Source: Alcaligenes faecalis
Lineage (GTDB): Bacteria; Pseudomonadota; Gammaproteobacteria; Burkholderiales; Burkholderiaceae_B
Direction of reading: 5' to 3'
Assembly: GCF_009497775.1 (NCBI RefSeq)
Contig: NZ_CP031012.1
Location: 3,499,235 to 3,563,234, forward strand
DNA: 64,000 nucleotides
Within the stretch, counting starts at the first letter, position 1. Every line of letters starts with the position of its first letter. The notes under the pieces are model-generated. The model was not told the origin of the DNA, searched no databases, and worked only from the letters and a program-made list of their open reading frames with translations. Shown in pieces: positions 1-64,000 of this stretch. Made by a program: the position numbers and the translations under genes.

Positions 1-2
1 GA

Positions 3-725
3 CGCTCTACCGCCTGTGCCATCGCCGCCTTCTGTTTTGGGGAACGCAGCCCCATCATGGACGGCAACGTGAAACGTGTGTTCACGCGCTACTTCGGGAT
101 CTATGGACCCACGCAGAAAAAGGCCGTGGAAAACACCTTGTGGGCCAAGGCCGATGAAGTGGTGGAACTTGCCCCTGCAAGCCTGGATATGGCGGCTTAC
201 ACCCAAGGGCTGATGGACCTGGGCTCGCAATGCTGTACGCGTAGCAAGCCCACCTGTAGTCTCTGTCCGCTGCAAAGCGACTGCTATGCCCACACGCACC
301 AGGCACAGTCCGAGCTGCCCAGCCCCAAAGAGCGTATCCGCCAGGATGAACGCTATGCGCATATGCTGATTCTGGAGCTGAATGGGCAGGTCTTGCTGGA
401 GCAACGACCCGACAAGGGTATTTGGGGTGGTCTGCTGACCCTGCCTCAATTCGAGGATGCCGTGAGTCTGCAAACGGCAGCACTGCATTGGTCCAATGAA
501 GAAGCCATTGCCCTGGCCTCTTTCCAGCACGTGTTTTCACACTTCAAGCTGCACATCACGCCTTGGCTGCTGCACGTCGATGAGTCTGTGTTGGCCGAGC
601 CAGTGGCAGGTCAACAATGGCAGGATCATGAAGCATTGGAGCAGACCGCTTTGCCTGCGCCCATACGCAAGTTGCTACTGGGCTTGTACCAGAGCAAAGA
701 TAGTGAGCAATTACTTCTGAGTTGA
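3..725 (+). CDS. mutY: A/G-specific adenine DNA glycosylase MutY (5' end outside window)
   Basis: MutY removes adenine mispaired with 8-oxoguanine in base-excision repair. Only the C-terminal two thirds is present: the reading frame is open from base 3 and its start lies upstream of the window, so the catalytic N-terminal part cannot be inspected. The visible part has the conserved stretch LDGNVKR-like MDGNVKRVFTRYF. It also has the four cysteines of the 4Fe-4S cluster in the expected C-x6-C-x2-C-x5-C spacing (coded at about 234-290). A NUDIX-like C-terminal domain that reads 8-oxoG follows, beginning at YAHMLILELNGQVLLEQRP. The gene ends 35 bases before the convergent rodA stop. Confidence 0.93.
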   Translation, partial: RSTACAIAAFCFGERSPIMDGNVKRVFTRYFGIYGPTQKKAVENTLWAKADEVVELAPASLDMAAYTQGLMDLGSQCCTRSKPTCSLCPLQSDCYAHTHQAQSELPSPKERIRQDERYAHMLILELNGQVLLEQRPDKGIWGGLLTLPQFEDAVSLQTAALHWSNEEAIALASFQHVFSHFKLHITPWLLHVDESVLAEPVAGQQWQDHEALEQTALPAPIRKLLLGLYQSKDSEQLLLS

Positions 726-760
726 TACCAAGCCCCCGGTGTAACCCGGGGTAAGCGGCA

Positions 761-1903
761 CTAAGCAGGCCGCGCTGGCTTATCGTTGCTGATACTCATC
801 AGCATCCCGCAGGCCACGCCCAAGGTCATCAAGGCTGTACCGCCATAACTCAGGAAAGGCAAAGGCACGCCCACCACGGGCAGAATCCCCGTCACCATGC
901 CTATGTTCACGAATACATAGACGAATAGCATCATGGACATGGAGCCAGCCAGCAAACGGCTGAATTGGGTGTGGGCCACGGCAGCAATCGACAGGCCACG
1001 CAGAATCAGCAAGGCATACAGCACCAGCAGCATGATGCCGCCATACAGACCGAACTCTTCAGCAAACACCGCGAAAATAAAGTCGGTTGTACGCTCGGGC
1101 ACGAAGTCCAGATGGGACTGGGTGCCCATCATGTAACCCTTGCCGTAAACACCACCCGAGCCGATCGCAATCATGGACTGGATGGTGTGAAAACCTCTGC
1201 CCAGACGGTCACTACCAGGGTTCAGCAGCGTGCAGACCCGGTGCTTCTGGTAGTCGTGCAGCACCACCCAATCAAGGTCAGGTACGCAGATATAGTCTTC
1301 GTAGTACAGCAAGGCACTGATGCCCAGCACCAGCACCACCACAATCGGCACAATCAGCTTGAAGGACAGGCCTGCAAAGTAAATCACGCAGAAACCGGCC
1401 GCAAAGACCAGCAAAGCCGTGCCCAAGTCCGGCTGACGCACGATCAGCAGGAAAGGAATCATCAGCAAGATGCCCGCCACCATGAAGTCCAGCAGACTCA
1501 TCTTGGGCCGCTGATAGCGGTGGAAATACCAGGCCAGCATCAAGGGCACGGATATCTTGAGCATTTCCGAAGGCTGAATACGGGCCACCCCCAGGTCCAG
1601 CCAGCGCGTTGCGCCCTTGCTGGTTTCACCAAAGAACTCCACCCCCAGAAGCAGCACCACCCCGATCGAATACACCACCGGAGCCAGCTTCATCCACAAG
1701 CTGGGGGGTATCAGAGCAGCCAGCCACATCACACCAAAGGCCAGCAGGAAATTACGTACCTGATCGGCAAAGCGCCAGTCCGTACCACCTACCGCGGAAT
1801 GCATGACTGTCATGCCCAGCGCAGCCATCAGCACCAGCAAAAGCAGCAAGGGCCAGTCAAAGGCGGTGATGGCTCTCAGGCCCAGTTGCAAAAGTCGCTT
1901 CAT
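761..1903 (-). CDS. mrdB: Rod-shape peptidoglycan glycosyltransferase RodA
   Basis: RodA is the SEDS-family glycosyltransferase of the elongasome and works with PBP2 (mrdA) to polymerise lateral-wall peptidoglycan. The 380-residue product is a polytopic membrane protein with the family signatures KGATRWLDLG, QPSEMLKISVPL, RQPDLGTALL and the C-terminal PLPFLSYGGTA block. Its ATG overlaps the mrdA stop as ATGA, so translation is probably coupled. It is the last gene of the mreBCD-mrdA-rodA operon. Confidence 0.95.
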   Translation of the reverse strand: MKRLLQLGLRAITAFDWPLLLLLVLMAALGMTVMHSAVGGTDWRFADQVRNFLLAFGVMWLAALIPPSLWMKLAPVVYSIGVVLLLGVEFFGETSKGATRWLDLGVARIQPSEMLKISVPLMLAWYFHRYQRPKMSLLDFMVAGILLMIPFLLIVRQPDLGTALLVFAAGFCVIYFAGLSFKLIVPIVVVLVLGISALLYYEDYICVPDLDWVVLHDYQKHRVCTLLNPGSDRLGRGFHTIQSMIAIGSGGVYGKGYMMGTQSHLDFVPERTTDFIFAVFAEEFGLYGGIMLLVLYALLILRGLSIAAVAHTQFSRLLAGSMSMMLFVYVFVNIGMVTGILPVVGVPLPFLSYGGTALMTLGVACGMLMSISNDKPARPA

Positions 1904-3759
1904 TGCATCTGCCCTCGTTCCACCAACCAGTAATCAAAGACCTTGCGCACAATCGGTGCTGCAACCGAACCACCCCAACCTGCGTTTTCCACGATCAGGG
2001 CGACAGCAATTTTGGGGTTGTCTGCCGGGGCGTAGGACATGAACAAGGCGTGATCGCGCAGACGCTCATCAATGGCGTTGGCGTTGTATTTGGCACCGCG
2101 CAAGCTAAAGACCTGTGCCGTCCCCGTTTTACCGGCAGCCTGATAAGCCGCACCCGCAAAGGCGCGACGAGCCGTACCCAGACGCACCACATCCACCAGG
2201 GCGCGTTTGACCACATCCACATTGGCCTGCTTCAGGGGAATCAGCTTGGCATCAATACGCACGGGCTGTTCAATTTCAGGGTCGTGAGGGCTCAAGGTCT
2301 GGGTGACCAGATGCGGGGGACGCACAATGCCGTTGCTGGCCAGCACGGCAGTCGCATGAGCCAGTTGCAGCACGGTAAAGGAGTTATAGCCCTGCCCCAC
2401 CGCCACCGAGATACTTTCCCCGGCATACCAGCGCTGTTGGGCCGGTTTTTTGTAGGCCTGACGTTTCCATTCAGTAGAAGGCAGAATGCCTTGGCGCTCG
2501 CCATCCAGATCAATGCCGGTGTGCTGGCCAAAGCCAAACTGCTTCATGAAGTCGTGCAGATTATCAACGCCGATTTCCGGGCCCAAAGAGTAGAAGTAGG
2601 TATCGGAGGACACCACCAGAGCGCGGTGCATATCGGTAGAGCCATACACGGCCCCACCCGCGTTACGGAAACGCTGACCACCAAACTCAAAGTAGCCAGG
2701 GTCGGAAATACGATCCGTCGCCTTGCGCTTGCCTGTTTCCAAAGCGGCCAAGGCCACAAACGGCTTGTAGGTCGAGCCGATAGGATAGGTGCCGTACAGC
2801 GGACGGTTAATCAGCGGATGATCGGGCGAGTCGTTCAACTTGCGCCAGTTCTCTACGTCGATCCCGTCAATAAACAGGTTCGGGTCAAAAGACGGGGCCG
2901 ACACAAAGGCCAGCACTTCGCCGGTGCTGGGCTCAATCGCCACCAAGGCACCGCGTCGTCCTTTGAACAGGGCTTCCGCCATTTTCTGCAAGCCAATATC
3001 CAGCGACAAACGCAAGCTGGCACCCGGTACGGGGTCCACGCGGCTCAAGGTCCGTACCGGACGGCCCGAGGCAGCTACTTCCACTTCCTCGATGCCCGTG
3101 CGACCGTGCAGGGTCTTTTCCCAGGTTTTCTCGATCCCTTTTTTGCCAATGACCTGCGTGCCACGGTAGTTACCGGTTTGCCCGGTTTCTTCCAGACGCT
3201 GCTGATCACCCTCGGAAATACGGCCCACATAACCCAGCACATGCGCCGCCGCCTCGCCCTGCGGGTACTCGCGTACCCAACGGGCTTGCAGGGTCACGCC
3301 GGGGAATTTGAAGGCATGGGCAGAGAACCAGGCGGCTTCATCATCGCTCAGGTTGTTGCGTAGTAGAATTTCGGAATATCGACTGTTTTGCGCGACGTTC
3401 TGCTTGAATCGACGACGATCACGTGGACTTAACTCCACCAGTTCGCCCACTCGATCCAGCATATCGTCTACTGGCTCGCCCAAACTGGCAGGCACGGCCG
3501 ACAAGGTGTAGTCCCGATAATTACGGGCCAGAACCTCGCCATTGCGGTCCAGAATCTCGCCTCGGCGGGGGGTAATCGGGATGACGGCAATACGGTTCTG
3601 ATCGGCTCGGGCGGCAAAGCCTTCGTAGCGCACCACTTGCAAATACCACAAGCGCACGCCCAGCACCCCTAGCAGTACGCAGGCCAGAACAGCCGCCACC
3701 AAGGCGCGGAACAGAATGCGCTGGCGCAACTGATGCGAGGTTTTTTTGAATTCAAACAT
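1900..3759 (-). CDS. mrdA: Penicillin-binding protein 2 (peptidoglycan D,D-transpeptidase)
   Basis: PBP2 is the class B transpeptidase that crosslinks lateral-wall peptidoglycan together with RodA. The 619-residue protein has a short cytoplasmic N-terminus, one transmembrane anchor at about residues 16-42 and a pedestal domain. The transpeptidase domain has all three motifs: STYK at 329-332, SSD at 384-386 and KTG at 544-546. Length is normal for the family. It lies between mreD (14 bases upstream) and rodA (4-base overlap). Confidence 0.96.
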   Translation of the reverse strand: MFEFKKTSHQLRQRILFRALVAAVLACVLLGVLGVRLWYLQVVRYEGFAARADQNRIAVIPITPRRGEILDRNGEVLARNYRDYTLSAVPASLGEPVDDMLDRVGELVELSPRDRRRFKQNVAQNSRYSEILLRNNLSDDEAAWFSAHAFKFPGVTLQARWVREYPQGEAAAHVLGYVGRISEGDQQRLEETGQTGNYRGTQVIGKKGIEKTWEKTLHGRTGIEEVEVAASGRPVRTLSRVDPVPGASLRLSLDIGLQKMAEALFKGRRGALVAIEPSTGEVLAFVSAPSFDPNLFIDGIDVENWRKLNDSPDHPLINRPLYGTYPIGSTYKPFVALAALETGKRKATDRISDPGYFEFGGQRFRNAGGAVYGSTDMHRALVVSSDTYFYSLGPEIGVDNLHDFMKQFGFGQHTGIDLDGERQGILPSTEWKRQAYKKPAQQRWYAGESISVAVGQGYNSFTVLQLAHATAVLASNGIVRPPHLVTQTLSPHDPEIEQPVRIDAKLIPLKQANVDVVKRALVDVVRLGTARRAFAGAAYQAAGKTGTAQVFSLRGAKYNANAIDERLRDHALFMSYAPADNPKIAVALIVENAGWGGSVAAPIVRKVFDYWLVERGQMQ

Positions 3760-3773
3760 GGCCGCCCTACCAA

Positions 3774-4355
3774 TCAGGACGAACCGGAGTCGGACTCGTC
3801 CAGACGTCGCTGCGGCAAGAACAGCACACTATCGGCCAGCGGCCACAAGGCGGCGGTCAGCAAGGTGCCACCGGCCCACTCCCAGCCGGACCACTCCCCT
3901 ACCAGCCAGGCGTGCAGAACCCGCACAATCAACTGGGCCAGCAGCATGACAACCGCCATGTGCAGAAAGTGAGTCCACATGCCGAAGTTCAGGATGCGCT
4001 TGCGTAGCAGCAATGCGCCGTACACGACCAGAATATAGGCCAGAGCATGTTCGCCCAAAAGGCTGCCATCGTGCACATCCACCAGAATGCCCACGATAAA
4101 AGCCAGAGACATGGGAACACGACGCGGCTCGTGCACGGCCCAGAATGCCAGCACCAGCATCAACAGGTCAGGCGCAAAGGGCAAGAGGCGCCAGGGCAAC
4201 ATGGACGCCAGCCACATCAGCAGAATCGAGCCCCATACCAACCAGGGGCTGGAGGCGCGCGAAAACGGGCTGCTATCAATAGGCTGCAAACTGCTCAGGG
4301 ATGAGGACCGGGTTTTACGGCTAGAGGTGTCCGAGGACTCAGCGCGTCGCATCAT
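3774..4355 (-). CDS. mreD: Rod-shape-determining protein MreD
   Basis: MreD is a small integral membrane protein of the elongasome. The product has a short polar N-terminus and then several hydrophobic segments, with the typical LLMWLASMLPWRLLPFAPDL and VDVHDGSLLGEHALAYILV stretches. The ATG at 4355 is preferred because an AGGA sits 8 bases upstream. The frame also stays open through ATG 4361 to a TTG at 4373. With the chosen start the gene overlaps the end of mreC by 17 bases, consistent with translational coupling. Confidence 0.88.
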   Translation of the reverse strand: MMRRAESSDTSSRKTRSSSLSSLQPIDSSPFSRASSPWLVWGSILLMWLASMLPWRLLPFAPDLLMLVLAFWAVHEPRRVPMSLAFIVGILVDVHDGSLLGEHALAYILVVYGALLLRKRILNFGMWTHFLHMAVVMLLAQLIVRVLHAWLVGEWSGWEWAGGTLLTAALWPLADSVLFLPQRRLDESDSGSS

Positions 4356-5220
4356 TGGCATCGTCCTGTTCAAGAGAGCGTTCGCTCTCGGGCACCAGCA
4401 AAATCAGAAAATGGCGGTAACGCTCGGGGTGCGACAAAGGCGTCACCAGGGCCAGCGCAAAACCGGACGCATCATCGCGCTCGATGCTGCTGACCATACC
4501 CACCGGCAAACCGGCAGGGAACAAGCCACCGATACCGCTGGTAATCAAGGTATCGTCTGGCTCCAGATCTACATCGCCCGTCAGGAAACGCACCTCGACC
4601 TTGCCGCCGGGGTTGCCACCAAAGGCAATCAGACGCAGGCCATTACGCAGCACCTGTACCGGTACCGAGACTTTATCGTCGGTAATCAGCGCGGCTTCGG
4701 AGGTAAAGCGCGTCACACGCACCACCTGGCCCACCACCCCGCCTTCGTCAATCACCGGCATGCCGGGACGAATGCCGCTGGCCGAACCTTTATTGAAGAT
4801 CAGATGACGGGCATACCCATTGGGCGGTTCATACAGAACCTCTACCGCGACAGACGGTTGGGTGACAGTGTCGGCCACTTGCAGCAAACGGCGCAGTTGC
4901 TCGTTTTCAGCAGAAAGCTGGGCAGCATGAGTGGACAGTTGAGCCAGCTCGATACGCTGGCGTTGCAAGGCTTCTTTCTCGGAACGAGCGGTAGAGGCCG
5001 CGTCCGTCCAGCTACTGAAGTAGGTAACCAGATCGCGCGGGGCCAGCATGACACGCTGGAAGGGATACAGCACAGCGGCCACGGCCTGGCGCACGGGTTC
5101 GAGCACCGCGTAACGAGCATCAGTGATCAACAAGCCCACTGCCAGCACCAAAAGAGCGGCCAGACGCAGCTCAGCTGATGAGCCGCGCCTAAATAGCCGG
5201 ATGGAGCCTTGTTCTCGCAT
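4339..5220 (-). CDS. mreC: Rod-shape-determining protein MreC
   Basis: MreC is the bitopic periplasmic scaffold that links MreB to PBP2/RodA. The 293-residue protein has a cytoplasmic N-terminus, one membrane segment near residues 19-36 and a coiled coil over about 70-110 rich in Glu, Gln and Leu. Two beta-barrel domains follow, with the family stretches NKGSASGIRPGMPV and GGVVGQVVRV. It is the second gene of the mre operon, about 60 bases after mreB. Confidence 0.95.
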   Translation of the reverse strand: MREQGSIRLFRRGSSAELRLAALLVLAVGLLITDARYAVLEPVRQAVAAVLYPFQRVMLAPRDLVTYFSSWTDAASTARSEKEALQRQRIELAQLSTHAAQLSAENEQLRRLLQVADTVTQPSVAVEVLYEPPNGYARHLIFNKGSASGIRPGMPVIDEGGVVGQVVRVTRFTSEAALITDDKVSVPVQVLRNGLRLIAFGGNPGGKVEVRFLTGDVDLEPDDTLITSGIGGLFPAGLPVGMVSSIERDDASGFALALVTPLSHPERYRHFLILLVPESERSLEQDDANDATR

Positions 5221-5281
5221 TACTCAAGCACTCGATCGCTTGCCCCCACAGGCAGACATTGCCGGGGAGGCCAAGCAAAGA

Positions 5282-6596
<1,315 letters not shown>

Positions 6597-6905
6597 ATGT
6601 CTATCACTGAACAGGATGTTGCCCGTATAGCGCAACTGGCGCGCCTTGATCTTTCCGCTGAACAAGCCTCCCAGGTCGAGCACGATTTGACGCGCATCCT
6701 GGGCCTGATCCAGACCTTGCAAACCGTTGACACTCAAGGCGTTGAGCCCATGGCCCATCCTTTGTCCGCCCGCCAGCAGATCAGTCTGCGTCTGCGCGAG
6801 GACAAGGCCCTGCCTTCCGGAACGGTAGAAAGCCGCCAGGCCATGATGCGCAACGCCCCCGCCGAGCAGGATGGCCTGTTTCTGGTGCCCACGGTCATCG
6901 AATAA
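6597..6905 (+). CDS. gatC: Asp-tRNA(Asn)/Glu-tRNA(Gln) amidotransferase subunit C
   Basis: GatC is the small subunit that wraps and stabilises GatA-GatB in the transamidosome. The 102-residue product shows the family pattern: ARIAQLARLDLS near the N-terminus, LTRILGLIQTLQTVDTQGVEPMAHP in the middle, and LRED followed by APAEQDGLFLVPTVIE at the C-terminus. It opens the gatCAB operon, 9 bases before gatA. Confidence 0.96.
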   Translation: MSITEQDVARIAQLARLDLSAEQASQVEHDLTRILGLIQTLQTVDTQGVEPMAHPLSARQQISLRLREDKALPSGTVESRQAMMRNAPAEQDGLFLVPTVIE

Positions 6906-6914
6906 AGCAAAACC

Positions 6915-8435
6915 ATGTCTTTTACCCCTGAATTCGCGACTATTGCAGCGCTGCGTCAAGCCCTGCAAAACAAAACCGTCAGTGCCCGCGAGCTGGCCCA
7001 GCAAGCCCTGGACAATAGCGCCCGTCAAAAAGAGCTCAATGCCTTTGTGCAGCAGGACGCTGCCCTGACCCTGGCCCAGGCCGATGCCGCGGATGCCCTG
7101 ATCGCTCAAGGCAAGGCCGGTCCATTGACCGGCATCCCTATCGCCCACAAAGATTTGTTTGTCACCAAGGATTGGCAGACCACCGCCTGCAGCAAAATGC
7201 TGGAAGGCTACGTCAGCCCCTTTGACGCCACGGTTGTGACCAAGCTGCAGGCAGCCGGTGCTGTCTCGCTGGGCAAACTGAACTGTGACGAATTCGCCAT
7301 GGGCTCGCGCAATGAAAGCTCGGTGTTTGGCCCCGTGCGCAACCCCTGGGATCACTCCATGGTGCCCGGTGGCTCCTCGGGCGGTTCCGCCGCCGCTGTG
7401 GCTGCTGGCCTGGTAGCCGGTGCAACCGCAACCGATACCGGCGGTTCGATTCGCCAGCCTGCCGCCCTGTGTGGTGTCAGCGGCATCAAGCCCACCTACG
7501 GCACGATTTCCCGCTTCGGGATTATTGCTTACGGTTCCAGCCTGGATCAGGCCGGTCCTATCGCCCGCAATGCACGCGACTTGCTGGATCTGCTGGAGAC
7601 CATGTGTGGTTTCGATCCGCAAGATGCCACCAGCCTGGAATTCTGCGACGACCAGCCAAATAACGGCGCACGCATTCGTCAGCAGTTTGAACAGCAACAG
7701 TCGCAGCAAGAAGCCCAAGGCAGCCAGCCACTGAAAGGTTTGCGTATTGGTGTGCCCGCCCAGTTCTTTGGCCCCGGCCTGGACCCGGTCGTTGCCGAGG
7801 CCATCGAAGCCGCCCTGAAAACCTACGAAAGCCTGGGTGCAGAGCGCGTCACCGTGCAACTGCCCCTGACAGAACTGTCTGTCCCTACTTATTACGTCAT
7901 CAGCCCTGCCGAGGCCTCGACCAACCTGTCGCGCTTTGACGGCGTACGCTTTGGCCACCGCGCCAGCCAGTACACCGATCTGAACAGCATGATCTCGCGC
8001 TCGCGCTCCGAAGGCTTCGGCCCTGAAGTGGTGCGCCGCATTCTGGTCGGCACCTACGTGCTCTCGCATGGCTACTACGACGCCTACTATCTGCAAGCCC
8101 AACGCGTGCGCCGCATGATTGTGGACGACTTCCAGAAAGTCTTTGAACAGTGCGACCTGATCCTGGGCCCCGTCACACCGGCCCTGGGCCGCAAGCTGGG
8201 TGCCACCATCGAGGATCCCACCACAGACTGGCTGGGCGATGTCTACACACTGGGCGTCAGCCTGGCCGGCCTGCCCGCCATGTCCATTCCTTGCGGTTTC
8301 AGCAAGGATGAGCGCCCCCTGCCCATTGGTCTGCAAATCATTGGCAACTACTTCCGCGAAGGCCAATTGCTGGCCTTTGCCGACCGCTTCCAGCAAGTCA
8401 CCGACTGGCATCAACGTCAACCAGGACAACAATAA
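6915..8435 (+). CDS. gatA: Asp-tRNA(Asn)/Glu-tRNA(Gln) amidotransferase subunit A
   Basis: GatA is the amidase-signature subunit that releases ammonia from glutamine for amidation of mischarged Glu-tRNA(Gln) or Asp-tRNA(Asn). The 506-residue protein has the catalytic lysine in PIAHKDLF, the glycine/serine-rich amidase signature [15 protein letters not shown] and the nucleophile region [15 protein letters not shown]. The stretch [20 protein letters not shown] is typical of GatA. Its stop codon shares one base with the gatB start. Confidence 0.97.
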
Positions 8436-9892
8436 TGGAATGGGAAATTGTGATCGGGCTGGAAACCCATACCCAGCTCTCGACCGAATCCAAAATCTTC
8501 TCCAGCAGCAGCACCCGCTTTGGCGCCTTGCCCAACACGCAAGCCAACGAAGTCGATATGGCCTTGCCCGGCGCGCTGCCCGTCTTTAACCGTGGCGCTG
8601 CCGAACGGGCGATTCGCCTGGGTCTGGCCGTAGGTGGCCACATTGCGCCGCGCTCCGTGTTCGAGCGCAAGAACTACTTCTACCCTGATCTGCCCAAGAA
8701 CTACCAGATCAGCCAGATGGAAATTCCCGTCGTCAGCGGCGGCACGGTCAGCTTCATGCTGGACGGTGAAGAAAAGACCATCAATCTGACACGCGCCCAC
8801 CTGGAAGAAGATGCCGGTAAATCCCTGCATGAAAACTTCCGTGGTCCTTATGGCGAGTCCAGCACCGGGATCGACTTGAACCGCGCGGGCACTCCACTGC
8901 TGGAAATCGTGTCCGAACCTGAAATGCGCTCGGCTGCTGAAGCCGTGGGCTACGCCCGCGCCCTGCACAGTCTGGTCGTCTGGCTGGGCATTTGCGACGG
9001 CAATATGCAGGAAGGCTCCTTCCGCGTGGACGCCAACGTCTCGGTACGCCCCAAAGGCCAGAAAGAATTCGGCACCCGTTGCGAACTGAAGAACATCAAC
9101 TCCTTCCGCTTCCTGGAGCGTGCGATTCAATACGAAGCACGCCGCCAGATCGAGCTGATCGAGGACGGTGGCAAAGTAACGCAGGAAACTCGCCTGTACG
9201 ACTCGGATCGCGACGAGACGCGCAGCATGCGCAGCAAGGAAGATGCCCACGATTACCGCTACTTCCCCGATCCTGACCTGCCACCTCTGTTTATCAGCGA
9301 AGAGTGGATCGAGCAGGTTCGTCAGAGCATGCCTGAACTGCCCGCCCAGAAACTGGCTCGCTTCGAGCAAGAGTTTGAGCTGAGCCGTTACGACGCCTCG
9401 CAACTGACTGTAGACCGTGCCACTTCCGACTTTTTTGAAGCCATCTTGCAAGCGGGTTCCAGCGCCAATGCAAAACTGGCTGCCAACTGGATTCTGGGCG
9501 AGCTCTCGGCTGCCTTGAACCGCGAAGAAATCAGCATCGAACAGTCCAAAGTCAGCCCGGCACAATTGGCTCAACTGATTGCCCGCATTGCTGACGGCAC
9601 CATCTCCAACAAGATTGCCCGCGATGTATTTGCGGCGCAGTGGGATGGCGAGTTGAATGGCGATGTGGATGCCATCATCGACGCCCGTGGCTTGAAGCAA
9701 ATCAACGACGTGGGTGCCATTGAGGCCATGGTGGACGAAGTACTGGCCGCCAACCCCAGCATCGTTGAGCAGCACCGTGCCGGTAAGCCAAAAGCCTTCA
9801 ACGCTTTGGTCGGCCAGGTGATGAAGGTTGCCAAGGGCAAGGCCAATCCGCAGCAGATCAACGAAATGCTCAAGCAAAAGCTGGACGCCTAA
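8435..9892 (+). CDS. gatB: Asp-tRNA(Asn)/Glu-tRNA(Gln) amidotransferase subunit B
   Basis: GatB is the kinase and tRNA-recognition subunit that activates Glu- or Asp-tRNA for amidation. The 485-residue product begins with the signature [15 protein letters not shown] and contains [12 protein letters not shown], the HLEEDAGKS loop and [13 protein letters not shown] [16 protein letters not shown]-terminal YqeY-like domain has NKIARDVF and [13 protein letters not shown]. It is translationally coupled to gatA (TAATG overlap) and closes the operon before a strong terminator. Confidence 0.97.
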
Positions 9893-9921
9893 GTCCGGAC
9901 GCTGCGCTACGCGGATACAAA

Positions 9922-9951
9922 AACACCAGGCCTTGGCCTGGTGTTTTTTTT
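9922..9951 (+). terminator. Rho-independent terminator of gatCAB
   Basis: A stem AACACCAGGCC / GGCCTGGTGTT with a TT loop is followed by a run of T, 30 bases after the gatB stop. The upstream arm is preceded by A residues, so it may also act for pyrE transcripts arriving on the other strand. Confidence 0.92.
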
Positions 9952-9983
9952 ACTACTGAATCCTGCTTAACAAACGCGGGAGA

Positions 9984-10658
9984 TCAGACGCCGTAGCGAT
10001 CGCGGTAGGCTTTCACCTGGGGAGCGTGAGCCGCCAGGGTCGTATCGTCCGCCAGCACCGCCATGATGTCCGCCAGCGAGGCAATGCTGATCACGGGAAT
10101 ACCGTAAGTCTGTTCCACTTCCTGCACCGCAGAATGCGCGGACAGTTCCTGATCATTACCAGCGCGCTCCATGCGATCCAGAGCAATCAGCACCGCAGCC
10201 GGCTCTGCACCTGCGGCTTTAATGATCTGCATGGATTCACGCACAGATGTACCCGCGGTGATCACGTCATCAATAATCACGACCTTGCCTTGCAAGGGTG
10301 CGCCCACCAGGGTGCCACCTTCGCCATGGTCTTTGGCTTCTTTGCGGTTGAAGGCAAAGGGCACATCACGATCACCGATTTGAGGATGCTCGGCCAGCGC
10401 AATCGAGGTTGCTGCTGCCAGAGGAATCCCTTTGTAGGCGGGGCCGAACAGCATGTCAAAAGACACGCCCGAATCCAGCAAAGCCTGGGCATAGAAACGG
10501 GCCAGCTGACCCACGCTACGTCCCGTATTGAACAGGCCGGCATTGAAGAAGTAAGGACTCAAACGGCCGGACTTGACCTTGAATTCCCCAAAGCGCAGCA
10601 CTCCCTGTTCCAGGGAAAAGCGCACAAAATTACGACGATTATCGTTAGTAGCCGACAT
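9984..10658 (-). CDS. pyrE: Orotate phosphoribosyltransferase
   Basis: PyrE converts orotate and PRPP to orotidine 5'-phosphate in pyrimidine synthesis. The product has the substrate loop [37 protein letters not shown] (the catalytic flexible loop) and the PRPP-binding motif [13 protein letters not shown]. The start at 10658 (MSATNDNR) gives 224 residues, near the usual length. The frame is open to an ATG at 10715 that overlaps the stop of the upstream lysR-type gene as ATGA, so coupling to that gene is possible but the longer N-terminus does not resemble the family. Confidence 0.95.
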
Positions 10659-10711
10659 GACAGAGTATGAAAAAGATAGAGACGAAAGGCATTTTAGCGT
10701 GTTGTAAGCGA

Positions 10712-11602
10712 TCATTTGGCGGCTTCGGCCAGTTCTTCTAGCAAGAAGTCGATAAAACTGCGCACTTTAGGTGTCAAATAGCGACGACTGGCATAGACGG
10801 CATGCAGTTGTTGCAGCTCTTCGGTGTAATCGGGCAACAGGCGCAGCAGCCGACCACTGCCCAGATCATCCATCACCAGCCATTCAGGCAAATAGGCCAG
10901 CCCTGCTCCGCCCAAGGCACTGTAATAGGTCAGATTCGTGTTATCCGAGCGCATGAATGGATTCAGACGCAAGGACTCCGGCCCATCCGGCCCTATAAAC
11001 TCGAAACTGGGCTGCTGCAAATAACTGGGGCTGATAGCCGGCAGGCGCATCACCTCCGCACAGTTGCGCGGCATACCGTGCCGGGCCACAAACTCCGGGC
11101 TGGCCACCAAATGAAAAGGTGTGGGGCAAATAAGACGTGCAATCTGATGCGGGGCAGGCTCGCGCATCACCCGCAAGGCCAGGTCAAAACCTTCCGCCAC
11201 CAGATCCACCTTGTGATTGCTCAGGCTCATGTCCAAAGTCACCTCCGGGAAGCGCGTTTGGTAATCCTGCAACAACTGCGCCACTTTGCGGTTTGCAAAC
11301 CACACGGGCGCTGTTACCCGCAACACGCCTTGGGGCTGATGCTCAGAACCTGACAAAGCCTGCTGCCCACGCTCCAGGGTATCGAGCGCCTGCAAGCAAT
11401 AATCAAAGTAGGTCTGCCCCAATTCCGTCAGGCTCAAACGACGGCTGCTGCGATGGAGCAAGCGGGCGCCCAGCTGTTTTTCCAGATTGGCCAAGTGCTT
11501 GCTGACCATAGGCGCTGACATGTCCAGACGTTGTGCCGCCGCTGCAAAACTGCCCGCCGCCACGATTTCCCGGAACACCCGCAAACTCTGAATCGTATCC
11601 AT
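10712..11602 (-). CDS. LysR-family transcriptional regulator
   Basis: The 296-residue protein has an N-terminal winged helix-turn-helix ([39 protein letters not shown], about residues 9-50) and a C-terminal periplasmic-binding-like effector domain. This is the layout of LysR regulators close to the DsdC/AaeR-like group. It is transcribed away from doxX and the dioxygenase gene, the usual arrangement for a LysR regulator and its targets. The effector is unknown. It lies immediately upstream of pyrE on the same strand. Confidence 0.9.
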
Positions 11603-11821
11603 GCTTTCCTAATAAGAAAGTAACTAATGAAAATAGGCCTGTTTATTTCCTGATAGTAATTGATTAATCTTGAACGAGCGCTAACCCGGTGCCTGTCTGG
11701 GCCTTGAATGGGCGGGACCAGCACCAGGATGACATCACGTCATGCCTGACACAGAGCTTCTGTCACTACGCCGGGCCAGTGCTTCGTTTACCGATACTGT
11801 CAACTTTCCAAAGGAAAATAC
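11603..11821. promoter_or_regulatory. Divergent promoter region lysR-type gene / doxX
   Basis: This 219-base gap separates two diverging genes and should hold the LysR operator. A T-N11-A core cannot be singled out with confidence. AAAGGAAAATAC immediately before the doxX ATG is a good ribosome-binding site. Confidence 0.4.
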
Positions 11822-12223
11822 ATGAGCGCCCTTACCCCTAGCTGGACTCCTCGCATCCTTAGCCTGCTGCGCATCGTCACAGGCTATTTACTGCTGACAC
11901 ACGGTACTGCCAAGATCCTGGGTTTCCCCAAAGTAGACATGTTTGCCAACCTGCAAATCAGCTCCATTTACGGCATTGCGGGCATTCTGGAACTGGTTCT
12001 GGGTGCCTTGCTGGTGATTGGCCTGTTCTCGCGTTTTGCTGCCTTTATTGCTTCGGGCCTGTGCGCTTTTGCCTACTTCATTGGCCACGCCAGCGCCAGC
12101 ACGGTGGCCACACCCATCCTGAATGGTGGTGAAACGGCTGTTCTGTTCTGCTTTGCCTTCCTGTATCTGGCCTTTGCCGGCCCAGGCCCATGGAGCATTG
12201 ACGCAGGCCGCGGCAAAGCCTGA
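11822..12223 (+). CDS. DoxX-family membrane protein
   Basis: The 133-residue protein has four hydrophobic segments and the DoxX/SURF4 hallmarks LRIVTGYLLLTHGTAKILG at the N-terminus and GILELVLGALLVIGLFSRFAAFIASG in the middle. DoxX proteins are small inner-membrane proteins often tied to quinone or thiol redox balance; the exact role here is not known. It probably forms a two-gene operon with the dioxygenase gene 56 bases downstream, controlled by the divergent LysR protein. Confidence 0.88.
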   Translation: MSALTPSWTPRILSLLRIVTGYLLLTHGTAKILGFPKVDMFANLQISSIYGIAGILELVLGALLVIGLFSRFAAFIASGLCAFAYFIGHASASTVATPILNGGETAVLFCFAFLYLAFAGPGPWSIDAGRGKA

Positions 12224-12243
12224 CGCCTTATTCAACCCCTTAT

Positions 12244-12267
12244 CCCCTGCCCCTATCAGGGCAGGGG
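12244..12267 (+). other. Hairpin between doxX and the dioxygenase gene
   Basis: CCCCTGCCC pairs perfectly with GGGCAGGGG around a six-base loop, 12 bases before the dioxygenase ATG and touching its AGGAGA ribosome site. There is no T run, so it is not a classical terminator. It could tune translation or mRNA stability of the second gene. Confidence 0.55.
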
Positions 12268-12279
12268 CAGGAGATCATC

Positions 12280-13089
12280 ATGACAATGCCTACCTATTTC
12301 ATCTCGCACGGTGGCGGACCCTGGCCCTGGATGCCTGAAGCGCAAACCATGTACGCCCCGCTGCGTGCTGCCTTGCAGGATATTCCACGCCAATTGGGCC
12401 GTACGCCCAAAGCGATCCTGATGGTCTCCGCTCACTGGGAAGCTCAACAGGCGAATTTACTGGTCGCCTCTGCCGCACAGCCCAGCATGGTGTACGACTA
12501 CTACGGCTTTCCCTCCCATACCTACGAGATTCACTACCCTGCACCGGGCGACCCGGCTCTGGCGCAGCAAGTCTGTGGCCTGCTGGAAGGTGCCGGTCTG
12601 CCCACTCGGCTAGATGCGGAACGCGGCTTTGACCACGGCGCCTTCGTACCGGCTTATGTGATCTATCCGCAGGCCAAAGTACCTATGGTGCAGTTGTCCA
12701 TTCACGCCAATTACGACCCGGCCCTGCACTACGCCATGGGCGAGGCGCTTGCGCCTCTGCGGGACGAAGATGTGCTGATTATTGGCAGCGGCCTGAGCTA
12801 TCACAACCTGCGCAATATGGGCCCCGGCGGAGTGGAGCCTTCTGCCCAGTTTGACGCCTGGCTGCACCAAAGCCTGGGCCTGGAGGATCCTGCCGCTCGT
12901 CGTCAGGCCCTGATGAATTGGGAACAGGCCCCGGCTGCACGTATTGCTCACCCCCGCGAAGATCACCTGGTCCCAGTCATGGTGGCGGCCGGTGCTGCAC
13001 GTGGAGATGCGGCGCATCGCTTCCACCATGAAACCCAGGCCTTTGGGGGCTTGACCGTGTCCAGCTACCGCTTTGGCTCGGCCACGTAA
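12280..13089 (+). CDS. LigB/DODA-type extradiol ring-cleavage dioxygenase
   Basis: The 269-residue protein belongs to the class III extradiol dioxygenase family that includes 4,5-DOPA dioxygenase (YgiD). It carries the expected metal and active-site histidine regions: FISHGGGPWPW near the N-terminus, VSAHWE at about residue 52, FDHGAFVPAY in the middle and GSGLSYHNL. The family needs Fe(II) or Zn(II). The physiological substrate cannot be told from sequence. AGGAGA precedes the ATG by 5 bases. It follows doxX and is probably LysR-controlled. Confidence 0.88.
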   Translation: MTMPTYFISHGGGPWPWMPEAQTMYAPLRAALQDIPRQLGRTPKAILMVSAHWEAQQANLLVASAAQPSMVYDYYGFPSHTYEIHYPAPGDPALAQQVCGLLEGAGLPTRLDAERGFDHGAFVPAYVIYPQAKVPMVQLSIHANYDPALHYAMGEALAPLRDEDVLIIGSGLSYHNLRNMGPGGVEPSAQFDAWLHQSLGLEDPAARRQALMNWEQAPAARIAHPREDHLVPVMVAAGAARGDAAHRFHHETQAFGGLTVSSYRFGSAT

Positions 13090-13161
13090 CAAGCTCTGAC
13101 GGCCACTGACATCGAAGCAGGTTACGGGTTAAAGTGCTGACGCTATAAGGAGAATTGCCAC

Positions 13162-13956
13162 GTGTTACGCGTCACCTCGTTAAACGTCAACGGTATTCGG
13201 GCCGCCTTTCGTAAAGGCCTGCCCGCCTGGCTGGAAGCCCAGAAACCTCATATTGTCTGCATGCAGGAAATCAAGATCAGCGAGCCTGATCTGACGCCTG
13301 ACCTCACTCACCCCGGTGAGTATCACGGGCATTTCCACCATGCACAGAAAAAAGGCTATAGCGGCGTCGGTCTGTACCTGAACCACAAGGCAGAAACCGT
13401 GGCCGAAGGCATGGCCTGCGAAGAGTTCGATGCCGAAGGCCGCATCATCCGCGCCGACTGGAACGACCTTAGTGTGATCAGCGCCTACCTGCCCTCGGGC
13501 TCATCGGGCGACGAGCGTCAAACGGCCAAGTACCGTTTTCTGGATCATTTTGAGCAGTGGATTAATGGCTTGATGCAGGAACACCGCAATACCGGCCGCG
13601 AGTTCATTATTTGTGGTGACTGGAATATTGCGCACCACGAAGCCGATTTGAAGAACTGGAAAGGCAATCTGAAAAACAGCGGTTTTCTGCCTGAAGAACG
13701 CGCCTGGATGACAAAAGTGCTGAGCGAGCTGTCCTGGGTAGACGTGTACCGCAGCCTGCATCCTGACACTACGGACGAGTGCTACACCTGGTGGAGCAAC
13801 CGCGGCCAGGCTTGGGCCAAAAATGTGGGGTGGCGCATTGATTATCAAATTGCCACCCCAGGTATTGCTGCCAAGGCGCGTAGTGCAACGGTCTATAAAG
13901 AAGAGCGCTTCAGCGACCACGCGCCACTGACGGTTGATTACGACTGGAGCCTGTAA
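13162..13956 (+). CDS. xth: Exodeoxyribonuclease III
   Basis: ExoIII is the 3'-5' exonuclease and AP endonuclease of base-excision repair. The 264-residue protein shows the endonuclease/exonuclease/phosphatase fold motifs: LNVNGIRAAF, MQEIKI (metal-binding Glu), YSGVGLYL, ICGDWNIAHHEADLKN (catalytic Asp/Asn), WRIDYQI and the final SDHAPLTVDY with the catalytic His. Translation starts at GTG, supported by AAGGAG ten bases upstream. Confidence 0.95.
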   Translation: MLRVTSLNVNGIRAAFRKGLPAWLEAQKPHIVCMQEIKISEPDLTPDLTHPGEYHGHFHHAQKKGYSGVGLYLNHKAETVAEGMACEEFDAEGRIIRADWNDLSVISAYLPSGSSGDERQTAKYRFLDHFEQWINGLMQEHRNTGREFIICGDWNIAHHEADLKNWKGNLKNSGFLPEERAWMTKVLSELSWVDVYRSLHPDTTDECYTWWSNRGQAWAKNVGWRIDYQIATPGIAAKARSATVYKEERFSDHAPLTVDYDWSL

Positions 13957-13980
13957 GCCCAGTCTGAAAAGGTCAGCGTC

Positions 13981-14310
13981 TTAGCTGGCCTTTTCAATCA
14001 TGTAGCGCACAACGCTACGCAATTGTTCGTCTGTTGCCTTGGGGGCTGCACCGCGTGGGGGCATGGCGCCCTTGCCGTTCAGCACCACTTGCATCAAGGC
14101 GTCTTCGCCTTGGGCGATCAGGGGCTCCCAACGAGCCTTGTCACCCAGACGAGGGGCATTGGCCATACCCGATGCGTGACAGACCATACACGAAGACTTG
14201 TACAGCTTGAGAGCTTCGTCCGAGTCAGCCTGTGCTGCGGGTGCAGCAGCGAACAAGACCAAAGCGGCCATTGCGGAGTACATCATGGTGGCGGGGCGAT
14301 AGGTTCTCAT
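13981..14310 (-). CDS. Small periplasmic class I cytochrome c (c5-like)
   Basis: This is a 109-residue secreted monohaem cytochrome. A signal peptide (MRTYRPATMMYSAMAALVLFAAAPAAQA) is followed by the haem motif CMVCH and a distal methionine candidate in GAMPPRG. The start at 14310 is chosen over the longer frame because AAAGGG lies 7 bases upstream and a signal peptide follows at once. It lies about 200 bases downstream of nirK on the same strand, so a role as electron donor to nitrite reductase is plausible but inferred. Confidence 0.88.
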   Translation of the reverse strand: MRTYRPATMMYSAMAALVLFAAAPAAQADSDEALKLYKSSCMVCHASGMANAPRLGDKARWEPLIAQGEDALMQVVLNGKGAMPPRGAAPKATDEQLRSVVRYMIEKAS

Positions 14311-14446
14311 GGGTTTACCCTTTAAACAGTCGGCATGAACGCATGCCTGGCTGATACTTCGTTTTCTGAACAAGAGGCCCGGTTTTTCATGATCCGAACC
14401 CCCTGCTTGTTCACTAACTAATCACTATCCAATCACTGCCTTGAAG

Positions 14447-14492
14447 CCCGGGCGGAATTGATGGGGACTTCTGCTTCTCAATTCCGCTTACC
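14447..14492 (-). other. Long hairpin in the nirK-cytochrome c gap
   Basis: GCGGAATTGA (14452-14461) pairs exactly with TCAATTCCGC (14478-14487), and flanking CCGGG/CCGGG-type bases extend the stem. It stands about 20 bases after the nirK stop. Without a T run it is more likely a 3'-end stabiliser or processing site than a full terminator, which would give unequal nirK and cytochrome mRNA levels. Confidence 0.5.
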
Positions 14493-14507
14493 GGGTGCCA
14501 ACCCTGC

Positions 14508-15653
14508 TTATCCCTTGATCGGGCCGGGAGGGCTGACTTGCTTCATCAAGTCGTCGTTCCAGTCGCCTTCGACCAGCACGTGACCTGCTGCGCCCAGTTC
14601 CATGGCTTCGATCAGGTTGTGGTTCACGTAGGCGTACACACCGGGCTGCTTGAAGGTGTAGAGAGCCACACCGGCCGAACCACCGCGAATGAACCAGGTT
14701 TCCAGGTTCTTGGCTGGTGGGTCGTCAAACTTGCCCAGTTCCCAAACCCAGTCACCGTGACCACCGATCAGGTGAGGACGCGTGTCGCGGTTGGCTTGCG
14801 AGTGAATGAACAGCACGGTTTCACCCACTTTCGCCTTCATGGCACCGTCGCCCATCAAGGCTCCGACCTTGCCGTTGAACACCACGTGGCTGGGGATCAG
14901 ACCACGCATGGTTTCCAGGGTGTCGCCGTAGCTTTCAGCCGAAGAGCCATACTTCTTGAAGTTGCCCTTTTCATCACGAGGGATGTAGAGGTCAAATTCG
15001 CCAATGGTGTAGACGCGGTCGTAATGCAAGCCATTGCCAGCCGAGTCTTTCAGACCGTCGCGAGGCAGCACCATGACGGTACCGTGCATGCCCTGAACCA
15101 CGTGCCAGGCCACCGAGCCTTCGGGTGCGCAGTGGTACACAAACGTGCCGGTGCGGTCGGCCTTGAAGCGCAGTGTGGCTTGTTCGCCAGGGTTCACGTT
15201 GGTCAGCTTGGCACCGCCCAGCGCGCCGGTCGAGGCGTGAAAGTCGATGTTGTGCGGCATGGTGTTGCTGGCCGGGTTGACCAGTGTCAGCTCCAGGTAG
15301 TCGCCTTCGTGCACCACCATAGTGGGGCCGGGCATGGAACCGTCAAACATCATGGCGTGCATGGTTGTGCCATCACGATCGACCACGATTTCTTTTTCCA
15401 CGATGCTCATGCGGAATTCCACCACGCGAGGCTCGGGACCCACTTTCTGCTCGTGCTTGTGGACCATAGGAGGCGCAACCAGATCCACCTTGACCCGCTC
15501 CAGCTTGGCGATCTGGGCTTCTGTACGCGCGGCCAGCCAAGGCGCGTTCTTTTTTGGTGCAGCCGTCTCGCGGGCTTGTACTTGAGCCGCCAGCAAAGTC
15601 GTTCCTGCGGCGACACCTAGGCCAGCACTTTTCAAGAAATGACGACGTTCCAT
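14508..15653 (-). CDS. nirK: Copper-containing nitrite reductase NirK
   Basis: NirK reduces nitrite to nitric oxide in the periplasm during denitrification. The 381-residue precursor starts with a Tat signal ([15 protein letters not shown]). Two cupredoxin domains follow. All expected ligands are visible: type 1 copper by H134, C175, H184 and M189; type 2 copper by H139, H174 and H345; catalytic D137 and H294. The sequence is of the classical Alcaligenes/Achromobacter NirK type. A terminator separates it from norB upstream, so it has its own promoter in the 15654-15785 gap. No clear TTGAT-N4-ATCAA FNR-type box was found there. Confidence 0.97.
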
Positions 15654-15785
15654 ACTACCTCCGGTTTGATCCAGGCGTGATGCCTGCTGATTAAATGTTA
15701 TTCAGATCTAACAGTTACAGGATGTATTGGACCGCAATCAGACTTCCCGCTCTTTGCTGCAGCGCAAGCATCTCGTATAAGCAAC

Positions 15786-15814
15786 AAAAAAAACCGCCCG
15801 AAGGCGGTTTTTTT
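15786..15814 (-). terminator. Bidirectional rho-independent terminator after norB
   Basis: CCGCC and GGCGG pair around CGAA, with seven A on one side and seven T on the other, so it reads as a terminator on either strand. It lies 46 bases after the norB stop and upstream of nirK, isolating the two transcription units. Confidence 0.9.
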
Positions 15815-15859
15815 CATAGACGGAATCTCACAGAAAAAAGAGACCGTCCCTAAACAGGA

Positions 15860-18139
15860 TCACGATGCTTTTACTGCGCCTGCAGCATGGGCTGCGGCAC
15901 CACGACGGCCAGCCATGATACGTACCAGAACTTGCTGGAATACGATCAGGGCACCGGCAATAAACACAACGTCACCCAAAGTACGCCACCAGCGCAGGGA
16001 TTGCAGGATAGGCTGCTGCATGAACTCTTCGCTGCGGGCATACCACATACCTTCCGAGATGCTGGCCCAGGCCTGAATAATCCCGGCTGGCAGCAGGCTG
16101 ACGAACATCATCAGAACCAGACCCAGATTCAGCGTCCAGAAGCCCCAGCTCATCAAGCGGTCGTTGTAGCGAACCTCTGGCGAGATATAACGCACCACCA
16201 GCAAGACAAAGCCCAGAGACAGGAAGCCATACACACCGAACAAGGCTGCGTGAGCATGCAATGGCGTGGTGTTCAGACCCTGGATGTAGTACAGCGAGAT
16301 AGGTGGGTTGATCAGGAAACCGAACACACCGGCACCCAGCATGTTCCAGAAGGCCACGGCCACAAAGAACATGACAGGCCAACGCAGATCGCTCATCCAG
16401 CTGGCTTGTTTCTGCATCTTCCAGTTATGGAACGCTTCGTAACCCAGCATGATCAAGGGCACCACTTCCAAAGCACTGAAGGAAGCGCCAATGGCCATGA
16501 TCGGTGTGGTCGTACCCGAGAAATACAGGTGATGCAAAGTACCGGGCACACCGCCAACCAGGAACAGCGAGGCGGCAGCCAGACCCGCAATCGTGGCACT
16601 GCGCTTGGAAACCAGACCCAGGGTCAGGAAGATAAAGCCCATGGCAACGGTGGCAAAGACCTCGAAGAAGCCTTCAACCCACAGGTGGACCACCCACCAG
16701 CGCCAGTACTCCATGATGGTGATATTGGTGTGTTCGCCGTAGAACAGACCAGTACCGTAGAACAGGCCAATGGCCACGGTGGAAATGGTCAACAGAACCA
16801 GCAGGTGGTTGTCGCCCTTGTCACGACGCAAGGCAGGCCACATGCCACGCAACATCAGCAAAAGCCAGAAAGCCAGACCAATGAACTTCACGATCTGCCA
16901 GAAACGGCCCAGATCCAGGTACTCATAACCCTGGTGACCGAACCAGAAGTTCAGCTCGGGTGGCAGGATGTTCTTGATGGCCAGGAAGTTACCGGCAAAA
17001 GAACCAATAAAGAGCACAACCAGAGCACCGAACAGGACATCCACGCCCAGGCGCTGGAACTTGGGATCCTCTCCCCCGTTAATCAAGGGCACCAGGAACA
17101 AGCCGGCAGTCAGGAAGCCACTGGCAATCCACAAAAGGGCCGCCTGAATGTGCCAGGTACGGGTCAGGGAGTAAGGGAACCACTGCGATACGTCTATGCC
17201 ATAGAACATCTGGCCTTCAACGGTGTAGTGCGCGGTAAAGCCGCCCAGAAATACCTGGATGACAAACAGGGCAACCGTCAGGAAGGCATATTTTTTCAGG
17301 GCACGCTGCGAAGGTGTCAGGCGGAATGCCAGAACCGGGTCGGTAGCCGGGGCAACAGGCGCTTCCTCTTCCTTGTGCGTAAAGGCCCAGATCCAGACAA
17401 GCAGGCCAATACCGGCCAGCAAGAGCACGATACTGACAATGGACCAGACGATATTGGCCGTGGAAGGATGGTTATCCACCAGGGGCTCGTGTGGCCAGTT
17501 GTTGGTATAGCTGACGGTAGTACCAGGACGCTCCGTCACCGTGGCCCAGGACAGCCAGAAGAAGAAGCGGGTCATGTCCTGACGACGCTGCAGCTCGGGC
17601 AAGGTGTTGTCCTTCATGGCGAAGCTTTCGCGGCTGGATTTCAGCTCGGGCGCGTCGCCAAACAGGTCGATGTAATACTGGGCGGTGGTATCGATGGCCT
17701 TGGCGCGGCGTTCGCTGATCTGCAATACGCCCGTCGCTTCATCAATGCGGTTAGGACGGTATTCGTCCTGCAGTTCCTGCCGCAAGGTGGCCTGCTGACT
17801 GGATGTCAGCTGATCGTAGTTCAGCGAGTAGGTTTGCTGGGCAGCCAGATCCAGCCAGGCCAGAGCCTCGCGGTGCAACCAGTCCGCACTCCAGTCGGGT
17901 GCCTGGTAGGCCCCATGCCCCCAGATCGAGCCCAACTGCATGCCGCCGGTACTTTGCCAGGCGGACTGGCCACGATGTATCTGTTCCTGTGAGGTAAATT
18001 CACGGCCATCCGGTGTGACTACCTTGACGGGCATGGGGGGTGCCTGACGATACACCTCCACACCTGTCCATCCCAGGATGGCAAAGGTCACCATGGTGAC
18101 TGCCACCAGGGACCACCATAGTTTTTTATAGCTACGCAT
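15860..18139 (-). CDS. norB: Quinol-dependent nitric oxide reductase (qNOR)
   Basis: qNOR reduces two NO to N2O in the inner membrane using quinol. The 759-residue single-subunit form has an N-terminal periplasmic extension (HRGQSAWQSTGGMQLGSIWGHGAYQAPDWSADWLHRE), which replaces the NorC partner. A haem-copper-oxidase-like core of about 13 helices follows. Histidines for haem b, haem b3 and FeB occur in RTWHIQAALLW, WVVHLWVEG, HHLYFSG and HAHAALFG. GGAGAAG precedes the ATG. A 54-codon ORF overlaps its first 8 bases, and the shared sigma-54 promoter lies upstream at 18331-18350. Confidence 0.97.
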   Translation of the reverse strand: MRSYKKLWWSLVAVTMVTFAILGWTGVEVYRQAPPMPVKVVTPDGREFTSQEQIHRGQSAWQSTGGMQLGSIWGHGAYQAPDWSADWLHREALAWLDLAAQQTYSLNYDQLTSSQQATLRQELQDEYRPNRIDEATGVLQISERRAKAIDTTAQYYIDLFGDAPELKSSRESFAMKDNTLPELQRRQDMTRFFFWLSWATVTERPGTTVSYTNNWPHEPLVDNHPSTANIVWSIVSIVLLLAGIGLLVWIWAFTHKEEEAPVAPATDPVLAFRLTPSQRALKKYAFLTVALFVIQVFLGGFTAHYTVEGQMFYGIDVSQWFPYSLTRTWHIQAALLWIASGFLTAGLFLVPLINGGEDPKFQRLGVDVLFGALVVLFIGSFAGNFLAIKNILPPELNFWFGHQGYEYLDLGRFWQIVKFIGLAFWLLLMLRGMWPALRRDKGDNHLLVLLTISTVAIGLFYGTGLFYGEHTNITIMEYWRWWVVHLWVEGFFEVFATVAMGFIFLTLGLVSKRSATIAGLAAASLFLVGGVPGTLHHLYFSGTTTPIMAIGASFSALEVVPLIMLGYEAFHNWKMQKQASWMSDLRWPVMFFVAVAFWNMLGAGVFGFLINPPISLYYIQGLNTTPLHAHAALFGVYGFLSLGFVLLVVRYISPEVRYNDRLMSWGFWTLNLGLVLMMFVSLLPAGIIQAWASISEGMWYARSEEFMQQPILQSLRWWRTLGDVVFIAGALIVFQQVLVRIMAGRRGAAAHAAGAVKAS

Positions 18140-18296
18140 TTTCTTCTCCGTCTCGCTGATGAATCAAACGACCCAATCCAAACAGGTCCTGGCAGGACCC
18201 AGTCACCTGGTCAAAACCTGTTTGGGTACGGCCCCGGAACGGGGGACGGACCGAAGTACACGCCTTGTAGCGATGTTCTGCTAAGTCGGGGGTCAT
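18132..18296 (-). CDS. Candidate 54-residue small protein upstream of norB
   Basis: A short ORF starts at ATG 18296 with AAGGA 8 bases upstream and ends 8 bases inside norB. It is the first start codon downstream of the predicted sigma-54 transcription start near 18322. The product (MTPDLAEHRYKACTSVRPPF at its start) is polar, has two cysteines and has no membrane segment. It could be a leader ORF coupling norB translation, or a small accessory protein. Family membership is not recognised. Confidence 0.6.
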   Translation of the reverse strand: MTPDLAEHRYKACTSVRPPFRGRTQTGFDQVTGSCQDLFGLGRLIHQRDGEENA

Positions 18297-18330
18297 GTCA
18301 TAGTCCTTAAAAATGTATGACAAAACATCT

Positions 18331-18350
18331 AAAGCAAAGACCGTGCCAAG
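18331..18350 (-). promoter_or_regulatory. Sigma-54 promoter of the norB transcript
   Basis: The minus strand reads CTTGGCACGGTCTTTGCTTT, matching the -24/-12 consensus TGGCAC-N5-TTGC exactly. It points toward the small ORF and norB, about 35 bases before the small ORF start. Sigma-54 use fits the AAA+ activator NorR coded next door. Confidence 0.93.
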
Positions 18351-18388
18351 TCCGAGACGACATAGATCAATGGTTTGCCGCCAGCCTG

Positions 18389-18444
18389 GGTATAAACTAC
18401 CTCGACAAAACTGGGTATTTTTCACCATAAGGGTATTTTTCACC
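18389..18444. promoter_or_regulatory. Three NorR-binding boxes (GGT-N7-ACC)
   Basis: Three exact GGT-N7-ACC elements occur at 18389-18401, 18414-18426 and 18432-18444, the last two with identical sequence GGTATTTTTCACC. They lie upstream of the sigma-54 promoter in the position expected of enhancer sites, as known for Ralstonia NorR. The third ends one base before the norR start codon, so NorR probably also controls its own gene. Confidence 0.88.
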
Positions 18445-18445
18445 C

Positions 18446-19987
18446 ATGCTAGATCTCTTGATTGCCGACCTTGCCACCGAGATTCCGGCGCCTTTACGCC
18501 TGCAGCGCATGGTGCATTTGCTGGCACGGCACTTTGGCTGTGATGCGGCGGGTTTACTGAAGCTGGACGACACAGTGCTGCGCATTGTGGCGGCCAGTGG
18601 CCTGGGCCATGACACCCTGGGGCGTCACTTTGTCATTGCGGATCATCCTCGGCTGACGCGGATTTTGAACTCCCCCAGCCTGACCCGCTTTGAGCCCAAC
18701 TGTGGCCTGCCGGACCCGTATGACGGCCTGCTTGATGACAAGCTGGGTCAGCCCCTGCCGGTGCACGATTGCGTGGGCATTACCTTGCAAGTTCAGGGCA
18801 CGCCCTGGGGCATTCTGACGCTGGATGCCTTGCGACCAGGGACGTTTTCAGCCTCCACGCTGGTGGAGCTGAAGCACTGGTGTCTGGTGCTGGAAAGCGC
18901 CATTCGCATCAGCGAGCTGGAAGAAGAAAACCGCAGCCTGCGCCTGCTCTCCACCTTGCCGCCCGACTACTTGTCGCGCAATAACTCGGCCGCCATCATT
19001 GGCAACAGCAAATCCCTGCTGGAGGTCATTCAACTGCTGGACACGGTAGCCACCTCCGAGCTGCCTGTGCTCTTGCTGGGTGAAACCGGCGTGGGTAAGG
19101 AGCTATTTGCACAACGCCTGCACCAACGCTCACCACGTCACAGCAATCCTTTGATCTACGTGAACTGTGCTGCCTTGCCCGAGTCTCTGGCAGAAAGCGA
19201 ACTATTCGGACACGTAAAGGGCGCGTTTTCGGGTGCCCATGAGAATCGCGCCGGGCGCTTTGAGGCGGCCCAGGGCGGCACCCTGTTTCTGGATGAAATC
19301 GGTGAGTTGTCTTTGACGATTCAGGCCAAGCTGTTGCGTACCTTGCAGAATGGCGAGATTCAGCGCCTGGGGGCGGACCACCCCATCAAACTGAATGTGC
19401 GTCTGGTTGCCGCCACCAACCGTGACCTGAGTCAGCAAATCGCCCAAGGCGGTTTCCGGGCCGATCTGTTTCACCGCCTGTCGGTTTTTCCACTCACAAT
19501 CCCCGCGCTGCGCGAGCGCCATCAGGACATTTTGCTGCTGGCAGGCCACTTTCTGGAAACCAACCGTTCTCGTTTGGGATTGCGCGGAATTCGCTTATCC
19601 CCCGACGCAGAAGCCGCTTTACTGGCTTATCATTGGCCAGGTAATGTTCGCGAATTGGAACATTTAATCAGTCGGGCAACCATCCGCCTGCTGGTCGATA
19701 CGCCAGATCGTAACCAAATATTTACGCTTAGCGCCGATAATCTCAATTTGTTACCTTCTACCCACCAGCCTGTCGCAGCGGTCAGCACCGCCATTGGCAC
19801 ACCCCGCCAATCCTTGCGTCAGTCCGTTGAGCAGCTGCAAAGCCAGTTGATCCGGCAGGCTCTGGATGAGACCGACGGTAACTGGAGCCAGGCTGCCCGA
19901 CAGCTAGGCATAGACCCCAGCAATCTGCACAAGCTGGCCAGCAAACTAGGGCTTAAAACCCGCTCAGAAAGCTTAAGTGATGACTGA
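18446..19987 (+). CDS. norR: Nitric-oxide-responsive sigma-54 activator NorR
   Basis: NorR senses NO through a mononuclear iron in its GAF domain and activates NO reductase genes with sigma-54 RNA polymerase. The 513-residue protein has an N-terminal GAF domain (about 20-165), a central AAA+ domain with Walker A GETGVGKE at 212-219 and Walker B LFLDEIGE, and a C-terminal Fis-type HTH ([19 protein letters not shown]). The sigma-54 contact loop reads GAFSGA (259-264) instead of GAFTGA, a conservative change. No SD precedes the ATG because a NorR box occupies that space. Confidence 0.95.
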
Positions 19988-20678
19988 CATATCCTACCCC
20001 TCCTTGTTAGCCAGCCTGCCCGTTTTCTCCAAGCTGGACGCCGCCAGCATCAACGAACTGTGGCAAGAGGGACGCCTGATCCACTACGACAAGGACAGCC
20101 AGGTCTTTCGCCAGGAACAAAGCAGCGACCACTTTTTTGTCCTGCTGCAAGGCCTGATCAAAGTCGTGCGCACCATGCCCAATGGCTCACAACTGCTGGT
20201 ACGTTTTGCCTTGCCCGGCGACGTCATTGGCATTGCCCCTGCCCTGCGCCGTCGCAACTATCCGGCAACCGCCATCAGCGTGACCACCAGCGCAGCCTTG
20301 GCCTGGCCAGAAAAATCCTGGGACAGCCTGACGCAACGCTTTCCCTGCCTGCTCAGTTCTGCGCAGGACACAGTCGCACAACGACTAAGCGATGCGGATG
20401 ATCGCCTGCTGGAGATTCATAGTCTGGAAGTGGAGCAGCGGCTGGCTCACAGCCTGCTGCGCTTGATTCGCCAAGTGGGCCAAAGCGGCGCACAAGGGAC
20501 GTCCTTGAGTATTCCAGTAACCCGGCAAGATCTGGCGGACCTGGCCGGGACCACCTTGTACACGGCCAGCCGCGTCGTCAGCAGCTGGGATCATCAGGGT
20601 TTGATCTTGGCAGGCCGCAAGCAAATTACGATTGCGGACCTGGACAAGTTTGCACAAGCGGTTCTGGAACGCGGCTAA
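19980..20678 (+). CDS. Crp/Fnr-family regulator (Dnr/NnrR-like candidate)
   Basis: The 232-residue protein has a cyclic-nucleotide-binding-type domain (about 10-130) and a C-terminal winged HTH (TRQDLADLAGTTLYTASRVVSSW). The N-terminus lacks the cysteine cluster of FNR, and the core lacks the cAMP pocket of Crp. This fits the Dnr/NnrR group that responds to NO in denitrifiers, though the signal cannot be proved from sequence. The ATG at 19980 lies inside the last codons of norR (8-base overlap), so the two regulators are co-translated. Confidence 0.87.
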   Translation: MTDISYPSLLASLPVFSKLDAASINELWQEGRLIHYDKDSQVFRQEQSSDHFFVLLQGLIKVVRTMPNGSQLLVRFALPGDVIGIAPALRRRNYPATAISVTTSAALAWPEKSWDSLTQRFPCLLSSAQDTVAQRLSDADDRLLEIHSLEVEQRLAHSLLRLIRQVGQSGAQGTSLSIPVTRQDLADLAGTTLYTASRVVSSWDHQGLILAGRKQITIADLDKFAQAVLERG

Positions 20679-20686
20679 GCGCAGGC

Positions 20687-21490
20687 TTAGTCTTCAGTGA
20701 CCAGACGCAGACCCAAGTAACGCGGTGGCACGCCAACCGAACACGCCCCGGTTTTTGGGTCGCGGATAAAGTCGGGCATCACCGCAATGTGCTCGCCCCC
20801 CAGGGTGCGTACCCCGCAGTTCTCCAGACGCGACTCTGCACGCGGCATGCTGATACGGTGTACCCGTACGTGGCAGGTATTGGTCCATTCGGCCACCTGC
20901 CCGCCCGCATCAAATACCCCATAGGCATTGGCAACACCCTGCCCCAAAGGGGCCAGGGGAACTTCCTGTTCCTGCTTGCGCTTGTAGCTGTCCTGATACT
21001 CCTGCAGCCACAGGGCAGCTTGCTCATTTTCATCCAGGCCGCTTTGTGCCGACTCAAGCACTTTCTGGTCCGCGAAATAGCTCCATTCCAGATAATCCGG
21101 CAAACGGAATTTCTTGCCGGTGCGCTCGCTTAACCAGGCAGCGTAATCCTGGCCATCCTGCCAGCTAACCCCCACCACCGGCATATTCTTGGCCTGGCCT
21201 TGGCCCACCGCATCGGCGGCCTTGCAGCGCTCGGCACGAACGCACTGATCGTACTCAAACTGGCTGACCTGATACTTCATGGCTTTCAGGGTGGGAACGG
21301 GAGCGTACATCACTGTGTCGGACGCAATCAGACGCCCATCCAGCAAGTATTCACCGGCCTGCATGACTTCACGCGCCGGACCGGCCACTTCAACCAGCTC
21401 GGGCAAACCCGCTGGATTGCTGGGCTCGCCAGACGAACATCCGGCCAGAATGGCCACCAACAGCACCGATCCCACTACATGGCTTCGCAT
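20687..21490 (-). CDS. SUMF1/FGE-like lipoprotein, NirV-like
   Basis: The 267-residue product has a lipoprotein signal with lipobox LAGC near residue 19 and a formylglycine-generating-enzyme-like fold: PVVGVSWQDGQDYAAWLSERTGKKFRLPDYLEW, NAYGVFDAGGQVAEWTNT and LGLRLV at the end. Such proteins (NirV) accompany nirK in several denitrifiers, with unknown function. Here it is convergent with the Crp/Fnr gene in the denitrification block. The start at 21490 is preferred over the upstream one because AGGGAG lies 7 bases before it and the signal peptide follows. Confidence 0.8.
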   Translation of the reverse strand: MRSHVVGSVLLVAILAGCSSGEPSNPAGLPELVEVAGPAREVMQAGEYLLDGRLIASDTVMYAPVPTLKAMKYQVSQFEYDQCVRAERCKAADAVGQGQAKNMPVVGVSWQDGQDYAAWLSERTGKKFRLPDYLEWSYFADQKVLESAQSGLDENEQAALWLQEYQDSYKRKQEQEVPLAPLGQGVANAYGVFDAGGQVAEWTNTCHVRVHRISMPRAESRLENCGVRTLGGEHIAVMPDFIRDPKTGACSVGVPPRYLGLRLVTED

Positions 21491-21625
21491 TGTGCACTCC
21501 CTAAAGACAAGCACAATTGAAGCCCAAGCGCCTGCAGGCGTCCTTGCGCCAAGGCAAACAGAGTCCTTAAGGACTCAAAAATAGAAGCTATTCAAGATTC
21601 ACGGTTCAACAGCACAGGTAAAAAG

Positions 21626-21662
21626 AAAGCCCCTTGGACCGGATATCGATCCAAGGGGCTTT
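21626..21662 (-). terminator. Rho-independent terminator of gltS
   Basis: AAAGCCCCTTGGA pairs perfectly with TCCAAGGGGCTTT (13 bp). On the minus strand it is followed by TTTCTTTTT, and it lies 46 bases after the gltS stop. Confidence 0.9.
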
Positions 21663-21707
21663 CAAAATCGCGCAGCAAGACAGGTTGATGCGCCCGACTA
21701 CGCAGGC

Positions 21708-22937
21708 TTAGGTCAGAAAATTCACAAAGCCCGTAATAATTACGGCATTGAAGAAGTCAATGAACAAGGAGCCTACCAGAGGGATCACAAAGAAGGCTTT
21801 GCGAGATGGACCATTGTCTTCCGTGAAGGCCTGCATATTGGCCATGGCATTAGGCGTTGCGCCCATGCCAAAACCACAATGCCCGGCCGACATCACCACG
21901 GCATCGTAATCCTTGCCCATGACCTTGAACGTCACGTAGCTGGCAAAGAAGAACATCATGACGGTCTGGGCGATCAGGATGATCAACAGCGGCCCCGCCA
22001 CTTCAGCCAACTCCCACAGCTTCATCACCATCAGCGCCATGACCAGGAAGAAAGCCAGGGACACATTGCCCATGATTTCAAACTCTTTTTCCGGTAAGCG
22101 ATAACGACGCCAGTCGATCACATTACGAATGATGGCCGCCACCAGCATGGAACCCAGATAAGCTGGCAATACAATGCCACGCTCGCCCAACCAGTCAATG
22201 ATGACACTGCCCACGCCAATCGCGATGGACAGCAGGACTACGGCATACACCGGCATTTCAAAGCCACCATCGTCAACCTTAACGGTTTCCTTAACCGTAG
22301 TTTCCACCGTATGGGGCGCAACTGCACCCTCATGCTGACGACGATGACGACGGTATGGAGCAGGGCCGTCAATATTATATTTTTTCATCAGGCGCTTGCC
22401 CAAGGGGCCACCGATGACACAACCCATCACCAGCCCCCAGGTCGAAGCAGCAATGGCAGCGGGCAACGCACCAACAGCACCGGCGTTCTCCAGCATCGGA
22501 CCGAAGGCAGCAGAGGTACCGTGGCCACCCGTCATGGAGATCGAACCGGCGGCCAGACCCAGCAAGGGATTAGCGTCCATGAGGGTGGCCAAGGTCACGC
22601 CCATCACGTTTTGCAGAATAATCAGGACAACCGCACAGCCCAGAAACAGAGCAACCGCCAGACCGCCCTTTTTCAGCAGCTCGAAGCTGGCTGAAAAACC
22701 GATGGTCGTGAAAAAGGCCATCAGCAAGAAATTGCGTATATCGTCGTTGAACGAAAAGTTGAACGAGCCGGTCTGATGTCCTACCAAGGCAATCAAGGCA
22801 AAGATCAAACCGCCAATAATGGGGCTGGGAATGAAATAGCGGGCCAATACAGCAACGCGATTCTTTATATATTCTCCCAGCACGAGAAAGACAGCCGCCA
22901 AACCTACCGTTTGCGCGATATCGAGCTGAATGTTCAT
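21708..22937 (-). CDS. gltS: Sodium/glutamate symporter GltS
   Basis: GltS imports glutamate with Na+. The 409-residue inner-membrane protein has about ten hydrophobic segments in two halves and the family signatures GLAAGSISMTGGHGTSAAFG in the first half and SAGHCGFGMGATPNAMANM in the second, which form the re-entrant loops. A charged central loop (about 195-215) is rich in Arg/His. It is a single gene with its own terminator. The 250-base gap upstream (22938-23148) shows no recognised regulatory site. Confidence 0.95.
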   Translation of the reverse strand: MNIQLDIAQTVGLAAVFLVLGEYIKNRVAVLARYFIPSPIIGGLIFALIALVGHQTGSFNFSFNDDIRNFLLMAFFTTIGFSASFELLKKGGLAVALFLGCAVVLIILQNVMGVTLATLMDANPLLGLAAGSISMTGGHGTSAAFGPMLENAGAVGALPAAIAASTWGLVMGCVIGGPLGKRLMKKYNIDGPAPYRRHRRQHEGAVAPHTVETTVKETVKVDDGGFEMPVYAVVLLSIAIGVGSVIIDWLGERGIVLPAYLGSMLVAAIIRNVIDWRRYRLPEKEFEIMGNVSLAFFLVMALMVMKLWELAEVAGPLLIILIAQTVMMFFFASYVTFKVMGKDYDAVVMSAGHCGFGMGATPNAMANMQAFTEDNGPSRKAFFVIPLVGSLFIDFFNAVIITGFVNFLT

Positions 22938-23148
22938 CTATCCGTTCCTTACATCTTTGGAATAAGGGGCCTGCACCTTTGTGTCTGACAGAGGCTTCAA
23001 ACCAATTTGTTCAAATAGGCATGTCTATCGTCGCTACTTCGTCCTTGTGGGACAAAGGCATGACCACCAACAGCGTAGTAAAACCGAGAAAAATAACATG
23101 AACAGGCGCCTAATGACGCCAATTTCCCTGAATCGGTCCGCTTTATTA

Positions 23149-23175
23149 CAAAAAAACCCGCCAATTGGCGGGTTG
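23149..23175 (-). terminator. Rho-independent terminator of ispB
   Basis: AACCCGCCAATTGGCGGGTT is a perfect 10-bp palindromic stem. On the minus strand it is followed by a T run, 15 bases after the ispB stop. Confidence 0.88.
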
Positions 23176-23189
23176 AGGAAAGTGACTGC

Positions 23190-24155
23190 TTAGCGGTCGC
23201 GTTCGATGGAAAACGCGCACAGGCTCAGCAATACCTGCTTGAATTCGCTATCCGGGACATCCGCCAGGGCCTGAACGGCCAGTTGGGCTTCTGCCTTGGC
23301 CGCTTCACGTGTGTAGGCCAATGCGTCGGTTTGTTCAATGGCCTGAGCAACTGCGGCAAAATCCGCATCGCCGGTTTCAATGGCCGACTTGATCAGCTGA
23401 ACCTGCTCGGGCGTACCAACTTCCATGACACGGATCAGTGGCATGGTGGGCTTGCCTTCGCGCAGATCGTCACCCACGTTCTTGCCCAGAGCCTGGGCAT
23501 CGCCGGTGTAATCGAGCACGTCGTCAACCAATTGGAAAGCAGTACCCAGGTGGCGACCATAGGCGGCCATGGCTTCTTCCATTTCAGGCGAAGCACCGGC
23601 CACAATGGCACCGACTTGTGCCGCTGCTTCAAACAGCTTGGCGGTCTTGTAGCGCACCACTTGCAGGTAACGCTCCAGGGAAACGTCCGGGTCGTGTACG
23701 TTCAGCAGCTGCAGGACCTCACCTTCGGCAATCACCGTAGTGGCTGCCGACAGCACGGCCATGGCAGGCATGGAGTTCGATTGCACCATCATCTCGAAGG
23801 AGCGCGAGTACAGGTAATCGCCAACCAGCACGCTGGCCGCATTACCGTAGACCGCATTGGCCGTGTGGCGACCGCGACGCATATCGGATTCATCGACCAC
23901 ATCGTCGTGCAGCAAGGTAGCGGTGTGGATGAACTCCACCACGCCGGCCAGCAGATGGTGTGTGTTCCCCTGATAAGCCAGCGCGCGGGCTACCAGCAAC
24001 AGCAGCGCAGGACGCATGCGCTTGCCACCAGCACTAACGATGTATTCGCCGATTGTGCGTATCAGCACCACATCCGAATTCAAGCGCTCACGAATGACGA
24101 CATCAAGAGCCTTCATGTCGTCGGCAATAGGTTCAATCAGGGTGGACAGGTTCAA
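23190..24155 (-). CDS. ispB: Octaprenyl diphosphate synthase
   Basis: IspB makes the polyprenyl side chain of ubiquinone. The 321-residue protein has both Asp-rich motifs of long-chain trans-prenyltransferases: first LLHDDVVDESDMRRG, second LVDDVLDYTGD. It also has GGKRMRPAL for IPP binding. The start is a TTG (24155): the N-terminus MNLSTLIEPIADDM matches related proteins better than the next ATG at 24116, which would cut conserved residues. It diverges from the DUF815 gene, which also starts at TTG. Confidence 0.94.
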   Translation of the reverse strand: MNLSTLIEPIADDMKALDVVIRERLNSDVVLIRTIGEYIVSAGGKRMRPALLLLVARALAYQGNTHHLLAGVVEFIHTATLLHDDVVDESDMRRGRHTANAVYGNAASVLVGDYLYSRSFEMMVQSNSMPAMAVLSAATTVIAEGEVLQLLNVHDPDVSLERYLQVVRYKTAKLFEAAAQVGAIVAGASPEMEEAMAAYGRHLGTAFQLVDDVLDYTGDAQALGKNVGDDLREGKPTMPLIRVMEVGTPEQVQLIKSAIETGDADFAAVAQAIEQTDALAYTREAAKAEAQLAVQALADVPDSEFKQVLLSLCAFSIERDR

Positions 24156-24328
24156 AACAGAATTCCGGACGAGTAAGGGAGGGGGCCGCGATCGGCCAAC
24201 CGTAACTTGATGATTATACGATTTTGAATCGCTTTGGGCCTATTGTTACGCGTCAAGCACAACAGTGATCGCAGAAAAAGGTGCCAAATTAGCGATAATA
24301 AGCATTTCAACCTGAAACGGAGACTGTC

Positions 24329-25195
24329 TTGAGTTCGCAAGACCTTAGTACCCTGATCAGCCGGGCCGAGCGGGTTCTCGCTCAACTGGAAGCCTGGCTG
24401 CCCCCTGCTCCACCCCCCATCAACTGGGATTCCATTGCTTTTCGCTGGCGCACCAATGGTTCGCGCGGCTGGCTTGAAGGTGTCCAGCACGTAGCCACCA
24501 TCCAGACCGACGACCTGCACCATATTGAACGCCAAAAGGGCATTATTGAGCGCAACACCCGCCATTTCCTGGCAGGCAAACCGGCCAATAACGTCTTGAT
24601 GACAGGTGCTCGCGGTACGGGCAAGAGCTCGCTGGTCAAAGCCATGCTGGCCAAATTTGCCGACCAGGGCCTGCGCCTGATCGAAGTGGACAAGTCCGAC
24701 CTGGGCGATCTGGGCTACATCATTGACCTGATCAGCACCCGCCCCGAACACTTCATCATCTTCAGCGACGATCTGTCCTTTGAAGAAGGCGAAGCCGGTT
24801 ACAAGGCACTCAAATCCGTGCTGGACGGCTCGCTGGCCTCACCTGGCGACAATGTACTGATCTACGCCACGTCCAACCGACGTCACCTGATGCCCGAGTA
24901 CATGAAAGAGAACCTGAGTGCCTCCACGTCTGCAGACGGCGAGATCCATCCCGGTGAAGCTGTTGAAGAAAAGGTATCCCTGTCCGAGCGCTTTGGACTA
25001 TGGTTGTCGTTTTACCCCTTTAAACAAGACGATTACCTGGACATTGTGTATTACTGGCTCGGCGCTTTGGGTTGCCCTGCAGAACACATTGAAAGCTCGC
25101 GTATGGAAGCCTTGCAATGGGCTCTGGAACGTGGCTCGCGCTCCGGCCGGGTAGCACGTCAATTTGCTAGAGATTGGACCGCTAGACATGTCTAA
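24329..25195 (+). CDS. DUF815-family P-loop ATPase
   Basis: The 288-residue protein has an AAA-like ATPase core with Walker A GARGTGKSSLVKAM (about residues 92-105), Walker B FIIFSDDLSFEE and an NRRHLMPEY sensor-like region, as in the DUF815 family. No function is established for the family. It starts at TTG with CGGAG about 8 bases upstream. It heads a tightly packed run with the Nudix/ThiE-like gene (8-base overlap) and the spermidine-synthase-like gene (4-base overlap). Confidence 0.9.
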   Translation: MSSQDLSTLISRAERVLAQLEAWLPPAPPPINWDSIAFRWRTNGSRGWLEGVQHVATIQTDDLHHIERQKGIIERNTRHFLAGKPANNVLMTGARGTGKSSLVKAMLAKFADQGLRLIEVDKSDLGDLGYIIDLISTRPEHFIIFSDDLSFEEGEAGYKALKSVLDGSLASPGDNVLIYATSNRRHLMPEYMKENLSASTSADGEIHPGEAVEEKVSLSERFGLWLSFYPFKQDDYLDIVYYWLGALGCPAEHIESSRMEALQWALERGSRSGRVARQFARDWTARHV

Positions 25196-26189
25196 ACCCA
25201 CGTTGGAAGTGGCCGTTGGCGTTTTACTGAACCAACACGGCCAAGTGCTACTGGGAAAACGCCCAGCCGATAAACCCTGGCCAGGCTGGTGGGAACTGCC
25301 AGGTGGCAAGATTGAGGCGGGCGAGAGCGTCATACAGGCGCTGGTACGGGAACTGCGCGAAGAACTCGGCATTGAAACCACCCACGCACACCCCTGGGTC
25401 ACCTATACACACGAATACCCCAAGAACTTCGTCAAACTCTCTTTCTGCCTGGTGCGGGAATGGGAAGGCGAACCCCAGTGCCTGGAAGGCCAAGAGCTTG
25501 CCTGGGTCAACCCTAAAGGTCCTTTGGAAGTCGGCCCTGTACTGCCTGCTACCGAACCGCCGCTGAAATGGCTGCAACTGCCCGAACGCTACCTGATTAC
25601 CAACATCGACGAGCCGGCCCGCTTACCCGCCTACCTGGAACAACTGGAACAAGCCCTGCAACAAGGCCCGGCCTTGGTCCAGTTTCGTGAGCCAGCCTGG
25701 GGTGCCCGGCCCGATGCCGAATTCCATTTACACCAGGCGTTCCTGCAAGTTGTGAACCTGTGCCAGCGCTACCAAGCGCGCTGCCTGGTCAATAGCCTGC
25801 ACCCCGAGAGCTGGTGGGACCACGCCGATGGTGTGCATTTGCGCGCCAGCGACGCCCAGGCCCTGTCCGCGAAATGCCACGACACCCTGACGACATTTCC
25901 CGCGATCAGCAAAGGCTTGATCGGCATGTCCACGCACAATGAAAGTGATATTGAAATAGCCCGCAAGATCCAGGCGGACTTTCTGGTTCTGGGCCATGTC
26001 CTGGCAACCTCCTCCCATCCCGGCGACCCCGGCATGGGCTGGGCCCGTTTTGCCAGTCTGGCGGAACAAGCTGGCCTGCCAGTGTTTGCCATAGGCGGAC
26101 AATCGGCCAAGACCTTGGCAGACGCCCGCAACCACGGCGCACACGGTATTGCCGGTATACGCCACATGCTGGACAACGACCCGGCATGA
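25188..26189 (+). CDS. Fused Nudix (MutT-like) hydrolase and ThiE-like domain protein
   Basis: The first about 130 residues of this 333-residue protein form a MutT-type Nudix domain with a complete Nudix box (GGKIEAGESVIQALVRELRE followed by ELGIE). They probably sanitise 8-oxo-dGTP. The rest (about 140-333) resembles thiamine-phosphate synthase (LVNS, GVHL, GMSTHNESDIEIA, DFLVLGHV, VFAIGGQS), an arrangement known in Proteobacteria where the ThiE-like half has no proven thiamine role. The start at 25188 overlaps the DUF815 gene by 8 bases; the frame is open to 25164. Confidence 0.9.
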   Translation: MSKPTLEVAVGVLLNQHGQVLLGKRPADKPWPGWWELPGGKIEAGESVIQALVRELREELGIETTHAHPWVTYTHEYPKNFVKLSFCLVREWEGEPQCLEGQELAWVNPKGPLEVGPVLPATEPPLKWLQLPERYLITNIDEPARLPAYLEQLEQALQQGPALVQFREPAWGARPDAEFHLHQAFLQVVNLCQRYQARCLVNSLHPESWWDHADGVHLRASDAQALSAKCHDTLTTFPAISKGLIGMSTHNESDIEIARKIQADFLVLGHVLATSSHPGDPGMGWARFASLAEQAGLPVFAIGGQSAKTLADARNHGAHGIAGIRHMLDNDPA

Positions 26190-26911
26190 CGCCACACGTC
26201 ACCATTTCGGAACACGAAGGCGTACGCTACCTGCACCTGGGCTCTGCCTGGGTGCAGGGTGCCATGCGCCTGGATGCGCCCGATCAGCTGGAGCTTCACT
26301 ACATCCGTCAGATGATGATCTGGACCTTGTTCCAAAACGATCCGCGCCGTATTGCCCAACTGGGCCTGGGCGCAGGCAGCCTGACGCGCTTTTGCTACCA
26401 GCACTTCCCCCAGGCGCGCATCGACGCCGTGGAAATCAACCCGGAAGTAGTGCAAGCCAGTCGCCTGCTATTCAATCTGCCGCCCGACGATGAGCGCCTG
26501 AACGTACACACGGTAGACGCGCTGGACTATCTGGACGCGGTCTACGGCGAGCTGGATGTGCTGCAAATTGATGTGTATTCCGACCAGGCCGAGCACCCTG
26601 CTCTGGAAAGCGAAGCCTTTTATCAGGCCTGTCGCAAAGCTCTGGGGCCGCAAGGCCTGTTGACAGTGAATTTGCTGGGGTCGGAAATGGTGCATGCACG
26701 CAATCTGCATGCGCTGCAAGAAAGTTTCCCGGCTGTGGTCTGGCTACCTGAAACGCACGATGGCAATCTGGTTGCCCTGGCCTTTGCGGACCCGCCGCAA
26801 ATTGATTTTGATGATTTGTACCAGCGGGCCGAAGAAATCCACGCCACCTTGGGTTTGGCCGACGGCGAGGAATGGGTTGACGGGCTGTATGCCTGGATGG
26901 ACCAGGACTGA
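26186..26911 (+). CDS. Spermidine-synthase-like protein
   Basis: The 241-residue product has a Rossmann methyltransferase-like fold of the polyamine synthase type: IAQLGLGAGSLTRFCYQHFPQ for cofactor binding, IDAVEINPEVV, and LNVHTVDALDYLD with LDVLQIDVYSD. It lacks the usual N-terminal tetramerisation part and is shorter than SpeE (about 285), so true spermidine synthase activity is uncertain. It overlaps the Nudix gene as ATGA and ends the operon. A CTCCGGCC/GGCCGGAG hairpin follows at 27041-27062. Confidence 0.83.
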   Translation: MTPHVTISEHEGVRYLHLGSAWVQGAMRLDAPDQLELHYIRQMMIWTLFQNDPRRIAQLGLGAGSLTRFCYQHFPQARIDAVEINPEVVQASRLLFNLPPDDERLNVHTVDALDYLDAVYGELDVLQIDVYSDQAEHPALESEAFYQACRKALGPQGLLTVNLLGSEMVHARNLHALQESFPAVVWLPETHDGNLVALAFADPPQIDFDDLYQRAEEIHATLGLADGEEWVDGLYAWMDQD

Positions 26912-27309
26912 GGCGGTTTCCACGCACTATCAAGCAATGCATGAGCCGCTGTTGAACTACAAGCAAGCAAACTGCAGCCCCAAGCTTGGGAAGTAGTCCA
27001 GTCCTTGCTTGGTCCATACGGGGCAAACCGGGCGTTGAAGCTCCGGCCCAGCCAGGCCGGAGAGCACGGTGAAACGGCCAAACCAAACCAAGCGTCAAGA
27101 AGCCCAGCCAACGCCGAACCCCATCAAATCAAACCAAACCAATCAAATCAAACTTAAATCAAACCAGAACAGACCAGATCGGATCGAATCGAATCGAATC
27201 GAATCGGATTGGATCGGATCGGATCGGATCGGATCAACTCAGGTCAGGTCAGGTCAGGTCAGGTCAGGTCAGGTCAGGTCAGGTCAGATTAGTGTAGGTC
27301 AGGCCAAAC
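26912..27309. other. Gene-free gap before the efflux operon 3' end
   Basis: This 398-base stretch holds the hairpin at 27041-27062 and the pentanucleotide array. Translated frames across it are low-complexity (RSGQVRSGQ-type) and lack ribosome sites. Two operons converge here. Confidence 0.8.
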
Positions 27310-27310
27310 C
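27121..27310. repeat. Degenerate pentanucleotide microsatellite, about 38 units
   Basis: From 27121 to 27310 the sequence keeps a strict 5-base register. Units change in blocks: AAATC/AAACC-type, AGATC, GAATC x4, GGATC x6 (one GGATT before), AACTC, AGGTC x9, then AGATT, AGTGT, AGGTC, AGGCC, AAACC. Most units end in TC. It fills the gap between the spermidine-synthase-like gene and the stop of the convergent efflux-channel gene. No ORF across it is believable. Confidence 0.93.
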
Positions 27311-28785
27311 TATTCTGCTTTCGCAGCTGGATCAACTTCCACCGCTTTCGGCTCTTCGGGATTCAGACCTGTCGCTACATCCCAGCCGCCGCCCAAGGCC
27401 ACCATCAGCTTGACCGCAGCCCGCAGGCGTTGAGACTCCAGATCCAAAGCCTGCCGTTCTGCCGACAAAGCCGTCGCCTGGGTTTGAGCCAGACTCAGGA
27501 AATCCACCAGACCAGCATCAAACTGATTGCGCGTCAGCCGCAGGGACTCGCGAGCCGCAGCCAGCGAACGCGCCTGACTGGCTTGTTCCAGTTCCAGGCC
27601 ATTGCGTTCAGACAGGGCATCTTCCACTTCCTTCAGCGCATCCAACACCGTCTGACGATAGCTGGCCAATTGCTCATCATAGCTGGCCTCGGCCTGCTCG
27701 ACTTGCGCACGGCGTGCCCCAAAATCCAGCAAGGTCAGGGCAAAGGCAGGGCCCAAGGACCAGACACGCGCCGGGGCCGTCAGCCATTCGCTTAAATCAC
27801 TGCTGCTGAAACCCCCACTGGCCTTCAGGCTCAGGCTGGGAAACCAGGCCGCTTTAGCCACACCAATCTGGGCATTGGCCTGCGCCATGCGACGCTCGGC
27901 TCGGGCTACATCGGGACGACGTTCCAGCAGGCTGGATGGCAGGCCCACCGGAATATCCGGAGCGACAGGCCAAGGCGCGTGAGGCACCACCTCAAACTGG
28001 GACGGTGCACGGCCTACCAACACAGCCATCGCATGTTGATAAGTGGCCTTCTCGCGATTCAAGGCCAAGCGCTGGGTGCGAGCCCCCTCCAGCTGGCTTA
28101 ACGCCGCGGCCACATCTCCCGGTGCCGAAAAACCGGCATCCAGGCGATTCTGATTGATTTGCAAGGAACGCTCGTATGCCGCCACGGTTTCATCCAGCAC
28201 TCGCTCGCTGGATTCCACACTACGGTACTGCAAATAGGTTTGTGCCAATTGGGACTGCAAGCTCAAGCGCGTGGCGGCCATATCCGCAGCACTGGCTTGC
28301 AGGCCAGCATCACCCGCCTCTACCTGACGGCGAATCCGCCCCCACAAGTCCACTTCCCAGTTCACCGTGATGCTGGCGTCATAAGCGCTGCTGCTTTGGC
28401 TGGTATCGCCCGAACCGCTGCCACGCCGCGTCGTGCCGACCGAGCTGCCTACTTGCGGGAACTGAGTTGAGCGAGTGTTGGACAAGGTGGCTTGCGCCTG
28501 ACGGACGCGTGCCTGTGCTTGCTGCAAGCTGAAGTTCTGCTCGTTCAGGCTTTGCATCAAGGTGTTGAGCACGCCATCGTTAAAGCTTTCCCACCAGGGG
28601 CCGCGATCCTTCAAATCAGCCGGATCGGCCTGCTTCCAGGCTGTGGAACGCACCCCTTCCCGGAAGTGCTCGCCCACAGGCGCTTCGGGCCGCTGATAAT
28701 CAGGGCCAACAGCACATGCGGACAGGAGCAGCACCATCCCAGCCAGTGCGAAGCGCGGAACAATCATGGCGTTAGAAGTAGGCAT
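27310..28785 (-). CDS. NodT-family outer-membrane efflux channel lipoprotein
   Basis: The 491-residue protein has a lipoprotein signal (VLLLSACAVGPDYQRP; acylated Cys near residue 25) and two TolC-like repeats of long amphipathic helices rich in Ala, Gln and Leu. It belongs to the RND efflux outer-membrane factor family (OprM/NodT). It lies 6 bases after mdtC and completes the tripartite pump, as OpmB does for MuxABC of Pseudomonas. It ends right beside the pentanucleotide array. Confidence 0.93.
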   Translation of the reverse strand: MPTSNAMIVPRFALAGMVLLLSACAVGPDYQRPEAPVGEHFREGVRSTAWKQADPADLKDRGPWWESFNDGVLNTLMQSLNEQNFSLQQAQARVRQAQATLSNTRSTQFPQVGSSVGTTRRGSGSGDTSQSSSAYDASITVNWEVDLWGRIRRQVEAGDAGLQASAADMAATRLSLQSQLAQTYLQYRSVESSERVLDETVAAYERSLQINQNRLDAGFSAPGDVAAALSQLEGARTQRLALNREKATYQHAMAVLVGRAPSQFEVVPHAPWPVAPDIPVGLPSSLLERRPDVARAERRMAQANAQIGVAKAAWFPSLSLKASGGFSSSDLSEWLTAPARVWSLGPAFALTLLDFGARRAQVEQAEASYDEQLASYRQTVLDALKEVEDALSERNGLELEQASQARSLAAARESLRLTRNQFDAGLVDFLSLAQTQATALSAERQALDLESQRLRAAVKLMVALGGGWDVATGLNPEEPKAVEVDPAAKAE

Positions 28786-28791
28786 ATCAGC

Positions 28792-31700
28792 TTATATATT
28801 CAAAGTTGTCTGGTTCTTGCGGCGCATGAAGCGATGGCGCAAACGATCCAGATAAAGATAAACCACCGGCGTGGTGTACAAGGTCAGGATTTGACTGAGC
28901 ACCAAACCACCCACAATGGTGACCCCCAAGGGCTGGCGCATTTCCACGCCCGGCCCGGAAGCCAGAATCAAGGGAATAGCACCAAAGATGGCCGACAAGG
29001 TCGTCATCATAATGGGACGGAAACGCACCAGGCAGGCTTCGTAAATGGCTTCACGCGAACCCATGCCGCGCTCGCGCTCCATCTGCAAGGCGTAGTCCAC
29101 CATCATGATGGCGTTTTTCTTGACGATACCAATCAGCAGGAACACCCCGATCATGGCAATCAGGTTGAACTCGCCACTGGTCATCATCAAGGCCAGCAAA
29201 GCCCCAATCCCGGCCGAAGGCAAGGTGGACAGAATGGTGAGCGGGTGCATATAGCTCTCGTACAGCATCCCCAGCACGATATACAAAGCCACCAAAGCGG
29301 CCAGGAACATCATCGGCTGCTTGGCCAGAGCATCGAGCATCTGCGCCGTATTACCTTCAAACCCGGCCTGAATCTCACGTGTAGGCAACTGAATCCGGGC
29401 CATAGCCTGTTCAATAGCCGCTGTGGCCTGACTGAGAGTGACGCCTTCGGCCAGGCCGAAGGACACGGACTCGGCCACCAGCAAGCCCATATGGTTAATG
29501 CTGCGCGGGGCGGTACCGGTCGTGAAGCGCGTAAAGGCGGACAAGGGAACGCGGGTGCCATCTTTGGCAACGACCTCGATTTCCTTCAGGGACTCCAGAT
29601 CCTGTGCAAAACGCGGCTCCACTTCCATGACCACGTAATACTGGTTCAAGCGACCAAAAATCGTGGAGACCTGACGCTGGGAAAAGGAGTTGTTCAGGGT
29701 ACCGGCCACCATGGACATATCAATGCCCAGGCGCGTCGCCAGATCACGGTCAATTTCCAGCTGGACCAGACCGGCCTTGTCGTCTGTGCCTGTGTCCACA
29801 TCCACCAGCTCTGGCAACTCGGCCATGGCTTGCTGAACCTTGGGCAACCAGGTTTTCAACAGTTCCAGATCGCTGCCCAGCAAGGAATAGTCGTAAGAGC
29901 CACTGCGCCCGCCACCCCCACTACCAACCGGAATATCCTGCTGCGGCACCATGAACATGCGCGCACCCGGCGTGGTGGATAAAGGATCACGCAAGCGATT
30001 CACAATATCCGTCGTGCTGGCTTTGCGCTCGTCCATGGGCTTGAGTTCAACCAGAATGAAGGACGAGGTACTGCCACTGCGGCCACCGGCAAACACGGCC
30101 ACCGAACGAATGTCCGGGTCCTGATTCAGAATGGAACGGAAATATTCCAGCTTGGGCACCATGGACTGGAAGGAAGTCCCCCTGTCGACCCGGAAAAAGC
30201 CCATCAACTGGCCGGTATCCTGCTGTGGGAACAGTCCCTTGGGCACCACGGTATAGAGGTACACATTCAGGCCAATCGTGACGAACAAGGAGAACAGCAT
30301 CAGGCGATGATGCTTGAGCGCCCATCCCAGGGAACTCCGGTAACCACGCCAGCTGACACTGCCTATCCAGCCCAAAAAGCGGCTGATAGGGTTGGTGGGC
30401 TCATGCTCCTGTGGCCCAGGACGCAGCAGGCGCGATGACATCATGGGCGTCAGCATCAAGGAGATCACCAGGGACACCAGCACAGCGGTACACAAGGTGA
30501 CGGCAAACTCCATGAACAAGCGCCCCGCCAGCCCCCCGATCAACCACAAGGGGATGAACACCGCCACCAGCGACAGGCTCATGGCCGTGACGGTAAAGCC
30601 CACCTCGCGCGTCCCGCGCAAGGCCGCCCGCATAGGGGACAAGCCTTTTTCCAGGTAACGCATAATGCTTTCCAGCACCACGATGGCGTCATCCACCACA
30701 AAGCCGGTAGCCACAATCAGGGCCATCAGGGAAATGGTATTCAGCGTAAAGCCGAACAAATGCATGAAGGCAAAGGTACTGATCAAGGACGCTGGTACGG
30801 CAATGGCTGGAATCAAGGCCGCGCGCCAGTTGCGCAGGAACAGCAAGACCACCAGCACCACCAGGGCCACCGCAATAATCAGGGTCAGCTGGGCCTCTTC
30901 CAGCGTGGCGCGGATACTGGGAGTGCGGTCCTGAGCCACCGTCAATTGCGCCTGGCTGGGCAGCATGTCCTCGATACTCTCCAGGCGTTCACGAATGGTA
31001 TTGACCGTCTCGATAATATTCGCGCCCGCCTGACGACGCACAATCAACAGCACCGCTTCCTGGTTATTCCAGTAACCCATGCTGTGAATGTTCTCGACGG
31101 AGTCCTCGACCTTGGCCACATCCCCCAAACGGATAATCTGCCCGTCCTGATTCTTCAGAATCAAGGGATCAAAAAACCGTGCCTGGTTGTACTGCTTGCC
31201 CGAGTTGATCTGCCACTGGCCCTGCTCGCTTTCCAGGTAGCCATTAGGACGCAGACTGTTGGCGTTATTGATCACCGCACGCACATCGTCCAGCGCAATA
31301 CCGGCTGAAGCCAAGGCCTTGGGATTCAGTCCCACCCGCACCGCAGGCAAGGAGCCACCGCCCACGTCTACCGAACCGACACCCGGAATCTGTGCCAGCT
31401 TTTGCTGCACAATGCCGCTGGCCATATCAAAGAGCTGGGCCTTGTTTGCCGTCTGCGAAGTCAGCGCCAGCACCATGATGGGCATGGACGAGGGATTGAC
31501 CTTCTCGTAGGTGGGCACGCTGGACATGCCCGAGGGCAACATGGGCCGGGCCTGATTGATCGCGGCCTGCACATCGCGCGCAGCCCCTTCAATATCCCGG
31601 TCCAGCTCAAACACCAGCATGATCTGGGCCGAACCCTCGCTGCTGCGAGAACTCATTTCAGACACACCGGCAATAGAACCCAAGGCCTGCTCCAGCGGGG

Positions 31701-31896
31701 TCGCCACGCTGGAGGCCATGGTTTCAGGGCTGGCACCGGGCAAACTGGCCGAGATCGCAATCACCGGAAAATCCATTTCCGGCAAAGACGCCACGGGCAA
31801 GAGCCGCAAGGACAATGCGCCCACCAGGACCATCGCCAGTGCCAGCAGGCTGGAGCCCACTGGCCGAAAGATAAACAGCCCTAACAAGCGTTTCAT
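28792..31896 (-). CDS. mdtC: RND multidrug efflux permease, MdtC/MuxC type
   Basis: This inner-membrane proton antiporter of 1034 residues has 12 membrane segments and two large periplasmic loops (AcrB family). Proton-relay residues lie in the TM4 region [24 protein letters not shown]. It begins [29 protein letters not shown]. MdtB and MdtC form a mixed trimer in related systems; both genes here are intact. The start overlaps the mdtB stop by 4 bases. Confidence 0.93.
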
Positions 31897-34800
31897 GTCG
31901 ACTCGCGTACCGACTTAGCGCCATTACGGGTAAAGCGGTCAAAAAACAGATAAATCACGGGAGTCGTAAACAAGGTCAACACCTGGCTGGCCAACAGCCC
32001 GCCCACCATGACCAGACCCAGCGGTTGACGCAGTTCTGCGCCAGAGCCGGTAGCCAACATCAGCGGAATGGCACTGAACAAGGCCGCCAGCGTGGTCATC
32101 AGGATGGGGCGAAAACGCAGCAAGGCGGCCTGGTGAATGGCCTCTTGCGGTTTCATGCCCTGCTCGCGCTGCGCCTCCAGGGCGAAGTCGATCATCATGA
32201 TGGCGTTCTTTTTCACGATACCAATCAGCAGGATGATCCCGATCACCCCCACCATGTCCAGGTCCCGCCCGGCCAACAGCAAGGCCAGCAAGGCCCCGAT
32301 GGCGGCAGAGGGCAAGGTCGACAGAATAGTGATGGGGTGGATATAGCTTTCGTACAAAACACCCAGCACGATATACATGGTCAGCACGGCGGCCAACATC
32401 AGCCACAAGGTGCTGGACAAGGAGGCATGGAAGGCCTTGGCGGCACCCAGATAGCGGGTATCCACCGAGGACGGCATGCCAATCTGATCAGGCACGGTTT
32501 CAATGGCTTCAATGGCGTCGGACAGGGAATAGCCATCGGCCAGGTCAAAGGACACGTTAACGGACGGGAACTGCCCCAAGCGCTCTACCGACAGGGTTGT
32601 GGGAACCAGCTGGATACGCGCCAGAGAGGTAATCGGCACGGGTGTGCCCGCCGCCGTCATCACATGGATATTTTCCAGATCCTGCGGGCCCTGGCGGTAT
32701 TGATCCTTGACCTCCAGCACGACGCGGTACTGGGCAGACTGCGTGTAGATCGTGGAGATCAAACGCTGCCCGAAAGCGTCGTACAGTGCATCGTCGATAT
32801 TTGCTTTGGTCACGCCCACACGGGCTGCCGCGTCCCGGTCTATATCCAGCAGCACTTGCAAGCCATCGTTTTGCAGGCTCATGGACGCATCTTTAATCTG
32901 CGGCAAGGCATTGACGGCATCCAGCCAGCGCGGCATCCAGGTGGTCAGCACCTGCGTTTCCGGGTCCGACAAGGCCATCTGGTACACATTGCGGCTGATC
33001 TGGTCATCCACCGTCAGTTCCTGAATGGACTGTTGGTAGACCGACAAACCGGGAATATCTTTCAGGCGCTCATCCAGCCTGCTCATGATTTCATTGGCGC
33101 TGGCCCGGCCCGAGCCAATGGGCTTCAAGGCAATTTGCAAGCGGCCATTATTCAAGGTGGCGTTCGTACCATCTACCCCGATAAAAGAGGTAACGGCTTC
33201 CACATCCGGGTCTTCCAGCACAATCGCAACGGCTTGCTGCTGCAAGTTCCCCATTGCGCGGAACGAGGCGGTTTGCGGTCCTTGGGTAATCGCTTGAATC
33301 AGGCCGGTATCCTGTTGCGGGAAAAAGCCTTTGGGAACGATCACGTACAGCAGACCCGTCAACACCACCGTACCCAGAGCCACCCATAAGGTCAGCGTCT
33401 GGTGACGCAGCACCACGATCAGGCCACGATCGTAAGCCGCAATAATACGGTCCATCTGGTCACCCAGCCAGGTGGTGAAGCGGCCATACTGGCGCTCGTC
33501 CTCGGGCTTGAGCATGCGCGCGCACATCATGGGCGTGAGCGTCAGCGAAATGAACAGGGACAGCAGGATGGCGACGGCCAGGGTAATGGCGAACTCACGG
33601 AACAGACGGCCGATAACATCGCTCATGAACAGTAGCGGGATCAGCACGGCGATCAGGGAGATGGTCAGCGACAGCAAGGTAAAGCCAATCTGCGCCGCGC
33701 CCTTCAAGGCAGCCTGCAAGGCTGTTTCACCCTTTTCGATATAGCGGGCGATGTTCTCGATCATCACGATCGCATCGTCCACCACAAAGCCGGTGGCAAC
33801 CGTCAAGGCCATCAGGGTCAGGTTATTAATACTGAAGCCCCACATCAGCATGATGGCAAAAGTGGCGATCAGGGAAATGGGCACGACAACGCTAGGAATC
33901 AGCGTGGCCGTCCAGGTGCGCAGGAACACAAAGGTCACCAGCACCACCAGCACAATGGCCAGCATCATTTCCTTTTGCACATGGTCAACCGAGTCCCGGA
34001 TGGTCTGGGTACGATCCGTGGCCACTTCCACATCCACACCAACCGGCAGGGAACGGCGTATCTCGGGCAGCAGGCTTTGAATCTGGTCCACCACATCAAT
34101 GACGTTGGCCCCAGGCTGACGCTGGATATTCAGCAAGATCGCGGGTACGGTCCCCATCCAGGCGGCCTGACGCACATCCTGCGCATCCCGCACAACCTTG
34201 GCCAATTCGCCCAGGCGCACAGCAGCACCGTCCTTGTAGCTGACGATCAGGTTTTCATAATCCTGTACGGATTGCAGCTGCTCGTTGGCGCCGATACTGG
34301 TGGAACGCTGTGGCCCATCCAGATTGCCCTTGGGCTGGTTCACGTTGGCCGCGGTCACCGCTTGCCGCAGGTGACTTAACGTCAGATTGCGGACTGCCAA
34401 GGCATTGGGATCGGCCTGAATACGCATGGCCGGCTCCTGACCACCCGCAATGCTGACCAGACCCACGCCCGTCACCTGCGAGAGCTTTTGCGCGACCCGC
34501 ACATCAATCAGGTCACGCACCTCGTGCAAGGGCATATTGGGGGAAGTCACCGCCAGGGAAATAACCGGGGTATCGGCCGGATTGACCTTGTTATAGATAG
34601 GCGGCGCGGGCAAATCATTGGGCAGCATATTGGAGGCGGCATTAATCGCCGCCTGCACTTCTTGCTCGGCCACATCCAGGGGCAGGCCCAAATCGAACTG
34701 CAAGGTAATGCGCGATGCACCGCCCGAGCTGGACGAAATCATCTGCGACAGCCCCGACATACTGCCGAAGCGCCGCTCCAGCGGTGAGGTAATCAAAGCA

Positions 34801-34979
34801 GCCACCACATCCGGGCTGGCACCCGGATAGAGCGTGACCACCTGAATCGTGGGGTAATCCACCTGCGGCAACGCGGCCACGGGCAACATGCGGTAGGCCA
34901 GCAAGCCGGACACCAGCAAGGCCACCATCGCCAAGGTGGTAGCCACCGGGCGCAGGATAAAGATACGCGACATGCTCAC
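31893..34979 (-). CDS. mdtB: RND multidrug efflux permease, MdtB/MuxB type
   Basis: The second RND permease of the operon has 1028 residues. It opens with [44 protein letters not shown] and has the TM4 stretch [24 protein letters not shown] with paired Asp residues of the proton path. It is adjacent to mdtA (3-base gap) and overlaps mdtC. Substrates in related pumps include novobiocin, bile salts and other amphiphiles; those of this pump are unknown. Confidence 0.93.
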
Positions 34980-34982
34980 GGC

Positions 34983-36254
34983 TTACTCGCTTGCAGGACG
35001 TGGACGGCGACCCTCACCCGGACGTTTGCCCTGCTCTGGCGTGGCGGCTGCATCTGCTGGAGCAGGCTTTTCCTTGGCCTGACCATCTTGCTGCATCACC
35101 TCGACCTCCGAGCCTTCACGCAAACGGTCAGTGCCTTCAACCACCACACGATCGCCCTCTTTCAGGCCAGTTTTAATCAGCGTCAGTTCCAGCGTGGCCG
35201 TACCCAGTTCCACGACTTGGATATGGACCTTGTCCTCGGCATCCAGGGTGTACACATACGTGCCGACCGAGCCCCGTTGCACAGCGTGCGAGGGGATCAG
35301 CAGACCTTGTTCCTGGCCCAAAAAGACGCGGGAATTGACGAATTGATTGGCAAACAGAGTTTCATCGGCATTATCAAACTCGGCCTTCACTTTCAGCGTG
35401 CCGGTATTGATGTCGATCTGGTTATCCAGAGCCTGCAAATGGCCCTTATCCGACAAGAGCTGGCCTTTGCTGTCGATCAGGGACACACGCAAAGGCGATG
35501 CGCTTTTCTTCATGGCCTCCAGCAGGCTGCTCAATTGATTCTGCGGCAAGGAGAATTCCACGCCTATGGGATCAATCTGGGTAATCACGACAATCCCGTC
35601 GGTATTACCGGCAGACACCAGGTTGCCCTGATCCAGCTTGCGCAAGCCCAGGCGGCCATCCAGGGGTGCCGTGATGCGGGTACGATCCAGCTGTACCTGT
35701 GTACGAGCCACTTCTGCCTGATTGGCCTTGATCTGTGCCTGCAGCTGCTGAACAGCGGTTTCCTTGGTTTCCAGGGCCTGGCGAGCAATGGAATTTTGTT
35801 GGAACAGAACACGGTGACGAGCCAGCTCCTGCTGCGCCCCTTTCAGTTGAGCCTGATTCTGCGCCAATTGGCCGCGGGCCTGATCCAGCTGCACCTGATA
35901 GGTACGTGGATCAATCTCGGCCAGCAAGTCACCAGCCTTCACACGCTGGCCGTCCTTGAAATGGATGCGTTCCAGCACGCCATCCACTTCACCGCGCACG
36001 GCGACTGTCTGCAAAGGTTTGACCGTGGCAATCGCATTGACGATCTGATCGATCAAACCTTCCTTGACCGTGGCCACCTGCACCGGGACTTTGGTCGCCC
36101 CCATCATGCCGCGAGGCCCGCGCATGGGGGTGGGCGTACTTGAGGGGGAAGACAGGGCGTAATAAACGAGACCTGCTGTCACCAGCAGCCCGACCACCAC
36201 CCAGACATAGAAGGATCGGGACCGCCGACCTCTGCCTGTGTTCAACTCCGACAT
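34983..36254 (-). CDS. mdtA: RND efflux membrane-fusion protein, MdtA type
   Basis: The periplasmic adaptor joins the permeases to the channel. The 423-residue protein has an N-terminal membrane anchor (SFYVWVVVGLLVTAGLVYYAL), a lipoyl half (VNAIATVKPLQTVAVRGEVDGVLERIHFKDGQRVKAGDLLAEID), a coiled-coil hairpin over about 125-190 rich in Gln/Ala, the second lipoyl half and a beta-barrel. The C-terminus is a charged Pro/Lys/Glu/Arg tail. It is the first gene of mdtABC-channel. The 220-base gap upstream to zapD contains its promoter, but no operator is recognised and no regulator gene is adjacent. Confidence 0.92.
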   Translation of the reverse strand: MSELNTGRGRRSRSFYVWVVVGLLVTAGLVYYALSSPSSTPTPMRGPRGMMGATKVPVQVATVKEGLIDQIVNAIATVKPLQTVAVRGEVDGVLERIHFKDGQRVKAGDLLAEIDPRTYQVQLDQARGQLAQNQAQLKGAQQELARHRVLFQQNSIARQALETKETAVQQLQAQIKANQAEVARTQVQLDRTRITAPLDGRLGLRKLDQGNLVSAGNTDGIVVITQIDPIGVEFSLPQNQLSSLLEAMKKSASPLRVSLIDSKGQLLSDKGHLQALDNQIDINTGTLKVKAEFDNADETLFANQFVNSRVFLGQEQGLLIPSHAVQRGSVGTYVYTLDAEDKVHIQVVELGTATLELTLIKTGLKEGDRVVVEGTDRLREGSEVEVMQQDGQAKEKPAPADAAATPEQGKRPGEGRRPRPASE

Positions 36255-36476
36255 GAATACTCCCCGGCTAAAACTTGATTGTCTCTATGCACGGTCTAAA
36301 TAAGCGTTTAAGCACTACCGATCGTGACGGCGACACGCATTATGCAGCCAAAACACGATAGCAATTAATCTGAAACGATAAAGAGATACAAGCGCTGACA
36401 AAACCGCATCCCTGCTAGACCAAGCTGGCACAGCAAGTATAAAAGCGGCTATCTGAACCTTATATGAACAGCGTTT

Positions 36477-37232
36477 TCAGCCGAAGTTGCAACGGGCCAG
36501 CCTGAAGGGGATATCAACCGTCACGGCCTGCGGTTTCAATTGATTGTCTTGCTGCACAAAGCGTATCCAGATGACGTAGCGGTTGGCGCTCATTTCCGGA
36601 TAGATGCACGCACCGGCGTCCACCCACACTCGCAGCAACTGGAAGGTCTTGCCTGCCAGCATTTCTTGATAGGAACCGTCACGAGCCAGTTGATCAGCCG
36701 AGTCGCCCGACTGACGCAGCAGGCGCAAAATCAGGGCCAGACCCTGATACAGCGGCAGGAAAGACTCCGACCAGCGGCGCAGATCCTGAACACGATCCGT
36801 ATCGGAGCGCTGTTGCCAGGAATAATAAGACGGCATGTCCACCTGGGACGTACCACCGGGCACAGCCACCCGGCCCCGCAAACTGGTCAGCCATTCATTG
36901 TCGCGCAGGCCCTGCCCCACCCGTCCTTGGGCGGACAGATCAGCGGCCGCACGTACAATTTGTTCAATCATCTTGTCCAGCGCTTGCAGCTGAACACCGG
37001 GGTGTTCGCGCAGCGCAGCCAGCGCCACGCGCTGACGCTCCAGGTCTTGAAGAACGGCAGAACGCAAATCGGTCCGATCTGCGATGTCCAGCAAATCAAA
37101 CAAAGTCGCTACAGCGATCTGATGCGAGTACGCATCCTGGTTGGCTGAAAAATGAAACAGCCTATCGAACAAATATTCGACTCTCAGTAAAGCCCGGACA
37201 CGCTCATTGCAGGGGTATTCGTATAGAGTCAC
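36477..37232 (-). CDS. zapD: Cell-division protein ZapD
   Basis: ZapD bundles FtsZ filaments at the division ring. The 251-residue product starts YEYPCNERVRALLRVEYLFDRLF and has RGRVAVPGGTSQVDMPSYYSWQ and a C-terminal beta domain, all typical of the family (formerly DUF1342/YacF). Translation starts at GTG. It follows coaE by 50 bases, a conserved pairing in Gammaproteobacteria and Betaproteobacteria. Confidence 0.93.
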   Translation of the reverse strand: MTLYEYPCNERVRALLRVEYLFDRLFHFSANQDAYSHQIAVATLFDLLDIADRTDLRSAVLQDLERQRVALAALREHPGVQLQALDKMIEQIVRAAADLSAQGRVGQGLRDNEWLTSLRGRVAVPGGTSQVDMPSYYSWQQRSDTDRVQDLRRWSESFLPLYQGLALILRLLRQSGDSADQLARDGSYQEMLAGKTFQLLRVWVDAGACIYPEMSANRYVIWIRFVQQDNQLKPQAVTVDIPFRLARCNFG

Positions 37233-37282
37233 GCGTTTAAAAACCTTTTTTTGTCGACTGGAGGGTCAGACACGTCGTGTTG

Positions 37283-37885
37283 TCAGGCAGCCAAGGCACA
37301 CCAGCGTTGGTGTACTGCCCGCGCCCGCTCTTCCAACAAGGGCAAAGTCGTCTGCCCGTCATTCAGAACCACGTCGTCGGCCACGTCCAGGCGCTGTTGA
37401 CGTTGCGCCTGTGCTGCCATGATACGTTCAATTGTGGCCACTGCCAGCCCGTTACGCTTCTGTACGCGCTCGATCTGGGCCGCTTCATCACAATCTACAA
37501 CGCAAATCCGGTCCACGCGGTCGCGCCATCGTCCTGACTCCACCAGCAAGGGTACAACCACAACAAGATAACATCCTTGCGCTTTCAAGGTCTGTGCTTT
37601 TGTTACGTTCCAAATCAGGGGATGAATGATCGCTTCCAGCCTGTGGCGGGCATCGGGATCGGCAAACACACAGGCCCGCATCCAATCCCGGTCCATGGAA
37701 CCATCTGCTGCCAAAGCATCTACACCAAAGGCGGCACGAATCGGCTCAATGGCCAGGCCACCGGGCGCAGTCAGTTCATGCGCGATAACATCCGTATCCA
37801 CGACGGCCGCCCCCCAGGAGGCAAAAAAATTGGCCACCTGGCTTTTGCCCGATCCAATTCCACCGGTCAGCCCAATCGTCAGCAT
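37283..37885 (-). CDS. coaE: Dephospho-CoA kinase
   Basis: CoaE performs the last step of coenzyme A synthesis. The 200-residue protein starts MLTIGLTGGIGSGKSQVANFF with the P-loop. It has the VVDTDVIAHEL motif (catalytic Asp), the DARHRLEAIIHPLI lid region and VPLLVESGRW. The start at 37885 puts the P-loop at the usual position; the frame is open 8 codons further. Confidence 0.95.
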   Translation of the reverse strand: MLTIGLTGGIGSGKSQVANFFASWGAAVVDTDVIAHELTAPGGLAIEPIRAAFGVDALAADGSMDRDWMRACVFADPDARHRLEAIIHPLIWNVTKAQTLKAQGCYLVVVVPLLVESGRWRDRVDRICVVDCDEAAQIERVQKRNGLAVATIERIMAAQAQRQQRLDVADDVVLNDGQTTLPLLEERARAVHQRWCALAA

Positions 37886-38019
37886 GCGCAATCCACGGAT
37901 AAAAAACAAAACTGTAACGTACCCGCGCCAATCCTCCTACCCTGAATAGACCTGATACTGTCCCGCCGCCCCTGGTCTAGCGTAGAATTCAGCTATCAAC
38001 CAGTCCACGGAAGCCCGCC

Positions 38020-38658
38020 ATGTCTTTCACCAAGATTTCTCCCCTGCGTTCCCTTACCTTGCTTTCGGTCGTTTTGCTGGCGGCATGTGCCCAGGCACCC
38101 GTTCAGCCAGCCCCCAACGAGGGTCGTGACTCCACCCAGAAAGACGCCCTGCGCCAGGCGCAAGGTAGCGGCAACGCCCGTGCTCCATCGCAAATCAATT
38201 TGGGCTTTGGCAACCAGGAAGGCCTGCACGCCATTACACCGGCCCGCGCCGAACAGCCTGCCGCCCAGGCAGATCGCAGCGTTCCCGAACTGGCCGAACC
38301 CAAAACCTTCCTGGGTACCCTGTCCTGCCCGCCACAAAGCGGCGCTTGCGAGCCCTACAAAATCAGCGTGACCCTGGCTCCAGCTGGCCAATGGCGTATG
38401 CGCGCCACCCCGGTAGGCGCGGGTCAGGAACACCACAAGAGTGGTTGCTGGGTTCCAATCGGCACACAGCCCACCCGCATCGCCCTGCTGGCCGAGAACG
38501 ACTCGACCCTGGCAGACCTGAGCTTTGTGAACAACAACGTCTTGCGCATCAACACGTTCAACCAGCAGCGCCCCACGCTGGAAAGCCACATGACCCGCCA
38601 GGCCGACCTGGACCCGGTCAACGAACTGGACGGCAAGGCCACCCCAGCCTGCCGCTAA
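38020..38658 (+). CDS. Hypothetical lipoprotein
   Basis: This 212-residue product has an N-terminal signal ending in a lipobox LLAAC (Cys near residue 23), a Pro/Gln/Asn-rich linker, and a compact C-terminal domain. The domain has four cysteines (LSCPPQSGACEPYKISVTL, GCWVPIGTQ and a final TPAC) that could form disulphides in the periplasm. No family is recognised. It stands alone between coaE (divergent) and the small HTH gene (convergent, stops one base apart). Confidence 0.75.
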   Translation: MSFTKISPLRSLTLLSVVLLAACAQAPVQPAPNEGRDSTQKDALRQAQGSGNARAPSQINLGFGNQEGLHAITPARAEQPAAQADRSVPELAEPKTFLGTLSCPPQSGACEPYKISVTLAPAGQWRMRATPVGAGQEHHKSGCWVPIGTQPTRIALLAENDSTLADLSFVNNNVLRINTFNQQRPTLESHMTRQADLDPVNELDGKATPACR

Positions 38659-38659
38659 G

Positions 38660-38935
38660 CTAAGGCACAGACAGGCCGCCTACCAGGCTGGGCGGCAACA
38701 CATCCCGCAGGCCCGGCTCGCTGAACACAAAGCGAGTCAATTCAACCGCATTGCGCACGCGTAACTTCTGAAAAACGCGTGCCCGATGCGCTTCCACCGT
38801 ACGCTGGGAAATCTCCAATTCAGCCGCAATCACCTTATTCGCCTTGCCAATGGCGATATAAGACAGCACGTCGCGCTCGCGCGGAGTCAGACTTTCAAAC
38901 AGCACAGAGGCGGGCAGATGACTATTCAATACCAT
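38660..38935 (-). CDS. Stand-alone LuxR-type (GerE) HTH regulator
   Basis: The product of about 91 residues is little more than a LuxR-type HTH domain (LTPRERDVLSYIAIGKANKVIAAELEISQRTVEAHRARVFQKLRVRNAVELTRF), as found at the C-terminus of FixJ/NarL response regulators, with no receiver domain. The ATG at 38935 has GAG upstream; a longer start at 38995 (111 residues) cannot be excluded. It may bind DNA without phosphorylation control. It faces the 660-base gap that holds the large palindrome. Confidence 0.8.
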   Translation of the reverse strand: MVLNSHLPASVLFESLTPRERDVLSYIAIGKANKVIAAELEISQRTVEAHRARVFQKLRVRNAVELTRFVFSEPGLRDVLPPSLVGGLSVP

Positions 38936-39265
38936 GTCAGTCTCGTATATCTGTACCAGGCGAACAGGCCGCCTGCGATGTGAAAAGTTAACCATAGACA
39001 GAGTTTGTCATTTTAGGCAGTGACTACGCGACTGTTAACTTATACGGGATGTTTTTGTCACGGGACTAATATAGAGACGAGAATTTCAATGCGCCGGAAA
39101 ACAGCCATTTCAAGCGACAAATTGGCGATAAGCACAGGCAAAACTAGCCCCCTATCACCCACCCAAAACGCATCAATCACCTAGGTCAAACTCACCTAGC
39201 GGGCAGGCACGAGCACAAAACCCCACCCATAAACTGCCAACAAAGCTGGCAATCTACGGCTATGA

Positions 39266-39496
39266 GCCACTCTGGCGCGCGGCTCAGGGGGACGGCGATT
39301 CAGACTGCTTGCCGCGGGCGAGAGATAGCGTAGGGAGGCAAGCACCCTGCTGTTTGACCCCGACGCTTGTACTTGGTCCGGGGGACCAAGTACCGGGTGA
39401 GTTCAGGGTGCGCCCGGAGCTATCTCTCGACAAGGGCACCGGTGCGCAGCACCGGCAAGTAGTCAGCCGTCCCCCTGAGCCGCGCGCCAGAGTGGC
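39266..39496. repeat. 231-bp palindrome with perfect 31-bp outer arms
   Basis: The 31 bases at 39266-39296 are repeated exactly in inverse orientation at 39466-39496. The centre at 39369-39393 is another perfect inverted repeat, GTACTTGGTCC-GGG-GGACCAAGTAC, and both are centred on base 39381. Between them further segments pair: CGAGAGATAGC with its complement and GCACCCTG with CAGGGTGC. One arm carries an extra small hairpin (CCGGTGC/GCACCGG). The whole unit can fold as one long hairpin or a cruciform. Confidence 0.95.
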
Positions 39497-39606
39497 GTCT
39501 TACTGAATGCATCCATGGCATGAATAGGCACAAGGTCGCTACTACTAACAACCAGAAAACCAGAAAACCAGACGCAGACTTACAAAGCCCCCCCCCCTGC
39601 AGACAT

Positions 39607-39635
39607 AAAAAAAGCACAGTAAAAACTGTGCTTTT
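39607..39635 (-). terminator. Rho-independent terminator of panC
   Basis: AAAAGCACAGT pairs with ACTGTGCTTTT. On the minus strand the stem is followed by seven T, 22 bases after the panC stop. Confidence 0.9.
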
Positions 39636-39656
39636 CTCACCAAACAACACAAGAAA

Positions 39657-41386
<1,730 letters not shown>

Positions 41387-41404
41387 AGGCGCAGGTGTAC
41401 AGAT

Positions 41405-41596
41405 TTAGTTGTTTTCGTAGTACACGTAAGGTTTCTGAGGCGTGCGAGCAGCCTTGTAACCGTCTTGCAGTTCCTGATCAATCTGCTTGTCCCACAGACG
41501 ATAGCGGCCTTCGCGCTGCCGTGCTTCGGTATCCGCATTCTGATCTTTATACTGTTTAAGAAACTGGGTAATTTCGGATTCGAAATTCTTTGCCAT
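41405..41596 (-). CDS. DUF3460 family small protein
   Basis: This 63-residue hydrophilic protein begins MAKNFESEITQFLKQYKDQN and contains EGRYRLWDK, matching the DUF3460 family seen in Burkholderiales next to scpA and panC. Function is unknown. It has no signal peptide and is rich in Gln, Asp and Tyr. It precedes scpA by 18 bases and is probably the first gene of the DUF3460-scpA-panC run. Confidence 0.88.
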   Translation of the reverse strand: MAKNFESEITQFLKQYKDQNADTEARQREGRYRLWDKQIDQELQDGYKAARTPQKPYVYYENN

Positions 41597-41672
41597 AATA
41601 CCTGTACGCCTAAATAAATTGGATAACAGAAAAGTTTGAGTTTACTGCACCGCACACCAGAGAGTTCGCCGC

Positions 41673-43106
41673 ATGGCATCTGAACAGACCGAAGCCGCCA
41701 AACCGGCGACCATGTCCCCTCAAGAGCGTCGAGCCATACGCATCATTCCCTACATTGTGGGATGTGCATTGTTCATGCAAATGCTGGACTCTACGGTTGT
41801 AGCCACTGCCCTGCCCACGATGGCCTTGTCGCTGGATACCAGCGTCATCCGCATGAATACCATCATTACCAGCTACCTGCTGGCTGTGGCCGTATTCGTT
41901 CCTATCAGTGGATGGGCTGCAGACCGCTTTGGTGCGCGCAAGGTGTTCCTGGCCGCCATTCTACTCTTTACCGCCAGTTCTGTTGCATGTGCCCTGTCCC
42001 AGACCCTGTCGCAACTCATCATTTCCCGCGTGATACAAGGCATGGCGGGGGCCATGATGGTGCCGGTGGGACGCATTATCTTACTGCGGCGCGTCCCCAA
42101 AGATGAGCTTTTAAGCGCCATGGCGGTGCTGACCTTGCCCGCCTTGCTGGGCCCCATCATCGGCCCGCCTGTGGGTGGTTTTTTAGTCACGTACGCCAGC
42201 TGGCACTGGATCTTCCTGATCAACATCCCCGTCGGTGTGCTGGGCATTGCCCTGGTGCTGCGCTATATCCGCGAAGACTACCCCACCGAGCGCCCGCCTC
42301 TGGACTGGCTGGGCTTTATCCTGAGTGCCATCTGTCTGGCCACTTTGGTAACCAGCTTCGAGAATGTAGGCCACGGCACCCTGGGCTGGGATACGCTGGG
42401 CTGGCTGACATTGGCTGGGCTAGTCGCTGGCGCATGGTACACCTGGCACTCGCGGCAGGTTGCCTACCCGATTATTGATTTGTCCCTGTTGCGCACCAAA
42501 ACCTTTGCCATTTCCGTGCTGGGCGGCAATCTGTGCCGTTTCTCGCTAGGCGCTGCGCCATTTCTGTTGGCCATCATGCTGCAAACCAACTTTGGCATGA
42601 GCGCATTATCGGCGGGTCTGATCACCTTTACCGGTGCCATTGGTGCCTTGGGCATGAAACTGGTGGCCCCTCCCATCATCCGACGCTACGGCTTTCGCAA
42701 GGTACTGATCGTGAATGCCTGGCTGACGGGCTTGTTCATCGCCCTGTGTGCCATGTTCCAGGCCACCACGCCCATGTGGCTCATGATTGCCGTCCTGACC
42801 GCAGGCGGTTTCTTCCGCTCCCTGCAGTTCACCGCAGTCAACACCCTGACCTACGCCGACCTGGAATCCGAAGCCATGAGCCAGGCCAGCAGTTTCGCCG
42901 CCATGGCGCAGCAATTGGCCATCAGCCTGGGGGTAGCATGTGCGGCGGTAACGCTGAATGTCAGCATGGCATTGCGCGGAGCCAGCAGCGTGGAGACCCA
43001 GGATACGATCTGGGCCTTTCTGATCCTGGGTGCGATTACAGCGATATCGAGTCTGTCTTTTGCCCGGCTGTCAGCCAGTGATGGGGAGTCGCTGCAGAAG
43101 AAGTAG
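41673..43106 (+). CDS. MFS transporter, DHA2 (EmrB/QacA) drug-exporter family
   Basis: This is a 477-residue inner-membrane protein with about 14 hydrophobic segments. The DHA2 signatures include LDSTVVATALPTMALSL in TM1, GWAADRFGARKVFL in the first loop and LPALLGPIIGPPVGGFLV (motif C of antiporters) in TM5. This type pumps drugs or organic solutes against protons. It stands alone and diverges from the DUF3460 gene across 76 bases. Its substrate is unknown. Confidence 0.9.
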   Translation: MASEQTEAAKPATMSPQERRAIRIIPYIVGCALFMQMLDSTVVATALPTMALSLDTSVIRMNTIITSYLLAVAVFVPISGWAADRFGARKVFLAAILLFTASSVACALSQTLSQLIISRVIQGMAGAMMVPVGRIILLRRVPKDELLSAMAVLTLPALLGPIIGPPVGGFLVTYASWHWIFLINIPVGVLGIALVLRYIREDYPTERPPLDWLGFILSAICLATLVTSFENVGHGTLGWDTLGWLTLAGLVAGAWYTWHSRQVAYPIIDLSLLRTKTFAISVLGGNLCRFSLGAAPFLLAIMLQTNFGMSALSAGLITFTGAIGALGMKLVAPPIIRRYGFRKVLIVNAWLTGLFIALCAMFQATTPMWLMIAVLTAGGFFRSLQFTAVNTLTYADLESEAMSQASSFAAMAQQLAISLGVACAAVTLNVSMALRGASSVETQDTIWAFLILGAITAISSLSFARLSASDGESLQKK

Positions 43107-43191
43107 GTCCGAACGGTTTTATAGCTCGTCAGGCATGTTGCACAGCTCATCAGTCCGCATGCCTGTGCAGGCACATGATCTATTAGCAGAG

Positions 43192-43890
43192 CTACGAAAA
43201 GAACTCAAAACGCCTGCGTGACTGACTCAGCATCCCGGCTTTCTGAATAGACACGCCCAACTCAGCCGCACGTATCGTGATGCGTTCGTGCAAGGCCTCC
43301 AGATCTTCATAAGCCCGCTCATGTAATGCCTCCGCGACGACCAGCACCGTATCTGACTCTTTGGAGACCACGGACTGAGCCCCCTGCCGAAAGACCCAGC
43401 GACGTGAGTGCGCATGGTTGGCCTCATCGGCAAACACAATCTCGTCTGCTGTTGGATGTTCGACCTCACCCTGAAAGGTTCGGTAGATCTCCGTGCCATC
43501 CGCAGGCCGAACTGTGATGCCTCCAGAAATATGGGCGCAGTCAAATGCCGCAATCGGAATGGCTGCCTGCATGGACTCTGCGTTCAAGATATCGATCAAA
43601 GGATGAAAGCCAGGCAGGTGCCCGTCTTTACGAAAGCGACGCAGCAATGCTTCAACCGCACAGCGGTATTGGGTCGGCTTCATGCCCATCTGGGAATAAG
43701 CCTGACGCCAGGCCTGAATAGACGGGAGCTCACTCTCCGGCCCCTGCTCCAGCAACTGGCTAACCCTCGTGAATGTGCTGTTCAGGGCATCGTTTTGTAG
43801 CTCGGCTGCCCTCACCCCTTGTAAAACCAGGACCAATGCCGTCAGCCCCGGAAAGCGGTTCCACACAGTGTCAGAATGATGGAAGTACAT
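43192..43890 (-). CDS. B3/B4 tRNA-editing-like domain protein
   Basis: The 232-residue protein is a free-standing B3/B4 domain, the module with which the beta subunit of phenylalanyl-tRNA synthetase edits mischarged tRNA: QAYSQMGMKPTQYRCAVEALLRRF, LPGFHPLIDILNAESM and PIAAFDCAHISGGITVR. The frame is open far upstream into the eamA gene, but the ATG at 43890 is the only start that agrees with the family. It lies 56 bases after eamA in an AT-richer segment. The role of free-standing forms is not settled; hydrolysis of mischarged or odd aminoacyl-tRNA is possible. Confidence 0.85.
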   Translation of the reverse strand: MYFHHSDTVWNRFPGLTALVLVLQGVRAAELQNDALNSTFTRVSQLLEQGPESELPSIQAWRQAYSQMGMKPTQYRCAVEALLRRFRKDGHLPGFHPLIDILNAESMQAAIPIAAFDCAHISGGITVRPADGTEIYRTFQGEVEHPTADEIVFADEANHAHSRRWVFRQGAQSVVSKESDTVLVVAEALHERAYEDLEALHERITIRAAELGVSIQKAGMLSQSRRRFEFFS

Positions 43891-43946
43891 GGTATGCAAG
43901 GCACCTTTCGCCAATTGAAAATGTGAAATACAGGCAAGCACACTGC

Positions 43947-44837
43947 CTATTGCGTCAGTACAGTTCGTGCTCGGGTTCGCACCGGGAAGGTCAACACAAA
44001 AATGGCAAGAATAACCGTGGCGACACCCACAATCTGTACCCACCCAATCTGCTCCCCTAAAACCAGCGCTGCCAGGGTGACGGCTGTCAAAGGAGCCACC
44101 GCCGTAAATACAGACGCTTCGCTGCCACTGACTCGCGCCGCCCCGCCATACCACAGCAAAAACCCTGCAACGGTAGGGACAAGCGCATACCAAACCACTG
44201 CACCTATCGCTGCGGTATCTGGCATGGAAAGCGGTAACTCAAGTAAAGCAAAGGGCAAGGACACCAGCAGGCCCAGACCTGTCATTGTGGTGGCTTGCAA
44301 CAAAGGCCGCAGCGGCACAGGGATGCGCTTGTTAAGCAAAATGAATGCGCTCTCGCAAACCACTGCCCCCAGGATGTACAACATGCCAATCGACGAACTC
44401 GGGCCGGTTCCTTTCCAGGCCACTGCCATGACACCCAGGGTCGCCAGCACGACGCTGATCAGCAGCCTCAGCCCTGGCCGCTCGCTCAGGACAATCACGG
44501 AGAAAAGCGCAGACACAGCAGGCAATGTGCCGATGATCACGCCCGCATCAGCCGCCGACAAATGGGACAAGCCTGCTATCAGTAAGGTCGTATAGCCAAC
44601 ACTGCCCGCCCCGGCCTGAAGCAGCAACAGAACCCAGTCCCGGAACAACAGCTTGGGCCACCGCTCTCGCTGCCAGAACACCAGAGCAAGAAAAACCGGC
44701 AAGGCAAGGGCAAAACGAAGCGCCGTTGCCAAAAAAGCAGGCATGTTGCCAGCGATCAGTTTGGAGGCAATGACAGTCGATCCAACCGTCATCATGGCCA
44801 AGGACAACAATACATATCCAAGTGTGCGACTTGACAT
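43947..44837 (-). CDS. EamA-family (DMT) exporter
   Basis: This 296-residue protein has ten hydrophobic segments in two EamA repeats, each with the family pattern (TLGYVLLSLAMMTVGSTVIASKLI in the first; GSEASVFTAVAPLTAVTLAALVLGE in the second). Related exporters move amino acids or metabolites out of the cell. The start at 44837 is supported by AGAGGA 5 bases upstream. It is divergent from the araC-type gene and probably its target, together with the B3/B4 gene. Confidence 0.88.
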   Translation of the reverse strand: MSSRTLGYVLLSLAMMTVGSTVIASKLIAGNMPAFLATALRFALALPVFLALVFWQRERWPKLLFRDWVLLLLQAGAGSVGYTTLLIAGLSHLSAADAGVIIGTLPAVSALFSVIVLSERPGLRLLISVVLATLGVMAVAWKGTGPSSSIGMLYILGAVVCESAFILLNKRIPVPLRPLLQATTMTGLGLLVSLPFALLELPLSMPDTAAIGAVVWYALVPTVAGFLLWYGGAARVSGSEASVFTAVAPLTAVTLAALVLGEQIGWVQIVGVATVILAIFVLTFPVRTRARTVLTQ

Positions 44838-45055
44838 CTTTTCCTCTAGGACGCAAATCAATTCACGTAATAACCTTGGCATTTAATAGTATTGATCAAG
44901 AAAAATCTTGAACGATATTGCAAGGAAACAGGAAAACCGCAGACATCAAGAGGGAGCACTATTTCTTTAATAAAAACAAAAATAGAAAACGACTAGAATG
45001 ATCATTTCCCCATTCATCCAGGAACACGAAGTGTGTTCTTAGACAAGGAAAGGAA

Positions 45056-45907
45056 ATGTCCCAAATGAAGGTCAGTAGACAATTCAAAGCGAGGGTATGC
45101 GGGCAGACAGATATCGTCGCTGTTGAAGCGATGTCCAGCCAATCGTTTGGTCGGCATACTCATGATCAGTTTGGGATAGGGGTGGTAGTCAGCGGGGCCC
45201 AGGACTCAGCCAGTGGCCGTGGTCAGGTACGAGCGACCAACGGCAACATGATTACCGTCAACCCCAATGAAGTTCACGATGGAAGACCCGTAGAAGGCAA
45301 GGCAAGAACCTGGCGCATGCTGTATCTGGACCCAGAGCTGATCGCCCAGTTTGCCCAGTCCATGGGGCATAGCGCCGGGGTGGAGTTTATCCACCCTGTT
45401 CTTGGCGACCCCTCGGCGGTCATGGCATTCAAGCGCCTGTACGCGGCATTAACCGATCCAAGGCGCGAGCCCAAGCAAGGATTGATAGATGAAATTGCAG
45501 AGCAGGAGCTTTTTCAGATTCTGGTGCCACTGCTTGGAAATACTCAGCCCACGGAAGCGGAGATTCTGTCTGCCGAGTTAGCCAGAGCCAAAGCTCGTCT
45601 TGATGCTCACCCGGAAATCCCGGTCTCGCTGAATGAACTGGCAACGGAAGCCGGTTTAAGCCGATTCCAATTTCTAAGGGCGTTCAAGGCGGTGACGCAA
45701 TTGCCGCCTCATGCGTATCGGCTACAGCGTCAGCTGCAAATGGCGCGCCGCCTGATCATGCAAGGACACACCTTGCTGCAAGCGTCTCTTTTATCGGGTT
45801 TTGCAGATCAAAGCCACTTAACACGCCATTTCGTCTCCAGTTATGGCCTGACGCCCGGCTCCCTCTCTCAATCTCGCAAAATGCAGTATTTTCCGGCGCT
45901 AAAGTAA
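45056..45907 (+). CDS. AraC-family transcriptional regulator
   Basis: The 283-residue protein has an N-terminal cupin-like sensor domain (SSQSFGRHTHDQFGIGVVVSG, NPNEVHDGRP) and a C-terminal double HTH (VSLNELATEAGLSRFQFLRAFKAVTQLPPHAYRLQRQLQMARRLI and the second helix pair near QSHLTRHFVSSYGLTPG). AAGGAAAGGAA precedes the ATG. It diverges from eamA across a 218-base AT-rich region. The gene and flanks are visibly richer in A+T than the neighbours, suggesting acquisition by transfer. Confidence 0.9.
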   Translation: MSQMKVSRQFKARVCGQTDIVAVEAMSSQSFGRHTHDQFGIGVVVSGAQDSASGRGQVRATNGNMITVNPNEVHDGRPVEGKARTWRMLYLDPELIAQFAQSMGHSAGVEFIHPVLGDPSAVMAFKRLYAALTDPRREPKQGLIDEIAEQELFQILVPLLGNTQPTEAEILSAELARAKARLDAHPEIPVSLNELATEAGLSRFQFLRAFKAVTQLPPHAYRLQRQLQMARRLIMQGHTLLQASLLSGFADQSHLTRHFVSSYGLTPGSLSQSRKMQYFPALK

Positions 45908-46040
45908 TTGAAGAGAATTCGATAAGTAATTCAAGACGACAAATCAGGAATCAATAATTTTGATAATTTATTTTATTGAAAAAAAGAAACCTGATCGGCA
46001 ATAAAATCAATCTGGAAAAATAAATAATAAGGAAGCCAAT

Positions 46041-46880
46041 TTAAATCGGCTTATCCTCATCCTCCAGCAACATCACCAGCTTGCAGTCCGGGCGTATTGC
46101 CAGGCGAAAGGTAAATTGCTGAAAGCGGCGCACGCCCTGGCTGGGGTGTCGGAAATCCCGCAAGCCCCCTTCCCGCTCCACCACGGTCTGGCGTCCCCAC
46201 CAGAAAGCAAATACCTGGCTTTGATGCGCCAGCTCCTGGATCAGAGCCTGTACATCGGCTTCATCGGCATGGGCGCCTACGTCGGCGCGGAACTCGGCCA
46301 CGACGCGGCTGGCGCGCTGTTCCCAGTCCACCACCAGCTCACGCGCTGCCGGGTCCAGGAAGATATAGCGCAGTAGATTGGGCTGCTCACTACGATCAGG
46401 CCAGCCATCGAACAAGCCCAACAAGGCTTCGTTGCGAGCCAGTACGTTCCAGCTGCGGTCCAGAATATAAGCCGGGGCGGAGATGCTATCAACGCAGGCG
46501 CTCAAGCCTTGCGGCAAGGGTTGAATATCACCCTGCCAATGCTCGGGATCGGCGCAGTCGGCCAGTTCAAACAGGTAGTGGCGCTCGGCTCTGGCCAGTT
46601 TCAGGACAGTTGCCAGGCGGGCGCAGACGGTGGGAGACACGGTAACGTCGCGACCCTGCTCGATCCAGGTGTACCAGGTGGTGCTGATATCGCACAGCTG
46701 AGCCACTTCTTCACGACGCAGGCCAGGAGTGCGACGGCGCACGCCGGGAGCCAGGCCCAGGTCTACAGGCCGGATGCGTTCCCGCGCGTGACGCAAGAAA
46801 CGCCCCAAAGCCTGACGCCGGGTTTGGGATGCGCTCTCGGCGCCGCCCGGATTAGCCCCTGTTGACCCCGTCGTTCCCAT
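46041..46880 (-). CDS. XRE/MmyB-type helix-turn-helix regulator
   Basis: The 279-residue protein has an N-terminal HTH_3 domain (RRTPGLRREEVAQLCDISTTWYTWIEQGRDVTVSPTVCARLATVLKL) and an MmyB-like ligand-binding domain (AYILDRSWNVLARNEALLGLFDGWP, RYIFLDPAARELVVDW). Proteins of this kind may bind fatty acids. Its ATG at 46880 follows the metH stop by one base (TGATATG), so translation re-initiation from metH is likely. Confidence 0.88.
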   Translation of the reverse strand: MGTTGSTGANPGGAESASQTRRQALGRFLRHARERIRPVDLGLAPGVRRRTPGLRREEVAQLCDISTTWYTWIEQGRDVTVSPTVCARLATVLKLARAERHYLFELADCADPEHWQGDIQPLPQGLSACVDSISAPAYILDRSWNVLARNEALLGLFDGWPDRSEQPNLLRYIFLDPAARELVVDWEQRASRVVAEFRADVGAHADEADVQALIQELAHQSQVFAFWWGRQTVVEREGGLRDFRHPSQGVRRFQQFTFRLAIRPDCKLVMLLEDEDKPI

Positions 46881-46881
46881 A

Positions 46882-49800
46882 TCAGCCCAACACGCCCGAC
46901 AAGGTACGGCGTACGTCTTCTTCGGTACGGCCACTGCGCTGGATGTAGTCTTGCAATTGGTCCTCGCCAATATTGCCCACGTTGAAGTACTTGGACTGCG
47001 GGTGGCTGAAGTAAAAGCCCGACACGCTGGAGGCCGGAATCATGGCGTAGCTGTCGGTGATGAACATCTCGATGTCTTCACACTGCAGGACGCGAAACAT
47101 TTCGTGCTTGACCACGTGCTCCGGGCAAGCCGGGTAGCCGGGTGCAGGACGAATGCCCTGGTATTTCTCGTCGATCAGCTCTTCGTTGGACAGGCGCTCG
47201 TCGGTGACATAGCCCCACAAATCCGTGCGGACGCGAGCATGCAGACATTCTGCAAAGCCTTCTGCAAAACGGTCGCCCAGCGCTTTGATCATCAGGTCGG
47301 AGTAATCGTCGCCGGCAGCCTGGAAGCGTTCGGACAGCTTGTCCACGCCGATCCCGCCGGTAACTGCAAACATGCCGATGTAATCAGCCACGCCGCTTTC
47401 TTTGGGGGCGATGTAGTCAGCCAGACACTTGCTATCGACGCCTTCACGCTTGACGCCTTGCTGACGCAGGTTGCGCCAGGTGAACAGGACTTCGCTGCGC
47501 GATTCGTCCGAGTAGACCTCGATATCTTCACCATTGACGGTGTTGGCGGGGTAGAACGCAATCACGCCGTTTGCCGTCAACCAGCGACCTTCAATGACTT
47601 TCTTCAACATGGCCTGGCCTTCGGCAAACAGGGTCTTGGCCTGCTCGCCCACCACCTTGTCTTCCAGAATGGCCGGGTACTTGCCGAACAAGCTCCAGGT
47701 CTGGAAGAACGGGGTCCAGTCGATGAACTGGGCAATATCGGCCAAGTCGTAATTCTTGAAAGTACGGCGACCAATGAATTTGGGGCGTGGTGGCACGTAA
47801 GTGGTCCAGTCAATGACGGGCTTATCCTCGCGCGCTTTTTCCAGTGAAATCAAAGGCGTGGCTTTGCGATTGGCATGGCGCTGGCGCACCTGCTCGTATT
47901 CCTCGCGCACTTCGGCCAAAAATTCTTCCACGTTATCCGACACCAATTGGGTCGCTACACCCACGCAGCGGCTGGCGTCCGGTGTGTAGATAACCGGGCC
48001 GTCGTAATGCGGGGCGATTTTGACGGCTGTGTGCACGCGGCTGGTGGTCGCGCCACCAATCATCAGGGGGATGTTGCGCTCGCGGAAGTAAGGATCGCGC
48101 TGCATTTCGGACGCAACGTAGGCCATTTCTTCCAGGCTAGGGGTGATCAGGCCGGACAGCCCCACAATATCGGCATCCACTTCTTTGGCCTTGGCGAGGA
48201 TCTCGGCACAAGGCACCATCACACCCATATTCACCACTTCAAAGTTATTGCACTGCATCACCACGGACACAATGTTCTTGCCGATATCGTGGACGTCGCC
48301 TTTCACGGTGGCAATTACCATGCGGCCTTTGGAGCGCACGTCACCACCCGCCGCTTCAATCTGGCGCTTTTCTTCTTCAATGAAGGGAATCAGGTGGGCC
48401 ACGGCCTGCTTCATCACACGCGCGGATTTCACCACCTGCGGCAGGAACATCTTGCCCTGACCAAACAGGTCACCCACCACGTTCATGCCGTCCATCAAAG
48501 GACCTTCAATCACGCTGATGGGGCGGCCTCCCTGAGCATCGATTTTCTGCCGGACTTCTTCGGTGTCTTCCACGATGAAGCTGGTAATACCATGCACCAA
48601 AGAGTGGATCAGACGCTGTTCGACGGTGGTTTCACGCCAGCTCAGGTCTTCCTCTTTCTTGGCGCCCGAGCCTTTGACGCTCTCGGCCATTTCCACCAGA
48701 CGCTCGGTGGGGGTGCGTTCGTCCGCCGGATCGGTTTTACCTTTGGGCTCGGCGCGGTTCAGAACCACGTCTTCGATCAGATCACGCAGATGCGGTTCGA
48801 TATTGGCGTACACGCCTAACTGACCAGCATTCACAATACCCATGGTCAGGCCTTCCTGGATGGCGTAATACAGGAAGACCGTGTGAATCGCCTCGCGCAT
48901 GGCTTCATTGCCACGGAAGGAGAAACTGACGTTGGAAATACCGCCGGACAAGCGCGCGTGCGGCAGATTCTTGTGAATCCAGCTAACGCCACGAATGAAG
49001 TCCAGGCCGTAATTGGCGTGCTCGTCCATGCCGGTTGCCACGGCAAAGACGTTAGGGTCAAAAATAATATCCTCTGGCGGAAAACCGACTTCATCAACCA
49101 GCAAGCGATAAGCACGTTCGCAGATTTCCACCCGGCGCTCGTAGCTATCGGCCTGACCCTGCTCGTCAAACGCCATCACAACAATAGCGGCACCGTATTT
49201 GCGGCACAAACGGGCATGTTCCAGGAAGGGTTCAATGCCCTCTTTCATGGAAATCGAGTTCACGATGGCCTTGCCTTGCACACAGCGCAAGCCCGTTTCG
49301 ATCACATCCCATTTGGAACTGTCGATCATGATGGGCACGCGAGCAATGTCCGGCTCGGAGGCAATCAGGTTCAGGAAGCGGTGCATACAGGCTGCTGAAT
49401 CCAGCATGCCCTCGTCCATATTGATGTCGATAATCTGCGCGCCGTTTTCCACCTGCTGACGGGCCACCGACAAGGCTTCTTCATAGTTTTCTTGCTGAAT
49501 CAGGCGCAAGAAAGCCTTGCTGCCCGTGACGTTGGTACGTTCACCTACGTTCACAAACAGGGTGTCTTCGTCGATATTCAGGGGCTCCAGACCCGACAGG
49601 CGGGTTTTCACAGGAACCTCGGGAACAGCTCGTGGAGGCAGCTTGCGGCACAGCTCGGCAATGGCAGCAATGTGCTCGGGCGTCGTGCCACAGCAGCCAC
49701 CCACCATATTCACCAAACCGGCTTGCGTGAACTCTTGCAGCAGGCTGGACGTATCGGCAGGCGTTTCGTCAAAGCCGGTTTCCGCCATGGGGTTGGGCAA

Positions 49801-50694
49801 ACCGGCGTTGGGGTAGACACACACATAGGTGTCACAAATCTTGGACAGCTCGGCCACGTAGGGGCGCATCAAGGCGGCGCCCAAGGCACAGTTCAGGCCA
49901 ATCGTAATAGGACGGGCATGACGCATGGAGTTCCAGAAGGCCTCCACGGTCTGGCCAGACAAGATACGGCCCGAGGCGTCCGTGACCGTGCCCGACACCA
50001 TCACCGGCACGCGCTCGCCGCGTTCATCAAAGACGGTTTCCAGAGCAAAAACAGCAGCCTTGGCATTCAGCGTGTCAAAAACGGTTTCGATCAGCAGAAT
50101 ATCTACGCCACCATCCAGCAAGGCACGGACCTGCTCCGTATAGGCCACACGCAGCTGGTCAAAGGTGACGTTACGGGCGGCCGGGTCGTTCACATCCGGG
50201 GAAATAGATGCCGTCTTGGGCTGCGGGCCCAAGGCACCAGCCACAAAGCGCGGCCATTCAGGTGTGCTGAAGGCATCGCGCGCCTGACAGGCCAGTTGGG
50301 CCGAGGCCAGGTTCAGGTCATAGCTGATGCCCTGCAAATCGTAGTCACCCTGGGCAATATCCGTTGCGCCAAAGGTGTTGGTACTGATGACATCGGCCCC
50401 AGCGGCCAGGTATTTCTCGTGAATTTCACGAATGATGTCGGGACGCACCAGCGACAGCAATTCGTTATTGCCCTTCACATCTTTGTGATGATCCGCAAAG
50501 CGCTCGCCCCGGAAATCGGCCTCGCCCAATTTGTAACGCTGGATCATGGTGCCCATCGCACCGTCCAGAATCAGAATTTGCTGCCCCAAACGGCGCGCAA
50601 ATTCAGCACCACGCGTATAGGCAGAGATCGGATAAGGCAAGGCAGGATAGGACACTAAAAAGCTCCGTAGCACGAAACGGGACGTTGACGGCAT
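46882..50694 (-). CDS. metH: Cobalamin-dependent methionine synthase
   Basis: MetH transfers a methyl group from methyltetrahydrofolate to homocysteine through cob(I)alamin. The 1270-residue product has all four modules in order: homocysteine domain ([11 protein letters not shown], zinc cysteines in GLNCALGA and [10 protein letters not shown]), pterin domain ([13 protein letters not shown]), B12 domain with DVHDIGKNI providing the cobalt-ligand His, and the C-terminal AdoMet activation domain ([12 protein letters not shown]). The long frame upstream of 50694 is not supported. Its promoter region abuts the cobalamin riboswitch of the divergent btuB. Confidence 0.96.
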
Positions 50695-50813
50695 CTGACA
50701 GCAAGAGCCGTGAGAATGGTGGATTGACGCCACAATTGTAGCGCTTTGTACGGCAAATCCGCCCGAAACACTTAACCTTTGCCCCAGCGGCATGTAACAT
50801 TTTCCGCTCGGAA

Positions 50814-50960
50814 AGAGGTGCTTTCCGGCCCATGCAGCCTTGGGCCTGGGAAAGTCAAATGGGAAACGTAAGTGGTTCACCCTGGAACTGCCAAACGTGC
50901 TGCCCCCGCAACGGTACCTGCTACACGCAAAGCCCGACACCAGCCTGCTTCTCGACCCTG
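50814..50960 (+). ncRNA. Cobalamin (AdoCbl) riboswitch upstream of btuB
   Basis: The segment has the ordered landmarks of the class: a first arm with GGTGC at about 50817, ATGGGAAACGTAAGTGG at about 50860, GGAACTGCC, the core GCTGCCCCCGCAACGGTA at 50899-50916, and the B12-box-like AAGCCCGACACCAGCCTG at 50930-50947. It sits on the sense strand of btuB and should lower btuB expression when cobalamin is plentiful. Ends are approximate. Confidence 0.92.
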
Positions 50961-50998
50961 AATTCATGGCCGTCCCACGGTGGGCGGCTTCGCTTATC

Positions 50999-51018
50999 GA
51001 TGTGCGGGGACGCACATC
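50999..51018 (+). promoter_or_regulatory. Hairpin just before the btuB ribosome site
   Basis: GATGTGCG-GGGA-CGCACATC is a perfect 8-bp hairpin ending 6 bases before the AGGAA ribosome site of btuB. With the riboswitch upstream it may be part of the expression platform; there is no T run, which favours translational control. Confidence 0.65.
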
Positions 51019-51032
51019 CCACAGGAATCTCC

Positions 51033-52901
51033 ATGACAATACTGTCCATCAGACCCTTGATGGTCGCCCTGGCGGGCGCCCTGCCTTTCATCGCCACGGC
51101 CCAAACTGCCCCTGTTGCCAAGCTGGATCAAATTGTTGTTACCCCTAGCCGCATGGCGCAGCCACTGAAAAACGTGGTGGGTGACGTGACGGTGATTGAT
51201 CAGGAAACCTTGCAGAAAGCGGGTCAAAGCAGCGTGGCTGAAATTTTGCAGCGTCAGCCTGGGGTAGAGATTTACACCGAGGGCGGCCCTCAGACCGTTA
51301 GTGGTGTCTATTTGCGCGGCACCAACCCCCAACATACGCGCGTCATGATCGACGGCATGCGCATCAACAGTTCCACAAGTGGTTCGGTGAACTGGCAAGC
51401 CTTGGACCCAGTGTTAATCGAACGCATTGAAATTGTGCGTGGAGCAGGTAGCAGCCTGTATGGCTCGGATGCGATTGGTGGTGTCATTAACATCATCACG
51501 AAAAAAGGCGGCGGTGACCGTGCCTTGAGCGCCTGGGGGAATGTTGGCATAGGTTCGCAAGACACCTTCAAAGCCAGCGCCGGGCTTTCGGGTGCATCTC
51601 AAGGTTGGGACTACAGCCTGGCCTCCAGCTACGGCACAAGCGATGGCTTTAATGCTACTAATCCACTTGCAGGTATATACACCTACAACCCAGACAAAAA
51701 TGGCTACACCCAACACGGGCTCAGCGGTTCCTTGGGTTACGAGTGGGCCCAAGGCCAGCATCTGGGTCTAACCGCTATCAATAGCTACATGGACGGCCAG
51801 TTTGACAACGGGACGTTCACTTCCCGCACCCCTAGCACCCAAACACGCCAGCAAGCCTACGGCCTGACCAGCACCAACAAGCTGTCTGAATTGTGGACCA
51901 GCCGCCTGAGCGCCTCACTAAGCAAAGAAACGATAGAAAACCGCTCTTCTTCTGCTCTCTACTCCACACTGCAGCGCCAATACAGCTGGCAAAACGACCT
52001 GACATTTGCCCAAGGCCATACCGTGTCCTTGCTAGCCGAACGTCTGGAAGAGCGCATGACGCACACCTCCGTTCACAACAATGATCAGCGCAACACCAAC
52101 GCCTTTGCCCTGATTTATCGTGGCGATATTAATCAACACCACCTGCAAGCCAGCGTGCGTAATGACAATATCAGCGGTTACGGTCATAAAGTGACGGGGG
52201 GTCTGGGCTACGACTTGGACATCACCAATAACTGGACAGTGGGTGTGGCCGCCAATACAGGTTTTCGTGCCCCAACTTTTGCCGACCTCTATACCCCTTA
52301 CGCCGGATATCCTCCGTTCGGCAGTTTTGTGGGCAATCCCAACCTCAAACCCGAAAAATCCCGCAACGTGGAAGGTCATATCCGCTACACGGATGACACC
52401 ACTGAACTGGGTTTGGTGGTCTACCAGAACCGCATCAACGACCTGATCAATACCTACGCCTGTGATGCCAATTCGGACTGCACGACGACAAACACCGAAA
52501 AAGCACGGATCACTGGCCTGACTTTAACGGCTATGAAACAACTGGGCGACACCACTCTGAGCGCCAGTGCTGACTTCACTGACCCCAAGGACAGAAACAC
52601 CGACAAGCAATTGGTGCGCCGTGCCAAGCAAAACTACAAAGTGGCCGTGGAGCAAAAGTTTGGGGCTCTAAAAACTGGGGCAGAATATTTATTCGCCTCA
52701 CACCGCTTTTCAAACAGCGACAACACTGAGCGCTTGGGCAGTTACGGCCTGTTGAACCTGACTGCCAGCTACCCGCTGACTTCCAGCCTGGAAGCCCAGC
52801 TCCGTTGGAACAACGTGCTGGACAAGGACTACACCCTGGCCCGTCTTGGCTATAACAACGCCGGCTCCAGCGTGTTCCTGAACTTTGCCTGGCGCATGTA
52901 A
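51033..52901 (+). CDS. btuB: TonB-dependent cobalamin receptor BtuB
   Basis: BtuB imports vitamin B12 across the outer membrane with TonB energy. The 622-residue precursor has a signal peptide ([26 protein letters not shown]), TonB box [10 protein letters not shown], a plug domain ([48 protein letters not shown]) and a 22-strand barrel ending NFAWRM. The ATG at 51033 has AGGAA upstream; frames further upstream run through the riboswitch and are not coding. It is followed by btuF. Confidence 0.93.
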
Positions 52902-52971
52902 GCAGTAAAATCAGCTTTGCTTGATTCTGGCGCGGTTCTGTTCAAGAGCCGCGCCATTTACTTAAAGGCGC

Positions 52972-54078
52972 ATGATGCCCTCTTTGCCTGCGACTTATCG
53001 TCTTCAGCACCCGAAGCGCTCTGTCAGGAGCGGATTGGGGCTATGGGGTTTGCTTTGCCTGTGCGTCCTGCTTTGGGGATTGCCCATCCTGACCCAAGCG
53101 CAGGAGCAAGACCCGCTGCAGTCACAGGCTCACGCTCAAATACAGCCCACGGCTCAGACACAGACACAGACACAGACACAGACACAGACACAGACACAGA
53201 CACAGACAAGCACAGAGCAAAGCACTCAAGAAGTACAGAGCAAGCAGCAAGATAAAAAAGCAGACAAAGCTGCGACAGGACAAGAAGCCCACTCCACACC
53301 AACCGTCGCTCCAGCCCGCACGATTAGTCTGGCCCCTCACATCACTGAAATCCTGTTTGCCGCTGGTGCTCAAGACCACTTGATCGCCGTAGACAGTTCC
53401 AGCGACTACCCTCCTGCCGCCAGGGATCTGCCCCGTGTTGGGGACGCCTTGCGCGTGAACCCCGAACGGCTTTTGGAGCTGAAACCTGATCAGGTCTGGG
53501 CCTGGCAGGCCAACCAGATCGGGCCTGAATTGCAGCGTCAGCTACAGCAAACCCATATCAGCCTGATCTTTGCTGCCCCTGAAAAACTGGACGATATTCC
53601 TGCCTTTGTCCGTCTGGCAGGAGACAGCCTGAATACGGCCGAGGTAGCTGTTCCGATGGCTGCTTTGCTGGACAATCAGATTGCCGCCCTGCGCCAGAAC
53701 AGCCGCCTGAGCGAGACAGTCAGCGTGTTTTTGGAAATCGGTTCCGAGCCTTTGTACACCCTGGCGCGCGACCCCTTGATTCAGGATGTGCTGACCACCT
53801 GCAAGGCGCAGAACATCTACGCCCGCCATGCCGCCGTCGCACCCACCATCAGTCTGGAAGACGTGCTGCACAAACGCCCGCAGGTGGTCATCATGGCCTA
53901 CCGTGATCCGGCCCAATTGCGTGCCCGCCACCTGTTCTGGGAAAAGCATCTGGGCCTGAGTCCCCATGCTTTGCTGAACCTGAACCCGGATGCGCTGTAC
54001 CGCCCCGGCCCCAGGCTGATAGAGGCTACTCGCGAACTATGCGAGCAGCTGGATCGCTATCGAGCCCAGGTGTCCTGA
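52972..54078 (+). CDS. btuF: Cobalamin-binding periplasmic protein BtuF with a (Gln-Thr) repeat linker
   Basis: BtuF delivers vitamin B12 to BtuCD. The 368-residue protein has an N-terminal hydrophobic signal (about 23-43), a linker of about 70 residues rich in Gln, Thr and Lys, and then a class III binding domain: RTISLAPHITEILFAAGAQDHLIAVDSSSDYP, LPRVGDALRVNPERLLELKPDQVWAW and LEDVLHKRPQVVIMAYRD. The linker includes nine in-frame CAGACA hexamers giving (QT)9. The gene follows btuB by 70 bases, so it should be under the same riboswitch. No btuC or btuD is in the window. Confidence 0.88.
   Translation: MMPSLPATYRLQHPKRSVRSGLGLWGLLCLCVLLWGLPILTQAQEQDPLQSQAHAQIQPTAQTQTQTQTQTQTQTQTQTSTEQSTQEVQSKQQDKKADKAATGQEAHSTPTVAPARTISLAPHITEILFAAGAQDHLIAVDSSSDYPPAARDLPRVGDALRVNPERLLELKPDQVWAWQANQIGPELQRQLQQTHISLIFAAPEKLDDIPAFVRLAGDSLNTAEVAVPMAALLDNQIAALRQNSRLSETVSVFLEIGSEPLYTLARDPLIQDVLTTCKAQNIYARHAAVAPTISLEDVLHKRPQVVIMAYRDPAQLRARHLFWEKHLGLSPHALLNLNPDALYRPGPRLIEATRELCEQLDRYRAQVS
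53155..53208 (+). repeat. Hexanucleotide microsatellite (CAGACA)9 inside btuF
   Basis: Nine perfect CAGACA copies lie in frame and encode alternating Gln-Thr. Gain or loss of a unit changes the linker by two residues without shifting the frame. Confidence 0.95.
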
Positions 54079-54096
54079 GCGGTTTTCTACTCCCGC

Positions 54097-56520
54097 TTAG
54101 AACTGATACTTCACTGCCAGCATCATGTTGCGCGGCTCACCCCAGGTATAGGTGCTGTACCAGGAGAACATGGAGTAATAGCGCTTGTCGAACAGGTTAT
54201 TGACGGTAAAGGTGGCCGACAAATTCTTGTTGAAGCGATAACGCGCCATCGCATCCACCAGCCAGTAACCCGCGACCGTATGCTGCACCTTGCCCGGCGA
54301 TCCGGGGCGGCTGACATCCCCCCAGGTCTTGCTTTGCCAACGTGCGCCGCCACCCAGGGTCAGACCATTCAGGTCACCCTCGAAATCGTAGGTGGTGTAG
54401 ATATTGAATTGGTGTTCTGGCGATAAGGTGGACACCTTTTCACCATCGCGCCGCGACAGCTTGTAGGCATAGCCTGCGTGCATCTGCCATTGCGGTGTCA
54501 GCTGACCAGCCACTTCCAGTTCTACGCCATGAGTGCGCACACCTTGAGTCGCCTCGTAAGCGATGCCACCCGAAGGTGTGCGACCACCCGTTTCCTTGCC
54601 AAAGTTATCCTGACGCAGCTCGAAATAAGCCAGGCTGGACGTCAAACGGCCACCCATGAATTCGCCTTTGACACCGACCTCGTAGTTATCGCCGCGCAAG
54701 GGATCCAGAGTGCGGCCGCCCTCGTCTTGCAAGTCTTGAGGCTGGAAGATATTGGTGTAGCTGGCATAGACCGAGAAGTTGTCGTTCAGGTCGTACACGG
54801 CCCCGAAGTAAGGCACCCATACGCCCGTCTCACGCATATCCATCTTGTTGTAGTTGGCGTAGCGTGTGCCCAGCAGCAGCTTCAAATCATCACGCAGGTT
54901 CAGGCGCGTACTGACGTACAAACCATTTTCTCGTGTCACTTCACGATCGTCGCCCAGGTGCTCCCAGTTCATGCGGGGCCAGCGGCCATCCCATTCGTAG
55001 TAATTCGAGACATCGGTATTGCTGTTTTCACCGTAAGACGCATTGGTCCAGCGACGACGCGATACGCCACCCCCGACGACCAGCTCATGCTCGCGTCCGA
55101 ATAGTTCAAAGGGACCAGTCGCATAGAAGTCGGCTGTATTGGAGACCGTCTTACCCACGTAACGCCCGGACCATAAGGAGGTGCCTTTACCCGTCAAAGG
55201 ATCAGGATTGCCGGCAGCCACCGCCGCCAATTCGGAGTCATAACCATTGATCAGATGATTGAGCTGCACCTTGGCCATCCAGCCGTTGTCGAACTCATGC
55301 TCCAAAGTGGCAAAGGCCGAACGGGTGTACTGGTTCCAGCGGCTCCAGCGCGTACCGTTATTAAAGGAACGGTCCATATCGTTGAAGTTGCCTTGCGCGT
55401 CATAAATCGGAATGCCGCCCCAGGTCGAACCTTTGGGGTCGTTATCCTGCAAGTCCGCCCCCAAGGTCAGGCGGGTATCCGGTGTCAGGTCGGCTTCCAC
55501 AATGCCGTACAGCACCAAAGTCTGACGCTGGTAGTGGTCCAGCTGGCTTTTCTTGTCCTGATAGGCGCCGACCATACGGCCACGTATAGAACCTGTCTCG
55601 TTCAAGGGACCGGAGAAATCCACTTCGCCGCGATAGTTGTCCCAGGTGCCTGCGCCTGCACTGGCGTGGCCCTGAAACTCTGGCGTGGGCTTTTTACGAA
55701 TCATATTGATCGTGGCACCAGGGTTGCCACTGCCAGTCAACAGACCGGAGGCCCCTTTCAGGACTTCAACCCGGTCGTAAATCGCCATATCGCTGAGCGT
55801 ATTACCGGCGGAATAAGGCGAATCCCGCAAGGTGGGGATGCCGTCGTACTGGAAGTTCTTGATGTCGAAGCCACGTGCCTCGTAGGCGGTACGCTCGCTG
55901 TCGTAAGTAATGATGCTGACGCCCGGCGTATGGCGCACCACGTCATCAATACTGGTCAGGTTGAAGTCGTCCATCTTCTTGCGTGTGGTCACGCTGATGG
56001 CCTGCGGTGTCTGGCGTGGCGTCAGGCGTAAGCGGGTTGCCGTGGCAATCGTGCCCGCTGCATAAGTCCCAGAACCTTCGGTGATGTCACCCAACGCATT
56101 GCGGCGTACTTCGATACTGGCCAACGACTGCACACCGGCGTCATCAGCCACGGCACCGCTATCGGGCACGGCAATCAAGACATAGCCCTGATCCCGGCTT
56201 TGCACCTGAAACGGCTGCCCGGCCAGCAAGGCGGCAAAGCCTTCCTGCACGGAATACTGACCCTGCAAGCGCGGAGCGCGCAGGCCTTGCAGTCGGGAGG
56301 AGTCCATCACCAACGCTACCCCGGCCTGTTGAGCGAACTGGCTCAAGCGGCTGGCCAGATCCCCGGCTTCCAACGCATAGGCTTGGGTCGTCTGGCCCGA
56401 GGCTGGTGCCACATTCAGTATCAAGGCACCCACAAAGGCCAAGCCCAGCAGGCGGCGGCAGGTATTGGGCAGGAACGACGTCTTCACGAGCGCCAAAGGC
56501 GGCGCATTCTTCGGGACCAT
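54097..56520 (-). CDS. TonB-dependent siderophore receptor with N-terminal signalling domain (FpvA/FhuE type)
   Basis: This outer-membrane ferric-siderophore transporter also signals to FecR. The 807-residue precursor has a signal peptide ending near NVAPASGQ, an STN signalling domain (ALEAGDLASRLSQFAQQAGVALVMDSSRLQG), a plug domain (TPQAISVTTRKKMDDF, VEVLKGASGLLTGSGNPGATINMIRKKP) and a 22-strand barrel ending MMLAVKYQF. The start at 56520 has AAGGAGAG 8 bases upstream. It follows fecR- and fecI-like genes, the standard surface-signalling layout. The siderophore is unknown. Confidence 0.94.
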   Translation of the reverse strand: MVPKNAPPLALVKTSFLPNTCRRLLGLAFVGALILNVAPASGQTTQAYALEAGDLASRLSQFAQQAGVALVMDSSRLQGLRAPRLQGQYSVQEGFAALLAGQPFQVQSRDQGYVLIAVPDSGAVADDAGVQSLASIEVRRNALGDITEGSGTYAAGTIATATRLRLTPRQTPQAISVTTRKKMDDFNLTSIDDVVRHTPGVSIITYDSERTAYEARGFDIKNFQYDGIPTLRDSPYSAGNTLSDMAIYDRVEVLKGASGLLTGSGNPGATINMIRKKPTPEFQGHASAGAGTWDNYRGEVDFSGPLNETGSIRGRMVGAYQDKKSQLDHYQRQTLVLYGIVEADLTPDTRLTLGADLQDNDPKGSTWGGIPIYDAQGNFNDMDRSFNNGTRWSRWNQYTRSAFATLEHEFDNGWMAKVQLNHLINGYDSELAAVAAGNPDPLTGKGTSLWSGRYVGKTVSNTADFYATGPFELFGREHELVVGGGVSRRRWTNASYGENSNTDVSNYYEWDGRWPRMNWEHLGDDREVTRENGLYVSTRLNLRDDLKLLLGTRYANYNKMDMRETGVWVPYFGAVYDLNDNFSVYASYTNIFQPQDLQDEGGRTLDPLRGDNYEVGVKGEFMGGRLTSSLAYFELRQDNFGKETGGRTPSGGIAYEATQGVRTHGVELEVAGQLTPQWQMHAGYAYKLSRRDGEKVSTLSPEHQFNIYTTYDFEGDLNGLTLGGGARWQSKTWGDVSRPGSPGKVQHTVAGYWLVDAMARYRFNKNLSATFTVNNLFDKRYYSMFSWYSTYTWGEPRNMMLAVKYQF

Positions 56521-56583
56521 GAAATCTCTCCTTCTTTGGCAAGGTCTATCTGTTAAAGACGCACGAGCCCAAAAAAGCGGCAA

Positions 56584-57561
56584 TCAAGGCCTGAAATTAA
56601 TCATCAATCCTTCGTCTGACGTGTTCTGCACCTGCAATCGGGGATACAAGTCCTTCAGCAAAGCCAGGGCCGACAAGGGCTTGTCAGCAGGCAAGACGGC
56701 GCTAACCGTCAACCCCTCCATGCCCTGCGGATTGATCTGTGTTTTGCCGGAGTACTGGCGGGTGATCTGCTCCAGAGCCTGAGTCAAAGGCACATGCTCC
56801 AGAAGCAGTTGTCGCTGATCCCACGTGTGTATGACGCTGTTCACATCGGTCTGACGGTTTGCCCCCAGACCTTGCGCATTAATCTGCACCTGATCGCCCG
56901 GCCCCAGTTCGCGAGCCGCTTCCGGGCCCTGGGTGCGCGGATAAGCCAGCACCCGAGAAGACAGGACGGTCAGCAGGGTGCCTTGCGGCTGTTCCTGCAC
57001 AATAAATTCAGTACCCAAGGCTTGCGAGACGGCCTCGCTGCTCAAGACTCGCAAAGGCCGATCCGGCTGCTTGGCCACCACCACTCGGACCTGCCCTTCC
57101 AGCAGCTCAATATCCCGGTACTGCTTGCTATACAAAATCTTGACTTGCGATGCCCCGGCCAGCTCCAAGCGAGTGCCATCCTCCAGCACCACGCTGCGCC
57201 ATTCTCCGGCAGCGGTGTGTACGGACTGTTTGGACCAGGGCAAGACAAAGGCCAGAATCGGCAAGATGAACACCACGGCCCAGAGCAAAAGCATCATGCC
57301 CTGACGCCAATCGCGCAGCAGCTTGGGCCGCGCCGACAATCCTGCATCCAGCGCACTACGGCCAGGGGTGGTATTGGCCTGTACGGCCAGTTTTCTGACT
57401 CTGCCCAAGACCGCTTCCATACCTGCGGCCGCTGCTTCATGACGCGGGTCCAGCGCGCGCCAGGCCATGAACTCGGCCTGGGCCTGTTCGGTGAATTGTT
57501 CGGGATCGGACAAGAGCACAACCCATTGGGCGGCTTGTCGCTCTATTTCCTCGTTGGACAT
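56584..57561 (-). CDS. FecR-type anti-sigma/sigma regulator
   Basis: FecR proteins span the inner membrane, read the receptor signal in the periplasm and control the partner ECF sigma factor. The 325-residue product has an N-terminal cytoplasmic domain (EEIERQAAQWVVLLSDPEQFTEQAQAEFMAWRALDPRHEAA), one membrane segment (MLLLWAVVFILPILAFVLPW), a FecR domain (WRSVVLEDGTRLELAGASQV) and an STN-like C-terminus. A TTG at 57570 overlapping the sigma-factor stop is an alternative start. Confidence 0.91.
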   Translation of the reverse strand: MSNEEIERQAAQWVVLLSDPEQFTEQAQAEFMAWRALDPRHEAAAAGMEAVLGRVRKLAVQANTTPGRSALDAGLSARPKLLRDWRQGMMLLLWAVVFILPILAFVLPWSKQSVHTAAGEWRSVVLEDGTRLELAGASQVKILYSKQYRDIELLEGQVRVVVAKQPDRPLRVLSSEAVSQALGTEFIVQEQPQGTLLTVLSSRVLAYPRTQGPEAARELGPGDQVQINAQGLGANRQTDVNSVIHTWDQRQLLLEHVPLTQALEQITRQYSGKTQINPQGMEGLTVSAVLPADKPLSALALLKDLYPRLQVQNTSDEGLMINFRP

Positions 57562-57566
57562 GGGGC

Positions 57567-58079
57567 TCAAGCTGGGATCAAGGTCTGAACATGGAGCAAG
57601 GCCTGCACCAGATCATTGCGCACGGTGCGTTCGCTGACACCCAGGCGCTTGGCTACGGTGGCTTGCGTTTCCCCATCCAGATAGCAGCTCAGAAACACCA
57701 TGCGAGCCCGCGCGGGCAGCTCGTCCAGAGCCTGGGCCAACAAGGCCAGCGCCTCCAGAGTTTGGGCGCACTGCTCTGCCGAGGGTGCTTGTGCCCCTTC
57801 GGCCAAGGTCGCCTCCAAGGCTTCCAGATATGCTTGCTCGACAGCCATGCGTCGGCTGCGATCAATTAACAGCCTTCTGGCCGTGGTAGCCAGAAACGCA
57901 CGAGGATGACGTAAATGATGAACGGCAGAGGGGGCCAGCAGCAAACGCACAAAAGTGTCCTGAACCAGATCTTCCGCCGTAAAGCTGCAATGCAGACGCG
58001 CGCGCAACCACCGCAACAACCAGCCACGGTGATCCTGATAGAAATCTCCCATCCCGATGGGCGCTGACGGATAGTCCAT
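57567..58079 (-). CDS. ECF sigma factor, FecI type
   Basis: This is an iron-starvation extracytoplasmic-function sigma factor that should transcribe the receptor gene. The 170-residue protein has region 2 (GWLLRWLRARLHCSFTAEDLVQDTFVRLL) and region 4 (LPARARMVFLSCYLDGETQATVAKRLGVSERTVRNDLVQALLH). The ATG at 58079 has AGGG 5 bases upstream; a GTG at 58094 is the alternative. A Fur box lies directly upstream, so iron should repress it. Confidence 0.93.
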   Translation of the reverse strand: MDYPSAPIGMGDFYQDHRGWLLRWLRARLHCSFTAEDLVQDTFVRLLLAPSAVHHLRHPRAFLATTARRLLIDRSRRMAVEQAYLEALEATLAEGAQAPSAEQCAQTLEALALLAQALDELPARARMVFLSCYLDGETQATVAKRLGVSERTVRNDLVQALLHVQTLIPA

Positions 58080-58095
58080 AGACCCTGAACGCACT

Positions 58096-58117
58096 AATCA
58101 ATAATCATTCTCATTCC
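58096..58117 (-). promoter_or_regulatory. Fur box upstream of the ECF sigma gene
   Basis: AATCAATAATCATTCTCATTCC on the plus strand matches the 19-bp Fur consensus (GATAATGATAATCATTATC) at most positions and is placed 17 bases before the sigma-factor ATG. It fits iron control of the sigma-FecR-receptor set. Confidence 0.8.
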
Positions 58118-58264
58118 AAAATTATGACATGAAAAGACAAGGATTCTGATGGCAAGGGCCACAAGCGTCGTCTGGCCACGACAGATCGTCGCTGAAAAGC
58201 AGCTAATCGCCCTGCAAGGGCTGTCAAAAACAAAGAGGAAAGGCGTTCGGACTGGAAACAAGAA

Positions 58265-58294
58265 GGCGGGCATCGCTATCAAGCCATGCCCGCC
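58265..58294 (-). terminator. Possible terminator after the small MgtE_N-like gene A
   Basis: GGCGGGCAT and ATGCCCGCC form a perfect 9-bp stem with a 12-base loop, 73 bases after the stop of the small gene. The tail on the minus strand is only moderately T-rich (TTCTTGTTTCC), so termination is plausible but not certain. Confidence 0.55.
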
Positions 58295-58366
58295 TGACGA
58301 TCCATGCACAGATCATTGCAATAGCGCGAGATTAGGCCCCGAGTTTCCGGGGCATCTGCCAAACCC

Positions 58367-58684
58367 TTACATCACAAAGGAAGGCAGGGTCAGCACAGCG
58401 TGAGTGGGCTGGCAGCGGAAGCCTTCCACATCGTTCAGACGGGCTTTGGCACGACGGGACAGATGCTTGAGGACTTGGCTGCGCTCCACGGTAGGCAGTG
58501 TGGACAGTGCGTTTTCAATGGTGCGACCGGACAGGTCGTTGAGGGCATAAGCAAACTCACGAGCACTGTGGGTTTGCAGCAGCTCCAGCAGGTAGCCTTG
58601 GCGCTGACGGGATGCGGCAAGGCGCAGAGCGTCTTGCAGAGCGTTGTTGTGTGGAGCGGAACGGAACAGGTTGAGGCGGAACAT
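58367..58684 (-). CDS. Small protein A, stand-alone MgtE N-domain-like repeat protein
   Basis: This 105-residue cytosolic protein has no signal or membrane segment. Residues about 14-80 are made of short Leu-rich helices with the pattern seen in the Mg2+-sensing N domain of MgtE (LLELLQTHSAREFAYALNDLS, ENALSTLPTVERSQVLKHL). It is a paralogue of small protein B at 60869-61210 (shared LF, PH, LQxALRxA, LLxSH, FAxALxxLSxR, LPxxxRxQV). AAGGAGA lies 6 bases before the ATG. It sits behind leader copy A. Kinship to MgtE is a pattern-based inference; a role in Mg2+ sensing is not shown. Confidence 0.72.
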   Translation of the reverse strand: MFRLNLFRSAPHNNALQDALRLAASRQRQGYLLELLQTHSAREFAYALNDLSGRTIENALSTLPTVERSQVLKHLSRRAKARLNDVEGFRCQPTHAVLTLPSFVM

Positions 58685-58851
58685 AGCATTCTCCTTCGGA
58701 CACGGGGGCCCAGAAAGAGTGCTTACCTCATCAGAGGGGCCCGCTTTGTGGTCCAGCGTCCAATTGACTGGTCATTAAGGAGGCTTGCCCTTTACAGGAA
58801 CAAAGCCATAAAGAAGGATCAGGGTCCATTTACTTTTAAACGTGAGTAGTT

Positions 58852-58975
58852 AAAAAAGAAGGTGCAAAGGTTTTTGCACCAACAGTATTTTCGCATCTGG
58901 GTGTGGGCTTGTCTGCCAGGCATTGGCACACTTTTCATCACCCTGGAGCCATCAAAAATATACTTAGGGATACGT
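58852..58975 (-). promoter_or_regulatory. Structured leader, copy A (box plus hairpin and T run)
   Basis: On the minus strand the segment reads a conserved CCAATGC...GGC part enclosed by GTGTG/CACAC, then the box GATGCGAAAATACTGTTG (58897-58880). The perfect hairpin GGTGCAAA/TTTGCACC (58861-58880) follows, then TTCTTTTTT. The box and the layout recur at 61566-61700. Since the hairpin with its T run is a good terminator about 170 bases before small gene A, it could be an attenuator. It could also simply end the porin transcript (stop at 59073). Confidence 0.68.
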
Positions 58976-59072
58976 GATTTGCTCCCTTATCCCCAGGCAG
59001 CTACCGCTTTGCAGGCCCCAGCCCTTGGGCCTGATACAAGGTCAGCCCAAGCGCAGAAATGCAGTGCCTTAT

Positions 59073-60242
59073 TTAGAAGTGGTGTGTCACACCAAAAGCC
59101 ACACGGCTGCTACGCGGTTCGTTGGCATTGGCTGCCGTTTCCATATCGAAGCGACGTCCTTGAGCCGCAAAGGCATAGACGCTGGTACGGGGCGACAAGG
59201 CATGCACATAGCCCACAGACATCACCTGAATGCGACGTGCGCGCTCATCGGTATCCTCCCAGGTCCAGTTCGGACGGCCCAGGGACCATTGCAGCTGGAA
59301 CTCGCCCTTGCCTACAGGAATCGCCGTGCCTACATACCAGGTATCCAGACGGCCACCGTTAATGAACTCCGCCGGACCCAAACCTGCCAAGCCCTTGTCG
59401 TCCAGATGGGCCGGGCCATCATCACCATTCAGGCCCACAAAGCCATTGCTCTGACGGCTCCAGCCTGCCGCAAGGCGGGCTACCTCGAAGTCATAACTGG
59501 CACCCAATTGCCAGGCCGTAGGACGATTGGATTCGACACGGCTCAAGCTCTCGTAGCTGGCCCCCAGCAACCAGGGACCATCTTCGTAGCGCAAGGCCAC
59601 ACTATAAAGTTTGGTGCGAGAGCCACCCATGCCCTGCTCGCCCACATCCGCGCTGTAGCTGGCTCCCAACTGCATGCCCGCCCATTCCGGGCTGCGCCAA
59701 CTGAACTGATTGGAGATCTGGTAGTTGTCCGAGGCACGCATCAAAGCGCCCATGCCAAAGTCCTTCCAGGAACCCACTTCAATGGCAGAGACAAATTCCT
59801 GGCCCACGGTGTACTGACGTCCAAAACGCAGCTCGCCCCAGTTGTCACTGCCCAGACCCAGCCAGGCCTGATAGTTGAACAGGCGCTCGGAGTCCTCGGC
59901 CCGGCCTGTAGCCAGATCAATGCCGCTTTCCAGATTGAAGGTGGCACGCAGCCCATCACCCAGATCTTCATGGCCACGAATCCCCCACAGGGAATCCGTC
60001 TGCCCGCCGCTCAACACTTCACGCTGCGAGCCTTCACCGCTCACGCGCGTCCAGCCCAAACCGGCATCCAAAGTGCCATAGAGCTGCACCGAGGTTTCAG
60101 CATGGCTGTGGCCGGGCAGCAGCGCCCCAGCCAGACCGAACAGGGCTACACCTGCCGCCAAAGAAGCAGCTTTGCTCAATTGAAAAGGGCTGCACTCCAG
60201 CACACGACGCCAGCCGGAAGCAACAGGAACAGGTTCACGCAT
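59073..60242 (-). CDS. Gram-negative outer-membrane porin (general diffusion type)
   Basis: This is a 389-residue precursor of a 16-strand porin of the Bordetella/Neisseria type. It has a signal peptide (SKAASLAAGVALFGLAGALLPGHSHA), then SVQLYGTLDAGLGW, SLWGIRGHEDLGDGLRATFNLESG, GELRFGRQY and a C-terminal aromatic residue (VTHHF). The ATG at 60242 has AGGAG 6 bases upstream, so it can be made on its own. The frame is open upstream into an MgtA-like fragment for another 182 codons. The 93 bases after the stop hold a CAGGCCC/GGGCCTG hairpin, then leader copy A. Confidence 0.92.
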   Translation of the reverse strand: MREPVPVASGWRRVLECSPFQLSKAASLAAGVALFGLAGALLPGHSHAETSVQLYGTLDAGLGWTRVSGEGSQREVLSGGQTDSLWGIRGHEDLGDGLRATFNLESGIDLATGRAEDSERLFNYQAWLGLGSDNWGELRFGRQYTVGQEFVSAIEVGSWKDFGMGALMRASDNYQISNQFSWRSPEWAGMQLGASYSADVGEQGMGGSRTKLYSVALRYEDGPWLLGASYESLSRVESNRPTAWQLGASYDFEVARLAAGWSRQSNGFVGLNGDDGPAHLDDKGLAGLGPAEFINGGRLDTWYVGTAIPVGKGEFQLQWSLGRPNWTWEDTDERARRIQVMSVGYVHALSPRTSVYAFAAQGRRFDMETAANANEPRSSRVAFGVTHHF

Positions 60243-60788
60243 CAGAACTCCTAACAAGGTTTGATTACCCGTCGCCACCACCACACCTTGTGCGGTCCCG
60301 GCCACAACCCGGTCGCCCATGGCGCAAGTATCGGGTGCAGCCTGCAAAATGGCGCGGTTAAGAATCAGGTGATCCTGATGGATCAAGCGCAAATCCGCCG
60401 GCACGTAATCACCGGCAGAGAGCAGCACGATATCACCGACCACCAACATACGAGCCGGAACGCGGGACTGGTGATCCCGAGCCAGATCGTACATGGTCAA
60501 GTCGCGGCGCACCTGACATGTTTGCTTTTTCATGGTCTGGACCACCTGGACCAGATCGGCGGGGCTGGAACGCAGCACCCGTACTTGATTGGGGCCGCTC
60601 TGTATCAGACGGCGCAATACTTCATCAAAGGCTAGGCCGTGGCGCTGGGTATTCAGGGCCTGCAACACCTGCGGCACGCTGCGGCTGGCGTAATAGCTCA
60701 GCGCGCACTGGGCGCGACGCACCAGACGCACCGGGCCCTGATGGGCAACGGCCTTGTGATCGGGATGGAAAGACTGGCTTGCGCGCAT
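60240..60788 (-). pseudogene. Cut-down MgtA-type P-ATPase fragment, in frame with the porin
   Basis: These 182 codons run without a stop into the porin gene. The product matches the N-terminus of Mg2+-type P-ATPases (QRHGLAFDEVLRRLIQSGPNQVRV) joined directly to actuator-domain pieces (MLVVGDIVLLSAGDYVPADLRLI, CAMGDRVVAGTAQGVVVATGNQ). The two membrane helices that should separate them are absent, and so is the TGES loop. No P-domain (DKTGT) follows. AGAGGT before the ATG at 60788 suggests it is still translated. It may be a decayed transporter or a soluble regulatory module; a true fusion protein with the porin would mis-target the signal peptide. A longer start at 60812 exists. Confidence 0.62.
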
Positions 60789-60868
60789 GGGTACCTCTAC
60801 ATGATGGTGCAAGGACGGCCACCCCGCTTATGCAGACCAAGGGTGTCTTGCCGTCGCAGTAAAAAAGA

Positions 60869-61210
60869 TCAAGAGCGCTGGGGCTGGCGATACTCACGCA
60901 GCCAGTCCTGCGTGCCGTAGCGGTGCGGGAACAGGGTGAACAGGCTGGGCGAGGGGCCATGAGTCCGGCGGCGGCCCAGATGCCCTACTCGGACACCGGT
61001 ATGCATGGCGCTGTAGACCTGGTTGCGATCAAATTCGGGAAGCATGGCCAGAACATCGGCACGGACACGAGCGGAGAGCTCTGGCAAGGCCTGGGCAAAA
61101 GCCAGGGTACCGTGCGAGGCCAGCAAGTCGCACACGGCGACGGGGCGGTAAGTGGCGACAGCCATGCGCAAAGCGCGCTGCAAGCTATCGTGGGGGCGGG
61201 AAAACAGCAT
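60869..61210 (-). CDS. Small protein B, stand-alone MgtE N-domain-like repeat protein
   Basis: This 113-residue cytosolic protein is a paralogue of small protein A. Leu/Ala-rich helical repeats lie at about residues 8-70 (LQRALRMAVATYRPVAVCDLL, LPELSARVRADVLAMLPEF), followed by a basic tail (RRRTHGPSPSLFTLFPHRYG). AGGAGA is 6 bases before the ATG at 61210. The frame extends 11 codons upstream without support. It is the first gene after leader copy B and precedes the MgtA-like fragment by 80 bases. The bases before the two small genes are also alike (ATTCTCCT with GGACACGG or GGGCACACGG). Confidence 0.72.
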   Translation of the reverse strand: MLFSRPHDSLQRALRMAVATYRPVAVCDLLASHGTLAFAQALPELSARVRADVLAMLPEFDRNQVYSAMHTGVRVGHLGRRRTHGPSPSLFTLFPHRYGTQDWLREYRQPQRS

Positions 61211-61887
61211 GGGATTCTCCTGGGCACACGGCCACAGAAACACCCCACACGTCTTAGACCGTGAGGAACCTGGAGCCGGTGCTCAATTCGCAATGGGGTT
61301 TCATGCGGACATGAAACGCTGGGCAGAACGCAGGGCTGCGTCTTTCAGATTCAGGGTCAGGGCCCAAGAACGTGCTCCTTTAACAATCAAAAATATCGGC
61401 TGCCTGCCTGGGTATCCTGCATAGGCATCAGCCATACACACCCTGTCTGTTTCAGAGGGACAAGGCATCAGAGCTTGTCCAATCGGAGTCAAGCCCCAGG
61501 TACATAAGCACCTGAGGCTTGAGTCCGAGCGATAAAACAGAAAGAGCGCATGAAATCTACGGATCCCTCAAGAAAAATCCCGTTCTTGAGGAACAACAGA
61601 ATTTTCGCATCGCCACCCTGGCAGGGCCAGCCTGCATTGGGGCCTTGTGCATGGCCTTAAACATAAGGCGAATATGCCAAGGTATATATTTGCCCCGTCC
61701 GCAGGCCAATCCGGCCCGCATCCTTGGCCTGCCCTCTGCCCAAGCCAAATCCCCACCGCGCACCGGCAAGCCGGCATACGGGTTTTCCTGCGGGCACCGG
61801 CCAAATGGATTATTCTTGCAGTGTTTGCCCAGCAAAAAACCAATTCTTTATCCGTCAACGAAGACGGATGCGCAACAAAGCACCACC
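61211..61887. other. 677-base divergent gap between small gene B and thiG
   Basis: No believable gene lies here. The left part is the long 5' region of small gene B with leader copy B. The right part should hold the thiG promoter, but no TPP riboswitch (no CTGAGA and no ACCTGATCTGGATAAT-like core) was found. The thiG frame is open back to 61519, but this stretch has no family resemblance. Confidence 0.7.
61566..61705 (-). promoter_or_regulatory. Structured leader, copy B
   Basis: The minus strand has GGGGCAAATATATACC, then CCCCAATGCAGGCTGGCCC enclosed by GGCC/GGTGGC, then the box GATGCGAAAATTCTGTTG (61611-61594) and the perfect hairpin CCTCAAGAA/TTCTTGAGG (61566-61591). Box and order match copy A, but the hairpin sequences are unrelated, which speaks for conserved structure. 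Here no T run follows the hairpin. It lies about 360 bases before small gene B. Confidence 0.68.
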
Positions 61888-62694
61888 ATGACCCAAACAG
61901 TGAACAACGACCCCTTTATCCTGGCCGGAACCAGCTACCAATCCCGGCTGTTGGTAGGCACCGGTAAATACAAAGATTTTGATGAAACTCGTCAGGCTAT
62001 TGAAGCCAGCGGCGCTGAAATTGTGACCGTGGCCATTCGCCGCACCAATATCGGCCAGAACGCCAACGAGCCCAATCTGCTCGATTACCTGCCCCCTTCC
62101 AAATACACCCTGCTGCCCAACACCGCGGGTTGCTACACCGCTGACGACGCCGTGCGTACCTTGCGTCTGGCTCGCGAACTGCTGGACGGCCACAAGCTGG
62201 TCAAACTGGAAGTACTGGGCGACTCCGGCAATCTGTTCCCCAATATGCCCGAAACCCTGAAAGCCGCCAAAACCCTGGTGGATGAAGGCTTTGATGTGAT
62301 GGTGTATTGCGCCGACGATCCTATCCAGGCCCGCATGCTGGAAGATATGGGCTGTGTGGCCATCATGCCTTTGGCCTCCCTGATCGGTTCGGGCATGGGC
62401 ATCATCAACCCCTGGAACCTGCGTCTGATCATCGATCAGAGCAAGGTGCCTGTGCTGGTGGATGCTGGTGTGGGTACGGCCTCGGATGCCGCCATTGCCA
62501 TGGAACTGGGCTGTGATGGTGTCCTGATGAACACCGCCATTGCCGGTGCCCGTCAGCCTGTGATGATGGCCAGCGCCATGAATCTGGCTGTACAAGCCGG
62601 TCGCCAGGCTTATCTGGCTGGCCGCGTGCCCCGCAAATACTACGATGCCGACCCCAGCTCCCCTACCGAAGGGCTGATTCACTCCCGTACCTGA
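61888..62694 (+). CDS. thiG: Thiazole synthase
   Basis: ThiG builds the thiazole phosphate ring of thiamine from DXP, dehydroglycine and ThiS thiocarboxylate. The 268-residue product ([20 protein letters not shown] start) has [31 protein letters not shown], the Schiff-base lysine in [11 protein letters not shown], and the phosphate-binding [34 protein letters not shown]. The start at 61888 is chosen to fit the family length. thiS is not directly upstream; thiD follows by 7 bases. Confidence 0.94.
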
Positions 62695-62701
62695 TCGAGA
62701 C

Positions 62702-63520
62702 ATGATTCCCAATACGCTGACCATTGCCGGAGTTGACCCCTCCGGCGGCGCCGGTATTCTGGCTGATGTCAAAGCCATGAGCGCCCTGGGTGCTTATGCC
62801 ACCGCTGTGATTGCCGCTTTGACGGCACAAAATACCCAAGGGGTCACCGGCATCAGCCCGGTTCCTGCCGACTTTGTGCGCCAGCAGATTGATACGCTGT
62901 TTGCCGACGTGCGCATTGATGGCGTCAAGATCGGCATGTTGGGCCAGGAGGCCGTCACCACCGTGGTGGCCGAGCGCATGGCTCACTTCAAACCCAAGCA
63001 TCTGGTACTGGACCCGGTGATGATCGCCAAAAGTGGCGACCATCTGCTAGAGAAGTCAGCCGTTCATGCCTTGCGCGAGCAACTGGTGCCCCAGTGCACC
63101 ATGATCACGCCCAATCTGCCCGAAGCCGGTGTCCTGCTGGACGCCCGCCCGGTAGAAACCGTCAAGGAAATGCGTCAGGCCGCCGAGCGCCTGCGTCGCC
63201 TGATGAATCACAGCGATCAGCGCTGGGTCTTCCTGAAAGGGGGCCACCTGCCCGGTTCGGACTGCATAGACTTGCTGCACGATGGCGACAAGATGATCGA
63301 AATGCCCGCCAAGCGTATTGATACTGCCAATACGCACGGCACCGGCTGCACCCTGTCCGCTGCACTGGCCGCCCTGCTGCCCCAATACAGCAATGTGCCT
63401 GATGCCGCCCTGGCTGCCAAAAAGTACTTGTACGAAGCCATTGCCCGTTCGGGTGAACTGACAGTGGGCAGCGGACACGGTCCGGTGCATCACTTCCATA
63501 AACTGTGGCCATCGTCCTGA
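62702..63520 (+). CDS. thiD: Hydroxymethylpyrimidine kinase / HMP-phosphate kinase
   Basis: ThiD phosphorylates HMP and HMP-P for thiamine synthesis. The 272-residue ribokinase-fold protein has GVDPSGGAGILADVKAMSALGAYATAVIAALTAQNTQGV at the N-terminus, DPVMIAKSGD in the middle and the C-terminal anion-hole motif THGTGCTLSAALAA. It is coupled to thiG (7-base gap). Confidence 0.94.
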   Translation: MIPNTLTIAGVDPSGGAGILADVKAMSALGAYATAVIAALTAQNTQGVTGISPVPADFVRQQIDTLFADVRIDGVKIGMLGQEAVTTVVAERMAHFKPKHLVLDPVMIAKSGDHLLEKSAVHALREQLVPQCTMITPNLPEAGVLLDARPVETVKEMRQAAERLRRLMNHSDQRWVFLKGGHLPGSDCIDLLHDGDKMIEMPAKRIDTANTHGTGCTLSAALAALLPQYSNVPDAALAAKKYLYEAIARSGELTVGSGHGPVHHFHKLWPSS

Positions 63521-63560
63521 TACGTGCCGTTTGATCGGGCCGCTTGAAGGCCCCTGTCTT

Positions 63561-64000
63561 ATGTCTACACTTGGAATTATTGTCGCCATGCGCGAGGAGC
63601 TGGAGATTGTGCTGGAGCGCTTGCAAGAGCCCCAGACCATCCAGCGCGCCGGCATGGACTTTCATCGCGGCAGCTATTTGGGCAAGCCCGTTGTGGCCGT
63701 GGTCTGCGGCGTGGGCAAGGTCAATGCAGCGGCCTGCACCCAGATGCTGATCTCGGAATTTGCCGTGGGCAGCATCATCAATATCGGCATTGCCGGTGCG
63801 GTGGAACCCAGCATCCGGCCAGGCGATATCGTCATTGCCGATACGCTGGTCCAGCACGATGTGGAACTGAAAGCCCTGGGCTTGGCACCGGGGCAGGTTT
63901 TCCGTCTGGATACCTTTGATTTTCCGGCTGACCCCGCCCTGCTGACGATTGCCCAAACCGCCGCCCAGCAGATCAAAGGTCATCAGGTCCATACGGGCCG
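63561..64000 (+). CDS. mtnN: 5'-methylthioadenosine/S-adenosylhomocysteine nucleosidase (3' end outside window)
   Basis: This enzyme cleaves MTA and SAH to adenine and the thio-sugar in methionine salvage and autoinducer-2 pathways. The visible 146 codons start MSTLGIIVAMREELEIVLE and contain VVAVVCGVGKVNAAACTQMLI, INIGIAGAV and GDIVIADTLVQHDVEL, all typical. The gene runs off the window, so the catalytic Asp region is not seen. It starts 40 bases after thiD. Confidence 0.9.
   Translation, partial: MSTLGIIVAMREELEIVLERLQEPQTIQRAGMDFHRGSYLGKPVVAVVCGVGKVNAAACTQMLISEFAVGSIINIGIAGAVEPSIRPGDIVIADTLVQHDVELKALGLAPGQVFRLDTFDFPADPALLTIAQTAAQQIKGHQVHTG

Follow-up and report, generated by a model that had tools for sequence, protein, structure and literature searches.

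Results

The locus lies near the end of a 64,000-nucleotide stretch of Alcaligenes faecalis DNA (the window; contig NZ_CP031012.1) and consists, in window coordinates, of the following features.

58367-58684, minus strand: small1, a 105-residue MgtE_N-like helical protein (ORF list, profile search, paralogy and dN/dS)
58731-58829, minus strand: leader ORF 1, ATG start, 32 codons, MDPDPSLWLCSCKGQASLMTSQLDAGPQSGPL, with no clear Shine-Dalgarno sequence
58861-58880, minus strand: terminator-like hairpin and T run between the fusion and small1 (pattern scan only)
59073-60788 (from the ATG), minus strand: fusion ORF of 571 residues, with an MgtA-like N-terminus and A domain, a signal-like helix and a porin
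59073-60098, minus strand: Porin_4 barrel part of the fusion (PF13609, E 4e-46)
60099-60170, minus strand: fusion residues 207-230, a hydrophobic helix and signal-peptidase-like site SHA|ETS ahead of the mature porin
60225-60788, minus strand: fusion residues 1-188, corresponding to the N-terminus and actuator (A) domain of MgtA but lacking both TM1-TM2 and TGES
60860-60869, no strand: junction at which a five-gene block of relatives is absent, with 8 nt left unaligned (alignment to relatives)
60869-61210, minus strand: small2, a 113-residue helical protein and small1 paralogue (ORF list, paralogy and dN/dS)
61254-61367, minus strand: leader ORF 2, TTG start, 37 codons, (M)GPDPESERRSPAFCPAFHVRMKPHCELSTGSRFLTV, upstream of small2 and with GGAG 7 nt upstream

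The two paralogues of 105 and 113 residues reported on one strand in a preliminary description are indeed both encoded on the minus strand, and proteins at the small1 and small2 places share 38-43% identity over 62-77 residues (E 3e-8 to 5e-7). The P-type ATPase fragment and porin described between them as separate genes proved to be a single ORF, 59073-60788, read in the same frame. Terminator-like hairpins numbered seven in the scanned stretch against a mean of 4.5 in shuffled sequences (pattern scan), and because one of them separates the fusion from small1, a single operon is doubtful in the window strain. No sigma-70 promoter was found in a scan of 58000-62000, and Rfam scans of the window stretch 56500-63000 and of loci L053, L107, L061 and L108 detected no Mg2+ riboswitch; their sole metal riboswitch match was a yybP-ykoY element elsewhere in L061. 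Neighbouring the locus in the window are genes that resemble fecI, fecR and a TonB-dependent receptor gene.

The 571-codon ORF matched PF00122 (E 3e-11) and PF13609 (E 4e-46) in one frame, the latter at 158.7 bits against a cut-off of 27 and with beta strands in the predicted structure. Members of the Porin_4 family have many substrates. The likeness of the ATPase piece to MgtA, already proposed, was borne out, the best PDB matches of the A domain being MgtA chains (E 4e-10, against 1.5e-6 for other P-type pumps). In all 12 aligned fusions the GPN and GDI motifs are 52-53 residues apart, compared with 116 in the full-length MgtA P0044, and the interval contains no transmembrane-like stretch (19-residue hydropathy of at most 0.82 vs 2.18 in P0044). 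TM1-TM2 are missing from all 12, and a motif check of the same 12 sequences found no TGE[SA]; the fusion also has no P or N domain of a P-type ATPase. The AF2 model of residues 1-188 reached a block pLDDT of up to 92, a helix was predicted at residues 207-222, inside a low-confidence stretch, and a permissive rule placed a candidate signal-peptidase site in 12/12 fusions. By these comparisons, an A domain derived from MgtA, its TGES loop gone, is fused to a porin in Alcaligenaceae.

The frame is open across both parts of the fusion in all ten full matches, hence in at least 10 of 268 family genomes, a lower bound since only the five best first-look candidates per genome were scored. The dN/dS of the A-domain part was 0.04-0.11 in six of seven pairs, with weaker constraint in the G090/G222 pair (0.28). 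The fusion is, by this measure, under purifying selection, and its reading as a pure pseudogene was rejected on dN/dS and conservation. An alternative, which we regard as unlikely, is that the two parts are not produced as one functional protein: translation of the porin would begin at an internal ATG, and the A domain would be made separately or be a vestige of an mgtA in decay. An AGGAG located 5 nt before an in-frame ATG (MREPVPVA...) in the window and in genome G004 would fit such a start, as would the disappearance of the TGES loop and TM1-TM2 and the loss of the A domain in genome G001. However, G009 has a Leu codon in place of this ATG, which in Bordetella trematum is shifted, the AGGAG is altered in G007 and G008, and the uniformly open frame and low A-domain dN/dS also argue against it, as does the shortened gene of G001, which still starts with the fusion-type N-terminus. 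The A domain is thus dispensable in G001, where the porin persists without it, and it is likewise missing from the Acinetobacter porin.

The small family was detected in at least 9 of 268 family genomes (genome searches for queries other than the fusion scored the best first-look candidates, up to 8, or 18 for this family, and their counts are lower bounds), and the recurrence of both this family and the fusion exceeds chance. In the neighbourhood survey that had been suggested, the neighbourhood extended beyond a single strain. The dN/dS was 0.08-0.14 in four pairs, the two small2 values being 0.08 and 0.14, which indicates that both genes are under purifying selection. The proposed likeness to the MgtE N domain held in part. 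Against MgtE_N (PF03448, gathering cut-off 25.9 bits), small1 scored 13.9 bits (E 0.081) and small2 gave no match; PF03448 was the top Pfam match of the relative P0076 (24.7 bits, E 3.6e-5) and of the Acinetobacter homologue (16.6 bits, E 0.012), the B. trematum homologue, P0063 and P0072 had no match to it, and all seven scanned members were below the cut-off. Profile-profile comparison with MgtE_N gave E 1.1e-5 over 37-40 columns. In the Foldseek check that had also been suggested, MgtE cytoplasmic domains occupied ranks 1-3, but with E 0.8-1.2, and VIA-align tied them with FliG, which leaves room for a FliG-like structural match. The Mg2+-site residues D91 and D95 of MgtE align to R42 and Y46 of small1 (in a weak 40-column alignment), and together with the sub-cut-off scores this leaves the earlier view of the small proteins as Mg2+ sensors or buffers unsupported as stated. 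We give little credence to the possibility that the two small proteins come from a different helical-repeat family, whether FliG-like or unrelated, and only resemble the MgtE N domain, given that the top matches of P0076 and the Acinetobacter homologue fall in the same profile region, that MgtE leads the Foldseek ranking and that in G090 and G222 the fusion is followed by a full MgtE. The two small genes encode genuine, conserved paralogues that are, on these comparisons, only MgtE_N-like.

Four close relatives (G004, G007, G008 and G009) carry between small2 and the fusion about 3.7-3.8 kb missing in the window genome, in the order x1 - CorA(SMN) - x3 - CorA(GQN) - CorA(GQN). The three CorA paralogues scored 45.6, 143.6 and 140.9 bits against PF01544 (cut-off 27); their GMN signature is lost, reading SMN, GQN and GQN in both Alcaligenes and B. 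trematum, and is retained in L063, a different CorA of the window genome. The x4 CorA also weakly matches the zinc transporter ZntB (E 0.0018). B. trematum and an Acinetobacter share the CorA-porin order of the four relatives; the Acinetobacter cluster is headed by a small2 homologue (42% identity; E 5e-11 within the locus) and comprises this gene, a CorA trio, a porin, MgtC and two-component genes. An acidic-proline leader ORF, a small MgtE_N-like protein, the CorA trio and the porin recur in Alcaligenes, B. trematum and an Acinetobacter, together with two short proteins, reading as one-helix membrane proteins, that are missing in the window strain. Another CorA trio of the window genome (G000:C1:3576856-3579669) was considered as the relocated block and dropped, the best E for x2, x4 and x5 being 3.7e-4. 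No x5 CorA was found at E <= 1e-40 in 369 class genomes, a set that held no genome known to match; this result suggests no more than a patchy occurrence of the cluster. Plasmid searches returned one Serratia record with pieces of the cluster near transposase/integrase genes. Further members were noted, by name only, in Pseudomonas, Comamonas and Kerstersia.

In 17 of 18 loci the orthologous porin has a full mgtA as its immediate upstream neighbour, and 8 of the 10 fusion genomes have a full-length mgtA elsewhere. The window genome has four corA and two mgtE genes, and full-length MgtA and MgtE are encoded in it outside the locus. The Mg2+ link first drawn for the locus is supported by the CorA trio, MgtE, the mgtA-porin loci, MgtC and the leaders, but the anatomy differs from the one described.

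The leaders of the small genes begin MDPDP (leader 1) and (M)GPDPE (leader 2). The 4.16 Mb window genome contains just two ATGGANCCNGANCC matches, and leader 1 is one of them; this leader has equal length and MDPDP in all eight Alcaligenes genomes having small1, and the start, frame and stop of leader 2 are identical in the five having small2. Of the columns aligned to G009, leader 2 is identical in 164 of 178, small2 in 277 of 342 and the fusion in 1416 of 1716. A DPEPRLR leader ORF was found in L061 and L112, the two mgtA-porin loci read that far upstream; the upstream regions of Alcaligenes full-length mgtA held no such leader motif. An acidic-proline filter, written after the first Alcaligenes and B. 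trematum leaders had been seen, passed 10 of 392 Shine-Dalgarno-preceded mini-ORF rows, one of them a duplicate of the window leader. Of the nine distinct mini-ORFs, six lead the Mg2+ loci considered here and three do not; L061/L112 and L108/L109 are near-duplicate pairs. L174 had two further passing ORFs, one being the B. trematum mgtA leader. The exact code M[DE]P[DE]P occurred 16 times in 11 genomes, no more than a backward control pattern, and only twice in the window genome. Five of these matches are the leaders described here; nine of the other 11 (all but one in G007 and one in G009) were read by eye, and no Mg2+ gene was recognised downstream of them. With acidic-proline starts ahead of Mg2+ genes, the leaders classify as putative MgtL-type short ORFs.

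Discussion

Other bacteria have relatives of this cluster, which therefore probably represents a magnesium-uptake system that has been little described; searches of one literature library listed no description of this gene set, judged on titles and the start of abstracts. We lean towards regarding the locus as a reduced copy of an uptake operon for Mg2+ limitation, in which the precursor of A domain and porin may undergo cleavage at the membrane, and we infer that its expression depends on Mg2+. The CorA trio, the gene order in B. trematum and Acinetobacter, the leaders, the conservation of the fusion, the porin beside mgtA, MgtE beside the fusion, and corA, mgtE and mgtA elsewhere were counted for this reading. 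Counted against it were the window without the CorA trio, the hairpin between the fusion and small1, leader 1 without a Shine-Dalgarno sequence, the TTG start of leader 2, no motif upstream of Alcaligenes mgtA, the A domain absent from the G001 and Acinetobacter porins, the G090/G222 dN/dS, the small proteins below cut-off with small1 lacking D91/D95, the substrate range of Porin_4 and no Rfam riboswitch.

In such an operon, falling cytosolic Mg2+ would cause ribosomes to leave the acidic-proline leader start, the genes would be expressed and the porin would widen Mg2+ entry across the outer membrane. The fused A domain would remain at the cytosolic face as part of an N-in type II precursor, from which signal peptidase, cutting at the signal-like helix, may free the barrel. 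Together with the small MgtE_N-like proteins, the A domain could thereafter help to regulate Mg2+ transporters of the inner membrane as a partner, namely the CorA trio where present and the full-length MgtA and MgtE encoded elsewhere in the window genome.

It is improbable, in our view, that the locus serves another divalent cation (Co2+, Ni2+, Zn2+ or Mn2+), even though CorA and MgtE relatives carry several metals, the porin is a channel for general diffusion, GMN is replaced in all three CorA paralogues, x4 weakly resembles ZntB, and the fecI-, fecR- and TonB-dependent receptor-like genes adjoin the locus in the window. The MgtL-like leaders, the mgtA-porin adjacency and the Acinetobacter MgtC point to Mg2+ instead, and no such iron genes were noticed when the ORF lists of the B. 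trematum and Acinetobacter loci were read by eye.

A bolder form of the Mg2+-uptake reading, which we put forward only tentatively and consider rather doubtful, is that one precursor coordinates Mg2+ entry through two membranes by joining a cytosolic, decommissioned MgtA actuator domain to an exported porin via a cleavable signal-anchor. Cleavage would release a pore for the outer membrane and leave an equal amount of a regulator of MgtA or CorA tethered to the inner membrane, with the free MgtE_N-like proteins as further regulatory subunits and with ribosome-sensed Mg2+ control by MgtL-type leaders operating outside enterobacteria.

If the Mg2+-uptake reading is right, pieces of three Mg2+ transporter families (the MgtA A domain, the MgtE N domain and CorA) would have been recombined in one operon with an outer-membrane pore, a step mostly ignored in Mg2+ uptake, and MgtL-like Mg2+-sensing leader peptides would range beyond enterobacteria. 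It also raises the cell-biological question of how a porin is exported with a 190-residue cytosolic domain ahead of its signal helix.

MgtL of E. coli and Salmonella is presented, in passages of two papers, as a Mg2+-sensing leader of mgtA with an EPDP motif (PMC11282234, PMC11552253), and the alternating acidic and proline start of the present leaders (MDPDP, MDPEP and GPDPE) resembles it. Unlike in the Rho-dependent mgtL-mgtA system, the leaders precede small MgtE_N-like genes or the CorA-porin cluster rather than mgtA alone, and the putative peptides are longer (22-37 codons). The fusion shares its N-terminal region and A-domain core with MgtA, a Mg2+-importing P-type ATPase, but is devoid of TM1-TM2, TGES and the P and N domains and is joined to a porin. 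The small proteins are like the MgtE N domain (PF03448) in their five-helix model and in the weak profile match of some small1 relatives; unlike MgtE, they are free-standing and below cut-off, have lost the D91/D95 equivalents and carry no CBS or membrane domain. CorA (PF01544) is represented in relatives by three tandem paralogues, but with SMN, GQN and GQN in place of GMN and with the trio absent in the window strain. Genomes G025 and G037 encode CorA with an MgtE_N-like stretch ahead of it in one ORF (at the cut-off in G025; 24.8 bits, below it, in G037), whereas the two parts are separate genes in the cluster. Finally, the porin is orthologous to that of the mgtA-porin pair present at 17 loci of a genus that is probably Achromobacter, in which mgtA and porin are two separate full-length genes rather than a fusion.

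An MgtA-like actuator domain and a porin in one open frame

The locus lies in a genome assembled as a single contig (G000; 4,159,911 bases) and is composed of three minus-strand genes, two of them paralogues (38-43% identity) with MgtE_N-like sequence:

60869-61210, minus strand: small2, MgtE_N-like protein, 113 aa
59073-60788 (from ATG), minus strand: fusion ORF, 571 aa
58367-58684, minus strand: small1, MgtE_N-like protein, 105 aa

The preliminary description had placed a P-ATPase fragment and a porin between the small genes as two genes; both parts are present, in a single open frame. Pfam scanning of the fusion detected PF00122 (E 3e-11) and, in the same frame, Porin_4 (PF13609, E 4e-46), together with a marginal Cation_ATPase_N match. 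The best family for the N-terminal part was that of magnesium-translocating P-type ATPases (NCBIfam PRK15122, E 9e-20), and among PDB chains those of MgtA (E 4e-10) scored better than SERCA-type pumps (1.5e-6). The GPN and GDI landmarks are 52-53 residues apart in each of the 12 aligned fusions, versus 116 in MgtA P0044, with no TM-like stretch between them (19-residue hydropathy ≤0.82 versus 2.18) and no TGE[SA] after them. The fusion has thus lost TM1-TM2 and the TGES loop. Behind the predicted A (actuator) domain core, which reached a block pLDDT of 92 (whole-model pLDDT 67), the model shows a linker of low confidence, including a helix at 207-222, and then barrel strands. A candidate signal-peptidase site, found with a permissive rule, directly precedes the barrel in 12/12 fusions; both the membrane topology and the cleavage of the protein are putative.

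Since a terminator-like hairpin is present, small1 may be a separate transcription unit in the window genome. The adjoining genes (54097-58094 of the window) read as a putative TonB-dependent receptor, fecR and a fecI-type sigma factor, and a group II intron match lies downstream of the locus in the relative G007 (L053 13396-13546).

Distribution and origin of the fusion

A full-length fusion match was open in at least 10 of 268 family genomes, namely five of Alcaligenes, B. trematum (G120), two of genus g4 (one of them, G203, probably Paenalcaligenes suwonensis), G090 and G222. PF00122 and Porin_4 occurred together in 12 of 62 proteins found by sequence, and those with a source name were labelled porin or predicted porin. 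For the A domain, six of seven pairs gave a dN/dS of 0.04-0.11 and the remaining one, G090/G222, gave 0.28; in G001 the A domain is gone and the fusion-type N-terminus remains. Synonymous divergence in fusion codons 1-85 was below that in the A domain (0.30 versus 0.99 for G000/G008; 0.26 versus 0.94 for G004/G008), suggesting recombination or an overlapping signal.

Stand-alone porins occupy 18 loci (L089-L106); in 17 of them, every one from genus g3 (probably Achromobacter), the C-terminal half of a full-length MgtA lies directly upstream, an arrangement missing in L090. B. trematum has a full mgtA beside a separate porin of the same family. The simplest history on these sequences would be an mgtA-porin pair that became the fusion when most of mgtA was lost. 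Eight of the ten fusion genomes have a full-length mgtA elsewhere; in G090 and G222 none was found above the cut-off. In both of these a complete mgtE follows the fusion (PF01769, CBS and PF03448 in G090; the G222 copy is 93% identical), in the slot held by the small1-like gene in B. trematum. In L113, L116 and L060 a small protein weakly similar to the MgtC C-terminal domain adjoins the orthologous porin, with no mgtA between. A passage of a paper on A. faecalis Mc250 mentions an mgtC gene along with two mgtE and four corA genes, three of the latter adjacent, and does not mention the present locus (PMC7643998).

A CorA block in related loci

In four relatives (G004, G007, G008 and G009) about 3.7-3.8 kb separate small2 from the fusion and hold five genes, x1, CorA (x2), x3, CorA (x4) and CorA (x5), with PF01544 scores of 140.9, 143.6 and 45.6 bits for x2, x4 and x5, respectively. 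The GMN motif is replaced by SMN in x2 and by GQN in x4 and x5, likewise in B. trematum. The block is absent from the window genome, where 8 unaligned nt stand at the site, at the small2 stop codon. Another tandem CorA trio lies about 14 kb past the window end (G000:C1:3576856-3579669; L067, L068), only distantly related to x2, x4 and x5. The x5 gene was present in at least 5 of 268 family genomes, with none at E ≤ 1e-40 among 369 class genomes sampled. Two genomes of the order have an MgtE_N-like stretch preceding CorA within one ORF (L150 1491-2828, minus strand; L151 1291-2673, plus strand); the MgtE_N match reaches the cut-off in one genome and falls slightly short of it in the other.

B. 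trematum has the gene order of the Alcaligenes relatives, from x1-x5 through the fusion to a small1-like gene; genes for a histidine kinase and a response regulator come next. In Acinetobacter sp. Marseille-Q1618 (L076) the order is a small2-like gene, x1, CorA, x3, CorA, CorA, a porin lacking the A domain, MgtC (PF02308, E 9e-35) and again a histidine kinase with a response regulator; the B. trematum and L076 kinases share 46% identity. The 51 relatives of x5 include proteins named Pseudomonas, Comamonas, Acinetobacter, Serratia and Oligella, and in four cases the longest contig has an identical length for a porin and for an x5 cluster, pointing to possible linkage of the two. On a Serratia plasmid (L186, AP028600.1), x5 and a piece of x4 lie near integrase- and transposase-like genes.

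Leader ORFs and the proposed link to Mg2+

Short ORFs precede both small genes. Leader 1, upstream of small1 (MDPDPSLWL..., 32 codons), keeps its length and first five residues in 8/8 Alcaligenes genomes; leader 2, upstream of small2 ((M)GPDPESERR...), has an identical start, frame and stop in 5/5. Between G000 and G009, leader 2 is more strongly conserved (164/178 identical aligned columns) than small2 (277/342) and the fusion (1416/1716) downstream. Comparable leaders stand ahead of x1 (MDPEPPRRR...) and of mgtA (MPNSDEPEPRLR...) in B. trematum, in two g3 loci that were read (MPSALDPEPRLR...), in G090/G222 (MPEDPEPRR...) and ahead of the small2-like gene of L076 (MDPEPSCRA...). The filter for acidic-proline leaders was post hoc. 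The codon pattern M[DE]P[DE]P matched twice in the window genome and once each in G001 and B. trematum, one match being the leader in each; 11 genomes gave 11 further matches besides these leaders, nine of which were inspected. Counting against the leader reading, leader 1 has no visible Shine-Dalgarno sequence, leader 2 starts with TTG and the upstream regions of Alcaligenes mgtA lack the acidic-proline motif. A second conserved leader ORF with a GTG start (type MNTDSGDSSSRPxVDVAA; L112, L061, L113, L060, L108, L109 and L174; MDTDGCSRSKIARAA in L108/L109) precedes the Mg2+ genes of these loci, either mgtA or the small gene resembling MgtC_C.

The Mg2+ link thus stands on firmer footing than from sequence alone, and we lean somewhat towards a Mg2+-limitation locus with the general logic outlined here. 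The comparisons show the fusion and its conservation, the surrounding gene order and the leader ORFs; Mg2+ would control the locus, and its proteins would have partner transporters. The role of small1 and small2 as Mg2+ sensors or buffers, envisaged in the preliminary description, found no support. In E. coli, according to passages of two papers, the destabilising EPDP motif of the leader MgtL couples Mg2+ to mgtA transcription (PMC11282234; PMC11552253), and the leaders described here, as read in sequence, start with similar acidic-proline motifs.
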